The position numbers and the translations under genes were made by a program. DNA of 64,000 nucleotides from Xestospongia bergquistia (lineage: Eukaryota > Porifera > Demospongiae > Haplosclerida > Petrosiidae), in assembly GCA_963965975.1 (NCBI GenBank), contig OZ014424.1, positions 1,488,001 through 1,552,000 of the forward strand, written 5' to 3'. Below, piece by piece: positions 1 through 64,000 of this stretch; the first letter of the stretch is position 1; each line of letters begins with the position of its first letter. The notes under the pieces were generated by a model. That model made no database searches and was not told where the DNA came from. It worked only from the letters and a program-made list of their open reading frames with translations.

Positions 1-975
1 TCATCCTCTGTGTGGATTATTCAATAAATGACTTCATTATATTGATAGGATAGACAATAATGGTATTAACAGATAGTCATTGTATTACATGATATGACAT
101 AATACATTGCATATGTGTTTTTCTTTATTGCATGTTTATTTGCAAAAAGCCAACAATCATACTCTTTCTTAGGTATATATATAACATAGATACTCTATAT
201 TGTTTCATATATGTTTAGGTTAGACATAGTTCATTAATGTGATCTTTAATGTATTTATACTCTATATAGTCTAGCCACATGTATGTTTGAGACATTCTGA
301 TATAACAAGTTTATTGATTAATACAATTATGGTGAGTTACAACAGATTTCTTTGCTGTGAGGAAAGCACATTTTGGTCTATATTATTGAATTCAATGCAT
401 GGAGTTTGTCAAATAAGAAATAGCCACATAGTTCATCCAGAGAACTCACAGTAAATAATGTCTATATTATGCTCATCATGATATATGGATATAATAAAAA
501 TGATTTCTTGGAGTAACTCATCTAGGCTTCTTACAATATACAATTTAACTTTGACTTCATAAGAATCCATGCATCATGCAAAGCTTTAGGATTATTCTAA
601 GAATCTTGCCTTACATACGTATACAAGTATAGAGGAAGCCTAGCCTTTGAACTTGACTTCAAGTTTGAGATCATTAAATAGATTTAGACCACATTAGAGA
701 TAAAATTAAAAACACTTCCTGGAAATATTAACAAAACGTAATATCCTGTCTTTATTTAAATGAAGCCATTTATCAAGTGTTGTGAAATCAATGTATTATG
801 TCATATTATGTAATACAATGACTATCTGTTAATAACATTATTGTCTATCCTATCAATAATGAAGTCATTTATTGAATAAACAACTTTGAGGATGACAAAA
901 CATTTCTTAGAACCATCAACAGGTTGTATTGGTTTACTACACTGATCAAAAACAAAGAGCCTTTGTCCTTTACTT
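1..975. repeat. Long-TIR element, copy 1 (left arm cut by window edge)
   Basis: The start of the window and bases about 785-975 are reverse complements of each other over more than 100 bp, for example the block around ATAATGGTATTAACAGATAG near 58-77 and its complement near 820-850. The same unit recurs whole at 2539-3593, partly at 5930-6480 and partly at 8172-9025. No reading frame suggests a transposase, so this is a non-autonomous fold-back (MITE-like) element or a duplicated palindromic unit. The left arm begins before base 1. Confidence 0.75.
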
Positions 976-1388
976 GACCAGTACCATTAATGGAATGACG
1001 CACACATATGACATGTCTAATTGTTTTGCAGCACTTGCTATTATATATAAAGCTGCTCTGACACTGTTGAAAGTAGCTACAGAAAGTGCTGATTTCAAAG
1101 TTTGAGTTCAGACAACTGTAATAGTAGTCTATCAACTACCACTGTTCAAGTAAGGCCAACTAGTAGTGTTGAGAAAAATAGTGTGTATTAGTAAGAGCTA
1201 GAATAATATGCTTAATACACCTAGTGTACTATATATAATAAATTAAGTTATTGCTATCTTCATAAAATTCATAGCTAGATAAAATTATGCATTACACATT
1301 AAAATTCTGTCTGCATTAATAAAGTTGTATCATATTATTATATTTCAGGTCTTTATTGATTTAAACTGTTTCGATTTACACTAACAGA

Positions 1389-2030
1389 ATGGCTAGACAA
1401 GTGCTGTTTGATCGTTTTATGTCAGCTAAATACCTTGAAAAAAGTAGCCATGTTCAATGGAACTGCGAGCATGTACTTCAAGATGACATGCATCTCTTTA
1501 TTCGACGTGACAGGACTGATTTTGAACGTATCTTTCGATATAAGCTTGCTGACAAACAAGGAGAATATATTTCAGTTGAAGATCTTGAAATATCACTAGA
1601 GGTTGGACTGGAATACACTGGAACACAAATTCATAAAGATCCAATTTTGTTTACAGTGGCCAGTGATGATTGGGCTATAGGCATTCAGTTACGTGATTTA
1701 ACTGAATATACTACTTTGGGACCATATATTGGTTACGAAGGAAAACCTGGTCGTGTATTGAGTCAACATGGACCAACTTTGGATAAAGAATTAGCTACAA
1801 ATCCACATTGGCCACGATACTTTCGTATGACATTCAAACCTCTTGAAAAAGTGGCAGTTTGCCGAACCCCAATTGATGATGGTCACCTGTTGACTGTGGT
1901 GTACGACAAACACAATCCCATTGTTGATGTAACTAAAAGTGATTTGTACCTTGATGTGTACCGCTTTAATGATTTTGAGAATTACATTATCAACTACATT
2001 AAAGCCACTGTTACTATCCACACACGTTAA
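1389..2030 (+). CDS. Uncharacterised 213-aa protein, copy A
   Basis: An uninterrupted 213-codon frame begins at the ATG at 1389 and ends at TAA. I do not recognise the family. The protein is soluble-looking, with no signal peptide or membrane segment. It has a charged start and a beta-rich middle and end (motifs GPYIGYEGKPGRVLSQHG, RYFRMTFKPLEKVAVC, LYLDVYRFNDFENY) that would suit a beta-sandwich fold; that is inference. A polypyrimidine tract with TTTCAG at 1343-1348, just before the start, may be the acceptor of a 5' UTR intron, and a TATATATAAAG motif lies about 340 bp upstream. A nearly identical copy is at 7021-7662 and a broken third at 15146-15690. The few differences between A and B are mostly conservative or silent (Q/R, I/V, D/E, K/R, H/Q), which supports real coding function. 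Confidence 0.75.
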   Translation: MARQVLFDRFMSAKYLEKSSHVQWNCEHVLQDDMHLFIRRDRTDFERIFRYKLADKQGEYISVEDLEISLEVGLEYTGTQIHKDPILFTVASDDWAIGIQLRDLTEYTTLGPYIGYEGKPGRVLSQHGPTLDKELATNPHWPRYFRMTFKPLEKVAVCRTPIDDGHLLTVVYDKHNPIVDVTKSDLYLDVYRFNDFENYIINYIKATVTIHTR

Positions 2031-2204
2031 CTAATTCCTTTAAAAATATTGGAATTAAGGAACTGAACAATATAACAATACTTTTTTAGTGAAAACCTTT
2101 TTGAATATTTTATTAGATAGGACTAACATTTTTTCATTGATTTTGTTTTAAAAAATAGATTTTATTAACAAAAATTTAAATAAATATACTCAGCGCAATC
2201 ATTG

Positions 2205-2515
2205 CATATGATTTATATTCTGTGAAATGGGAATAAAGTTTAGTTTAAGTTTTTGTGATAGTGATTTTTTGATTCAATGTTTAAAGATGTTTTTCACAAG
2301 AAATGGCTTATCTTTGGTGATGTCTCATTCATATAATGTATATGTTGGTTATGTAATAATTGAAACAATTAAGACATCATTGAGTCCAATTATAAAAGTT
2401 TATTCATAATCCACACAACATGAGACTTGAGTTACTGCTGTGATGAGTTATGTGTAGAGATAGAGCCCTCACTACTAGTGAAACAGGATTTTTTCACAAG
2501 TCTATGACTGCACAT
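2205..2515 (+). repeat. 3' cassette downstream of the 213-aa gene, copy 1
   Basis: About 300 bp beginning near ATTTATATTCTGTGAAATGG and ending near GAGCCCTCACTACTAG. It follows the 213-aa genes and their broken copy, with versions at 3686-3990, 7840-8150 and 15837-16110. It contains a 60-codon frame that stays open in three copies. The fourth copy has small internal deletions, and the composition (runs of F, S, I, V) looks like chance translation of AT-rich DNA. I treat it as 3' UTR or flanking DNA of the duplicated unit. Confidence 0.6.
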
Positions 2516-2538
2516 TAAGCAAATCAAATAAGCAAATT

Positions 2539-3593
2539 AAGTAAAGGACAAAGGCTTTTTCTTTATGTGATCAGTGAAGTAAACCAATACAACCTGTTGA
2601 TGGTTCTAAGAAATATTCTGTCATCGTCAATGTGGTTTATTCAATAAATGACTTCATTATTGATAAGATAGACAATAATGGTATTAACAGATAGTCATTG
2701 TATTACATGATATGACATAATATATTGCATATGTGTTTTTCTTCATTGCATGTTTATTTGTAAAAAGCTAACAATCATACTCTTTCTTATGTATATATAT
2801 AACATAAGATACTCTATATTGTTTCATATATGTTTAGGTTAGACATAGTTCATTCATGTGATATTTAATGTATCTGTACTCTATATAGTCTAGCCACATG
2901 TATGTTTGAGACGTTCTCCTATAACAAGTTTATTGATTAATACAATTATGGTGAGTTACAACAGATTTCTTTGCTGTGAGGAAAGCACATTTTGGTCTAT
3001 ATTATTGAAGTCAATGCATGGAGTTTGTCAAGTAAGAAATAGCCACATAGTTTATCCAGAGAACTCACAGTAAAGAATGTCTATATTATACTCAACATAA
3101 TATATGGATATAATCAAAATGATTTCTTGGAGTAACTTATCTAGGCTTCTTACAATATACAATTTAACTTTGACTTCATAAGAATCCATGCATCATGCAA
3201 AGGTTTAGGATTATTCTAAGAATCTTGCCCTTACATACGTATACAAGTATAGAGGAAGCCTAGCCTTTGAACTTGACTTCAAGTTTGAGATCATTAAATA
3301 GATTTAGACCATATTAGAGATAAAATTAAAATTCCTGGAAATATTAACAAAACGTAATATCCTGTCTTTATTTAAATGAAGCAATTTATCAAGTGTTGTG
3401 AAATCAATGTATTATGTCATATCATGTAATACAATGACTATCTGTTAATAACATTATTGTCTATCCTATCAATAATGAAGTCATTTATTGAATAAACAAC
3501 ATTGAGGATGACAAAACATTTCTTAGAACCATCAACAGGTTGTATTGGTTTACTACACTGATCACATAAACAAAGAGCCTTTGTCCTTTACTT
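2539..3593. repeat. Long-TIR element, copy 2 (complete)
   Basis: The left arm (about 2539-2727) and right arm (about 3405-3593) are inverted copies of each other over about 189 bp with few mismatches; the outer ends read AAGTAAAGGACAAAGGC and its complement. The middle (about 2728-3404) matches the middle of the other copies. This is the only copy in the window with both arms complete. No protein is encoded. Confidence 0.8.
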
Positions 3594-4010
3594 GACCAGT
3601 ACCATTAATAGAATGACGCACACATATGACATGTCTAATTGTTTTGCAGTACTTGCTATTATATATAAAGCTGCTCTGACACTGATTTATATTCTGTGAA
3701 ATGGGAATAAAGTTTAGTTTAAGTTTTTGTGATAGTGATTTTTTGATTCAATGTTTAAAGATGTTTTTCACAAGAAATGGCTTATCTTTGGTGATGTCTC
3801 ATTCATATAATGTATATGTTGGTTATGTAATAATTGAAACAATTAAGACATCATTGAGTCCAATTATAAAAGTTTACTCATAATCCACATAACATGAGAC
3901 TTGAGTTACTGCTGTGATGAGTTATGTGTAGAGATAGAGCCCTCACTACTAGCAAAACAGGATTTTTTCACAAGTCTATGACTGCACATTAAGCAAATCT
4001 AGAGTAAATA
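3594..4010 (+). other. Unit 2 flank with the 213-aa gene body deleted
   Basis: Bases 3594-3675 match the region upstream of the 213-aa gene (compare 976-1062: CACATATGACATGTCTAATT and the TATATATAAAG box). At about 3675 the sequence jumps straight into the 3' cassette (ATTTATATTCTGTGAAATGG, as at 2211). The gene body of about 1.15 kb is absent. The joint falls at a short shared TG, as in a simple deletion. Confidence 0.75.
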
Positions 4011-4887
4011 AAGCCATCTGCATAGGCAGGAGGTTTGTTAATTGAAATGTCTAGATTCATTTATTTAAAAAAGGTTTACTCAATAACTTTGAAGTTTTAT
4101 AACTCATAACTAAACTCACCACTGTTAATTTTGTCAATACCTATATACAAAGAAGGGCAGTTTGCCGAAAATAGTGATTGAATTTGTGATGAAATTGGGC
4201 TATGAATGCTTCTTTATATATAGTTTTTACTACTGTAGGGAATGTCATGTCAAAGTACGTTCCTCTGTAACTCTTAATAAAGTATAGTTACTTCACTTAT
4301 TATAATTGTAGTGAGAAGTATATAGTATAATTTGAGGTCTTCTGCTTTGTAAGTGGTACTAGCCTGTCCTAATATAAAGGGAAATTATAAATGAGTCACT
4401 TTAGACATTTATTTACCTCTAACTAAAATGTCCCTTCTTATTACTTACTTTATCACATCATTAGTGCATTATTCAAGTTCTATCATTTAGACCCAGCAGA
4501 ATCATAAAACTGAGAATTTAAAGTATTAAATGAAGGTTGCTGTAGCAACATCAACTAAGACAACTTGCTAATCATTGTGTTAATCTGTCGCGAATACATG
4601 AGATTAAAATCCACTATGAATATTTATGTCACAGGAGTAATGCTGAATGTAATGTCATGCATACTGTTAAATACAACAATTCAATCATATAGAGAGTTTC
4701 TTGAGTAGTCCAGGAGACACGAGTAAATCTCACATTATAAGACTAATACACTCTGACACACTAAGCTCCTCATAAAATCAATGCAATGATGTAACATAAA
4801 GCTTCCCAAAAGGGGAGGTTTTGTAGAATATTTATTTACATTCTATACATGTTGTTTATGATGTTATCATTGATTGTAATCATTACT
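4011..4887. other. Intergenic; duplicated non-coding block
   Basis: No gene seen. Bases about 4065-4330 match 16155-16430 (shared GAAGGGCAGTTTGCCGAAAA and TGGGCTATGAATGCTTCTTT), showing that the flank of the 213-aa gene unit was duplicated together with it. The rest is AT-rich single-copy sequence. Confidence 0.55.
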
Positions 4888-4945
4888 TAGTAGGAAATGT
4901 CAAATTAGGTTTTCAAGCTGTTACAGGTAGCAAGACAACAGTTTG
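4888..4945 (+). pseudogene. Relic of the eIF2-beta C-terminal coding end
   Basis: The bases near 4888-4930 translate to VGNVKLGFQAVTGS, matching [13 protein letters not shown] at the end of the eIF2-beta copy at 12246-12394. The similarity continues through the 3' flank to about 5080 (compare 12420-12540, including CTCTTTTATTATATAGTACT). The zinc-ribbon cysteines and all upstream exons are missing, so this is a dead duplicated tail. Confidence 0.7.
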
Positions 4946-5084
4946 TTTAATTTAGTAAATATCAATAATATTAATACGCAAGTAAAATTTCTTTCATTGA
5001 TTTTATATTACATGCTCTTTTATTATATAGTACTCTGTTAGTAAGCTTGTTTTATTGTGCTTGCCTAAAATTTTCTTCCCTTAT

Positions 5085-5317
5085 TTTTCAAAGGATTATA
5101 ACTGAGCCTGCTTTATAGGCATAGGAAATAAAAATGTCCATATGATAAATGATTGAATAGTGGTGATATAAAGTTGAATCATAGTTCATTCTTGCGACAA
5201 AAGAGCACAAAATTAGTTGGAATATGATTGTATTGACTTTACTCTTTACAAATGTAAGGTTTCTTCCAAGTATGAATACTAACATGTGCAGTTAGAGCAC
5301 TAGAATGAGCACTTTCT
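5085..5317 (-). pseudogene. Relic of a C2H2 zinc-finger gene 3' end
   Basis: Read on the minus strand, 5310-5230 gives the last half-finger ALTAHVSIHTWKKPYICKE and the stop, as in the intact gene at 16594-17535. The downstream flank (5085-5225) matches 16437-16590. Just before the half-finger the sequence switches to an inverted copy of the 213-aa gene's upstream region (5318-5424), so no gene remains. Confidence 0.75.
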
Positions 5318-5404
5318 GTAGCTACTTTCAACAGTGTCAGAGCAGCTTTATATATAATAGTAAATGCTGCAAAACAATTAAACATGTCATATGCGTGCAT
5401 CATT
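5318..5404 (-). repeat. Inverted copy of the 213-aa gene upstream region
   Basis: The segment is the reverse complement of 1000-1090 (TATATATAAAG box, GCTGCTCTGACACTG, GTAGCTACAGAAAGTGCTGA). It is fused directly to the zinc-finger relic, marking a rearrangement junction near 5317. Confidence 0.7.
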
Positions 5405-5900
5405 ACATTAATAGTACTGGTCAAGTAAGGGACAAAGGCTCTTTGTTTATGTGATCAGTGAAGTAAACCAATACAATCTGTCGATGGTTCTAAGAAATGT
5501 TTCGTCATCCTCAATGTGGTTTATTTAATACTTTTACTTGATAAATGACTTCATTACTCTTTTACATTAATGGTACTGGTCAAGTAAAGGACAAAGACTC
5601 TTTGTTTATGTGATCAGTGAAGTAAACCAATACAACCTGTCGATGGTTCTAAGAAATGTTTTGTCATCCTCAAAGTGGTTTATTTAATACTTTTACTTGA
5701 TAAATGACTTCATTAATCTATTACAATAATGGTACTGGTCAAGTAAAGGACAAAGGCTCTTTGTTTATGTGATCAGTGAAGTAAACCAATACAACTTGTC
5801 GATGGTTCTAAGAAATGTTTTGTCATCCTCAATGTGGTTTATTTAATAAATGACTTCATTATTGATAGGATAGACAATAATGGTATTAACAGATAGTCAT
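5405..5900. repeat. 159-bp tandem repeat (3 units) made from the TIR arm
   Basis: The landmark GTACTGGTCAAGTAA occurs at 5414, 5573 and 5732, an exact 159-bp period. Each unit is one arm of the long-TIR element plus a short insertion (TACTTTTACTTGATAAATG). The third unit runs into the normal element sequence. This looks like satellite-type expansion of a transposon arm. Confidence 0.85.
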
Positions 5901-5929
5901 TGTATTACATAATATGACATTGATGGTTC

Positions 5930-6480
5930 TAAGAAATGTTCTGTCATCCTCAATGTGGTTTATTCAATAAATGACTTCATTTTTGATAGGATAGACAATA
6001 ATGGTATTAACAGATAGTCATTGTATTACATGATATGACATAATACATTGCATATGTGTTTTTCTTTATTGCATGTTTATTTGTAAAAAGCCAACAATCA
6101 TACTCTTTCTTATGTATATATATAACATAGATACTCTATATTGTTTCATATATGTTTAGGTTAGACATAATTCATTAATGTGCTCTTTAATGTATCTGTA
6201 CTCTATATAGTCTAGCCACATGTATGATTGAGACATTCTGATATAACAAGTTTAGGATTATTCTAAGAATCTTGCCCTTACATGCGTATACAAGTATAGA
6301 GGAAGCCTAGCCTTTGAACTTGACTTCAAGTTTGAGATTATTAAATAGATTTAGACCATATTAAAAACACTTCCTGGAAACATTAACAATACGTAATATC
6401 CTGTCTTCTTCATTTAAATGAAGCCATTTATCAAGTGTTAGAATCAAATTAGAGATAAAATTAAAAACATTTCTTAGAAA
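5930..6480. repeat. Long-TIR element, copy 3 (rearranged)
   Basis: The left arm begins again at about 5920 (TGATGGTTCTAAGAAATGTT) after an abortive arm copy at 5730-5920. An internal deletion near 6247 joins ATATAACAAGTTTA to AGGATTATTCTAAG. The right arm is missing; unrelated AT-rich DNA follows to about 6620 before the upstream region of the second 213-aa gene. Confidence 0.65.
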
Positions 6481-7020
6481 AATCAAAACAGATTCCTTCT
6501 TGAGTTGGTTTCTTAATCTAATATACTGTCTTCAAAGACTCAGGATTTTCCAAGAATCATGCCTTATATACTAGTATGGGAAGCCTCAGGATTAATTATT
6601 CCAAGAAATATTTGACTTTAATTAAAGTGATGCGCATATATGACATGTTTAATTGTTTTGCAGCACTTGCTATTATATATAAAGCTGCTCTGACACTGTT
6701 GAAAGTAGCTACAGAAAGTGCTGATTTCAAAGTTTAAGTTCAGACAACTGTAATAGTAGTCTATCAACTACCACTGTTCAAGTAAGGCCAACTAGTAGTG
6801 TTGAGAAAAATAGTGTGTATTAGTAAGAGCTAGAATAATATGCTTAATACACCTAATGTACTATATATAATAAATTAAGTTATTGCTATCTTCATAAAAT
6901 GCATAGCTAGATAAAATTATGCATTACAGATTAAAATTCTGTCTGCATTAATAAAGTTGTATCATATTATTATATTTCAGGTCTTTATTGATTTAAACTG
7001 TTTCGATTTACATTAACAGA

Positions 7021-7662
7021 ATGGCTAGACAAGTGCTGTTTGATCGTTTTATGTCAGCTAAATACCTTGAAAAAAGTAGCCATGTTCAATGGAACTGCGA
7101 GCATGTACTTCAAGATGACATGCATCTCTTTATTCGACGTGACAGGACTGATTTTGAACGTATCTTTCGATATAAGCTTGCTGACAAACGAGGAGAATAT
7201 GTTTCAGTTGAAGATCTTGAAATATCACTAGAGGTTGGACTGGAATACACAGGAACACAAATTCATAAAGATCCAATTTTGTTTACAGTGGCCAGTGATG
7301 AATGGGCTATAGGCATTCAGCTACGTGATTTAACTGAATATACTACTTTAGGACCATATATTGGTTACGAAGGAAAACCTGGTCGCGTATTGAGTCAACA
7401 TGGACCAACTTTGGATAGAGAATTAGCTACAAATCCACATTGGCCACGATACTTTCGTATGACATTCAAACCTCTTGAAAAAGTGGCAGTTTGTCGAACC
7501 CCAATTGATGATGGTCACCTGTTGACTGTGGTGTACGATAAACACAATCCCATTGTTGATGTAACTAAAAGCGATTTGTACCTTGATGTGTACCGCTTTA
7601 ATGATTTTGAGAATTACATTATCAACTACATTAAAGCCACTGTTACTATCCAAACACGTTAA
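7021..7662 (+). CDS. Uncharacterised 213-aa protein, copy B
   Basis: Full-length paralog of the gene at 1389-2030, same length and same start, with about 375 bp of near-identical upstream DNA that includes the TTTCAG tract just before the ATG and the TATATATAAAG box near 6680. I count only seven amino-acid differences, all mild. Function unknown; no signal peptide, membrane segment or catalytic motif is visible. A recent tandem duplicate kept intact; whether the pair is held by selection or is simply young cannot be told here. Confidence 0.75.
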   Translation: MARQVLFDRFMSAKYLEKSSHVQWNCEHVLQDDMHLFIRRDRTDFERIFRYKLADKRGEYVSVEDLEISLEVGLEYTGTQIHKDPILFTVASDEWAIGIQLRDLTEYTTLGPYIGYEGKPGRVLSQHGPTLDRELATNPHWPRYFRMTFKPLEKVAVCRTPIDDGHLLTVVYDKHNPIVDVTKSDLYLDVYRFNDFENYIINYIKATVTIQTR

Positions 7663-7839
7663 CTAATTCCTTTAAAAATATTGGAGTTTAGGAACTGAAC
7701 AATATAACAATAATTTTGTAGTGAAAACCTTTTTGAATATTTTATTAGATAGGACTAACATTTTTTCATTGATTTTGTTTTAAAAAAATAGAATTTGTTA
7801 ACAAAAATTTAAATAAATATACTCAGCGCAATCATTGTA

Positions 7840-8150
7840 TATGATTTATATTCTGTGAAATGGGAATAAAGTATAGCTTAAGTTTTTGTGATAGTAATTT
7901 TTTGATTCAATGTTTAAAGATGTTTTTCACAAGAAATGGCTTATCTTTGGTGAAGTCTCATTCATATAATATATATGTTGGTTATGTAATAATTGAAACA
8001 ATTAAGACATCATTGAGTCCAATTATAAAAGTTTACTCATAATCCACACAACATGAGACTTTAGTTACTGCTGTGATGAATTATGTGTAGAGATAGAGCC
8101 CTCACTACTAGTGAAACAGGATTTTTTCACAAGTCTATGACTGCACATTA
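7840..8150 (+). repeat. 3' cassette downstream of the 213-aa gene, copy 3
   Basis: Matches 2205-2515 in the same position behind the second intact 213-aa gene, with scattered substitutions. The 60-codon frame is again open, with five changes. Confidence 0.6.
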
Positions 8151-8171
8151 AGCAAATCAAATAAACAAATT

Positions 8172-9025
8172 AAGTAAAAGACAAAGGCTTTTTCTTAATG
8201 TGATCAATGAAGTAAACCAATACAACCTGTTGATGGTTCTAAGAAATGTTCTGTCATCCTCAATGTGGTTTATTCAATAAATGACTTCATTATTGATAGG
8301 ATAGACAATAATGGTATTAACAAATAGTCATTGTATTACATCATATGACATAATACATTGCATATGTATTTTTCTTCATTGCATGTTTATTTGTAAAAAG
8401 CCAACAATCATACTCTTTCTTATGTATATATATAACATAGATACTCTATATTGTTTCATATATGTTTAGGTTAGACATAGTTCATTCATGTCATCTGTAA
8501 TGTATCTGTACTCTATATGTAGTCTAGCCACGTGAATTTTTGAGATGTTCTCATATAACAAATTTATTGATTAATACAATTATGGTGAGTTACAACAGAT
8601 TTCTTTGCTGTGAGGAAAGCACATTTAGGTCTATATTATTGAAGTCAATGCATGGAGTTTGTCAAATAAGAAATAGCCACATAGTTCATCCAGAGAACTC
8701 ACAGTAAAGAATGTCTATATTATACTCAACATAATATAATTATGGATATAATCAAAATGATTTCTTGGAGTAACTTATCTAGGCTTCTTACAGACAGTAT
8801 ACAATTTAACTTTGACTTCATAAGAATCCATGCATCATGCAAAGGTTTAGGATTATTCTAAGAATCTTGCCTTACATACAAGTACAGATGAAGCCTAGCC
8901 TTTGAACTTGACTTCAAGTTTGAGATCATTAAATAGATTTAGACAACATTAAAAACACTTCCAGGAAACATTAACAACGTAATATCCTGTCTTTAATTAA
9001 ATGAAGCCATTTATCAAGTGTTAAG
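8172..9025. repeat. Long-TIR element, copy 4 (right end lost)
   Basis: The left arm starts near 8172 (AAGTAAAAGACAAAGGC) and the interior follows copy 2 to TTTATCAAGTGTTA at 9025. There the right arm is replaced by the terminal motif of a Harbinger transposon. Confidence 0.7.
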
Positions 9026-10660
9026 GTGGGTTCACAATATGACGTTGGCTTGCGTTGCGTTGCGTTGCGTTGCGTAACGCTTCGTTGCGTTGCGTTTACC
9101 ATTTCACAATTTCACAAGTTGAATTTTAAGGCGGATACTAACCCGCCTAGTTACCACACCTACTGATTTAAAATAGAGAGTGATGATCTGGAGACTGTTA
9201 CCTTGTATTACAGGCGAAGAAAACGAATTAAAAAGAAAAGAAGCATCTGGGTTCGTCCAGTATTTATTCTCCGTAGGCAACAAGGAGCCTATCATAACCT
9301 CTTGCAAGAAATGCGCCTATCAGATCCAGAACTGCATTATAGATACTTAAGAATGAGTTAAGAAAGATTTGACTGTCTACTAGCAAAAGTAAGGCATATT
9401 GTCTGTATAATTATGATGTTGATTAAAAACAGGTTGGTCCTTTACTACATCGTCGACATTATAACAGCTCACAGAGAGCGGAAATTACACCAGCTGAGAG
9501 GCTTGCTGTCACATTAAGATATCTGGCTACAGGAAACTCACAGGTATTTAAAAAAGACTCATTTTTGTTTGTTTAGGTTTCTACTTATGTAATATATTTT
9601 TGTATTAAATCATGTAGGTATCTCTTTCTTTCAACTTCCGTATTGGACAGTCTATGATATCCTGTTTATTGAAAGAAACTTGTGAGGCTATTTGGACTGT
9701 GCTAAAAGAACAGTATGTGAAGTCACCAATTAATGAGGATGAATGGATAGGAATTAGTAGACAGTTTGAACAACTGTGGAATTTTCCAAATTGTATAGGT
9801 GATGAAAAATCATGATAGAATTATGATAATTATTTCATTTATAATTATGCAATTGATGGAAAGGATGTGGTAATACAGGCACCTTTTAATGCTGGCTCCA
9901 CATTCTTTAATAATAAGGGTACACACTCTATAGTACTTCTTGCTGTTTGTGATGCACATTACCGTTTCATATTAGTTGATGTTGGTGATGCTGGTTGCCA
10001 GAGTGATGGTGGAGTATTAGCAAATGCAGAGTTTGGCTATGCACTTGAGAATGGGACACTAGGTATCCAAAATGATCGTCCACTTCTAGGTACTACAGAA
10101 CCGGTAACCTTCCCTTTGTAATTGTTGGAGATGAAGCCTTTCCGCTAAAGATGAACATGCTTCGGCCATTTCCTGGGAAGTACCTACCAGAAGCTCAAGC
10201 TATATTTAATTATCAGTTAAGTAGAGCACGTCGCATCATTGAGAACAGTTTTGGTATATCGGCAGCAAGATGGCGTTTATTCAGAAGGCCAATTATTGCT
10301 GGACCTGAAAGAGTAGTAGTAGTTTATATCAAGGCAGTGATAGCACTATACAACTATCTTCGAACCACTGAGTCCTCTGTATATTGTCCACCAGGCTTTA
10401 CTGATGGGGAAGATGGAGCTGGCAATGTGATACAAGGTAGTTGGAGAAGTGATGATGAACCAGTTAGTGGCCTACAAACCCTTGGACAAGTTAGTGGAAA
10501 TAGGTATAGTACTGATTACCAGTATGAATTATTAATTTTTAAATGCTTCAGATATTCAAGATCTACTGCAGATATGAGAGATTCTTACATGAAATATTTT
10601 AATAGTTCGGTTGGTGAAGTTAGCTGGCAGTATGATCATGTTCGACGCACTTAATTAATT
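9023..10660 (+). mobile_element. PIF/Harbinger DNA transposon, degraded, one end recognisable
   Basis: The left end reads TTA then AGGTGGGTTCACAATATG and a run of TGCGT pentamers (TTGCGTTGCGTTGCGTTGCG). TTA would suit the 3-bp target-site preference of this superfamily. Behind it lies a HARBI1-type transposase. I searched 10655-11045 by eye for the inverted end (an ACGCA run) and did not find it, so the right end is lost or too diverged. The usual Myb-like partner protein is not seen. Confidence 0.7.
9180..10654 (+). pseudogene. HARBI1-type transposase (DDE_Tnp_4), inactivated
   Basis: Coding blocks in order: RRRKRIKKKRSIWVRPVF...GAYHNLLQEMRL (about 9210-9390); VGPLLHRRHYNSSQRAEI (9432-9543, followed by a GT donor); VSLSFNFRIGQSMISC (from 9617); AIDGKDVVIQAPFNAGSTFF (first catalytic Asp, about 9850); DVGDAGCQSDGGV (second Asp, about 9975); VGDEAFPLKMNMLRPFPG (third acid, about 10130); and a C-terminal helical part to 10654. 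Two lesions are visible: a TAA in place of Leu after RYLRMS near 9359, and a 1-base deletion near 10118 that shifts frame within FPFVIVGDE. It cannot make an active enzyme. Confidence 0.85.
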
Positions 10661-10888
10661 TATTGATACACTCAGTTTTTTAGTACTTTTTGTCATAAGC
10701 CAAAAGAATTTATTGAAAGGTATAATTGAGTTGGTTATTAACAGTATCCTTTGGGAACTCAATATCCATTAGAACCTGTTGAAATATTAGTTTCCCCATT
10801 GCTTTTTGTCTACTATTCAGACGCTGAAGAGTGGCTGCTATATATAGTAACAACTATATATATGTAACATCTTTATGTGTAGTTCCCT

Positions 10889-11018
10889 CCTGTCTGTACA
10901 ATATTATATAGTGTAACTTAATGAGTCAATTAACTATTGTTTAATTATAGGGGCCTGTCTGTATAAGATTATACAGAGTAACATAATGAGACAATTAATT
11001 ATTGTTTAATTATAAGGA
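10889..11018. repeat. 65-bp tandem duplication
   Basis: CCTGTCTGTA starts at 10889 and again at 10954 and is followed both times by a similar AT-rich stretch ending TTGTTTAATTATA. It lies just upstream of the first eIF2-beta exon. Confidence 0.75.
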
Positions 11019-11044
11019 CTAGGATTAACTTTTTCTTTTATTAG

Positions 11045-11621
11045 AACATTACATTTGAAGGATTTGAAGAAGTTTTGGCTGAAGTAGGAGTAGAACTTAT
11101 CAAAAAAGTAGATGGTTGGGATGGGGAGGAGGATATGGAGATTATGGACTCGTCAACTTGGGCAGGGTCTGACCGAGACTACATTTATGATGAGGTGGGT
11201 GTGGCTTTAACTAATAATTATAAGTTGTTAATACTGGCATTTGTTAATAATACCAGTTTACTAATATAATGTACATCTTTAAAGACATGCGTACATGTGG
11301 TATGAATGTTCTGGTATGTGTCCTATGGTATATAGTATGGGTATATGAGTATCAGTATGAGTTTGAGTCTGTGATATAGTGTGTATATATATTTCATAGT
11401 CATTTATTTCTGTAGTTATTGGAACGAATTTTTAATATTATGCGTCAGAAGAACTCTAATATGGTGAATCGTAAAACTAAACTAGTTATGAAACCTCCTC
11501 AAGTAATAAGAGTAGGAGCTCAAAGAACATCATTTGCTAACTTTACAGAAATCTGTAAACTGTAAGTTAAAATTTAAGACATTTTGTCATCTTTTACTAT
11601 TCTCCACCTTAAGAACTTGAG

Positions 11622-11654
<33 letters not shown>

Positions 11655-12394
11655 CCACAAACACCCACACACACAGATTACACAGACAACCCAAACATTT
11701 ATTAGCTTTCTTACTTGCTGAATTGGGTACAAATGGTTCAATTGATGGTAATAATCAACTCATAATTAAAGGACGCTTCCAACAAAAACAAATTGAGACT
11801 GTACTAAGAAGATATATCAGTAAGTGTATAGTTCATATCATTATAGTTAACTTAGTACAAATGTATTAAAGCAATAGTTAGATTTACATTGTACATAGAT
11901 CATAGCTCAGATCATATTGATGTTGTGTATGTTCTGATATGGTGATGATTTCTCTCATCCTTGTGGTACTTATGATGTTATTATGAACTAAATAGTCACT
12001 AGGAACTCATACAATTGCTTAATGAGCTACAAATATAACTTCCTGTATTATAATAACATGTACACAAAGCTTCCATAATCGGATTTATAATCAAAGTAGT
12101 AGTTGGCCAGGGACACCCCCATAATTAGGAGCTTCTCACAAAAGTTAGTTACTTGGTAATCAAATGTAGTAATTGGCCAGGGAACACCCCTATAATTAGG
12201 AAGCTTCACAAAAGTTATTTATAAATTACTTTGTTTCTCTTACAGAGGAGTATGTGACATGTCATACTTGTCGGTCACCTGATACTAACTTACAACGTGA
12301 AAATCGTCTTTTCTTTCTACAATGTGGTACTTGTGGTAGTCGATGTTCAGTAGAAAATGTCAAATCAGGTTTCCAAGCTGTTACAAACAGGTGA
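11045..12394 (+). CDS. EIF2S2: Translation initiation factor eIF2 subunit beta, C-terminal exons only
   Basis: Four exons keep phase: 11045-11194, 11416-11561, 11677-11819, 12246-12394. They give about 195 residues typical of eIF2-beta: the linker with [14 protein letters not shown], the eIF2-gamma-contacting helix, [48 protein letters not shown], and the C-terminal zinc ribbon CHTC...CGTC. eIF2-beta is part of the heterotrimer that brings initiator tRNA to the ribosome. The N-terminal lysine blocks and any start codon are absent: the first exon begins after a TTAG acceptor, and only a Harbinger remnant and repeats lie upstream. The C-terminus is also short (ends VTNR). No stop lies inside the exons. 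This is either a truncated duplicate or a gene whose 5' exons lie left of the repeats, beyond the transposon. Confidence 0.85.
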
Positions 12395-13690
12395 TCAAGA
12401 CAGCAACAATAAAGTAGTTTATTTAATTTAGTAAATATCACTAAATATAATATGCAAGTAAATACTTCAATGTCTTCATTGATTTTATATTATCTGCTCT
12501 TTTATTATATAGTACTCTATTAGTAAGCTTTGTGTCAACTAAAATTCTTCTTTTCAAAAGTTTAAAACTGAGCCTGTTTTATAGGCAAAGGGAAATATAG
12601 AAGTCCACGTGATAAAAGATTGAATATTGAATATAATGATGGTTAAATGTTTGTTATTTCTTGGGAGAAAAGGGAGCGAAACTAGTTAGTGTGTGTCACA
12701 TCATTCACTCCAGCATGACATACGTCACTTTACAATCATAAATTTTTTCTTTTAAATCTGAATCTCCACTCTACATTTCTATGTCAATGTTATCATCACT
12801 AATCTAATGGAAACAGGAATACTTAGTCTTTGAAATGTTAATTTAACCAGGTAGGTGCCTATATAGAGATGGCATAATACTTGTCTTTTATTGTTTTGTC
12901 TATGCCATGATAACTTTAAGAGTAGAAGTCTTATAATGATTGTTTTTAAACATAAAGGTATGTTTTTATGTAAAGTAATTATTTTAGAAGTCTTTCGAGA
13001 GGTTTTTAACATCGAATGTAGTGATTTGCATAGGGTTTAGAAGTATCCTCTGTAAGAGACGACATTTTATAATTATAATCATAATTTGTTTATTAAAAAA
13101 AACGGAGGTCGTCAACGGAAATTTGTAGGGCCAGTATTCTATTCTAATACGAGGTCTGTTTTAAGTAGTATTGTTCTGCATTCTTCGTCGGTAAAAAACC
13201 TTTGTTCCTGTTTCGTAAGGGGATCAGATTTGTTTGTCTTCTAGCAATCAAGAAACAGGTATCCTTACAGTACATTACCACTTGTATTAATGCCTTGGTC
13301 ATATACATATATACACAAATCATTCTTCACTTTCTGATACATGCATAAACAGCATAATAGTTAGCATTGTTAGGTGTTATAAAATTATAATAATGCTCTG
13401 TTGCATAGTATATTCTTAGTACACTCATTCAACCTGTAATAATATAGAAGCACATTGCAAATGTACTTGACTATAAATAACAAACAAGTAAATCAAAAAT
13501 TCTAAAGAATTCATTAAATGTAGGAATTAATGGTTGTACATAATCTCAAACAATACAAAGTGAGAATAGCAGAATGGACATCCCTATACCATAGAAGTAC
13601 CTGAACACATTTTTCTATTATTGAAAGCTATGTTTTAATGCATTACAAGTACATACTTATAACAAAATCTTCACATTCTCTCTATATAAC
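12395..13690. other. Intergenic, no gene seen
   Basis: Bases 12420-12650 match 4940-5150 (eIF2-beta 3' flank followed by zinc-finger gene flank), so they are a second copy of the same duplicated junction. The rest is AT-rich with no convincing frame. Confidence 0.5.
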
Positions 13691-14257
13691 TGAACAGACT
13701 CAGCAAAAAACACAAGGTTAAAACTACCCACAATGGTTGTATCAACTACAATACAAATTGGTTATATTAACCTACATGTAATTGAAGTGACACTCCCCGG
13801 GTAACTTTAACTAAAATGGGTTAATGTAACTAAGTTGGTTGAAGCTACCATGTTGACTGACTGTTACTATAACTAGTTTAACACCAGAATAACAATGTAA
13901 TCTAGTTATTAAACAAATTGGTAAAAGGGAGAAAAAGCAATATTAGTTTACATAACATAGTGTTTTAGATAAATATAAGTCAAATCATCTGTTAGTTTAT
14001 ATAAATATGACCATGATTAACATTGTAATTAAATAAATCAGATATTAATGACTGGTGTGAAGAAACAGAAATGACATAGGTATAATAATGTACTTAAAAT
14101 AGAATTTTGTCATTTCAACCCTTAATTGTCCTCAATACCAGAATCTCATCAAGTTGATGTAGCCCAATATTGAGTTACCATAAAGTCAAAAACTGGTGTA
14201 ACTTAATATGTGAAAAGCCAACTAGAAGCCAAAAGTAGTCTTTGTAGTTTATATCCA

Positions 14258-14991
14258 ATAACTGAAATTATGACGGAGAGTTGGATACTGTTTCAACCTA
14301 ACTAACTAGGTTTTAATTACGTTGAAATAGTATCTGCTTATAGCTTCAATTGAAGCCATGATTCGACTACTATAGCAAAGTGGGTGTAAAAGCAATGTGG
14401 TTGTAGATGCAACTAGTTCGCTTCATGCTTATTAAGTTACACTTGTATTGCCCTTTGTAGCAACTTTGAATTGGGCTTACATCATATTGATGTAACTATA
14501 GTTAAAATGACAACATGCTTTTTTTTCAGTGTGGCTATCAAAATAAAGTACATTACATGATGAAACCAAACAAAGAAGCATGTCGCCATCAATGATTTAT
14601 ATTAACAATATTAGTTATAACAACCTATTTTGTTAGTTATGATAACCACAACATGTGTTAGAATCAAACCTACTAAGTGTTACAGTAACCACAGTGCACG
14701 AAGTTAAAGTAACAGCAATTGTTACCTCAACTACTTATACCAGATGTTACTTTAATAAGTGTGGGTTATAATCACCAATACATTTGACAGTTGTTTTAAC
14801 TATAATTTTCATTGGGTTATTTTAACCAAAGACATGGGTTACCTGAGTTGCTGGTGTTTTGACCCAAAAGTTTGGGTACTTTCTACCCATCACTTTTTAC
14901 TGTGTAATCACGGCTTCAATTAAAGTTATAAGTAGATCCTAATTTAGTTAAGTTGAAATAGTATCTACCTCTCCCTCATAATTTCAGTTAT
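14258..14991. repeat. Fold-back repeat with ~80-100 bp inverted arms
   Basis: Left arm 14258-14357 (ATAACTGAAATTATGACGG ... TTCAATTGAAGCC) and right arm 14912-14991 (GGCTTCAATTAAAG ... ATAATTTCAGTTAT) are imperfect inverted copies. The interior and flank (13700-14900) are rich in short GTTACTTTAACT-like motifs on both strands, so the true element may be larger. No transposase; probably a MITE-like element. Confidence 0.6.
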
Positions 14992-15089
14992 TTCATGCAC
15001 TGTAAAAATTAATATCTCATTTTAACAACTAATTTGTAGTTTACATGGGTGGATTACTATGTAATGTAGAATTTATATGAATTACTCAT

Positions 15090-15125
15090 TGCATAATTTG
15101 TTGGTATGTACCAACAAATTATGCA
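15090..15125. repeat. 36-bp perfect palindrome
   Basis: TGCATAATTTGTTGGTA, then TG, then its exact reverse complement. It lies about 20 bp before the point where the broken 213-aa gene copy starts. Confidence 0.85.
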
Positions 15126-15145
15126 TCTCCTTAATTATTTCACAC

Positions 15146-15690
15146 GACAGGACTAATTTTGAACGTATCTTTCGATATAAGCTTGCTGAGAAGCAACAAG
15201 GATGTTCAGTTGAGGATCTTAAAATATATCACTAGAGGTTGGACTGGAACACGCTGGAACACCAAGCACAAACAAGATTTTGTTTACAGTTGCAAGTGAT
15301 GAATGGGCTATAGGCATTCAGCTACAGGATTTAAGTGAATATACTACTTCGGGACCATATATTGGTTATGAAGGAAAACCTGGTCGTGTATTGAGTCAAC
15401 ATGGACCAACTTTGGATAAAGAATTAGCTACGTACTCGTATTCATATTGGCCAAGATACTTTCGTATGCCATTCAAACTTCTTGAAAAAGTAGCAGTTTG
15501 CCGAACCCCAACTGATTATGGTCACCTGTTGACTGTGGTGTACGATAAACACAATCCTGTTGTTGATGTAACTAAAAGTGCTTTGTACCTTGATGTGTAC
15601 CGCTTTAATGATTCTGATAATTACACTATCAACTACATTAAAGCCACTGTTACTATCCACATAAATCCTTTAAAAAATATTGGAATTTAA
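15146..15690 (+). pseudogene. Third copy of the 213-aa gene, 5'-truncated and frameshifted
   Basis: Similarity to the intact copies begins at ACAGGACTAATTTTGAACG, corresponding to about residue 41, so the start and first forty codons are gone. Indels between 15185 and 15280 break the frame. From 15280 the frame is open again (FTVASDEWAIGIQL ... LYLDVYRFND) with a small insertion (YSYS). The normal stop has been lost, giving a short extended tail (HINPLKNIGI). More diverged from copies A and B than they are from each other. Confidence 0.85.
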
Positions 15691-15836
15691 GGAACTGGAC
15701 ATTATAACAGTAATTTTTTAGTGAAAACGTTTTGCATATTTATTAGATAGGACTAACAATTTTTTAATGATTTGTTTAAAAAATAGATTTTATTAACAAA
15801 AATTTAAATAAATATACTCAGTGCAATTATTGCATA

Positions 15837-16440
15837 TGATTTATATTCTGTGAAATGGGAATAAAGTTTAGTTTAAGTTTTTGTGATAGTGATATTTTGA
15901 TTCAATGTTTTTCACAGGAAATGGCATATTTGGTGATGTCTCATTCATATAATGTATATGTTGGTTATGTAATAATTGAAACAATTAAGACATCATTGAG
16001 CCCAATTATAAAAGTTTACTCATAACCCACACAACATGAGACTTGAGTTACTGCTGTGATGAGTTATGTGTAGAGATATAGACCCCTCACCACTAGCTAC
16101 ATTGGATTTTTGCACAAGTCTATGACTGCATTTTAAGAAAATCTAGAGTAAAATTTAAAAAGGTTTACTCAATAACTTTGAAGTTTTATAACTCATAACT
16201 AAACTCACAAGAATCAACACTGTTAATTTTGTCAATACCTATATACAAAGAAGGGCAGTTTGCCGAAAATAGTGATTGAATTTGTGATGAAATTGGGCTA
16301 TGAATGCTTCTTTATATATAGTTTTTACTACCGTAGGGAATGTCATGTCAAAGTACGTCCCTTTGTATATATAATACTGCAGTAACTCTTAATATAAAAG
16401 TAGCGTTACTTCACTTATTATAATTATAGTGAACTAGGAT
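15837..16440 (+). repeat. 3' cassette and duplicated flank, copy 4
   Basis: 15837-16110 matches the cassette at 2205-2515, with small deletions that break the 60-codon frame. 16155-16430 matches 4065-4330. Confidence 0.6.
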
Positions 16441-16593
16441 TATAACTGACCCTGCTTTATAGGCATAGGGAAAGAAATAAAAATGTCCACATGATAAATG
16501 ATTGAATATTGTTGATATAAGTTGAATCATTATTCACTCTTGGGACAAAAGCTCACAAAATTAGCTGGGATATGATAAATGATCATATTGACT

Positions 16594-17535
16594 TTACTCT
16601 TTACAAATATAAGGTTTCTTCCAAGTATGAATACTAACATGTGCAGTTAGAGCACTAGAACGAGCAAAGCGTTTTCCACAGTCCTTACAAATATAAGGTT
16701 TGTCTTTAGTGTGAATACAATAATGCTTTGCTAAGTTTTGAGAACAAGTAAAGCTTTTTTCACAGTTCTTGCAAATGAATGTTTTATTGATGTAATGAGT
16801 ACGATTATGCTTGGTAAGAAGATACGATTCAGTAAAACCTTTCCCACAGTCCTTATAACCACAAACAAAAGTTTTTTGTCCAGTATGGGTACGGTAATGC
16901 ACAGTTAGTTTTTTACTAAAAGCAAACCTTTTTCCACAGTCTTTACAAACATAAGGTTTCTTTCCATTGTGGATACGAGCATGACTTTTCAAACTAGACA
17001 ACCGAGAAAAACTTTTCTCACAATCCTTATAACCACAAACATATGTCTTTTCTTCATTATTGTTATGATAATGATGAGTTAAACTTTTTCTGCTGTCTTT
17101 ATAAACACATGTCTTGTTAGTAGCAATACAGGTATTAGCATCTCGAACAGGTTGATGAACTCGACCAGATACTCGACTAGCACTAGATTTTTTGACTTGA
17201 TGACATACATGGTAATCCTTAGAATTGGACTGCAAAAAAGGATGAATACTTGCTACCTGGACTTGATGACGCACACGACAATGTGTATTAAGATTAGCTT
17301 CTAGATTAAATGTACAAGTACAATTTGGACAGTGGTAGGGTTTATCACCAGTGTGATGAGAACGGATATGATAAGCCAAAATGTCATGATCAGTACCAAT
17401 CACGTGATGACACAGAGGACAGTCAAAAATACCTTGTTTTGAGGAACAGTGGTTGATGAGGAGATGAGCAGTTAATAAAGTTGAGTTAGGACATGTCTTC
17501 TTACAACCACTTACAAGACAACAGAGATCAGTCAT
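16594..17535 (-). CDS. C2H2 zinc-finger protein, 313 aa
   Basis: Single-exon frame on the minus strand from the ATG at 17535 to the stop at 16594. Three N-terminal finger-like units (CLVSGCKKTCPNS..., CPLCHHVIGTDHDILAYH, CPNCTCTFNLEANLNTH) are followed by a linker and five tandem classical fingers (CGYKDCEKSFSRLSSLKSH, CKDCGKRFAFSKKLTVH, CGYKDCGKGFTESYLLTKH, CKNCEKSFTCSQNLAKH, CKDCGKRFARSSALTAH). The linkers resemble the usual TGEKPY type (IHNGKKPY, THTGQKTF, IHTKDKPY). The architecture suggests a nuclear sequence-specific DNA-binding protein; the target is unknown. Its ATG is only 84 bp from the divergent secreted-protein gene at 17620, so the two probably share a promoter. A dead partial copy lies at 19852-20246. 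Confidence 0.85.
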   Translation of the reverse strand: MTDLCCLVSGCKKTCPNSTLLTAHLLINHCSSKQGIFDCPLCHHVIGTDHDILAYHIRSHHTGDKPYHCPNCTCTFNLEANLNTHCRVRHQVQVASIHPFLQSNSKDYHVCHQVKKSSASRVSGRVHQPVRDANTCIATNKTCVYKDSRKSLTHHYHNNNEEKTYVCGYKDCEKSFSRLSSLKSHARIHNGKKPYVCKDCGKRFAFSKKLTVHYRTHTGQKTFVCGYKDCGKGFTESYLLTKHNRTHYINKTFICKNCEKSFTCSQNLAKHYCIHTKDKPYICKDCGKRFARSSALTAHVSIHTWKKPYICKE

Positions 17536-17619
17536 AGCGAGCACGTTGTCAGGACTGTGTAATGGTGGGAGGAGTCCAGGCTTATAGCTCGCTAAGCAGT
17601 GTTGAGCCCCACCCTCACG

Positions 17620-18657
17620 ATGTATACATTTTGGATATTCTTGTCTGCTATTGCTTGTTCATATAGCAGACCATTACTTCTTACATTTGTGGTCCCTTCA
17701 ACTATACCAGCCTCTCCAGGACCTCAAGATGTTATTGCTATTGACCCGTCAACAGGCAATGCAACCAAGCTTAATTATCACTTACCAACAGGAGATTCAC
17801 TTTGTGCTAGGATCGACCAAAAACGAGGCCTTATATATGTATTATATGGAACTACAAACTTTGTTAAGTATCGAATGAGTGATGGGCATGTGGTCGATAC
17901 CTACAACATCAGTTATAGTATAATTTCAACAGAATTTGTTGCCTGGGATTATGATCCTGATCTAAATTTGTTGTATGGTACATGTTTAAAACCTGATAAT
18001 GTATCCATATCTTGGAATTATGCATGGTGTTATGTTGTCTTTGATGACAATGGTGTGGGAAAACTCCATTATGAAAGTTTTGTTTCAGTTGATTCTGAAC
18101 CACCTAATTGTGGATTTTGCACCAAAATACACATGAACAGGAACACATTAACTACTGGAGAGTATTGGTATACTCTGAGTCATTCCATTATAGTAAAAAA
18201 TGTGAGTTCACCAAATGGAAGTCCATGGAATACATTGTGGACTGTGGAAGATAATGTCAATTTTGATGCATTACTATTTGCTGCGTTGGTAACTGGAAAA
18301 GTAAATGAATATGTTATTGTGGTTCATTGTTCATCAGAAAACCAAGGAGATAACTCATTTGTTGTTGCTAAACTCACTTCGGATGGCCAGGAGACAATTC
18401 TGGCTAAGTTACCGGGCTATTTGTTTTCTCAGGCTATAGGTGCAGTTCCTTATGCCTTTGATTCTGAGTCACAGATGCTGTACATATTAATGCAATCAAC
18501 AGGTATGTTTATATATACATTAGAAGACACTCTTGTTAAAGTCAACCTTTCTCTACCTCCTGAGAGTGCTGTAGAGACAGTAAAAGTGCCTTTTGATTCA
18601 CTTGGATACGACCCAGAAAACTACTTTGTGTATGAAACTCACTTTGTGGACATGTGA
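17620..18657 (+). CDS. Secreted 345-aa protein of unknown family, copy 1
   Basis: I choose the ATG at 17620 because it opens directly into a signal peptide (MYTFWIFLSAIACSYSRP, likely cleaved near SYS/RP); no ATG precedes it in frame. The mature part has repeated strands with D-P-x-x-N/D-L/Y turns (IDPSTGNATKL, WDYDPDLNLLYGTC, FDSESQMLYILM, LGYDPENYFVYETH), suggestive of a beta-propeller; that is inference from pattern only. Several N-x-S/T glycosylation sites and six or more cysteines fit an extracellular protein. Paired head-to-head with the zinc-finger gene. A close paralog is at 20332-21366. Confidence 0.75.
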   Translation: MYTFWIFLSAIACSYSRPLLLTFVVPSTIPASPGPQDVIAIDPSTGNATKLNYHLPTGDSLCARIDQKRGLIYVLYGTTNFVKYRMSDGHVVDTYNISYSIISTEFVAWDYDPDLNLLYGTCLKPDNVSISWNYAWCYVVFDDNGVGKLHYESFVSVDSEPPNCGFCTKIHMNRNTLTTGEYWYTLSHSIIVKNVSSPNGSPWNTLWTVEDNVNFDALLFAALVTGKVNEYVIVVHCSSENQGDNSFVVAKLTSDGQETILAKLPGYLFSQAIGAVPYAFDSESQMLYILMQSTGMFIYTLEDTLVKVNLSLPPESAVETVKVPFDSLGYDPENYFVYETHFVDM

Positions 18658-19259
18658 CTATCAGTACTAGTATACTGCTGAAATAAACATATATACAGTT
18701 GAATGTATATTGTAGTTAGATACATGCTGCTATAATTGTATGCAATAGTACATACAATATGCTTCTTTTACATTTCCTATAAATATTTATGAATTAAGAA
18801 AATTGTTTTAAGACTGAAATCATGCTTCATGTATATACTATAGACACTCATGTTCACTTTAATGCTTAAGATAGCCAGTCAATTGTATATAAACATGGAA
18901 TTAATGGATATTGCATGCATTCATGAATGAATGATGCATTTGTGTTCACAGTGGCAGATAATAATTCTAAAGGATTTGCACTGAATGTTGTTGTTGTATA
19001 CATGTTGATCCATCTATAGACTTTATTGTGGAAATGTAACAAAAAGAACATCCTGCATATTTGAATGTGATTTAATGTTAACATAGACACAAGGAAGTGT
19101 TGTTTGCAGTGCTCTTAAGCTCGAGCATGCGTAATACAGAACACACTTTGATTCCATAATTATTATAATTATATAAGCAAGTAGGAGGGATGTATTGGCC
19201 CAGGAAGAGGTGCATATCTAGACGAGAAAAATAATTACAGGGATTACGGTATATTGTGA
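18658..19259. other. Intergenic 3' flank
   Basis: No gene seen. The sequence matches 21367-21879 in the second unit of the tandem duplication with small indels. Two in-register motifs, GCTCGAGCATGCGTAATACAG and GTATTGGCCCAGGA, are conserved in both copies just upstream of the first exon of the following gene and may mark its promoter. Confidence 0.5.
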
Positions 19260-19475
19260 ATGGAAGAACTTACCAGTGAAAATCAAGCAATGTGTGATCA
19301 GTCAAAAAGTGATCAAATATCTGAACTTACTGATCCTGTGGCTTTAGAGGCGATGTCTGATGCTGGACTCTTGCAAATTAAACTTAACAAATATACCTCA
19401 ATGAAAAGGCAAGAAAACTTTTTCTGCTTTATTATGTTGTTGATAAAATTTCGTTGTCCCTATTATTTTTTGTAA
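19260..19475 (+). pseudogene. Truncated first exon of the large gene at 21880-26739
   Basis: MEELTSENQAMCDQSKSDQI through YTSMKRQEN matches the first 47 or so residues of the intact gene. Then the sequence jumps to what is intron DNA in the intact copy (TTTTCTGCTTTATTATGTTG, compare 22236-22255). The rest of exon 1 and its splice donor are deleted, and no later exon follows before the second unit begins. Confidence 0.85.
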
Positions 19476-19641
19476 AAGTGACTTTTTGTTGAACAAATGC
19501 ATATATTATAATTATAATGGAATACAATGGTATAATATACCTTCTGCATTGAAATCATTTTTGTGACACAAGGTACTTTTTGTGACTAACTTTCAACTTT
19601 TATCATTACTAACCATTATATATTTATCTTGTTTCTGCATG

Positions 19642-19675
<34 letters not shown>

Positions 19676-19851
19676 GTAACAATTAGATTCAAACTTCAAA
19701 ATGACTGCTTTTTCAGTTTCAATTTTTTCTAATATGATTAAAGGTGTCCTTATGACAAACAAAAATGAAATGCACTAAAGTGCTTAACCTTGCTGCGGTC
19801 TTATCCATAGATATTTTTAGCCTCCTCAAGTGACGTATGTATATTTCATGT

Positions 19852-20246
19852 GAACAGGTTGATGAACTTCATCAGATACTGGACTAGCACTAGATTTTTT
19901 GACTTAATGACATACACAGTAATCCTTAGAATTGGACCTCAAAAGAAGGATGAGCACTGGCTACCTTGACTTGATGACATACACGACAATATGTATTAAG
20001 ATTAGCTTCTAGACTAAATGCACAACCACAATCCGGACAGTGATAGGGTTTGTCACCAGTGTGATGAGAATGGATATGATAAGCCAAAACGTCATGATCA
20101 GTACCAATCACGTGATGACACAGAGGACAGTCAAAAATACCTTGTTTTGAGGAATAGTGGTTGATGAGGAGATGAGCAGTTAATACAGTTGAGTTAGGAC
20201 ATGTCTTCTTACAACCACTTACAAGACAACAGAGATCAGCCGAACA
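19852..20246 (-). pseudogene. C2H2 zinc-finger gene, 5' half only, dead
   Basis: The minus-strand sequence matches the first three finger units of the gene at 16594-17535 (VIGTDHDVLAYHIHSHH, CPDCGCAFSLEANLN). The start ATG is removed by a small deletion (compare 20238-20246 with 17531-17543), frameshifts separate the blocks, and all five C-terminal fingers are missing because the duplicated segment ends near 19852. Confidence 0.85.
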
Positions 20247-20331
20247 CGTTGTCAGGACTGTTTATATACAGTAATGATGGGAGGAGTCTAGGCTTATAAC
20301 TCGCTAAGCAGTATTGAGCCCCACCCTCACG

Positions 20332-21366
20332 ATGTATACCTTTTGGATATTCTTGTCTTCTATAGCTTGTTCATATAGCAGACCATTACTTCTTACATTT
20401 GTGGTCCCTTCAACTATACCAGCCTCTCCAGGACCTCAAGATGTTATTGCTATTGACCCGTCAACAGGCAATGCAACAAAGCTTAATTATCACTTACCAA
20501 CAGGAGATTCACTTTGTGCTAGGATCGACCAAAAACGAGGCCTTATATATGTATTATATGGAACTACAAACTTTGTTAAGTATCGAATGAGTGATGGACA
20601 TGTGGTCGATACCTACAACATCAGTTATAGTATTTCAACATATTTTATTGCCTGGGATTATGATCCTGATCTTAATTTGTTGTATGGTACATGTTTAAAA
20701 CCTGATAATGTATCCATATCTTGGAACTATGCATGGTGTTATGTTGTCTTTGATGATAATGGTGTGGGAAAACTCCATTATGAAAGTTTTGTTTCAGGTG
20801 ATTCTGAACCACCTAAATGTGGATATTGCACCAAAATACACATGAACAGGAACACATTAACTACTGGAGAGTATTGGTATACTCTGAGTCATTCCATTAT
20901 AGTAAAAAATGTGAGTTCACCAAATGGAAGTCCATGGAATACATTGTGGACTGTGGAAGATAATGTCAACTTTGATGCATTAATATTTGCTGCTTTGGTA
21001 ACTGGAAAAGTAAATGAATATGTTATTGTGATTCATTGTCCATTAGAAAACCAAGGAGATAACTCATTTGTTGTTGCTAAACTCACTCCGGATGGCCAGG
21101 AGATAATTCTGGCTAAGTTACCGGGCTATTTGTCTTCACAGGCTATAGGTGCAGTTCCTTGGGCCTTTGATTCTGAGTCACAAATGCTGTACATATTAAT
21201 GCAATCAACAGATGCCACTGAGTATGCATTAGAAGACACTCTTGTTAAAGTCAACCTTTCTCTACCTCCTGAGAGTGCTGTAGAGACAGTAAAGGTGCCA
21301 TTTGATTCACTTGGATATGACCCAGAAAACTATACTGTGTATGAAACCCATTTTGTTGACATGTGA
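20332..21366 (+). CDS. Secreted 344-aa protein of unknown family, copy 2
   Basis: Paralog of 17620-18657, same signal peptide apart from one residue (FLSS for FLSA), frame fully open. Differences include a one-codon deletion (SISTYF for SIISTEF) and a changed patch near residue 300 (TDATEYALE for TGMFIYTLE). Cysteines and most glycosylation sites are kept. Start at the ATG of 20332, which leads directly into the signal peptide. It no longer has a working zinc-finger neighbour on its 5' side. Confidence 0.75.
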   Translation: MYTFWIFLSSIACSYSRPLLLTFVVPSTIPASPGPQDVIAIDPSTGNATKLNYHLPTGDSLCARIDQKRGLIYVLYGTTNFVKYRMSDGHVVDTYNISYSISTYFIAWDYDPDLNLLYGTCLKPDNVSISWNYAWCYVVFDDNGVGKLHYESFVSGDSEPPKCGYCTKIHMNRNTLTTGEYWYTLSHSIIVKNVSSPNGSPWNTLWTVEDNVNFDALIFAALVTGKVNEYVIVIHCPLENQGDNSFVVAKLTPDGQEIILAKLPGYLSSQAIGAVPWAFDSESQMLYILMQSTDATEYALEDTLVKVNLSLPPESAVETVKVPFDSLGYDPENYTVYETHFVDM

Positions 21367-21879
21367 CTATCAGTACTGCTGCAGTAAAATATATACAGCA
21401 TGGTTAAATACATGTGCTATAAGTGTATGTAACAATACATGCAATATGTTTCTTTTACATTTTCTATAAATATTTATGAAGAAAATTGTTTTAAGACTGA
21501 GATTATGCTTCATGCATATACTATAGACACTCATGTTCACTTAATGCTTAAGATAGCCAGTCAATTGTATATAAATCTGGAATTAATGGATATTGCATTG
21601 CATTCATGAATGAATGGTGTATTTGTACTCATAGCGGCAGATAATTCACGTTGATCTATCTAGACTTTATTGTGGAAATGTAACAAAAGAACATCCTGCA
21701 TACTTGAATATGATTTAATGTTAACATGGATACAAGGAATAGTTCTTTGCAGTGCTCTTAAGATCAGGAATTTTCTAGACAAGAAAACATCGAACTACGC
21801 CCTTTTGCTCGAGCATGCGTAATACAGAACGAGTAGGAGGGGTGTATTGGCCCAGGAGGAGGTGCATACTACTGGGCTT

Positions 21880-24800
21880 ATGGAAGAACTTACCAGTGAA
21901 AATCAAGTAATATGTGATCAGTCAAGGAATGATCAAATATCTGAACTTACTGATCCTGTGGCTGTAGAGGCGATGTCTGATGCTGGGCTCCTGCGACTTA
22001 AACTTAGTGAATATACCTCAATGAAAAGGCAAGAAAGCTTAGAAGATATCCAATCAATTCTATTACAATTGGGACAAAGATGCAGGAAAGATGACAACTT
22101 CACTTTTCACTTAGCACAGTGTTTTGAAAGAGAGTTGGACCTAGTCACTAGTTTAGTGGACTTAATTGATAGTATTTTTACAAATGGTGCGTAAGTCAAT
22201 TATGTAAGCAGATTCTATTTATAACTGTATATTAAAGACCTGCTTTTTATGTTGCTAAAATTTCTTTGTTGTATTATTTTAAATAAAAGTGATTTTTTTG
22301 AATAAATGCACACCGGTAGATCATAATTATAATGGAATACAATGGTATACCTTCTGCATTGAAATCATTTTTGTGATACAAACTACTTTTTGTGACTAAC
22401 TTTCAACTTTTATCGTACTAACCATTATTTATCTTGTTTCTACATGTATATAAAACAATTAGAATCAAACTTAAAAATGACTAGTTTTTTCAGTTTCAAT
22501 TCACTTGTTTTTCTAATATGTGCATTAAATATGTTCTTATGATAAACCAAAATTATGATATTCTGTACTTTATCAACTGTCATGTAAAGTCTTTATGGGA
22601 GAGGAGGGTCAACAAATGTACCAATTTTAATACTATATGGCATTTATTTCTTAGCATATAAATATATAACACACCAAACAATTCTTGGCCATGGACAAAC
22701 TTTACTCTTGACACTGAACTACTGATTTTGCTTGTGTATTTATCCTTTATACTATTATCTTGAATTTGTTGTTATAACCTCTTTGATTATGGTTTGTGAT
22801 ATGTGGCGTTATTACTATATTATTTATACTAATGTCTATTTATTTAGAGGCTGCAATTTCTACAGTAGCGGTTTCTTGTGCCTCATTGGCTCACGAGGTA
22901 TTCAGAATGATGACTGATGTTAACAAGACAGTATTGATTGAAGCTGCCAAAGCTGGAATTATATTAACATTGTTAATGGAACTACACCTTGCTAAACGAC
23001 TCAAATATAATAAGGTTAGTTTCTGTGGTGTGATATGCCAAAATCTGGAAATACTGCGCAAGATTATTTTTGCGTATACTAAATCACAAACCAGTTTAGT
23101 TTTATGTATTAATTATATTTCATAATCCTCAAACCATTTACTATTATTTATATATAAGGTAGGTCAAATTACTGTTTTCAGTTTCCCATTAAACTGTCAT
23201 TTGCATTTATATAAGCTGTCTAATATATGTAGGTTTGTATTTAGTGTTGTAGTGACATTGCTGTATTTTTTTGCATAGTTATTTTTATACACATTGTTTG
23301 TTTTACTCAGTAAATTATACTTTCAAAAAGTGAAATAGCATTGTATAATATGTCTGTCAACATTGATATACTATCATTGATCCAAATTATTGTTTTAATA
23401 TCTTCTGTTTAGATTGTGGAATTGCTAGTCATATCAATCTTTGGACTTATACAAAATTTTGCAGCAGAACCACAAGTCTTGGTCTACTTTAAATCTACTA
23501 AATTTAGTGAGACACTTTCTCCTTATTTAAATGACAGCAATAAGGACATTTATTTAATGTGCCTGATTACCCTTGCCTTTCTGATGGAAATAACTAAGGA
23601 ACAGAAATTGAACGTGTTGGCTTTAAAACCTGAGGAAATTTGTGGCTTTGTTGAAATTCTTTGTGAAGCATCATCTGAAAAAGATTTAACTGCAAGGAAT
23701 GTATATGGATCTCTAGTAGTACCAGCAGACGACATGCTCAAGCTTTTGAAGTACCTTTCTCATATTGAACTTAATTCTGTAACTCTCAAAGACCAACTAC
23801 CTTTTATTTTAATGTCAATTGAACTTTGTATTAACAATGGCACAGATGATTTTAAACTAGCTGCTCTTGATCTCTTGTGGACTTTAATTAAGAAATTAGC
23901 TAGCGAGCCTGATATTTCTGAAACTCTTCTTGCAAGCATAGACGAGCTCTCTCAGACAAGTGTATCTACCTCTGTTTCTTCAATGGCTCTATGTGTTTTA
24001 TACAGTTTGAAATCTTTGGATTTAAAAGGTTAATGTTAGAATTTGTAATTTGTATGTAGTTTAAAATGATGCACAGTGTTTTGTGTATGTTCATTGTAAA
24101 TTAAAGAAAATGAAGGTATTTTGTTTACAAGCACATGCATGGTCAGTGCATAGCGTTTCAATTATGAATAGTCTCTGATTTGTACAAATTGTGTGTTCCT
24201 TTGATTTTCAGTCTAAATATTTGCATATTGTTATTACTAAATATTGTAATCAAATGTTATCATACATTAAATTTTTTTTCATTATTCAGATCTGCCTCTG
24301 TTAATAAAATTGTCTGAAAATGCTTATAAGCATAGGAGATATGACGAATGCATTCAGTGGACTGATATACTATTAGAGGAAGCATGCAAGTCTGAAAATC
24401 ACTCTGTAGAAGTAATAGGATTAACTTTACGTGGCAAGTCATACTTCTACATCTATCGCAGAGAACAGCAAGTACTTCAAGAAGATCTACCTAATTTGTC
24501 TCCAAAGGAATTTCATCTCCAACATACAGCTGTGTATAGTAAAACTAAGAAAGCTATCATTGACCTTGGAGATGCAATTGATAAAGATTCATTAGACAAA
24601 GAAGCATCTCAGTTTTTGGATGTCAGCATTATTGACCTTGCATGCCAAGCCAATGGCCTTAAAGATATTGGACGTTGCTTACTTTGTCGACAAAAGGCCA
24701 GGTTGCATCGAAGCCATCTTTGTCCAGACTCAATTCTTAGTGCATTTGAAACTGGTCTAGAAAGGACAAGAAATAAGCGCATCTTCAGCTTATCTTTTTT

Positions 24801-26739
24801 TAAAGAGAGCGAATTAAAATCTCCACACAAAATAGTAAAATGGCTGTTCTGTCAGAATTGTGAGAAAACCTTATGCAAGGATGGAGAGGATCATTTTGTT
24901 TCCAAGTTCTTTAATAAAATATATGACATGAACAACTATCAACAGCCAACACAAGAAATGGTTATTGATTATGATGAATGGCTGTATCGATTTGCACTTG
25001 GTATTATTTTCAGAAGCTTGGTTAATGAGGCTATTACTTCTTTTTTGAACGAGGAAGAAATCTACTCTGTCTTCACTACATGTAGAAAGCTGTTACTCAC
25101 AAAAGGCTCCCTGGATGGCCTAGAAAAGCCACGCATTCACCTTCTAATCAGCCCTCTCACTTCAAGTACTGATGCTGGTTTTATTGGTCACATACATAAT
25201 GCACCATTCCTTTTTGCACTTACGGACAAAAATCTGAAGACAGGAGAACGAACAATTCCCTCAAATGCCCATTTCCTTTTATCTAGAATCGGTATAATGA
25301 ATTTCCTTTTACTGTTCAAGCCAGGTGAGAGTACACCAATTCCTTATGAAAGTATCATTCACTCAAAGCAAGGGAGCTTCAGAGTTCCACCTAAAGAAAA
25401 TCGAGCTGTTAGGATTCCAAAAGGAATTACAAGCATTCTAGATAATCTAGCTGTAACTATTCAAAAGAATTTTCTTGAAGTGACTACATCAGGTGCGAAA
25501 GGCTTAAGCCTCAAGGACACCGAAATAAATCCTCCTTCTGATTCAGCAAGGGAGGTGTTCCGTGCTCTACCAGGGATAAAGGATGATGTTGATGAAATAG
25601 AAACAGGTCTGCCGGTTATCTTTTCTCTGGATTATTCGCAAGAGTTGAACTTGCTTCCTAAAGGTATAGAGGTACAACGTTCAAATCGATTAGTTCTTCT
25701 TCCCGAAAACCACTCAATTCTTTTCCATGGTACCTTTGAAGTGAATATACATGGACGTGGTGAGTATGATGCTACGCTTTTTGTTATCATTGGGAACGAT
25801 CCACAGACGCCTTATGTCATACTACATTATTTTAAGGTTGGATTAACTGTTGATTTAGGATTTGTGATATCACCAGACACGCTTATGCCAATCAAACTCC
25901 TGCAAGATAGTGACCCAAAGGTCTTTCTACCTTCTATAGCTGCTCAGCTAAATGCTGCTGATCACATCAAGAAAGTATTACCATCTATTCTGAAAAGAAA
26001 GGGACTGAAGACATACTATACCATCATACACCATACATATCTTCATTGGTAAGCATTTGCTCTATACATGTATATACACACTTTTTCAATGTACCAACAG
26101 GCTCAAAGTATATATTTTTTATATATAATTTAGCATAATATATATATATATATATATCACATTATTGAAGTGTTGTGCTTCTATTGTAGGTCAGTATGTT
26201 CTTATGATACAGTGTGCTATGAGCGTTGCTGGTACTGCAAAGATCGCTGTAACAACTGTTTAAAGCCATCAAAATTCAGTTTCAATGTCAAGCATCCTAA
26301 CTTGCCTTTAATTAAATCCTGCAGCAAAACATGTCAAGATGTTTATTTGAAAGATTCTTTCCAACCTGCTTTATCAGTGCTTTCACAAGACAATGTCACT
26401 CATCCTTTACTTCTAAGTGTCCATGTTCCACTAAAACTTGGGACAGGGGGTTATAGTCACTCCCATATGAGTGTTTTCTTAGGTGATGGTAGCAAACCTT
26501 TCCCTAAGAATGATGTTTATGTTGTGTTTCAATTTCGCACACCCTTTGAGCAGACATTCTTGGAGTACTTTCTTATGAAAGATTGCTCTTTCAGTCATCC
26601 TTTGAAATATTACAAAGATGAAGATGCACTAGAAATTTTACAGTCAAGTTATTTAGAATTTGCTGAGCTAGCATTACAAGCAGAAATTAAGAAGATAGGC
26701 GCAAAGGACTTGAATGAGCTTATTAACATGAAATTTTAA
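21880..26739 (+). CDS. Large helical-repeat protein with bacterial-like HNH/zinc domain, ~1132 aa
   Basis: Five exons keep phase: 21880-22186, 22848-23014, 23413-24028, 24290-26048, 26190-26739 (3399 nt). Residues 1-360 are alpha-helical and leucine-rich, like an armadillo-type solenoid (EAAISTVAVSCASLAHEVF, IVELLVISIFGLIQNFA). Residues about 365-480 look TPR-like (LSENAYKHRRYDECIQWTD, LTLRGKSYFYI). About 494-615 carries CLLCRQKARLHRSHLCPDSI, then FCQNCEKTLC and YDEWLYRFALGIIFRSL. That order of CxxC, SH-x-P, CxxC and YDEWLxRF recalls a bacterial family of HNH-like zinc proteins; this link is from memory. The last exon is Cys-rich at its start (CSYDTVCYERCWYCKDRCNNC). Function unknown. Probably cytosolic or nuclear: no signal peptide or membrane span. 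A dead first-exon copy lies at 19260. Confidence 0.7.
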
Positions 26740-27660
26740 TTGTTAGTGTATTAAATAGTGCATTTAAAAGTGTAGTATTTTTAGAACTACTAATACAAAG
26801 CCATCATATAGTATTATAATATAAAGCCATCATATAGTATTATATACAGTGGGATGGGGGGGGGGGAAGGGTTCTCGCCTGTAAGAGTCAATGTATGTGA
26901 GTGCTACTTGAAGACTGGGAGGTTGAGCATAGTCACAATAATATAGATCAACCTCCTAGTTACCACTCACAGTATTTAGTAATAAATTAGATCCATTAGC
27001 AGATGTTCATGTACCAAGTAGCAGAATATTGCCTCCATTTGTAGGGGTTTATAAATCAATCATACAGGATCATCCTCCCTCACAGATTACATTGCCTGCA
27101 TCAATAAATTAAATTAGATCCATTAGCAGGGATTGAGGTAGCAGAACATTGCCTCCATCACAGGTAGCAGGTGTCAGCAGCAGTAAGGTAGCAGAAAATT
27201 GCCTCCATCACAGGTAGCAGGTGTAAGTAATTCCATTAACAGATAGGTAGCAGGTGTCAGACGCTAGCAGAACATTGCCTAGGATCATCTACCATTAACA
27301 GATAGGTAGCAGGTGTCAAAGGCTAGCAGAACGTTGCCTCCCTTCTCCAGATTGGTTAACTTCCCTCACGTATTGACTACCAATTCTACATTATTACCTG
27401 AGAATATTGGGACATATGAAAATAATTTGGTATTTAATCAAAGATTGCGTTAACCTCCATCAATTTTAGCAACAGGGGTTTCTTCCTCAGTAACAAGGTT
27501 TCCTCCTCCATCACAAATTGGTATCAGAATCACCAACAGAAGGTTTTAGTGATTTTCCTCCTCCATCAGGGGTTTCTTCCTCAGTAACAAGAAGGACCCA
27601 TAATCTAACTCCTTCTCCTTGTCATCATACATGAGAAGGATTACCCTTTTGTTTTGGCTA
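26740..27660. repeat. Gene-free stretch of degenerate short repeats
   Basis: Contains a G-run at about 26855-26867, a twofold CATATAGTATTATA repeat (26802-26847) and many degenerate units around CAGAACATTGCCTCCATCAC and AGGTAGCAGGTGTCAG between 27000 and 27350. Similar words recur at 30150-30260. No coding frame. Confidence 0.6.
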
Positions 27661-27784
27661 TAATTCCTGCAACCATATCTAATTATAAATTAACTAATTT
27701 TAATGAGTATGCAAATATCAAGACAATATATACAGATTACTTGAAAGTTTCTAGCTTCTAGTTAATAGTATTATTTAGTGTCCA

Positions 27785-27960
27785 TGGATGATTTGACTGA
27801 GTAAAACATCTGCCATAGTCTTCACAAACATATGGCTTCTTTCCAATGTGAATTCGACAATGTGCATTTAGTTCAATAGATGTATTAAAACCTTTGCCAC
27901 AATCTTTATAAACTTAAGGTTACTTTCCAATATGAATACGAGAATAGCTAGTTAGGTCAT
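27785..27960 (-). pseudogene. C2H2 zinc-finger relic 1
   Basis: The minus strand gives RIHIGK-stop-P-stop-VYKDCGKGFNTSIELNAH and CRIHIGKKPYVCEDYGRCF. Stops, a C-to-Y change (CEDYG) and lack of flanking exons show a dead fragment. Confidence 0.8.
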
Positions 27961-28099
27961 GAGATGCATAAGAAAGCAATATAATACCCAGAATGGTTAG
28001 AACCTCTGGTAAAATCAATATGGCAGATTTGGTATTACATGATAGATTACCTGAATTAGAAAATTGGGAATTATTTATAGTGAATAAAACACAGTGGAT

Positions 28100-28463
28100 C
28101 TTAGACATAGTCTTTTATTAAGAGCAACACCTCATTGAGTATTAAGTTATTATCAATGAAATTTTTACATGGAAATAATAATTTTATCACTAATCTCAGC
28201 TGTTATATCACAATTGTCTACAGTAATTTTGTCTACTGTTATAAGTATTACTTATGCCAATCAATAGTCTGCATAATTTCTTAACATTATGCAGACTATT
28301 GATTGGCATAAGTAATACTTATAACAGTAGACAAAATTACTGTAGACAATTGTGATATAACAGCTGAGATTAGTGATAAAATTATTATTTCCATGTAAAA
28401 ATTTCATTGATAATAACTTAATACTCAATGAGGTGTTGCTCTTAATAAAAGACTATGTCTAAG
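28100..28463. repeat. Perfect palindrome, 178-bp arms, 8-bp spacer
   Basis: Bases 28100-28277 and 28286-28463 are exact reverse complements as far as I can check base by base, with spacer TTCTTAAC. The sister repeat copies at 31360-31560 and 32820-33020 carry the arm only once, so the palindrome arose in this copy after the unit was duplicated. Confidence 0.95.
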
Positions 28464-29009
28464 CTCCACATGTAATTATAATTTCCTAAAAAGTATGAAT
28501 TACATAATAAAAAATACTTTTGGGGATTATTATTACAGTGATCATATTTCTTTTGTAGGCATTGCCTCAACTGTCATAGCAATACATATAGCACATTATT
28601 GTGAGTGAAGATTCTGTAATTTTTCTTAAGGTGTGTTAAGCAACACACATAAAATGCTCTGTCGGAAACTTTTGAGTAATGTATTAACAATTTCCTTGCA
28701 ATCATAAATATTATTCATGAGGTGTTATAGCTAAAAGTCAGAATATCACAAGACTTATGAATTATAGTAGTTGAGATGCTTGATATCTTGAGGGGATGAT
28801 ATTTACATTATGAAATTTACCTCAGCTGCATGAATTCTTTTTTTTCAATGAATAATATTAATTATATCAAGACAATGGATTATTATTAACACTTGTAAAT
28901 TCCATCCAAACAATGAATTCAATCTCAAAATGCATGTATTATGATACATTGTTAAGTACATCATTTATTTTTTGTTCAATATTATAACTGATACAAAATA
29001 GAACAACAG

Positions 29010-29480
29010 TGACTTGGAATGCCTATAGAATACACAATTCATAGATTATCCTGGAGGATTACAGTATGATTTTGTATAATGTTGTCTACAATTAAGTACA
29101 CACTAACATTATTACAAATTAAAGAACACAAATGCATCAATCTGACTGAGGTTGAGACAGCTACAATATATAGAATAACATGCTGCTATCTAAGATTGAA
29201 TTGATTTTAAAGTGATTGTCAGGTATTTATGACATCTATTGAGAAAATCGATATCTTTAGTAATGTAATACTTTTAATGTGTAAGTGTAATATCGCCAAC
29301 AAGTTCTAAGGTTTGGGTTAAGGTTTAGAGATAACAATTAGCAATGAAGTATAATCTTTTCCAGTTACCTAGACAGTGTTTATATTAATTGCTTGGTTTC
29401 CAAGCAACCTTATGCATGAGTTAGTTGATTCTTGTCATAATAAAATTCATTTTAAACACTGCATAGCCCATACAGAGTGA
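29010..29480. repeat. Duplicated non-coding block, copy 1 (other copy 35040-35680)
   Basis: Shared long stretches include GATTATCCTGGAGGATTAC, TTAAGTACACACTAACATTA and GGTTTCCAAGCAACCTTATG. No coding content. Confidence 0.75.
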
Positions 29481-29716
29481 AAACATTCATATGATAGATG
29501 AATAAAGTATAAAAAGCATTACCAATTACTAATTGCTCTATACATGTAAACTTCATGAATGTATATACTCACACTTTTTCAATGTAGGTGAGGACCCTTT
29601 CTTGTCAAAGGTTTCCATTTCTGACTACTCGTGACTAATCACAGACTGATTCTTATAAGAGGCTGTTCAACTATAACAGAACAACTTTTGAGACTCAATA
29701 CTGGTTGTAACAAAGG

Positions 29717-30140
29717 CTGAATGCCAACTATAACAAAGACTGAATACTGGTTAACAGTTCCAAGACTAACAGTTCCCACTACTAAACAACCTCATACTAA
29801 AACAGTAGACAACAATGCTGTAGTTCAATAGTAAACGCCAAATGCCAACTATTACAAAGACTGAATACTGGTTAACAGTTCCAAGACTAACAGTTCCCAC
29901 TACTAAACAACCTCATACTAAAACAGTAGACAACAATGCTGTAGATGCAATGTTAAGAATCAGAAGTGGAACAATAGCAGTATTTAGTAGTAGTATTAGT
30001 AGATCACCAGTAGGTCACTCTCCATTGACAGCAGTAGATAGCTCGGTAACACAGATCAACAGCATTCACTAGATCAACAGTAGGTCACTCTCCATTGACA
30101 GCAGTAGATGGCTCAGTAACACAGATCAACAGCATTCACA
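29717..30140. repeat. Two local tandem duplications
   Basis: A ~115-bp unit (ACTGAATACTGGTTAACAGT ... ACAACAATGCTGTAG) is repeated at about 29746 and 29860, and a ~68-bp unit (AGTAGGTCACTCTCCATTGA) at about 30007 and 30075. An apparent 76-codon frame across them is a by-product of the repeats. Confidence 0.75.
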
Positions 30141-30869
30141 TCCTCCATTTGCACAATGTTGCCTCCTCCATCAACAGATTTGGTATCAGGTAGCAGTAGC
30201 AGAACATAGTGGAGGCAATTATCTCCATTTTCTCCATCAATAAATTGGACCATTAGCAGGGTGTTAGCACAGGATCATCCTCACAGAACCACAGAATAAC
30301 AAACATAGAAGATGTAGCCAATCGAATTTCATCTTCACAAATTTTGGCGCCTTTGTGAAAACCAACTTAAATTATTAGGGCTGGTAAGAATTTAATAAAG
30401 ATGGTGTTATTACCTACATGTTTTACTGTCATCATATAACATGGTATTCACAGTCGCTGTTAACGTAAGAGCACACTGTAGTAATTAGTGTTGTAGCCAG
30501 TGGAAATCTGATTGATCCTTCCTTGAATTCTAAGAAGTTCATAGTGTGTTGTGATTTAGAGGTAAGTCACATGAGTTGAGTATTGTACCATAATCATAAT
30601 ACTGTATTAATTTCTAATGATTCTAAACTCTATAGTAATAATAGTAAGTTTAATTATAACCACTGAAATAAAGGCTAGTAGCTTTAAAGGTAGTAATAAG
30701 AATTCTACATTGTCATAGCAAGACATGTTGCCATGGTAGCATTATGTACAAGTAAAATAATGTATTAAGTATCAGTTAATAGTAATGATGACATCACAGG
30801 TTATCAAAGTAGGTGTAGTCTATGCCACTATAATCTAACTCCTCCTCCTTGTCATCATACAAGAGATGG
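30141..30869. other. Intergenic, no gene seen
   Basis: AT-rich DNA with a few degenerate repeat words similar to those at 27000-27350. No frame or RNA gene recognised. Confidence 0.5.
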
Positions 30870-32080
30870 ACTACCCTCAGTTTAGATTGTTTTGGCTATA
30901 ATTCCTGCAACCATATATAATTATAAATTAACTAATTTTAATGAGTATGCATAATATCAAGACAATATATACAGATTACTTGAAAGTTTCTAGCTTCTAG
31001 TTAATAGTATTATTTAGTGTCCATGGATGATTTGACTGAGTAAAACATCTGCCATAGTCTTCACAAACATATGGCTTCTTTCCAATGTGAATTTGACAAT
31101 GTGCATTTAGTTCAATAGATGTATTAAAACCTTTGCCACAATCTTTATAAACTTAAGGTTACTTTCCAATATAAATAAAAGAATAGCTAGTTAGGTCATG
31201 AGATGCATTGAAACCTTTAAAAAAACAGTTTATAAGAAAGCAATATAATACCCAGAATGGTTAGAACCTCTGGTAAAATCAATATGGCAGATTTGGTATT
31301 ACATGATAGATTACCTGAATTAGAAAATTGGGAATTATTTATAGTGAATAAAATACAGTGGATCTTAGACATATTGTCTTTTATTAAGAACAACACCTTA
31401 TTGAGTATTAAGTTATTATCAATGAAATTTTTACATGGAAATAATAATTTTTATCACTAATCTCAGCTGTTATATCACAATTGTCTACAGTCATTTTCTC
31501 TACTGTTATAAGTATTACTTATGCCAACCAATAGTCTGCATAATTTCTTAACATAATTTATAACTTAAATATGTATAACTAAAAGCATGCAATTATAATT
31601 ACCTAAAAAGTATGAATTACATAATAAAAAATACTTGGGATTATTATTACAGTGATCATATTTCTTTTGTATGCATTGCCTCAACTGTCATAGCAAGACA
31701 TATAGCAATTATTGTGAGTGAAGATTCTGTAATTTTTCTTAAGGTGTGTTAAGCAACACACATAACATGCTCTGTCGGAAACTTTTGGGTAATGTATTAA
31801 CAATTTCCTTGCAATCATAAATATTATTCATGAGGTGTAATAGCTAGCAGTCAGAATATCACAAGACTTATGAATTATAGTAGTTGAGATGCTTGATATC
31901 TTGAGGGGATGATATTTACATTATGAAATTTACCTCAGCTGCATGAATTCTTTTTTTTTCAATGAATAATATTAATTATATCAAGAAAATGGATTATTAT
32001 TAACACTTGTAAATTCCATCCAAACAATGAATTCAATCTCAAAATGCATGTATTATGATACATTGTTAAGTACGTTTTAC
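30870..32080. repeat. Non-coding repeat unit R, copy 2
   Basis: Follows copy 1 closely from AACTCCTCCTCCTTGTCATC onward, without the palindrome: here the arm sequence continues straight into AACATAATTTATAACTTAAA, which shows the ancestral state. Confidence 0.75.
31020..31230 (-). pseudogene. C2H2 zinc-finger relic 2
   Basis: Same dead finger pair as relic 1, with the same two stop codons, so it was already dead before the unit was duplicated. Confidence 0.8.
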
Positions 32081-32087
32081 GTTAAGT

Positions 32088-32154
32088 ATGTTTTACTTAG
32101 TCAAATCATCTAACTTTACACTGTAAAGTTAGATGATTTGACTAAGTAAAACAT
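32088..32154. repeat. Perfect palindrome, 32-bp arms, 3-bp spacer
   Basis: Left arm 32088-32119 (ATGTTTTACTTAGTCAAATC...), spacer ACT, right arm 32123-32154. It sits exactly at the joint between repeat units 2 and 3; the right arm is the start of the unit-3 zinc-finger relic. Confidence 0.9.
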
Positions 32155-33520
32155 CTCCAATAGTCTTCGCAAACATATGGCTTCTTTCCAATGTGAATTT
32201 GACAATGTGCATTTAGTTTATTAGATGTATTAAACCTTTGCCACAATCTTTACAAACTTAAGGTTTCTCTCCAATATGAATACGAGAATGGCTATGAATA
32301 TGAGATGCATTGAAACCTTTAAAAAAGCAGTTTATAAGAAAGCAACCTAATACCCAGAACCAGAAGGGTAGGAATGAAGTTTAAGTTGGGGGGGGGGGGG
32401 GGTGACTTATATTTAGCCACGTTATATTATTAAACATCAAAAATGACCAAAAAAATTAATTCATCTGTTGTTAAAGGAAACAAACTCTAGCTATTTCTAA
32501 TAAGTTTATGTCATCAGTATGGTCCTTATATGTATGTAACCGCATGATATGGTTTAGTTGTTCTTGGGTCATAGCACTTCGTAGGTACGTTTTTAGTCAG
32601 CATAAGGTTGAAAAAGTGTGTTCCGCTGTATTGTGTACATAGTCTTGAGTGCAAATCAGGGGGGGGGGGGCTTCAGCCACCCTGCACCCCCCCTTTCCTA
32701 CCCCTATGACCAGAATGGTTAGAACCTCTGGTAAAATCAATATGGCAGATTTGGTATTACATGATAGATTACCTGAATTAGAAAATTGTGAATTATGTAT
32801 AGTGAATAAAAGACAGTGGAGCTTAGGCATATTGTCTTTTATTAAGAACAACACCTTATTGAGTATTAAGCTATTATCAATGAATATTTTTTTACATAGA
32901 AATAATAATTTTTATCACTAATCTCAGCTGTTATATTACAGTTGTCTACAGTCATTTTCTCTACTGTTATAAGTATTACTTATGCCAACCAATAGTCTGC
33001 ATAATTTCTTAACATTATTTATGACTTAAATATGTATAGCTAAAAGCATGCAATTATAATTACCTAAAAAGTATGAATTAGATAATAAAAAATATTTTTG
33101 GGGATTATTATTACAGTGATCATATTTCTTTTGAAGGTAATGCCTCAACTGTCATGGCAAGACATATAGCAATTATTGTGAGTGAAGATTCTGTAATTTT
33201 TCTTAAGGTGTGTTAAGCAATACACATAACATGCTCTGTTGGAAACTTTTGAGTAATGTATTAACAATTTCCTTGCAATCATAAAAATTATTCATGAGGT
33301 GTAATAGCTAGCAGTCAGAATATCACAAGACTTATGAATTATAGTAGTTGAGGTGTTTAATATCTTGAGGGGATATTTACCTCAGCTGCATGTATTCTTT
33401 TTTTTCCAATGAATATATACTATTAATTATGTCAAGACAATGTAAATTCCATACAAACGATCTCAAAATGCATGTATTTTGATACATTGTTAAGTACATC
33501 ATTTATTTTTTATTCCATAT
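32090..33520. repeat. Non-coding repeat unit R, copy 3, with insertion
   Basis: Same order as copies 1 and 2, but interrupted at about 32365-32710 by a segment flanked by G-runs (about 32389-32402 and 32659-32670) and a C-rich stretch (32686-32694). After it the unit resumes at CCAGAATGGTTAGAACCTCT. Confidence 0.7.
32123..32330 (-). pseudogene. C2H2 zinc-finger relic 3
   Basis: Third copy of the dead finger pair, with an additional single-base deletion (TTAAACC for TTAAAACC). Confidence 0.75.
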
Positions 33521-33904
33521 TCATAAATTGATTTTGTATTAGCTCTATAATATATGGCTGCAGTTCAGAGTATGTTACTCTATACTGTATTATTAACAAA
33601 TTGTCATTTCTATAAAAGTCCCCTTTCATTTCTAACAAGACTTGGGAACAAGAATAAAAATCTAAGAAACAAATTGTTCATATATACTGTAAAGTTAGTA
33701 TAGCTATTTAACAAATACTAGTTTTAAAAGCAAAAACACTAAAAACACACACAATTATATATACTGTACAATATATACTATATTAAAATTGTTATACTAC
33801 AATATATACATACAATATACATATAAATATACACAATATATATTACATTAAGAAAGTATATACTATTATATGCACTTTACAGCAACAGCAAATTGCATGT
33901 ATTT
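33521..33904. other. 3' flank of the membrane-protein gene
   Basis: Very AT-rich, with many TATATAC words between 33750 and 33860. No gene seen. Confidence 0.5.
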
Positions 33905-34825
33905 TCAATTATAGTAGTATACTGTTTTCACCTCATGCACCTCATTATAAGAACGTGCTTCATCTTCATTTTCTTCTGTTGGTGTTCTTTTCTTCTTAAA
34001 CATTATCCAAGGAGTCAAGAAGCTCATACTAAATGCATCAGCAATTGCAGCAATTGCATAGAGTGAAGTCATTTCTATAGGACCACGATTTCCATTAATG
34101 ATTCTATTCTTGTCATCTTCTGCACGTTCGTTGTGGCCAACATTAAAATAGATAATATAGGCATAAAGTAACATGCGAGGAAGCAACAATCCAATAATAT
34201 GAACTGGTATCATACATGATATACGTAGACATTTCCTTCCTTTATCAGAGCAACAAGAGAGTAGTATCCATGTATTAATTGCCATAGCAACTGCAGAAAA
34301 CCCAAATACTAGACAAGCAGCCTCAATTCCAGAAATAATATTCATCTCAAAACAATATTCAGTTTCACTTACATTTGGTTTGCTTATATTATGGGAAATC
34401 AAATCGAATTTGTCATAAACTTTATCTACGTAAGCACTGTCTTTCCAGTTTTTTCCACCTGAGCATTGTTCAGGATCTGTCTTCGAAATGAGAGCAGCCG
34501 CAAGAAAAGACAGCAAAGAGTGTGTACTCAGGACTACTAAAACAAATAGAAGAAAGTAGGAATAGCATATTGGAGCTTTAAAACCATATACGACAGTCGA
34601 ACGCTTGTCTTCATCAGTTTCAAGGAAGCAAAATAACCATTCGATGACGCTAGTAAGACCTGCATACTTTTCTGGAAACCATTTTGCCAATATACAAATA
34701 AATGGTATTGCTATAATGAAAACAATAATACAGAGAGCTGGAAATCCAATGAAGGTTATGTGAAACAAGTTTTGATAAAACGTTTCTATTTGATCTCGTA
34801 CAGTTACATTCAATGCGATTCCCAT
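33905..34825 (-). CDS. Multipass membrane protein, 306 aa, unknown family
   Basis: Single-exon frame on the minus strand from the ATG at 34825. About five hydrophobic segments are visible: residues 20-48 (FHITFIGFPALCIIVFIIA), 85-113 (YSYFLLFVLVVLSTHSLLSF), 165-192 (GIEAACLVFGFSAVAMAINT), 204-230 (MIPVHIIGLLLPRMLLYAYI) and 255-275 (MTSLYAIAAIADAFSMSFLT). The loop at 115-163 has two cysteines and N-x-S/T sites and is probably extracellular or lumenal. The charged tail has acidic (PTEENEDEA) and tyrosine-rich (KTVYYYN) ends. I do not recognise the family and infer no transport or receptor function. It is bordered by repeats on both sides. Confidence 0.7.
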   Translation of the reverse strand: MGIALNVTVRDQIETFYQNLFHITFIGFPALCIIVFIIAIPFICILAKWFPEKYAGLTSVIEWLFCFLETDEDKRSTVVYGFKAPICYSYFLLFVLVVLSTHSLLSFLAAALISKTDPEQCSGGKNWKDSAYVDKVYDKFDLISHNISKPNVSETEYCFEMNIISGIEAACLVFGFSAVAMAINTWILLSCCSDKGRKCLRISCMIPVHIIGLLLPRMLLYAYIIYFNVGHNERAEDDKNRIINGNRGPIEMTSLYAIAAIADAFSMSFLTPWIMFKKKRTPTEENEDEARSYNEVHEVKTVYYYN

Positions 34826-36120
34826 TTTTGCTTTATACAGTGGATTGTCTTCGCAAGTTTACGAGACTAGTCGGTATACTCATACTATGTATAAGATCTT
34901 TGTTTATATAATTATTATATTAGGCGGTGAAAAAGCGGAAGTAATGAATCGTGTAATCAGAATCATAAACCTTATCTTATCAATGTCAAAACAATGAATT
35001 CCAGAAAAGCTGTTGTCTCAGATGACGCTTTAACGGGTCAAATTTGCCCACACAAAGTGAAAACATTCATATGATAGATGAATACAGTAAAAAACATTAC
35101 CATGTGAGGTCTTTTTTTATTGACAAAATGAATGCCCAATAACTATTGCTACTTTAAAGGGCATGCACAAACAGAATAGAACAACAATGACTTGGAATGT
35201 CTATAGAATACACAATTTATAGATTATCCTGGAGGATTACTGTATGATTTTGTATAATGCTGTTTACAATTAAGTACACACTAACATTATTATAAATTAA
35301 AGAACACAAATGGATCGATCAATCTGATTGAGGTTGAGACAACTACAATAAAGCATAACATACTGCTATCTATGATTGAATTGATTTTAAAGTCATTGTC
35401 AGGTATTTATGAGGAAGACATGGCTTGTACATGACATCTGTTGATATCTTTAATAATGTCATACTTTTAATGTGTAAGTTTAATATATATATAGCCAACA
35501 AGTTCTGAGGTCTGGGTTAAGGTTTAGAGATAACAATTAGCTTCATACCAAAGTAAATGTTATTTTCCAGTTACCTAGACAGTGTTTATATTAATTGTTT
35601 GGTTTCCAAGCAACCTTATGCATGAGTTAGTTGATCTCTTGTTATAATAAAATTCATTTTAAACACTGCATAATCATTGTATTTATAAATTAATGCACAG
35701 TTACATTATTAAGCAGTTGATTAAAAATAAAAGGTTATAATGATGTTATGAGCATGAGTTACTTCTAAGTGTGGTAGATTTCACGATGCATAATTATACC
35801 AGTAAAATAGTTATTAACAAAATATATTTTTATTTTCTGCGTGGATATGACAATGTCAGTCAGCTCATAAAATGTAGTATAATCTTCCCCATAGTTATTA
35901 CAGACATATGACTTTTCCACTATATGAATACGTCTAGAATGATTAGTTAAATTAATAAGTCGCCAGATATAGAGTTGGAATATTACCACGTGGTCATATC
36001 CAGAGCCTGAAAATTACTTCCGTTCACTTCAGTAAATCTATACTATAAGAAAAGGCGTGGCTTTGGTGCGCATAAATACATCTCTAATTGACTATTAAAC
36101 CATTTTAGATAGTGGTAAAA
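34826..36120. other. Intergenic; includes duplicated block copy 2
   Basis: 35040-35680 repeats 29010-29480, interrupted by a small insertion. 35830-35990 holds another zinc-finger relic. The rest shows no gene. 36000-36120 should hold the junctophilin promoter. Confidence 0.55.
35830..35990 (-). pseudogene. Highly decayed zinc-finger relic
   Basis: The minus strand reads LTNHSRRIHIVEKSYVCNNYGEDYTTFYELTD. The linker RIHxxEKSYVC and spacing are finger-like, but the second Cys is Tyr and the histidines are lost. Confidence 0.55.
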
Positions 36121-39100
36121 ATGTCCTCTGAAGGAGACAAGAATGGCAAAGGAATATTTGACTTTGCTGATGGTGGAAGGTACGTGGGAGAATGGACGGA
36201 CGAGAATGGAGCTCACGGCTATGGAATATGCACCTTGCCTAATGAGAATGGCGTCTTTGAAGGTCGTTGGGAGGCTGGTAGCCAACAAAGCGGGATTTTC
36301 ACCTGGTCTAGCGGTCAAAAATACATTGGGGCTTGGAAAGACGGTATGAGACATGGTCTTGGTAAAGAGGTGAGTTGTAGATATTGCATACCAGCTGTTA
36401 TTATAATAACTAGTAGAGTAAAATCTAATCACTTAACTGGAAACTCTAAGTTAAGCAACAGTGCTAGAGGACAATTCAAATAATGGTCAATGTTCTATGT
36501 TGTGAGACAAGCCATAGACCTGTCCTTTTATCACTACCATTAGTCTATTATGTAGTGACTTTTACCTTAATATAACATGTCTCTTTCTTAGATACGTGTT
36601 GATGGTACAGAGTATTCTGGGGACTTTCAAAAGAATGTACGAGGGACATATGGTACTTTAAAACTAGCCAATGGTGCATTGTATCAAGGTACTTGGGAGG
36701 ATGGTCTACAAGATGGCATTGGAGTTGAGATCTACGTTGATAAAGGTATGTTTGTTGTTTCTTGTACTTGTATCTGAGGCATTCTATAGTGGGTGTGGTC
36801 AACAGTTTATAGTTATTCCTCATTCATACCCTTTAAAATTTTAAATGCCCACTTTAATATATCCATCTTTATATATAATACTTATGTCAAGCCATCCCAT
36901 TGGACTGATCCATTGTTAATTTTGCGCCCATTTTCTCTTTAATTGTGTTATATTAAATTCCCATTTGTCTGTTGTATTGGACTAAGAGATGTCAATTGTT
37001 AATTTGTTATAATAAATTTAACTAAGTCGTATTATAGCTCTGAATTTAGTAATTGACTCATGATACATAGCACAATATATTCATTAACACAATACATAAT
37101 ATAACTTGTATCTATACACATATATGACAGCTGGTTATAGCAATATATACATGTACTAATAATATCATTTACTTTTAGCAAATGGTAATGTTTTCATGTA
37201 TATGGTTTATCACCACAGACAAAATGAGTTTATATCCTGTATTCATTACTATGATTATTGGTTGTGTCAACTCATAAAAGAGAACTAGATATACGCCCAC
37301 TCATTAGTGGTCAAGGAAGTAGTCACATGTATTTCACTCCTTTGTTACATAATCATGCCTTTAAAAGTATATCTCAGTTTACTGGGTAGTATACTGAGAT
37401 ATGCTATAATAGATGCTTAGGTTCTAAAAGCTATTATCACAACAATACCTGTGTTAAAAGTCAGGGTTGTTGTAATCAGTAATTGTAATTGTAATGATTA
37501 TTAATGATTACAGTATCTCAAGTAATTGTAATGTAATTGTAATTACACTAAGTAATTGTATTCTATTAGTAATCCAGTGCTTTATAGTTTAATGTGTTAA
37601 ATATGCCAGCATTTTTTGCTAGACAATAAATCAAAGCAAGTGTGTAAATGTAAGTTTAATATTCTTTACATATTGTGCAATGTGTAATTGTGCATTGTGT
37701 ACTAAGCAGTCACATGACTGACGACACTACATGTGATATTATTGATTAACCAAAAAGTCCAAGTGTAATTGTAATCATTACTTGAAAAAGAAAAATCAAT
37801 AATCTAATCATTACTTTTGGTGTTAAATGAAATTAATCAGTAATTATAATTATTATTTTTATCTAGTAATCACAACAACCCTTGTTAAAACATTGTTATT
37901 TAATCTTGCTTTGATGATTACAAGAATGTATTTTTTGTATGGTATAACCTGTCTTCTCTAGGAAGGAAGGATGAGGGTCAAGGTTGTTTAAATCACCTTT
38001 TAATGTAATGTCATGTTGTTATTTTTTTAAGAATTAAGAGGAGTTAGTGATTGGTATGTCATTACTTTCCTGTTTGTTATAGTTCACTATTTTATTTGGT
38101 ATTCTATTACGAGTAACGATTACATTTTCTAAGTCATCTATTAACTGGAATAACTAATATTGTGTTATTATAGTATAGGGTTAATGTTGTCAGCATTTGT
38201 GTTTAATGTACGTCACAAAAATTGTATTATTAAGTTCTATCTAATTCCAGTGGTATGATATAACTTCTAGCAATTACAAAGTATTATTAAGTGCTTTATT
38301 GTGAGTGGATTTATACTAATTATTTAGCAAATAAAATAGTGTTCAATGTAATGATCATACAAAACAGGTCAATGAGAACGAGTTTGGCTCTGAAATATCA
38401 GCACTAGCTAAATTCAATGACTCTCTATTGAATATTATTTACAAATTAGAGATTTTCATTTTTTTGAAATGACATTTCTTTGCAGGGAAAGCCACAGTTT
38501 AAAGGAAACTGATAATTACTGTGTTAACAGTTTTGATTTTCAGACAGGATTGGTAATAGTATACAGTTGTCTTATACAGGATTGTATTAATACTATCCCA
38601 TTTTAAACTGCTAGCCCTAAAAATGTAATTGGATCTTCTTCAAAGGGCATGATTCAAGATGATTACTCATCTGATGTAGCTACAATTGGTTTATTTGTCT
38701 ACACTTGTCTTTACTACAAACTCATATTGTGTTAAAATGTGTAGGTAGTAATGTCAGTCTGTGATATGTTACATTATGACAATGCTGCAACAAAACTTGT
38801 TATACAGTGGTCTGGTTTGTATTCTTTAGTACAAGTCGCAGTCTCATTCTGTGTTTTAAGTCTCTGGTTAACAAACATCTGTGGTTTTTGTAAAAAATAC
38901 TTTAGAAACATCAAGTTATCAATACAATGAACCTTTAATAGTTTATTTAAAAGAAAAACTACTAAACTTATTTAACTACATACAAAGTGAACATGTAACC
39001 ACAATGATGATGGTACGCGTAATATGATAAATTTTAATCTCCTATAGTGTTAACACATGAGAAGCTATTTATTTCAGGGATCATTCTAGTTGTCCACTCC

Positions 39101-42100
39101 TGGACATATTAGCTTTTATTATTTGGGAATGAGATAAATGAAATCAGACTATGAATATTATTATATGCAAAGACAATGCTTTGAATTTGATCCCTAGTGG
39201 TAAACAAATCTTGATGAACACATGTAGGAGTTAGAGAGGTTTAGTCTGTTTGCATAGTTTAATACAAGCATGGCCTTCTTAGAAGCACTTAATATATATT
39301 ATAACTAGTTATTGTGGCTACTGTTGTATTCATAAAATGTTTTCTGTTTGTGTTGAGTTTGATTGGAATGTAAATGTGTGTAATTATATTGCTAATGAGA
39401 AAATGGCCTCATCTTATCATTTGTATGACTACATCCTTAATAATATTATATAAGTCTTTTTAATCCTTCAATTGATCTTTGCTCTTTTGTTTTGTTTTTT
39501 AGTAGATAATGTTCTATTGTCTACTTTTAACAATATTAATTTGTGTGGGTGGACAAAAAAGAGTCTCTTGCTTAAAGCTTCTTGTATATTTTGCTAACAT
39601 GACTAGACAGTATATGTTTTTAAAATACAAAGTACCAAATGTAAGCACTTCCATTGTTGAGTAAGTAGCAAGGTGAATGTTTTAAACTCTATAGTTGATC
39701 CCATACATCCACTTTTAAAAGTCTGAGCACATCTAATGTTTCTATACATCTTCCAGATTTTTTCTACTTATAAGGTAATTATTTAACTTTTGTTGAGAAA
39801 CTACAAAACACATAGATGGAATAGAAGGTGTGGTCACTCATGATGCCTTGTGTGTCATTGGTCATTGAAGGGTTAAGTATTATTGAATGACACAATATTT
39901 TATGTATTGAGTCCACTCAAACAGATTATAAACTGTCTATCTTCCATGTACCTTAAGCTTCCTAATTATACATATCAATTTTACCAATATTTCTAGCCAT
40001 ACTTTTAACCTTAATTTTAATCATAAAATATAAAATGTTTAGCAATAATTAATAAATTACTCAGTAAATTTGCTAAAATTAGTACATGCAGTTAATAATA
40101 AACTCAAGGTATATTATTTTTCATCCTCTTTTCTCTTGTTATAGGTGTCTACAAAGGTCAATACAAAAAAGGCAAAAGACATGGATATGGGACACGTTCA
40201 TCATCAGCCTATGAAATCTATGAGAGAAATCACAAAACCAATGGCTCTCAGACAACAGACTCCATCACAACTGATAAATTGACTGACACTCCTACTAGAG
40301 AAAGACGGTCCAACACAGTAAAAGAACCTAGACCCAGCTCTGCTCAAGATTCTACAAGTCTTAAAACATCTAGTTCAACCACTGAATTGTTTAGAACACC
40401 ACCAAAAGGGCTACGTGAGTCGTTACTAACAAAAGCAGCTGACCCTAATGCTCAAATTTATGAGGGACAATGGGAGATGGATATGAGGAAGGGACATGGC
40501 GTTTTGAGAATCCCAGGTCGTTATATGTATTTCGGAGAATGGCATTGCAATAATCGTACAGGTCATGGCGTTGTTGTGTATTCTGACGGACGTAAGGAAG
40601 AAGGTTATTGGGAGAATGGAAAATTGGTGACACAATTAAAGCGTAAAAGATTATCTCTTAAACACCATCAGTTAGAAAATAAAGTGAAACAAGCCCACAC
40701 TTTGGCTTTGCAGGCAGCAGATATGGCAAGGACTAAGTCAATTCTTGCTGAAAGCCGTGCTTCTGGTGCTAATGGGCGAGCCAAGGCAGCTTTAAAATCT
40801 TTTGAGAAAGCTTGGATTGATGCTGAAAAAGCTAGAGAAATTTGTATGCCTCTAGACCCTTCTCACTTTATTCCATGTATTAGGGATGTAAAATGTCCAA
40901 TGTTAAAATTGAAAGATTTTCCACCATTAGATATTGATATAACACATGGGAAGCAGTCAGTTGCTGATCCTCCCTCAGGCCTTCTTCCAGTGCCCAGAAT
41001 GACATCCACTCCAAGTTTTGAAAGCTTAGAAAGCATTCGAGAATCACCATTAGAACGTTGGTCATCATCTTCTGATAGTTTAGACAGTTCTGAGTTATCA
41101 CTACGTGGTACATCACAAGCAAGTATTGAGGAAGAGAAAGAATATGAGGATGATAACAAATGGAGTGATCCTGGAATATCTATTAATGTTCAAAGAGCGT
41201 CAACAGAATTGGAAACGTCAGAATTACCGATATCTCATTCATACACAAGTACTACTAACCATTCAACAGATCCTCATCTAACGAAGGAAGCTAGGATCAT
41301 TCGACAACGAACTATAGATGTGATTGATGAACCTCCTCGCTTTTATGTTGAAGATCGAAAGAGATCTGTCCCAGCTCAATTGGGTGTTCGTAGAAGGAGC
41401 CAAAAGGATTACATTCCTCATGTAGACCAAAGTACAGGTTAATAAAGTTTTATAATGAATTGTAGAGTTAGTCTTGATAATGTAACAAAGCTATAACTGT
41501 ATACTAGGAAATTTCCATGATTCCAAGGGTGATTTGTAAAAGTTATTATTCATAAATTACTCAAATAAGGAGGAGGGCACTGTGAAATGTTAACAATTTA
41601 TCCAAATTTTATGTGTGAAATACAAATTTTGGGAAATTCCCAAAAAATTAATACTCAAACATTTCCCATTATACAGTATATTCATACAATAAACAACACA
41701 GTTATGTCTACTATATTAGGAATAAAGTGCCTTCACCCATATCCTAATAGTATTATTAACTGGGCCAAGTACTTGCATGCACATTGCCTAATATAGCATT
41801 ATTACTCTACTTTTAATAAACATAGTTGGAAAGCTAATCTTTTTTATTGTGATTGTAATAGTTTGTGTAGTAATTTGAACTACTAAACATTAATAATTTG
41901 AGAAAAAAGGAACTGAATTAAATTGCTGTGATATATATAATGTACTTGGTTGATGCTTAATCCCTCACTCAAGTGCCTTGTGTCTCTATGTACATGTACT
42001 GTATTAAGTAACATCATTGTTGTCTTTATCATGCTTTGTACATTATCGATTGCTTTATATCTGATTGTCAGTCTATTTTAGGCTGACAATCAACAGTTTC

Positions 42101-42975
42101 ATATAGTTAATTTCATATTATATTTAATGTACCAGTTTATTTCAGAGCTTTGAGCTCATTCTCGAAGCTATAATCCAAAATCTTGTATCGAAAATGTACA
42201 ATGCAATGTATCAGAATATCAGAACTCAATCTCTTGTAATGAATACATATTTATTACACTTATTATAGGGGAAGTGACTAATTCTGCTGATACCTCTGAT
42301 GATGAACTAACAGATGACAGTTTAAGAAAAGGGAATCATTCTCTACCACTTCAATATCAACACCATCCTCATAATCCTATTGATGTTCTCGTAAGTGTAA
42401 TTATGTAGATTAAATATAGGGGGTGGGGCTACTGTATATTGTTAGAATATGTGAGCTCCTACTAATATTCTCATAAGTATAACTTATGTAGATTAAATAT
42501 AGGGGGTGGGGCTACTGTATATTGTTAGAATATGTGAGTTCTTATTGATATTCTCGAAAATATAATTAATTTAGATTAAATTAAGGGGTGGCGCTACACA
42601 TATCTTATTACCAGTGCCTATTGATGTTCTTGTGACTAAAATTGTATAGGAGGTGGGACTTCATGTATCTTGTTTAAATGTATGAGCTCCTATTGACGTT
42701 CTCGTATATGTAATTATGTAGATTAAATTAGGAGGCAGGGCTACATATGACTTGTTAAAATGTCTATAGTTATTAAAATGTGGTTAAAGATTTGATTCTC
42801 TCTCTCTCTCTCTCAGACACAAATGGCCAATTGGAATAAAACAATTGCTTATATTAACTTCATTCTTCTAATTTTCCTTCTCATTTTAATTATTTTTGTC
42901 GTTGCTGTTATGACAACCACCCTCTCCCAAAACAATGCCAATAATCCAACGTCTTTTATGACTCAAATGGCATGA
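36121..42975 (+). CDS. Junctophilin-type MORN protein with C-terminal membrane anchor, 658 aa
   Basis: Five exons keep phase: 36121-36369, 36592-36745, 40145-41437, 42269-42390, 42817-42975. Six MORN repeats (FADGGRYVGEWTDENGAHGYG, FEGRWEAGSQQSGIF, YIGAWKDGMRHGLG, YSGDFQKNVRGTYG, LYQGTWEDGLQDGIG, VYKGQYKKGKRHGYG) are followed by a Ser/Thr-rich joining region. Two more MORNs (IYEGQWEMDMRKGHG, FGEWHCNNRTGHGVV) end in GRKEEGYWENGKLV. Then come an Ala-rich helix (ALQAADMARTKSILAESRAS), a low-complexity part and a final membrane helix (INFILLIFLLILIIFVVAVM). This 6+2 MORN/helix/anchor order is that of junctophilins, which tie endoplasmic reticulum to plasma membrane. Length matches the animal family. 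The intron before exon 3 is 3.4 kb, unusually long here. Confidence 0.9.
37462..37884. mobile_element. hAT-like MITE in a junctophilin intron
   Basis: Ends CAGGGTTGTTGT and, inverted, CAAGGGTTGTTGT; flanks TTAAAAGT and TTAAAACA are a decayed 8-bp target duplication. The interior is built of GTAATTGTAAT words. No coding capacity. Confidence 0.6.
42381..42750. repeat. 72-83 bp tandem repeat (5 units) starting inside exon 4
   Basis: Unit starts resembling TGATGTTCTCGTAAG lie at 42381, 42463, 42546, 42622 and 42694. The first unit contains the last ten bases of exon 4 and its splice donor. The others fill most of the last intron and carry altered donors (CTCATAAG, CTCGAAAA, CTTGTGAC, CTCGTATA). 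Confidence 0.85.
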
Positions 42976-43721
42976 CCAGGTAAATCATGTGCTGAATTGA
43001 TGAGTGGGTGTGTCCTCGAACCTGTTTTATAGTCATATTTGCATGTATAATGTTTTCTTAAGTGACATTATTATTATTTAAATAAAAAAATGATACATCA
43101 TAATATCTGTGGCTACGTTCAATATTTAGCTATAGTTCCATGAAAACTATATTTGTATGTACACATCTGTGTTATTAGTCTCATTCCTAGACTACTGTGG
43201 CAGTCTGAGCATGAGACTGCATGTAGAATACAAATCTGTGTGCCACGCAGACATCCTAACATTTTGATCGGATACAAGTTATTGTATACATATTGAATTT
43301 GTCCTAGTTTGTCCATGTAATTTACAATAAGTTTTATTGAGGAAGTCCATAGTAAAAGCAGGTATAATTTTCACAGTGTCTAGGATCTTATGCATGTTCA
43401 ATGACCTGATTGTCTGAGGCATATGGTGTCAGCTGAGGAAATGTTTTGTCACAGGTTCCATTTTAATCATCTTTATATAGAAGTTTCTACTGCCAGGTAA
43501 GACTAGACTCCTCCCCCTTTATTAGTTTGCGACAGAAGTGAACATTATATTTTATATAAAAATGATTTTAAAACAGCAGAACTCAATTGATAGCAACTAT
43601 AATACAAAACTACATATCATGTAATAATATACAGCAGTAACTTCTAATATAAATAATGAACATGTATAATGTAGTTAATACACACTGGAGTAGAGGGCAT
43701 AGTACCAGCTTTGTAAGTGAT
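42976..43721. other. Convergent 3' ends of junctophilin and GILT genes
   Basis: No gene seen. TTAAATAAAAAAATG at 43077 could serve as the junctophilin polyadenylation signal. Confidence 0.5.
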
Positions 43722-45634
43722 CTAAGAACCACAAGCTTCAGGTTTATTAGTGCCAGCATACATTTCACAGATGACAGAGATAAGCTCCATTCCTTCAGCA
43801 CGAGTGTCATGCTAAAAAGAAAAGAGAACGTTATTAATGAAAACCTCAATCTCTACTAGTATCTACTATTCAATCCATCCTTCTAAGTTCTAACACATGT
43901 CCATTAATTCATATAGCTGTCTGTCCATCTTTCCATCTTACTTTCCCATTGACAGTGACCCAGGGAGTATAGCGGTGAGGTGGGACTAAACTAGCTGTCA
44001 TATTATAGTACATCAATTCTAAATTATGACCTAGGGCTCCATTAGTACAAGTATCAATGTTTTTCCAATTCATATTATAAGTGTTGGCACAATCTTCAGC
44101 AACTCGGAGATCTTGAGACTCTCCATGCTCATCCATGCAGTGAATAAATGGCCAAAAGTCATTCCTATGGAAAATACACATTATTATAGCAAATGGTATT
44201 AACGATATCTTTAGTCAACACAAACTTTTATATGTAAACATTGTCCTGATGTTTTCATAATAAGTGTCATTGTGTATTAAAGAAAGAACAATTCTACAGG
44301 AAGCTATCAATGCTCTGTTGATTATACTCATCAATTTAAAACCAGTTCTAAGAAGTTGTGGCGTGTGTGTTAAGAGGTGTAGCAGTCACTGTCTTTGATA
44401 ACAATACAACAATTTGGTGTTTGCACCACCTGGCAAACAACATACGAGGTGAGAAAAAACTTTCTTGAAGAAAAAACTATCAACCTTATTACAGGAAGAG
44501 TCCTTTATTATAATAGTAATAGGAATAAACTATTTATGACAACAACAAAATTGTAGTATATCAAAAAAGTCAGTTTCACAGACTCAAGCATACTTAATTG
44601 TAGTTTTAATTCAAATATGAATTGTCAGCTGCACTTTTAAATATGTTATTTGACAAGGTCATGAACTCTATAAGACATGAGGTCATGAACTCTATAAGAC
44701 ATAACATATGGATAGTCATAATTTCCATATTTGATGTGACACTAGAGTACATGACCCTGTTATGCTAAATATTAAGGTCATGTACTGTGCTGTTGTTAAT
44801 TAATCAAGCCAGCTTGACCTATTAAACTAATAAACTTAATGACATCACAGCAATAACAAAACACTTTTTATCTAGTCACAATAAGGTAAAAAGGATCATC
44901 ATAAAAGTTACAAGGCTAATGTTGAGGACTATCCCTTGTTAATACTACATCACAGTCTTAGTGCCTACTATTCAGTCTAAATACCTCTATGCAAAGATAA
45001 TGCCATTATAGTAGATATAATTCAATGTAGAGATTGGGTAACACATAGATATAAAGAGTGTTTCCATTGTTCCTGTGTACAAGTACATGTCCATTCATAT
45101 TGTAAGCCTTACTAGAATGTCATAACCACAAAAAGTATGTTTGTAGAGAGTGTATAAATGGACTTCCATCAACATTACTTAAATATTACAAATTCATGTT
45201 TGGTAACGAATGTCTTACCTGTTAGGATAGTAATGAAGTACGCAAGCTTCTACTGTATTGATCAAACACTCCATTTGACCATGTTGGCATTGGAAGGTAC
45301 TGTCAGACAAGAGTTTGGCATTACCCCAGGGAACATAGGTCAGAGCAAAGATATCACCAACCTGAGAGTACATGAATGTGTGTGTGAGTAGTGAATGAAA
45401 AAGAAAGAGAGAGAAAGTGAAACAAAGAAAGAGAAAGAAAGAAATTATAATAATTAATTACAAGGGCGGAGCTCGTACTTCTTTGACAGCTAAATTCATG
45501 GCTCCGCGTGATAAAGCAATACAATCCGGACAGAGAGACTCTGCATAATAGTTGACCTTGACTGGTTCGACCTCTGGTCGAGCAGCAACAATGGCAATCA
45601 AAAGAGCGACACAGACACAAGTTGAGGTAGACAT
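43722..45634 (-). CDS. IFI30: Gamma-interferon-inducible lysosomal thiol reductase (GILT), 203 aa
   Basis: Four minus-strand exons keep phase: 45479-45634, 45219-45361, 43942-44164, 43722-43811. A signal peptide (STCVCVALLIAIVAARP) is followed by VKVNYYAESLCPDC with the CxxC active site (CPDC). Then comes the family signature CQHGQMECLINTVEAC (CQHGx2ECx2Nx4C) in exon 2, further conserved cysteines (FIHCMDE, AEDCANTYN, DTCTNGALG) and the PWVTVNGK block before a short last exon. GILT reduces disulfides in endocytosed proteins in lysosomes; in vertebrates this serves antigen processing, elsewhere probably protein breakdown and innate defence. Several N-x-T/S sites (YNMTAS) fit a lysosomal glycoprotein. 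The start codon lies 175 bp from the divergent PEPCK gene. Confidence 0.92.
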
Positions 45635-45809
45635 CTTTCTTCGCAGAACACTTGACGTAGTCGTATTGGGAACGCCTACATATCGACTACGAAATATTCT
45701 AATTTGATTGGTTGGATATCCATTAGCTCCTCCCCAAGGCCACGCAATCGCAAGACATTGCATTTGGTCAGTAGAAGCCACCAACTTCAACCTCAAGATT
45801 TAGTTAACA
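45635..45809. promoter_or_regulatory. Divergent promoter region between GILT and PEPCK genes
   Basis: Only 175 bp separate the two start codons. The sequence contains ATTGGTTGG and ATTTGATTGG (CCAAT-box-like) around 45690-45715 and no clear TATA box, as in bidirectional promoters. Inferred from geometry. Confidence 0.45.
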
Positions 45810-48571
45810 ATGTATCGAGTTTGGTGTGTTCTCAGGTAAGATAAAAGCATTAGTCTTTCTCTATTGTTACAGTTACAGCCTTAGAGTCTGTAATTAAATC
45901 GAGAAAGAAAGGTCATATTTCTATATCTTCCTCTCTCATTATTGTCATGCTGTTCTTAATAGGCAATCCTCTTCGATTTTGAGGAGCACTGTTACAGTGT
46001 CAGGCTCTCCTCGCTTTCTTTCAACCTATACTTCTATCAATGTGGACGCATTAAGTCCTCGAATAAAGCAATTCGTGGAAGAAAACGCTAAGATTTGTCA
46101 ACCAGATAATATCTATGTGTGTGATGGCAGTAATGAGGAGAATACAAAGCTAATTGAGAAATTACAACAAGATGGACGGTTAGACAAGCTAACAAAATAT
46201 GACAACTGGTAAGTCTTCTGTTTATATAAGCATTACTAATGCTGCCATTTTGAAACCCAACACTATAACCACCCTCCCTCTCTAGTTATTTAGCCAGAAC
46301 ATCAAAGGAAGATGTGGCGCGTGTTGAAAAACAAACATACATATGCTCAGAAAAGGTAGAAGATGCAGTCCCCATTCCTAAATCTGGAAATCACGAAGAC
46401 TCGAGATTAGGACACTGGAAACCGCCCAGTGAAATGGATAAGGAGTTATCAGAGAAGTTCACAGGATGTATGAAAGGTAATATGATTTTGACATCACTCC
46501 ATAGTTCTTTGTACACATATTGACAACAAAAGAGGTATCAGTAACTGTGAATTATTAGTAGGCCAATTCTGTTGCCTAGTGATACAACATGAAACTACAA
46601 GAAGTCCTATTTGTGCAATTAACTAAAACTAGGTGTTGAATTTTCGGCATGTATGCCTATTTAATGATACAATAGGCCCACATTGTACAAGTCCTATGAT
46701 ACAATAGGCCCACATTGCACAAGTCCTATGATACAATAGGCCCACATTGTACAAGTCCTATTGTGTATTGCCTATGTAATAGGAACCTGCTTTCTTTCAC
46801 AAACCTATCTCTCATTCCCTTAGGACGTACTATGTACATTATTCCTTTCAGTATGGGACCAGTTGGTTCACCTCTCTCCAAATATGGTATTCAACTGACA
46901 GACTCTGAGTATGTAGTCGCCAGTATGAGAATCATGACAAGAATGGGGAAAGAAGTGCTTGATACTTTAGGCAATGACGAGTTTGTCAAATGTCTTCACT
47001 CTGTCGGGGCTCCTATTTTACCAGGAAAAGAAGACACACACTGGCCGTGCAATCCTAAAAACATTGCAATTGCTCATTTTCCCGAGAGGAATGAAATCAA
47101 ATCTTTTGGCAGTGGTTATGGTGGGAACTCTCTACTTGGAAAGAAATGCTTTGCTTTGAGAATAGCTACCATTTTAGCTCGTAGAGAAGGATGGTTAGCT
47201 GAACATATGTTGGTAAGGAATAGTAGATACCGCTAGTACGTGTACTAATTGATGTAATAATAGCTATATTAAATAATATTCACTATTCTAGAGCTTATTA
47301 TTGGTAGCTATCCTAGGTTACTATGCTACTAGCCTCATTAGCTTGGTCATTGCTCTATTACCTGACTAAATGTAGCTTGACAAGGTTACTCTATGATTGG
47401 TATTGAGGCTCACATGTATAGCATGCTTTGATCACATGGCTCTATTTATATTAGTACAACTATTTATTTGTAGATTCTTGGTCTCACTAATCCTGAGGGT
47501 AGAAAGAAGTACATAGCTGCTGCTTTTCCTAGTCAATGTGGCAAGACCAATCTGGCTATGATCACTCCTACATTACCAGGATGGAAAGCTGAGTGTGTTG
47601 GTGATGACATTGCTTGGATGAGATTTGGAGCTGATGGAAAGTTGCGTGCTATTAATCCAGAAAATGGGTTCTTTGGTGTAGCACCTGGAACTAATACAAG
47701 TTCTAATCCCAACGCCATGGGCACTATATTTAAGGACACTATTTTTACCAATGTTGCTAGTACCAGTGATGGAGGTGCTTACTGGAAAGGTCTGGAGGAT
47801 GAGACTCCTGATGGTGTCTCCATTACATCATGGCTGAATGAAGAAAACTGGCAAGACCTCTCTGATGAGGAGAAAAAGAAGAGACCAGCTGCTCATCCTA
47901 ACTCGCGTTTCTGTGCCCCTGCAGGGAATTGTCCAATTATTGATCCCAGATGGGAAGATCCTGAAGGAGTACCCATTGATGCTATTTTGTTTGGTGGGCG
48001 TCGGCCAACAACTGTTCCCTTAGTCTTTGAATCCTTCAATTGGCAACACGGAGTCTTTGTAGGAGCATCAATGCGTTCAAAGGCCACCTCTGCTGCTGAA
48101 CATACTGGAGATGAAGTCATGCATGACCCGTTTGCTATGAGACCATTTTATGGTTACAGTTTTGCTCAGTACATGGCTCATTGGCTGAGTCTTCAACAAC
48201 GTCCTGGTGTTCAACTACCAAAGATCTTCCATGTTAACTGGTTCCGTCAGAGTCCTACTGATGGATCTTTTATATGGCCTGGTTTTGGTGAAAACTGTCG
48301 AGTCTTGGACTGGATCTTCCGACGCTGTGACAATGAAGATATTGCTCAGCCATCACCTCTTGGGTTGATTCCTAAACCAGGTACCTTAAATATCACAGGT
48401 CTTAATATGAAAGATGCTGATATTGCTGCTCTGTTTGACACTTCCAAAGAGGAATTGGAAAAAGAAGCAAAAGGAATTGAAGAGTATTTCAACGATCAAC
48501 TACCTGGTCAGGTACCAGGACCAGTAGAAGATGAGCTGGCTGCTTTAAAAGCTAGGATTGCTAAATTATGA
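45810..48571 (+). CDS. Phosphoenolpyruvate carboxykinase (GTP), probably mitochondrial, 649 aa
   Basis: Five exons keep phase: 45810-45835, 45963-46208, 46286-46476, 46824-47212, 47474-48571. The enzyme converts oxaloacetate and GTP to phosphoenolpyruvate, CO2 and GDP. Visible blocks: [40 protein letters not shown], the P-loop [43 protein letters not shown], and [20 protein letters not shown]. The short first exon plus the start of exon 2 encode a basic, Ser/Arg-rich leader ([19 protein letters not shown]) typical of a mitochondrial presequence. The protein ends in AKL. The intron before exon 4 holds a 32-bp repeat. It is followed by a tandem paralog without the leader. Length and motifs fit the GTP-type family. 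Confidence 0.93.
46665..46762. repeat. 32-bp tandem repeat (3 units) in a PEPCK intron
   Basis: TGATACAATAGGCCCACATT occurs at 46665, 46697 and 46729. Intronic; no apparent function. Confidence 0.9.
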
Positions 48572-49438
48572 GATGTGTAGAATAATTTTTGCTTCTATAA
48601 AATTTTTATATGTTGTTATAATCTCTTATGACATCACACATCTTATTTATTTATTTGTTAGTTTATTCTTTAATTTTTACATTTACGACCTTTATTAATA
48701 ATATTTTAATATTGTTTTAGTCAATGAAGCATAGCGTAGTGTTACTAAACGGGTGGTCATGATGATAATGAAAGATTAAGAGTAATTAACTATATGTATG
48801 TTATTATTGTATAATACATCTTCATTATTGATGATAAATTACACTTTAATCTCTACTAAAAGACTAAAATTGAGGAAAAATGAAAAAATTAAGACTAAAT
48901 TCACAAGAGACTAAAAGTATTGACTCAAGTTTGTGACTGAATAGAGACAACCAAACAAAATAGATGACAAAATTGAAGCTAAATTCAAAAAGTTACTAAA
49001 AGTTAATAATAATTGACTATAAATTAATGACAGACTAAAATTTAACAATAATTGAAAGAAAGCAGTCAAAAACTGAGAAGAAATGTACCACTGTTTAACA
49101 TGGACATGATAGCATTAAAGTTTTAAACAAAGACAGACGACTCTCTATCTCATGCATCTATTATATATGAACATAATTAGTCTAATGTTGTCAAACACTT
49201 CCCCATTTCGCCTCCTCAAATTAATGAGCTTTGTATAACTCCTCCTTTCTTACAGGGAATGAGTGGGCCTGGCTGCACGAGGCCACAAATAGTAATTAAT
49301 CCAACTCACGAGAGGTCATAGCTCAGGACAAAGTACTAATAAGCGCTAACGCTCATTCATAAAGAGACTGTGAACGAGAGAAGTTTGTGTATCTTACTGC
49401 CTATTAATTGATAATTGTACTCGATTTTCAATAGCACT
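48572..49438. other. Intergenic between the PEPCK paralogs
   Basis: AT-rich with degenerate GACTAAAATT words (48850-49060). The promoter and 5' UTR of the second PEPCK must lie near its right end. Confidence 0.5.
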
Positions 49439-51655
49439 ATGACAACAGCCTCTCCTCGCTTTATGTCGGCCCATTCCTCTATCAGCGTGGACTCCTTGAG
49501 TCCTCGTATAAAGCAATTCGTAGAAGACAACGCTAAGATTTGTCAACCAGACAATATCTATGTGTGTGATGGTAGCGAGGAAGAGAATGCCATGCTGATT
49601 GAGAAACTACAGCAAGATGGACGGCTGGAAGAACTAACGAAATACGACAACTGGTAAGACTTCGACGCATCATTGGTGTGCACTGCTATTAATTTCCCTT
49701 TCTTCCTCTAGCTATCTAGCAAGGACATCAAAGGAAGATGTGGCACGTGTGGAAAAGCAAACGTACATCTGTTCAGAAAAGGTGGAAGATGCCGTCCCCA
49801 TCCCTAAATCTGGAAATCATGAAGACTCAAAGTTGGGACACTGGAAGGAACCCACTGCAATGGATAAAGAGTTATCAGAGAGGTTCACTGGATGTATGAA
49901 AGGTAATAGAACACTTTAATACATACAGTAATTGTATAGAGACATTTTTCGTAAAAATTCACTTGACTACACCCACTTAGCATCCAACTCTCTTCTCTTT
50001 CTCTCTCTCTCTTTCAGGTCGTACTATGTACATAATTCCTTTCAGTATGGGACCAGTGGGTTCACCTCTTTCCAAATATGGTATTCAACTGACAGACTCT
50101 GAGTATGTGGTTGCATGCACGAGAATCATGACAAGAATGGGGAAAAAGATACTGGATACTATAGGCAATGATGAGTTTGTCAAATGTCTTCACTCTGTTG
50201 GAGTGCCCATTGTACCAGGAAAGGAAGATCCACACTGGCCATGCAATCCTAAAAAGATTGAAATTGCTCATTTTCCAGAGAGAAACGAAATCAAATCTTA
50301 TGGCAGTGGTTATGGTGGCAACTCTCTTCTCGGAAAAAAGTGCTTTGCTTTGAGAATAGCTACCATTTTAGCTCGTAGAGAAGGATGGTTGGCTGAGCAT
50401 ATGTTGGTAAGTCAAGCAGATACATGAACATAATTTGGTTTAAGTACACCACCCTCTAAACCCAACTGATTGTATATACTGTGGTTATGCTGTTAATACA
50501 TGAACCATAACGACCTTGACTTACACTAACTATGAATGTAATTATTTTTATTTATAGATTCTTGGTCTCACTAATCCTGAGGGCAAAAAGAAGTACATAG
50601 CTGCTGCTTTTCCTAGTCAATGTGGCAAGACCAATCTGGCTATGATCACTCCTACATTACCAGGATGGAAAGCTGAGTGTGTTGGTGACGACATTGCTTG
50701 GATGAGATTTGGAGCTGATGGAAAGTTGCGTGCTATTAATCCAGAAAATGGGTTCTTTGGTGTAGCACCTGGAACTAATGGAAGTTCAAATCCCAATGCC
50801 ATAAAAACTATATTTAAGGACACTATTTTTACCAATGTTGCTAGTACCAGTGATGGAGGTGCTTACTGGAAAGGTCTGGAGGATGAGACTCCTGATGGTG
50901 TCTCCATTACATCATGGCTGAATGAAGAAAACTGGCAAGACCTCTCTGATGAGGAGAAAAAGAAGAGACCAGCTGCTCATCCTAATGCTCGCTTTTGTGC
51001 CCCTGCCAAGAATTGTCCTATTATTGATCCCAAATGGGAAGACCCTGAAGGAGTACCCATTGATGCTATATTGTTTGGTGGACGTCGGCCAACAACTATT
51101 CCCCTCGTATTTGAGACCTTTAACTGGCAGCATGGAGTCTTTGTAGGGGCATCAATGCGTTCAAAGGCCACCTCTGCTGCTGAGCATACTGGAAATCAAG
51201 TGATGTACGATCCATTTGCTATGAGACCATTTTATGGTTACAGTTTTGCTCAATACATGGCTCATTGGCTAAGTCTTCAGCAACGCCCTGGTGTCCAACT
51301 ACCAAAGATCTTCCATGTTAACTGGTTCCGTCAGAGTCCTACTGATGGATCTTTTATATGGCCTGGTTTTGGTGAAAACTGTCGAGTCTTGGACTGGATC
51401 TTCCGACGCTGTGACAATGAAGACATTGCTCAGCCATCACCTCTTGGGTTGATTCCTAAACCAGGTACCTTAAATATTTCGGGTCTTGATATGAAAGATG
51501 CTGATATTGCTGCTCTATTTGAGATGTCAAAAGAGGGACTGGAAAAAGAAGCTAAAGAAATTGAAGAGTATTTCAATGATCAGCTACCTGGTCAGGTACC
51601 AGCACCTGTAGAAGAAGAGTTGGCTGCTTTCAAAGCCAGGATTGCTAAATTATGA
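49439..51655 (+). CDS. Phosphoenolpyruvate carboxykinase (GTP), probably cytosolic, 630 aa
   Basis: Four exons keep phase: 49439-49653, 49712-49902, 50018-50406, 50558-51655. Same catalytic blocks as its neighbour ([33 protein letters not shown]). The start is the ATG at 49439 ([14 protein letters not shown]): an in-frame TAA lies 27 bp upstream, and the bases matching the neighbour's exon 2 presequence are non-coding here. With no presequence it is probably cytosolic. The large last exon is nearly identical to that of the first copy at the DNA level while the introns are unrelated. The protein ends in AKL. Its 3' end converges on the HSPA12-kinase gene, 293 bp away, and a piece of this 3' end is duplicated at 55885. 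Confidence 0.93.
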
Positions 51656-51948
51656 GATGGGTAATAAAGAGAGACCAGCTGCTCATTCTTTTTTTTCTTT
51701 ATATAAACACATCATTTTTGTTAGCATTGTTTTAAGTCTTTGCATTTTTTGAACTGAACTTCATCAGTTTTGTTATTTTAGTTGTTATAGTAACAAATCC
51801 AATTACTCTACAGTTCACAGTGATTAGTAATCATAACAGTACACAATAAAAGATTTTAGTATGAGATTGTATGTATAACATGCTCATAAAAATTATATTA
51901 ATATTTTTAATATAACACAATAGAAATATAAAGTCATTACTTTGGACA

Positions 51949-54900
51949 TTATGTACTGTATTTATCTAAAAGCTCAATAACTTGTTTTATTGTTGGGCGA
52001 TTATCAGGATCTTTCTTAATACAAGAGATAATTAATTCATAAAGAGGTGGAGCTCTAGAACGAACATGTTGAAGCATCTCTTGGAAAACAGAAGAATCAG
52101 GAAAACGACAGGTCATTATTTCACAAAGAAGAACACCATAGCTATAAATATCCATTTTAGTTGTTAGAGCCTTTTGAACATCAATTAGGTTTGGAATAGA
52201 CTCAGGGGCACTATATATAAAGGCACCTGTACCACGAGTAACTGCTTGACAAGCTTTATTAGCAGAGCCAAAGTCAGATATCTTAGTCTTCCATTTATGA
52301 CGACCTTTAGATTCTAGGAGGACATTGGCACTACTCACGTCACGATGTATGATAGGATCAGGTAGACAATGTAAGTAGTTTAGACCTACTGCTACATCAC
52401 GTATTATAGTCAACAAGACATACTCACAGGTTGGATCAGGGGTGAGTTGTTTGGTCTCATAAGCATTACGTAATGATGTATCCATAATCTCAGTAATAAT
52501 CATAGGATTACCAGATGGATCATCTAATACAGCACCAATAAACTGGAGAAGATTAGGATGACGTAACTGAGCCATTGTGTTGATCTCACGATGTAATAAT
52601 TTAAGATTATCTGGATTCATTATAATTTGATACATCTGTTTCACAGCTACTCTTTGCTCTCTAAATATACCAACCCATATCACACCCCAACCACCTCTTC
52701 CTAGCTCTTCTTTAGTGATAATGATATCTTTATGACTCACTTTCCAGCTGTTTTTTATAGAAGTAATCTTTCTTTGTAGGACTTCCATTTCTTCTTGCTT
52801 AGTTTCAAGTTCTTTTTGAATTTGCTCTAATATCACATTTTGTTGTTGATAATCTAGTAACTGTTGTTGGTGGTCTTCCTGTAATTGGGAGAGGTCTTTT
52901 TCTTGCTGCTCATAAATCTCTTGTAGTTTAGAATACTCATTTCGTTGCTGTTCTATTTCCTGTTGGAGAGCCTTGTGGATATGAGAAGATTCTTCTTGTT
53001 GCTGTTGGTAGTCTTCTTGCAACTGGGAAAGCTCTTCTTGTTGCTGTTGGTAGTCTTCTTGCAACTGGGAAAGCTCTTCTTGTTGCTTTTGGTGGTCTTC
53101 TTGCAACTGGGAAAGCTCTTCTTGTTGCTGTTGGTGGTCTTCTTGCAACTGGAAAAGCTCTTCTTGTTGCTGTTGGTAGTCTTCTTGCAACTGGAAAAGC
53201 TCTTCTTGTTGCTGTTGGTGGTCTTCTTGCAACTGGGAAAGCTCTTCTTGTTGCTGTTGGTAGTCTTCTTGCAACTGGAAAAGCTCTTCTTGTTGCTTTT
53301 GGTGGTTTTCTTGCAACTGGGAAAGCTCTTTTTGTTGCTGCTGATAAATCTCTCGTAGTTGAGAATATTCATTTTGTTGCAGTTCTATTATTTCCTGTTG
53401 GTGAGTCTTTTGGAAACAAAATTCTCGTTGCTGTTGATAGCCTTCTTGCAACTGGGAAAGCCCTTCTTGTTGCTGTTGGTGACTCTCTTGTAGGAATTCA
53501 TATTGAAGTTGAGAGTAACTTTTTAGCTGCTGTTGGCAAATCACTTGTAACTCCTTCTGATGTATGATGTCAGGATCTAAATATTTTACAGCACCCTTAG
53601 CTGCAGCTAATAAAGAATCATTTGGTACAATAACACGAATGTTGTACTCACTAAACTTAGCTTTACAGAGAGAGACAATTTTCTGATAAACATATTTTGA
53701 ACTACCGAAATCACCAACAAGATAAATGGCATCAATGTCTCCTTTACGTCGATCAAGAACTGAAGCTATACAGCAAAGTATACCATCAACAGCGGGCTGG
53801 AATAATTCACAAACTAAAGGATATTTTATATAAAGTGTAGAATCCTCAAGTTCAATGCGAGGATCTTGAAGTGCTGCAACACCTTTATGTATTTCTTCAA
53901 GGCCATAAAAACTAACAAATTGATATGGCAAGTCAACCAAAATCTCTTCATATTCCAAGGTCTCATATTCTCTTGGGAGAGGATCCAAGCCACATGCTAA
54001 ACTTGCAAAGGTGAGCTTTTGCACTTCAAAATCTTTTCTGAGTATTGTATTGATCTCAGCTCTTCTAGTTGCTAGAGTTCCTGGATCCTTAGTAGCTAAG
54101 AATCGACAAAAACCACTGTTGGCATCATTTGATGTGTCCTTGACAATCTTCTGCAGTAATCTCAAAAACTCTTTGTTTACGTTCACATCACCACAATCAT
54201 TACCAGTTGGTTCAACTGTGATTTCATTATATTTGTGTGAAGTGATATCTATAGCATCTTCTCCAGTGTCAACAACCAGATAGCAATTAGATTTCAATGA
54301 GCCATCAACTTGACAGTACTCAGGAACATCCTGTGGTCTCATTGTTTGACAGTACATAGGGACAGCTTCTGCATTAAGGACTATAGTTAGTTTGTCTGGA
54401 TGAAATTGATGAGGATGAGGTATACCATGTCCTATCTCAATCAAACAGTTACTACTCTCTTGACTAGGTGAGCACAGTCCAGCCTAAAATTATAGGAAAA
54501 GGAAATTCAATTGTTCTGTCATAACAACCATGAACTGTCATAACATTACCCTGTAAGCTGCCTCTCTCATTATGTATTTCCCTCTTGAACTCCATTTTAC
54601 TGGTATAGTAATGACCCAGTCAAAATCGTCTGCTGTTAGTTCATATTCGTTTAGGTGAAAGTGATATTCCAACTCTTTCCTCAAATACTTGAGAATGAAA
54701 GCAATCACTCCAACTAAATAGAACTCTCTTCCATTTGATGCTTTTATAACCATACTGCTGTTGACATTCTAAAATGAATTACATTTACAATATTATAGAG
54801 CTTATTATTATTTTTTTGTGAATATTAACATTCCACTATTATATGTGGCAAAACACAGGAATATGAATTAACTAAGCATGTTAATTGTATCTATTAAATT

Positions 54901-55815
54901 CGCATTTTTGGATGTGTATTAATTTTAGTAATTATTGACCTATAAACATTCAACTTAATTTTTCTTCATGAAATTACCCTTTTTTATTTACAAATTTTAG
55001 TGATTATTACAACAGTCACTAAAGTCACTAATATTATTAATTATAGGCTTAAGGTAAAGTAGTTTTGCCATTCAATTTATTGTTCATAGATAATATATTA
55101 GCCAAGATATGTGAAGGAACACTTAGAGGTCATTTCAAAAGAGCAGCATGTTGTGAATGGGTGTGGTAATAGGCCCTAGATCTTAAATATTAAAAATTGA
55201 GGTGCATTCTTTCAGGATGACCTGCAGTCATAACCATTCTTTGACATGAAGTCAAAACTAAACAGCTCTTCACTATACACATGATCAATATGAAATTTAT
55301 TCATACATGCCCACTTTCTTATTATTAATAGATGAATATAAATATAGAATTAATAGTCTACTGTATATGGTGGAACATAGGCAGAAACTTAATACACCTA
55401 ATGAATTATCAGTTGAGCATACCTCATCATTATGTAAATTTAATTCAAAGTAAAGAAATTTTGGGTGATCAGCAGGTTTAAGCTTGTGATACCGGGCTTG
55501 TGCTTCATATCCAAAGGAGTCCACTTTATAAGTTGAAGATGTTTCAACAGGATCATCTTTGTAAATATATTGAAAGTGTCTATCAATGTCTTCAGTCTCT
55601 TTTAATAAAATAGTTGTTGGGACTATAACGTGATACACGTTTAGTCTCAAAATTGCAATCTCACGATCTGTCACTGTCCTGTACGCCACAGAGCAAAATG
55701 TCCTTCCAAAAGCAATGGAAGCCACGTTGCCAGTCCTTTTGCGGAATCGCTCAATAACTGTGAATACTGTGGTGGACAAAGGAAGACGTTTTTCATTTTG
55801 TCCTCTTGAGCTCAT
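51949..55815 (-). CDS. HSPA12-like ATPase / coiled coil / TKL kinase fusion, 1048 aa
   Basis: Three minus-strand exons keep phase: 55423-55815, 54550-54768, 51949-54483 (3147 nt). Residues 1-510 look like an HSP70-type actin-fold ATPase of the HSPA12 kind: ASIAFGRTFCSVAYR (phosphate-1 loop, degenerate), CYLVVDTGEDAIDI (phosphate-2, degenerate), AIYLVGDFGSSKYVYQKI (adenosine loop), then VIVPNDSLLAAAKGAVKY. Residues about 515-775 are a Gln/Glu-rich coiled coil with a 14-residue repeat. Residues 790-1048 are a complete protein kinase: GRGGWGVIW, VAVK (Lys 819), HRDVSSANVLL (Asp 919), SDFGSANK (Asp 941), SAPES. Its sequence is of the tyrosine-kinase-like type. All catalytic residues are present. 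The ATPase part may be a folding or ligand sensor and the coiled coil an oligomeriser; that is inference. No membrane segment. Confidence 0.85.
52985..53335. repeat. 42-bp coding minisatellite, ~8 units
   Basis: On the plus strand units of CTCTTCTTGTTGCTGTTGGT plus 22 more bases repeat every 42 bp, with a few variant positions (GGTAG/GGTGG, GGGAAAG/GGAAAAG). They encode EELSQLQEDYQQQQ on the minus strand, within the coiled coil of the HSPA12-kinase protein. Confidence 0.9.
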
Positions 55816-55884
55816 TTCGCTTAAGGGTGTGGATTATAGAAGCCATACGTTACGTCATCACATGACCACTCGCTAATTCGAAAG

Positions 55885-55951
55885 TGATCAGCTACCTCCA
55901 GGACCAGTAGTAGAGTTGACTGCTTTCAAAGCCAGGATTGTTAAATTATGA
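55885..55951 (+). pseudogene. Relic of the PEPCK last-exon 3' end
   Basis: TGATCAGCTACCT through TTAAATTATGA matches 51577-51655 of the second PEPCK gene, including the stop codon, with a 12-base gap. The 3' flank (55952-56210) also matches 51656-51945. No other PEPCK exon is here. It marks the left end of a duplicated segment that continues into the neighbouring kinase exon. Confidence 0.9.
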
Positions 55952-56214
55952 GATGGGTAATATCATTTTTTTTTCTTTCTACAAAACATTTTTCCACCCA
56001 TCATTTTTGTTAGCATTGTTTAAGTCTTTGCATTTTATGAACTGAACTTCATAAGTTTTGTTATTTTAGTTGTTATAGTAACAAATCCAATTACTCTATT
56101 AAAATAAAGATTTTGTATGAGATTGTATGTATAACACACTCATAAAAATTATATTAATATTTTAAATATAACACACTCACAATATATAAAAATATAAAGT
56201 CATTACTTTGGACA

Positions 56215-59200
56215 TTATGTACTGTATTTATCTAAAAGCTCAATAACTTGTTTTATTGTTGGGCGGTTATCAGGATCTTTCTTAATACAAGAAAGAATTA
56301 ATTCATGAAGAAATGGAGCTCTAGAACGAACATGTTGAAGCATCTCTTGGAAAACAGGAGGATCAGGAAAACGACAAGTCATTATTTCACAAAGAAGAAC
56401 ACCATAGCTATGGACATCCACTTTTGTTGTTAGCGCATTTTGGACATGTACATGTACACTTGGTATAGACTCAGGAGCACTATATACAAAAGCACCTGTA
56501 CCACGAGTAACTGCTTGACGAGCTTTATTAGCAGAGCCAAAGTCAGAGATCTTAGTCTTCCATTTATGAGGACCTTTAGATTCTAGGAGGACATTGGCAC
56601 TACTCACATCACGATGTATAATAGGATCAGGTAGACAATGTAAGTAGTTTAGACCTACTGCTACATCACGCATTATAGTCAACAAGACAGGTTCACAGGT
56701 TGGATCAGGGGTGAGTTGTTTGGTCTCATAAGCATTACGTAATGATGTATCCATTATCTCAGTAATAATCATAGGATTACCAGATGGATCATCTAATACA
56801 GCACCAATAAACTGGAGAAGATTAGGATGACGTAACTGAGCCATTGTGTTGATCTCACGATGTAATAATTCAAGATTATCTGGATTCATTATAATTTGAT
56901 ACATCTGTTTCACAGCTACTTTCTGTTCTCTAAATATACCAACCCATATCACACCCCAACCACCTCTTCCTAGCTCTTCTTTAGTGATAATGACATCTTT
57001 ATGACCTACTTTCCAGCTGTCTTCCATTGCACTAATCCTCTTTTGTAGACCATCCATTTCTTCTTGTTTTGCTTGAAGTTCTTCTTGAATTTGCTGTTCA
57101 AGCTGACGGTTTATTTCTTGTTGGTGGTGGTGATTTTCTTGTAGCTGGAAATGTTCAATTTGAAGCTGAGAGTAATTTAATTGCTGTTGGTGGTGAGCCT
57201 CTTCTAGTTGAGAAAGTCTTTCTTGTTGCTGAGAGTACCTTGTTAGATGCTGTTGGTGAGTCTTTTGTAGTTGAATGTGTTCTTTCTTTTGTTGTTGATG
57301 AGTCTTCTCTAACTGATGGTACTTGTCCTGTAATCTACTTATTGCTTGTGTCATGGTTACTTCCTTTTTCTTTTTATCCACTTCCAATTGGTTCATCTCT
57401 GCCAGAAGCTGAGCATTCATCTCTTTCTGTTTATTAAAAAGCTCCCATAACTCACTGTAGTCACTACTACCCTTAAAATATGCTGCATTACTCAAGTCAT
57501 CTGTTAATACTGGTTTAGAATCAAACTGTACAGCTATCTGCTGTGATAGACACTGCACAACAGCTTGCTTTTCAATATGGAGAAGTATTTTCTCTCCTAG
57601 AGGTACTGACTGAGAAGACTGACAGAGCTGAAACAAACAGAAAGTTATGCAATATATATCACAGTGACATAATAATACACAAGTTGTACAGTAACTGTTG
57701 TACGACATGTATATTTATTAAAAATTGACCATTAATTGGGTTGAGTTTGAGCATGAATGAATTTCATTTGGTGTGGTGATACCAGCAGTACATTCTCTTC
57801 CTACCTGAGTGATAGTGCCTGCTTTATCAAGCAAGTTATTAATATCAGAAGTCAAATTGTCCAGTAGTGTCAAGAAATACAAGTGGCTTAAAGGTTGCTG
57901 CATTAAATGTTTCTAAAGAGAGAGAAATGAATTTGATTGGAATAAGTACTATTACAATGTACCATAGATTGGTGGGTGTCTTGATCATTCATTGAACTAT
58001 CATTAGACAACACAGCTGCAACATGTAAGCGAGCCTAAAACAACACAACACAATGATAATGTAACTAGAATGTGTTTGTCATTTTAGTATATAATACCTA
58101 GTCTATTTGATCAATCAGTGTTTGTTGTTTCATTTCAATAAACACTGATTACTAATAACTATATAAGTTTGCTTTAATTTGGTATCATTCAGTTCATTAT
58201 TAGTATCTGTCTTTAGCTCCATACTACTTTCTGTTAGTAATAAATCTATACTTACCTCAGGATTGTACATAAGAAGGGGTCCTGCTCCTTGTACTGACTC
58301 ATCACTTTGTTGATCACAGCGACCAAGAAGACGTGAGAGAAACACTTTAAAAACATGTATTGTAACACAGCCATCTGGTATATCAGTGTCTACATGTGAT
58401 CTGTAGTTAGCAGAGGCTAAAAAGCTGGAACTAAAGTCAACTTTGTCCATACACCATTTTTGCTGGGTATTGGCTAATTTGAGAAACCAGTCTTGGTCTA
58501 CTGTACAATATGTAGGCCTATATGAAGAAATTGATAGATGGACAATGGTCAAATTGATATAAAACATACTTATATAGAGAGAAGAAATGTGAAAAAAGAC
58601 CCTCGAGAATTTTTCTTAACAGCTCCATATCAGAATCACTAGACGCCTTAATTACTTCATTAATGACAGTAGCACACTCACACAGATGAGGGAGGGTATT
58701 TTTGTCTTGTAACTAATAAACAGACCAGTACATGAATGAGATGGAATATGGACAGCACAAAAGTATATACATGTATTCACTAAAAATTTAATTTCTCAAG
58801 TATGTATGTCTTCCAAGCATCAAGACAAAGAGACAGACAAACTGACAGACTTTACCTTTAAATCAATTGTGATGTATTTGGAAAGCAGAGAGGTAGTGAC
58901 TCCAGGAACTCTGATGAAGACATCTTCTAGTGCCAGAGGAGAATTATAGATGAATAGAAATGTGCTGTGCATTATATTGAATTTGGCTTCTTCGTCAAAA
59001 GGTAAAGGAGCACTATAAAGGTGAGTTTTAAGAGCTGTCTTTGTCATGATTTGAAGATATGCCTGGTACCAATCTTGTAGAATCTTAGAGTTCAAACCTT
59101 GAGGAACAAAGGTAGACAGACAGTCATAGACAGAGAAAACTTACAAGTTCCTTCACTTGACTCAACAGCACCAACTAAAACAGAGAACATAGCTGAGATA

Positions 59201-62200
59201 AAAAATGTACTCAGTAGCTTTTGTTCATCATGGTTTATCTGTTGTATAGGAACAAACAAGTCACTTGGTAGGGATTGGTCTGCTTGGGAAACAGAACTAG
59301 GATCACCATCAGCTATCTGCAACCTCTCCAAAGGACCGAGGATGGAAGACAGGTTAACTAAGCTCTGTTTGTTGTATTCCATACAAATATGCAAAAATAC
59401 AAGTCGCTGAATGGGAGGTAATTGATGGAGATTTAAAAAGGTGTGCATAAACTGATACAAGGGAAAGGAAGTTCCCACGTCCAATTTGAGACAATGATAA
59501 ATGAAGTCTGTAAAATATCTCTTCCATAATTCATCAGGATATTTTAAAAGGTGCTGAAATCCTATATATACTGGATTCTTTGAGGGGACACCATTCTACA
59601 GATCAATAGACCAACATAAGTTAATTTGCAAGGTCAATGTGGTAGATGGCAATAAATATTATAAATATGTATATTTACAAGTAGATATGTGTAAAATAGT
59701 GATTAATTATTTTGCTTATTATAAGCACAAAAGGAATGTGGCAAGGGAACAATATAGTGATTATTTCTTTAAATAAAAGCACTAAAGGAATGTATCAAAA
59801 GGGGCAATGTAAAAAATATGATAAATGTGCCTAGGTAGTGCCTTTTTACACATGAACTGATGACATTTTGTAACCCATTCAGTCAACGTACTTTCAATTT
59901 CTGCTCCACAATTGATATAACAGCTAAACCTCTCATTAAACCTTCAGAATCAACTAGTAAGTAAGGATGCAGACTTGAGCTTTCTTGAACATTTTTGATC
60001 TCTTTAGCTTCTTTAATGAGTTTCTCTGCTTCATCATATACCAAACTATTGACAATAAAGTAATGCAGTGACTATCACAGGTCATACACACTTACTTAAA
60101 GAAAGGAAAATGAGGTTGGTAATCCTTAGATCTTGGTGGAGACAAACTGCTAGCAAGAGTCTTCAATTGTGTAAGTTTAGGTGTAGGAAAACTCTCTAAT
60201 AACGATAAAAAGAGCTCTTCAATGACATCAGTACAGTTGACAGAAAATAAGATATCAAGGTTATAGTTCTCATTGATTAAGGATAACATGACAATCATAA
60301 AGTCAGTAAATGTAGACTGGAACATAGTCATGACACTGTCTGTGACATTGAGACCAGACTCGTGAGAATGAGTAAATGCAACTACACTTTTTAGGTGTTC
60401 TATCATCACTGGAGTATCCCAACAGGCCTTAAAAAGCTGACATAACTTTGTTCCTACTCCTTTAGCATCAAGTAACTCTAATAGCTTTGCATTTCGTTCA
60501 GCTGCTTCCATTGGCCTCATGAAAGGACCAGTGGATTGAGAACCATAGATCACACGAGAGGCAATATCTGGAATAATTTCACCTAGTAAATGTTGGCAAG
60601 CATTAATGAAGTTATCATGAGGAAAATCTAAAGAAAGAATTAAGGATATTAAACTGTCTATCCATCAATCTGCTGTTCAAATTACCTTTATTAGGAAGGA
60701 AACAATAACAAAACCATTCTACAACATCCAGACTTCCAGGATGCAGAATGTGACTCTGACCAATTGCATCCAGATAATGGTGACTCCACCCATGTAAGAA
60801 AATTGAAGGGTAACAAGCATCAAAAAACATAGCTGGAGGAAAATGTAACATAATTACAAAAAGTTTATTAGAGGTGGATAGATCTTGAGTTTCTGCCTCT
60901 TCAATCATTGATCTAAGGTGATTAATCATATTTTTTGTAGTATTCTGTGAAAGTGAGTAGAGTGACATTAAATCATAATATTCCATATATATATATATGT
61001 ACCTTCATGTTTGCCATTATAAATAAAATCTTTTTAGTGGTAGAACATACAAAAGTCTTCAATAATTCCTGCACTTCGCTTTGAGACTGGAGAGCAGAAA
61101 GGTTGCATAGAATAACTTTTTGAGGATCAGAAAACACAAGTTCATTAACATAAGTAAGATCCATCTCTTGAGATTGTTTGATGAGTTGCAATGAAAGTTC
61201 ATCAACGAGAGGAGAGGATCGTGTGAAGAGGATAAGCTTATTAGCAGTATCACTGTGAAAGAGAAACGATTGACATTCCTCAATAAATTAAAGTCATTGT
61301 TCAGCTTACCCTTGTTGAGATTGCAAGGCTCTAACTTGCAGGGAGAGTAGTTTCTTAATACTGAAGTGTTGTTGATAAGTCAGATAATTATCAATATAAA
61401 CTGCCGGAATATGTTCATGATAAACAATAATTGCCTTAGTTGTCATCAACTGCATTAACTGTTTAGTCATATGATGTACTAACCACTGCTCCATGAGGTC
61501 CATAACAAGATTAATTTCTGGAGATATTTGAGTTGGTATTGTGGATTCTCTGTGAGAGGTGTGCAAAATTTGTAGCATTTTGGGAAGAGCTTGGTGAACA
61601 GAGTCGATTGTGAGAGTTTGGTAGGCTTCACTAAAAGAAGTGTCACGACAGAGAAGATGGAACAAGTATTCAGAGTCCATTTTGAGTTCTTCAATAGTAT
61701 ACTGTGGTGGAAATAGAATAATTACAATGACCAGTAGCATATATTAGTCTCTCATTACTCTAGTACTTTTGTTAATGTGCATGTACATGTAGAATACAAT
61801 ATTTGGAAACATATCACAAATAAGGTATCCTAACTATATATACTTACCACAGGTACAGTAAAACCAAATGAATGTTTTAATAATCTCAACAGCTTATATA
61901 ACAAATACACTCCAACATTATCTCCAACTACTTCCTCAGGTGTTGTATCTTGGTAATGATGAGCATTAGGAGGTGCATTAGGAGGCAAAAGAGAGAGAAG
62001 TAAAGAGTCCAGTGTCTCATCCTGCAATCCATAGAGACTAGTATTACCATCAACAGAGTTAATAAATTGCTCCACCTGTTTTATTAATACACAAAAATGT
62101 GAATGATATGTACAGTGTAATATAATTTTAACAAGATTGTACCTTAGTTCGAGCTATTGTTAACAAGCCTCTTATACAAGGTGACAAATTATTCATAGCA

Positions 62201-64000
62201 GTTGCCAACAGGGTCTTGTGACTAATGTAATATTTCTCAAACCTGTTCAGACAGGGGGCTGGTGTACCTTCTATTTCACTCAGTCGTATAACCCCAACAC
62301 ATTGGAAATTACTGTGAACATGACATGGCTTTAAACGAGTACCTACAGCAATGTTGGCATAGCAATAAGGGTTGGTATTGCCAATCTGTCGAAATTGCTT
62401 ATTAAAGAGATTGTAAAGACACTCATATATATCTGTACTCGATTGACATATGACAACAGTATGACCTTCACTAGCAGAATGGCAGACAGCATCTATGATG
62501 TTAGCCTATGCAAGAAAAGTGACGTGTACATATATAAATGAGCATTCATTTCAATTAATTACCACTTGCTGCTGTCCATCTCCCAAGAAATTAGAGCATG
62601 TATATACTCTAGTATTTTTTCTGTCTAAGATACCAAATACCATTAATAAATGAACTATGCTATTGTCCTCCGACGAATCAATAATTAGTTTGTATCGGAC
62701 TTCATTCACACCACCTCCATGCTGTGGTTGGTCAGAAAGAGATTTATGTAAAACTTGAAGAATACTTTGCTTATTGACGTTACTAAGGGAAACAAGTTTA
62801 TTTCCTACTGTTGATATCTGGAGGAAGAGAGAGAGAGAAAGTTATAAATACAAAACCATGCAGTTAGCTTCTTTACCTTTCTTAAGAACATTTCACACAG
62901 CCACTCAAAAGATTCTTCCTCTCTTGGCAAAGCCCAGTATATTCCATTAAAATTCCTCTCTAGACCTTCCATTATGAGCTGAGGAGTCAATGTTTCTGTT
63001 CTTCTACATCTCAAATAATTAATGAAGTATATAAAATCACGTAACCCAAAGAACTTCCTCATTTTTTCATTTTTCATCAATTCAGTATATACAAGACAAA
63101 GCTGGACAATATTATCTAAGTCCTTCTTGAGTTCTGGAGGAGGGTGTTTTGGAATTTCACAGAAACATTCTTTGGCTAGAATCTTTAAATTGTCAATAGA
63201 GATCTCAGGTTGAAACAAAGTAACAGCACAGTTAGTTATAGCAGCATCAAGTATACGATTAGTGATAATTACAAAGGACACTTCTTGTTTATCTAAATAA
63301 TACTGAATAACTTTAAGAGATTCTTCAGCCAATTCTGCTTTGTTCATAAATACTACACTGTAAACTGGTAAAGAAAATTTGGAGTAGCTTTGTTGGCGGT
63401 TGATTGCACGGGAAAACACCAGTTGAATTTCATTGGATGTTGTTTGTCGTGAGCACTGATAAACATGGGAGTCTAAACTTTTGAATAAATTCATATTTCT
63501 AAACAGAGGCATTTTAGACTTAGGACCCTTTAGATTGGCCATTACCAAATTAAATGATAGTGTTTTTGAAGTACCAGGTGGTCCTACAATAATCAATGGA
63601 GTGTGTGTCACAGTACAAACTATAGTGGCCAATAAATTCTCTTTTAGGGCCTGTGTTTTTGCAATACCTGGAGGCAATTCAATGTTGCTACAAAACCAGT
63701 CTAGTTCAGGGAAGAAAGCTTGAGAGAAATTAACCTCATGACGTAAACAATATTTATTGTCTAAGACCTTGCAATACTCCTCACGACACTTGCTACCCAA
63801 CCTCATATAGTATACAATACCAAGAGACACCATAATTGCACGTCTATTGTAATCCTTTCTATTACCATGCTGTTTCTGTACTTCATACAGGGACATTAAC
63901 CATTGATAGAATGTGAAGACACGTTCAATATCTCTCAGACCAACACAGCTCTGAGAATATACCTCAATCTCCTCAGGTTTCATCCCCAGATTAGAAAGCT
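56215..64000 (-). CDS. RNF213-like AAA+ / coiled coil / TKL kinase fusion, 5'-partial (2081 aa seen)
   Basis: Sixteen minus-strand exons keep phase: 62877-64000 (runs off the edge), 62563-62817, 62143-62505, 61848-62075, 61310-61701, 61003-61252, 60686-60944, 60096-60627, 59892-60045, 59145-59595, 58856-59097, 58570-58712, 58256-58517, 57963-58034, 57805-57912, 56215-57627. The first exons follow RNF213 (mysterin) order: SCVGLRDIERVFTFYQWL, Walker A IIVGPPGTSKTLSF, VYQCSRQTTSNEIQLVFSRA, FFGLRDFIYFINYL, ERNFNGIYW, then TVVICQSSTDIYECLYNLFN and PAPCLNRFEKYYI. Long helical exons follow. No RING or RZ cysteine cluster is visible. The last exon carries a Gln-rich coiled coil and a full kinase (GRGGWGVIW, VAVK, HRDVSSANVLL, SDFGSANK, SAPES). 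RNF213 is a cytosolic antimicrobial ubiquitin ligase and ATPase in vertebrates; here output may be phosphorylation. Confidence 0.82.

What the first reader, a model, noticed from the sequence alone, without database searches (positions are those of the whole stretch)
56215..64000. RNF213-like AAA+ protein ending in a protein kinase instead of a RING/RZ ligase
Sixteen phase-consistent exons link an RNF213-type AAA+ core to a coiled coil and an intact TKL kinase. I looked for the RING (C3HC4) and RZ finger cysteines in all visible exons and found none. RNF213 senses intracellular microbes and lipids in vertebrates. A version wired to phosphorylation would be a new sensor-kinase layout, possibly an innate immune receptor. 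The joint between exons is inferred from splice phase, not from transcripts.
Basis: partly seen in the sequence, partly recalled or inferred. Interest (0 to 1): 0.92.

Follow-up and report, generated by a model that had tools for sequence, protein, structure and literature searches.

The report
RNF213-like AAA+ protein with kinase tail
A sponge gene joins the giant ATP-sensing ring of the immune protein RNF213 to a protein kinase, and the same genome shows that such a join happened more than once, suggesting the ring can be re-wired from ubiquitin tagging to phosphorylation.

Summary
An independent gene model gives the same 16 in-frame exons, and the gene continues upstream. The join is in the genome itself: the last exon opens with about 44 residues of RNF213-type sequence, 75% identical to a kinase-less paralogue with the same intron, and runs unbroken into coiled coil and kinase. 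Three other database entries carry the same join. One correction: the kinase did not displace a RING or RZ finger. The gene belongs to a branch of the RNF213 family in which neither was found; the kinase replaced that branch's C-terminal tail. Also found: a second, separate fusion (C2 array, five copies, other breakpoint, different kinase); two genes joining only the N-arm to coil-kinase; and loss of the AAA4 Walker B acidic pair in all six kinase-bearing copies, while seven close copies without a detected kinase keep it. Most likely a phosphorylating, ATP-binding AAA ring without ligase activity. Transcripts and activity are untested.

The parts
62877..64000 (-). exon (continues to 64064 beyond the window): AAA4 ATPase unit, RNF213 type
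   Evidence: model; phmmer to RNF213 structures E 2.5e-23; 79% identical to paralogue par79
63561..63584 (-). AAA4 Walker A, GPPGTSKT, intact
   Evidence: sequence; alignment
63339..63356 (-). AAA4 Walker B position, VVFMNK instead of VVFMDE: acidic pair lost
62563..62817 (-). exon after AAA4
62143..62505 (-). exon with the RNF213-type stretch YANIAVGTRLKPCHVHSNF..NRFEKYY
61848..62075 (-). exon
61310..61701 (-). exon
61003..61252 (-). exon
60686..60944 (-). exon
60096..60627 (-). exon, region after the AAA core (hinge side, by alignment)
59892..60045 (-). exon
   Evidence: only 21 of 51 residues align to par79
59145..59595 (-). exon
58856..59097 (-). exon (acceptor CAAG)
58570..58712 (-). exon, near where a RING would sit by interpolation only; no Cys/His pattern
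58256..58517 (-). exon
57963..58034 (-). short exon (weakest part of the model; shorter than its counterpart in par79; not compared)
57805..57912 (-). exon ending ..TITQ before the last intron; same intron place and phase in par79
56215..57627 (-). last exon: RNF213-type start, coiled coil, kinase and stop in one open frame
   Evidence: same join in P0002, P0003, P0004
57496..57627 (-). RNF213-type start of the last exon (LCQSSQSVPLGEKILLHIEKQA..KPVLTDD); the matching par79 exon ends here (KPVITQD, then gtaagt)
   Evidence: 75% identity over 44 aligned positions, E 1.4e-12
57010..57453 (-). kinase-gene-derived linker and Gln-rich coiled coil (borders approximate; coil judged from sequence)
   Evidence: similar to kinase proteins P0007-P0009, P0013
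56236..56985 (-). protein kinase domain, TKL-like, catalytic motifs intact
51949..55815 (-). neighbour gene: first part resembles an HSPA12/HSP70-type ATPase (recalled; no Pfam hit), then coiled coil and a kinase 92.8% identical in DNA to the focal kinase
   Evidence: Pfam silent on the HSP part

Best explanation
The gene encodes one giant protein: RNF213-type N-arm, AAA ring, hinge and part of the following region, then a coiled coil and a TKL-like kinase. Shown: the join exists in the genome in one exon; no RING or RZ is found in it or in its branch; the gene ends in the kinase and so lacks the C-terminal domain through which RNF213 binds its E2; AAA3 keeps Walker A and B; AAA4 keeps Walker A but has lost the Walker B acidic pair; the kinase keeps its catalytic residues. 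Inferred: it has no ubiquitin ligase activity; the ring still binds ATP and changes shape or oligomerises; the coiled coil brings kinase domains together so that they phosphorylate each other and downstream targets. It would thus work like RNF213 as a nucleotide-gated switch, with phosphorylation as the output. A role in sensing microbes or stress is a further, weaker inference.
For: Same 16 exons by an independent model. Last exon starts with RNF213-type sequence shared with the kinase-less paralogue, same intron position. Same join in other database entries: P0002 99%, P0003 and P0004 73% identical. Purifying selection: 1871 codons, no stops, dN/dS 0.22 against par79; kinase dN 0.038-0.127, dS 0.122-0.287 against three neighbour kinases. 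RNF213 kinship: phmmer; profile alignment of the branch E 3e-136 for the AAA core, 3.7e-21 N-arm/linker, 1.5e-7 hinge, 1.5e-8 CTD. A second, separate fusion in the same genome. In mouse RNF213 ATP binding at AAA3/AAA4 drives the output; Walker A mutants have much reduced activity and Walker B mutants do not (PMC12075652, passages). This fits rings that keep Walker A and lose Walker B.
Against: No transcript, protein or activity data. The focal AAA4 evolves much faster than its paralogue's (tree end branches 0.30 against 0.0012), so Walker B loss may be relaxed constraint rather than a new function. In the C2 kinase copies four of five also change the AAA4 Walker A threonine to Met or Ile, so AAA4 there may bind nothing. 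One C2 kinase copy is broken. The stretch from RING slot to RZ does not align to RNF213 at all (prob 0.1%), so a very altered zinc site cannot be formally excluded, though no Cys/His pattern exists. None of the 64 long homologues listed carries a kinase Pfam (1800 candidates scored, capped), so the layout is narrow in distribution.
Confidence: 0.7

Rival explanations
1. Two products from one locus: a truncated RNF213-like protein and a separate coil-kinase made from an internal promoter or start codon in the last exon.
For: The first in-frame ATG of the last exon lies after the RNF213-type start; related coil-kinases occur as smaller open frames elsewhere in the genome.
Against: The exon has a splice acceptor at the same place as in the kinase-less paralogue and opens with RNF213-type residues under constraint (dN 0.119, dS 1.23 over the short piece of about 41 codons), also in P0003 and P0004.
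Confidence: 0.12
2. Decaying gene: the fusions are by-products of tandem duplication and gene conversion, and the AAA part is losing function.
For: Walker B losses, fast focal AAA4 branch, one broken C2 copy, dN/dS of 0.24-0.83 over the three parts of the C2 last exons.
Against: No stop in 1871 focal codons, dN/dS 0.22; four of five C2 last exons are open over RNF213 part, coil and kinase; AAA3 Walker A kept in 4 of 4 readable C2 kinase copies.
Confidence: 0.13
3. Assembly error joining two genes.
For: The locus is a tandem array with similar kinases.
Against: P0002, 99% identical with a few differences, lies on a contig of another length, hence another record; P0003 and P0004 have the same join; C2 shows the same kind of join five times.
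Confidence: 0.02

Closest known systems
RNF213 (mysterin), vertebrate E3 ubiquitin ligase
   Same: N-arm/linker, dynein-like AAA ring with AAA3/AAA4 motifs, hinge
   Different: No RING, no RZ finger, no C-terminal E2-binding domain; AAA4 Walker B lost; ends in coiled coil and kinase
RING-less RNF213-like proteins of other sponges and protists (e.g. Oscarella P0133; P0137 and P0123, taken for Sycon and Ephydatia from recalled name prefixes)
   Same: Same branch of the tree; 40% identity to P0123 over the searched region
   Different: No kinase Pfam listed; several have SAM domains listed (at the end of P0133, 4855-4916)
TKL kinases of the TNNI3K/CTR1 kind
   Same: Nearest solved kinase sequences, E 6.7e-22 and 3.2e-21
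   Different: No RNF213-type AAA ring in those proteins (recalled)
Plant tandem-kinase fusion resistance proteins (e.g. wheat Lr9)
   Same: Kinase joined to another module in an immune setting (search listing and start of abstract only)
   Different: No AAA ring (recalled); no homology claimed

Membership tests
RNF213 E3 ligase | Dynein-like AAA core of RNF213 type | tested here: met
   phmmer E 2.5e-23; AAA core profile alignment of its branch prob 100, E 3e-136; tree
RNF213 E3 ligase | Catalytic AAA3 (Walker A and B) | tested here: met
   GDIGVGKT and VFLDEVNTSSC
RNF213 E3 ligase | Catalytic AAA4 (Walker A and B) | tested here: not met
   Walker A kept, Walker B VVFMNK
RNF213 E3 ligase | RING finger | tested here: not met
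   No pattern in six frames of 20 kb or in the spliced model; no RING Pfam hit in the 16 open frames
RNF213 E3 ligase | RZ finger (PF20173) | tested here: not met
   9 matches in the genome, none near the gene; no Pfam hit; no pattern
RNF213 E3 ligase | E2-binding C-terminal domain | tested here: not met
   The gene stops after the kinase; the domain is detectable in relatives with deep profiles, prob 95.5, E 1.5e-8, weakly with a smaller set, 44.5%
RNF213 E3 ligase | Ubiquitin ligase activity | not testable with these tools
   needs purified protein
TKL-like protein kinase | Kinase domain with K, HRD, DFG, APE motifs | tested here: met
TKL-like protein kinase | Phosphotransfer activity | not testable with these tools
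   needs assay
Innate immune receptor | Response to microbes or microbial ligands | not testable with these tools
   no expression or infection data; inference only

The most novel reading that the evidence does not exclude
In this sponge lineage the RNF213-type ring is an exchangeable sensor platform. Its output end was swapped for a coiled coil and kinase at least twice and perhaps three times at different breakpoints (after the N-arm, right after the AAA core, and further on), and each full-ring fusion came with conversion of the ring from an ATP-hydrolysing to an ATP-binding-only switch (AAA4 Walker B lost in both lines, AAA3 Walker B glutamate lost as well in the C2 line). This would be an animal sensor-kinase class built on an AAA ring.
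Probability: 0.4. Interest if true: 0.9.

Novelty: new variant of a known kind. Interest (0 to 1): 0.77.

Why it matters
RNF213 is a broad antimicrobial factor and the moyamoya disease gene, and how its ATP-binding ring controls its output is still being worked out. Natural versions in which a separately evolved kinase replaces the ligase end would separate ring from output: if ATP binding also gates the kinase, the ring is a general switch. Kinase-bearing and kinase-less close paralogues in one genome make that testable. The RING-less branch, found in sponges, rotifers and amoebae in one search, also bears on how the ligase activity arose.

Tried and rejected
Rejected: 'kinase in place of the RING'. 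The kinase-less paralogue shows no RING or RZ pattern in six frames of 12.5 kb, and 56 of 64 listed homologues show no RING pattern. The patterns are not perfect: RZ was found in 7 of the 9 homologues that Pfam marks with it.

Rejected as unsafe: exact breakpoints in vertebrate numbering. A first profile alignment gave focal end ~ seal residue 4251, C2 end ~ 3464 and N-arm genes ~ 1535, but cut into pieces the stretch from RING slot to RZ does not align. With the small set even hinge (84%) and CTD (44.5%) were weak. The C2 break, near the end of the well aligned AAA core, is the safest; the others are interpolated.

Weak: the HSPA12-like label of the neighbour gene rests on recall; Pfam gave nothing. 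Weak: the gene model upstream of the window. My finder ran several genes together and missed the AAA3 Walker B exon, which I found in the raw frames; the start codon was not settled. Weak: the first 44 residues of the last exon also align loosely with the start of free kinase proteins P0007, P0008 and P0013 (37-43% over the whole 130-residue piece); I take the 75% match to par79 as the true kinship and the other as carried by the downstream coil.

Led nowhere: paper searches for RNF213 with kinase domain or sponges and on sponge kinases. Structure prediction was not used. The tree is a quick one with long-branch warnings; careful bootstraps were not run. Branch-specific dN/dS was not computed. 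That a C2 copy lacks a kinase was read in sequence for one (L029/L054); for the other five it rests on absence from the capped lists.

Rows dropped: one search gave 93 rows (29 loci and all 64 homologues); L037 was too short to enter; L040 and L041, repeats of L029 and L032, were removed, leaving 91.
Full report
WHAT IS THERE. The window is C14:1488001-1552000 of a 146-Mb genome. I take it for a sponge because close hits are named Amphimedon and Oscarella, and others carry name prefixes that I recall as Ephydatia and Sycon; the record is unnamed. The gene continues upstream to about C14:1562 kb with the RNF213-type N-arm and further AAA units; my model has 4123 residues and its start is not settled. 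The finder missed the small AAA3 Walker B exon, which is present (VFLDEVNTSSC).

RNF213 KINSHIP. phmmer against solved structures gives RNF213 in 9 of 9 sequences at E <= 0.01 (best 2.5e-23). A search for long homologues returned 64 proteins from 1800 scored candidates. The best is P0123 (40% identity over the whole searched region); other sponge entries follow (Oscarella, Oopsacas), then bdelloid rotifers, Pelomyxa and others; vertebrate RNF213s are among the last. Profile alignment of up to 19 members of this branch with up to 11 of the RNF213 clade gives N-arm/linker prob 99.4 (E 3.7e-21), AAA core 100 (3e-136), hinge 93.9 (1.5e-7) and C-terminal domain 95.5 (1.5e-8), but nothing from RING slot onward to RZ (0.1%; break to CTD 6.3%). 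With a smaller set the hinge and CTD matches were weaker (84% and 44.5%). In a quick AAA4 tree of 91 rows, a clade of 18 rows holding all ten rows I labelled RNF213 (nine of them with an RZ Pfam) stands apart from the focal branch with SH-aLRT 100; the program warned of long branches. Three C7 copies of this genome (L038, L039, L042) fall in that RNF213 clade.

NO RING, NO RZ FOUND IN THE BRANCH. A RING pattern occurs in 8 of 64 homologues, all vertebrate. No RING or RZ pattern occurs in six frames of C14:1544001-1564000 or of the paralogue, and Pfam finds none in the 16 open frames of the window part. The genome shows 9 RZ matches over the cut-off. Seven of them lie a few kb downstream of weaker AAA matches on C12 and C15, where true RNF213 genes seem to sit; two on C14 at 4.38-4.40 Mb lie in long open frames (ZNFX1-like, recalled). 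So the kinase did not take the place of a RING. What the focal gene lost is the tail that relatives keep, including the part matching the RNF213 CTD, which binds the E2 UBE2L3 in mouse (PMC12075652, passages), and, in Oscarella P0133, a terminal SAM domain.

THE JOIN IS IN ONE EXON. A paralogue, par79 (C14:405974-418500), is 51-79% identical to the focal gene in the 17 exon pieces compared, 1871 codons, no stops, dN 0.195, dS 0.883 (local alignments). No kinase was seen in the 12.5 kb read. Its exon after the matching intron reads LYRPQSVDLGEKILLHIEKQAIVQCL..KPVITQD and then a donor. The focal last exon starts after the same intron with LCQSSQSVPLGEKILLHIEKQAVVQCL..KPVLTDD (75% identity, E 1.4e-12) and runs on with LSNAAYFKGSSDYSELWELFNKQKEMNAQ, a stretch resembling free kinase proteins (SSRYKEIWELLDKEKEKNAQ in P0007), then coil and kinase to the stop. 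The break therefore lies at the former exon end. P0002 (99%) and P0003 and P0004 (73%) contain the same join; among the 240 proteins listed these three are the only ones with that start. P0004 and P0010, a protein like the kinase exon of the N-arm neighbour, both list a 611158-base contig, which suggests that the neighbourhood is kept too (that it is one contig is inferred from the equal length).

MORE FUSIONS. (1) On C2, one open exon of 544 codons carries RNF213-type sequence, coil and a kinase 38% identical to the focal kinase. Five such last exons lie in the array (9718968, 9742026, 9765369, 9788708 open; 9841948-9843568 broken), each 2.2-3.0 kb after the start of an AAA4 match. A neighbour copy, C2:9811046, runs on in the matching exon into sequence that follows the AAA core in relatives, with no kinase in the 4 kb read (L054). 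In the tree the four C2 kinase copies entered form one group (95) inside the C2 copies, apart from focal plus par79 (99). So the full-ring fusion most likely arose at least twice. The C2-type join was found in P0187-P0191, probably the same species (P0187 is 100% identical). (2) Upstream of the focal gene two genes join the RNF213-type N-arm directly to coil and kinase, without AAA units in the frames read; they may be separate fusions or deletion products of a focal-like gene. (3) The neighbour below (51949-55815) joins an HSPA12-like part (recalled) to coil and kinase. Its kinase is 92.8% identical to the focal one in DNA, gene B's 91.0%, gene C's 81.4%, while P0003/P0004 have the gene-B type of glycine loop, which suggests exchange of kinase sequence within the array.

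WALKER MOTIFS. At AAA4, all five readable kinase-bearing rows have lost the Walker B acidic pair: focal VVFMNK, C2 copies VVFMYN (2) and CVFFNM (2); in the sixth, broken copy that stretch appears to be missing. Seven close copies without a detected kinase keep it: par79 and C2 L027-L032. Among other rows of this genome, L015 and L017-L026 keep DE, L016 reads DI, and three C7 rows read EE; whether these carry kinases was not read in sequence. Among the homologues P0135 has lost the aspartate. At AAA3, the C2 kinase copies read VFLDD (4) or VFLDK (1); 5 of 6 C2 copies without a detected kinase read VFLDE and one was not readable; focal keeps DE. AAA3 Walker A is kept in 4 of 4 readable C2 kinase copies, the AAA4 lysine in 5 of 5, but the following threonine is Met or Ile in 4 of 5. 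Phylogenetically these are two events, so this is a suggestive pattern and not statistics. In mouse RNF213 Walker A mutants of AAA3 or AAA4 have much reduced activity while Walker B mutants do not (PMC12075652, passages).

SELECTION. Kinase of focal against three neighbours: dN 0.038-0.127, dS 0.122-0.287. C2 last exons, six pairs: kinase dN/dS 0.32-0.42, RNF213 part 0.35-0.83, coil 0.24-0.54. AAA4 pieces: 0.37 and 0.54 for two pairs of C2 kinase copies, 0.15-0.40 for four pairs of the others. Constraint is present but looser than in focal against par79 (0.22). Catalytic motifs are intact in focal and C2a; in C2b and C2d the glycine loop reads GKGAYGEV and GNGAYGKV, and C2c has HRDVSSPN and AAPE (read from the printed sequences).

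MECHANISM. Best supported: an RNF213-type ring that binds ATP, without ligase parts, carrying a coiled coil and an apparently active kinase; ring state would control kinase proximity. The architecture is shown at the level of the genome; gating, partners and immune role are inferred. Domain borders of RNF213 are from PMC7311170 (passages): N-arm 1-1290, linker to 1774, AAA 1775-3405, hinge 3406-3588, E3 module 3589-4926 with RING 3940-3999 (mouse).

LITERATURE. Full-text searches of the held library: 'RNF213' + 'protein kinase domain' + 'sponge' 0 papers; 'RNF213' + 'kinase domain' + 'domain architecture' + 'homologs' 0; 'RNF213' + 'sponges' 24, the 10 listed being medical papers on moyamoya, circular RNAs and the like. 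Searches (6 listed; 10 of 515 listed) showed no kinase-bearing RNF213 by title or abstract start; one listed title concerns human RNF213 and Cav-1 phosphorylation (PMC12153744, listing only). Preprints and most subscription papers are not covered.

VERDICT. The finding is real and stronger than stated, with the RING part of the claim corrected. It is a new variant of a known kind (RNF213-type AAA proteins), with repeated, separate kinase fusion as the surprising part.

Noticed in passing
C2:9714423-9843568 (L033-L037, L044, L055-L057): Second RNF213-kinase fusion: tandem array with five coil-kinase last exons, four open and one broken, beside copies without a detected kinase.
   Followed up: yes
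C14:1563464-1580000 (L010-L012), upstream of the window: Two genes joining an RNF213-type N-arm directly to coil and kinase without an AAA unit in the frames read.
   Followed up: partly
window 51949-55815: HSPA12-like (recalled) gene with coil and a kinase almost identical to the focal kinase; suggests kinase exchange within the array.
   Followed up: partly
database hits P0063, P0068, P0070, P0087, P0113, P0117: Similar kinases are listed with many other partners (PF07177, PF02338, PF01302, PDZ; one named RGS), some named Amphimedon, as if this were a mobile C-terminal output module.
   Followed up: no
P0145: A transcriptome protein of the same RNF213-like branch carries a ubiquitin protease domain (PF00443) plus SAM domains, perhaps another output swap.
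   Followed up: no
C12:0.85-0.98 and 2.44 Mb, C15:0.80 Mb: Seven RZ finger matches next to weak AAA matches: likely the true RNF213 orthologues of this genome, in several copies.
   Followed up: no
window 46004-51595, + strand: Two adjacent genes resembling GTP-type PEP carboxykinase (recalled from the translation).
   Followed up: no
window 1389-2030 and 7021-7560, + strand: Nearly identical open frames starting MARQVLFDRFMSAKYLEKSSHVQWN, repeated; nature unknown.
   Followed up: no
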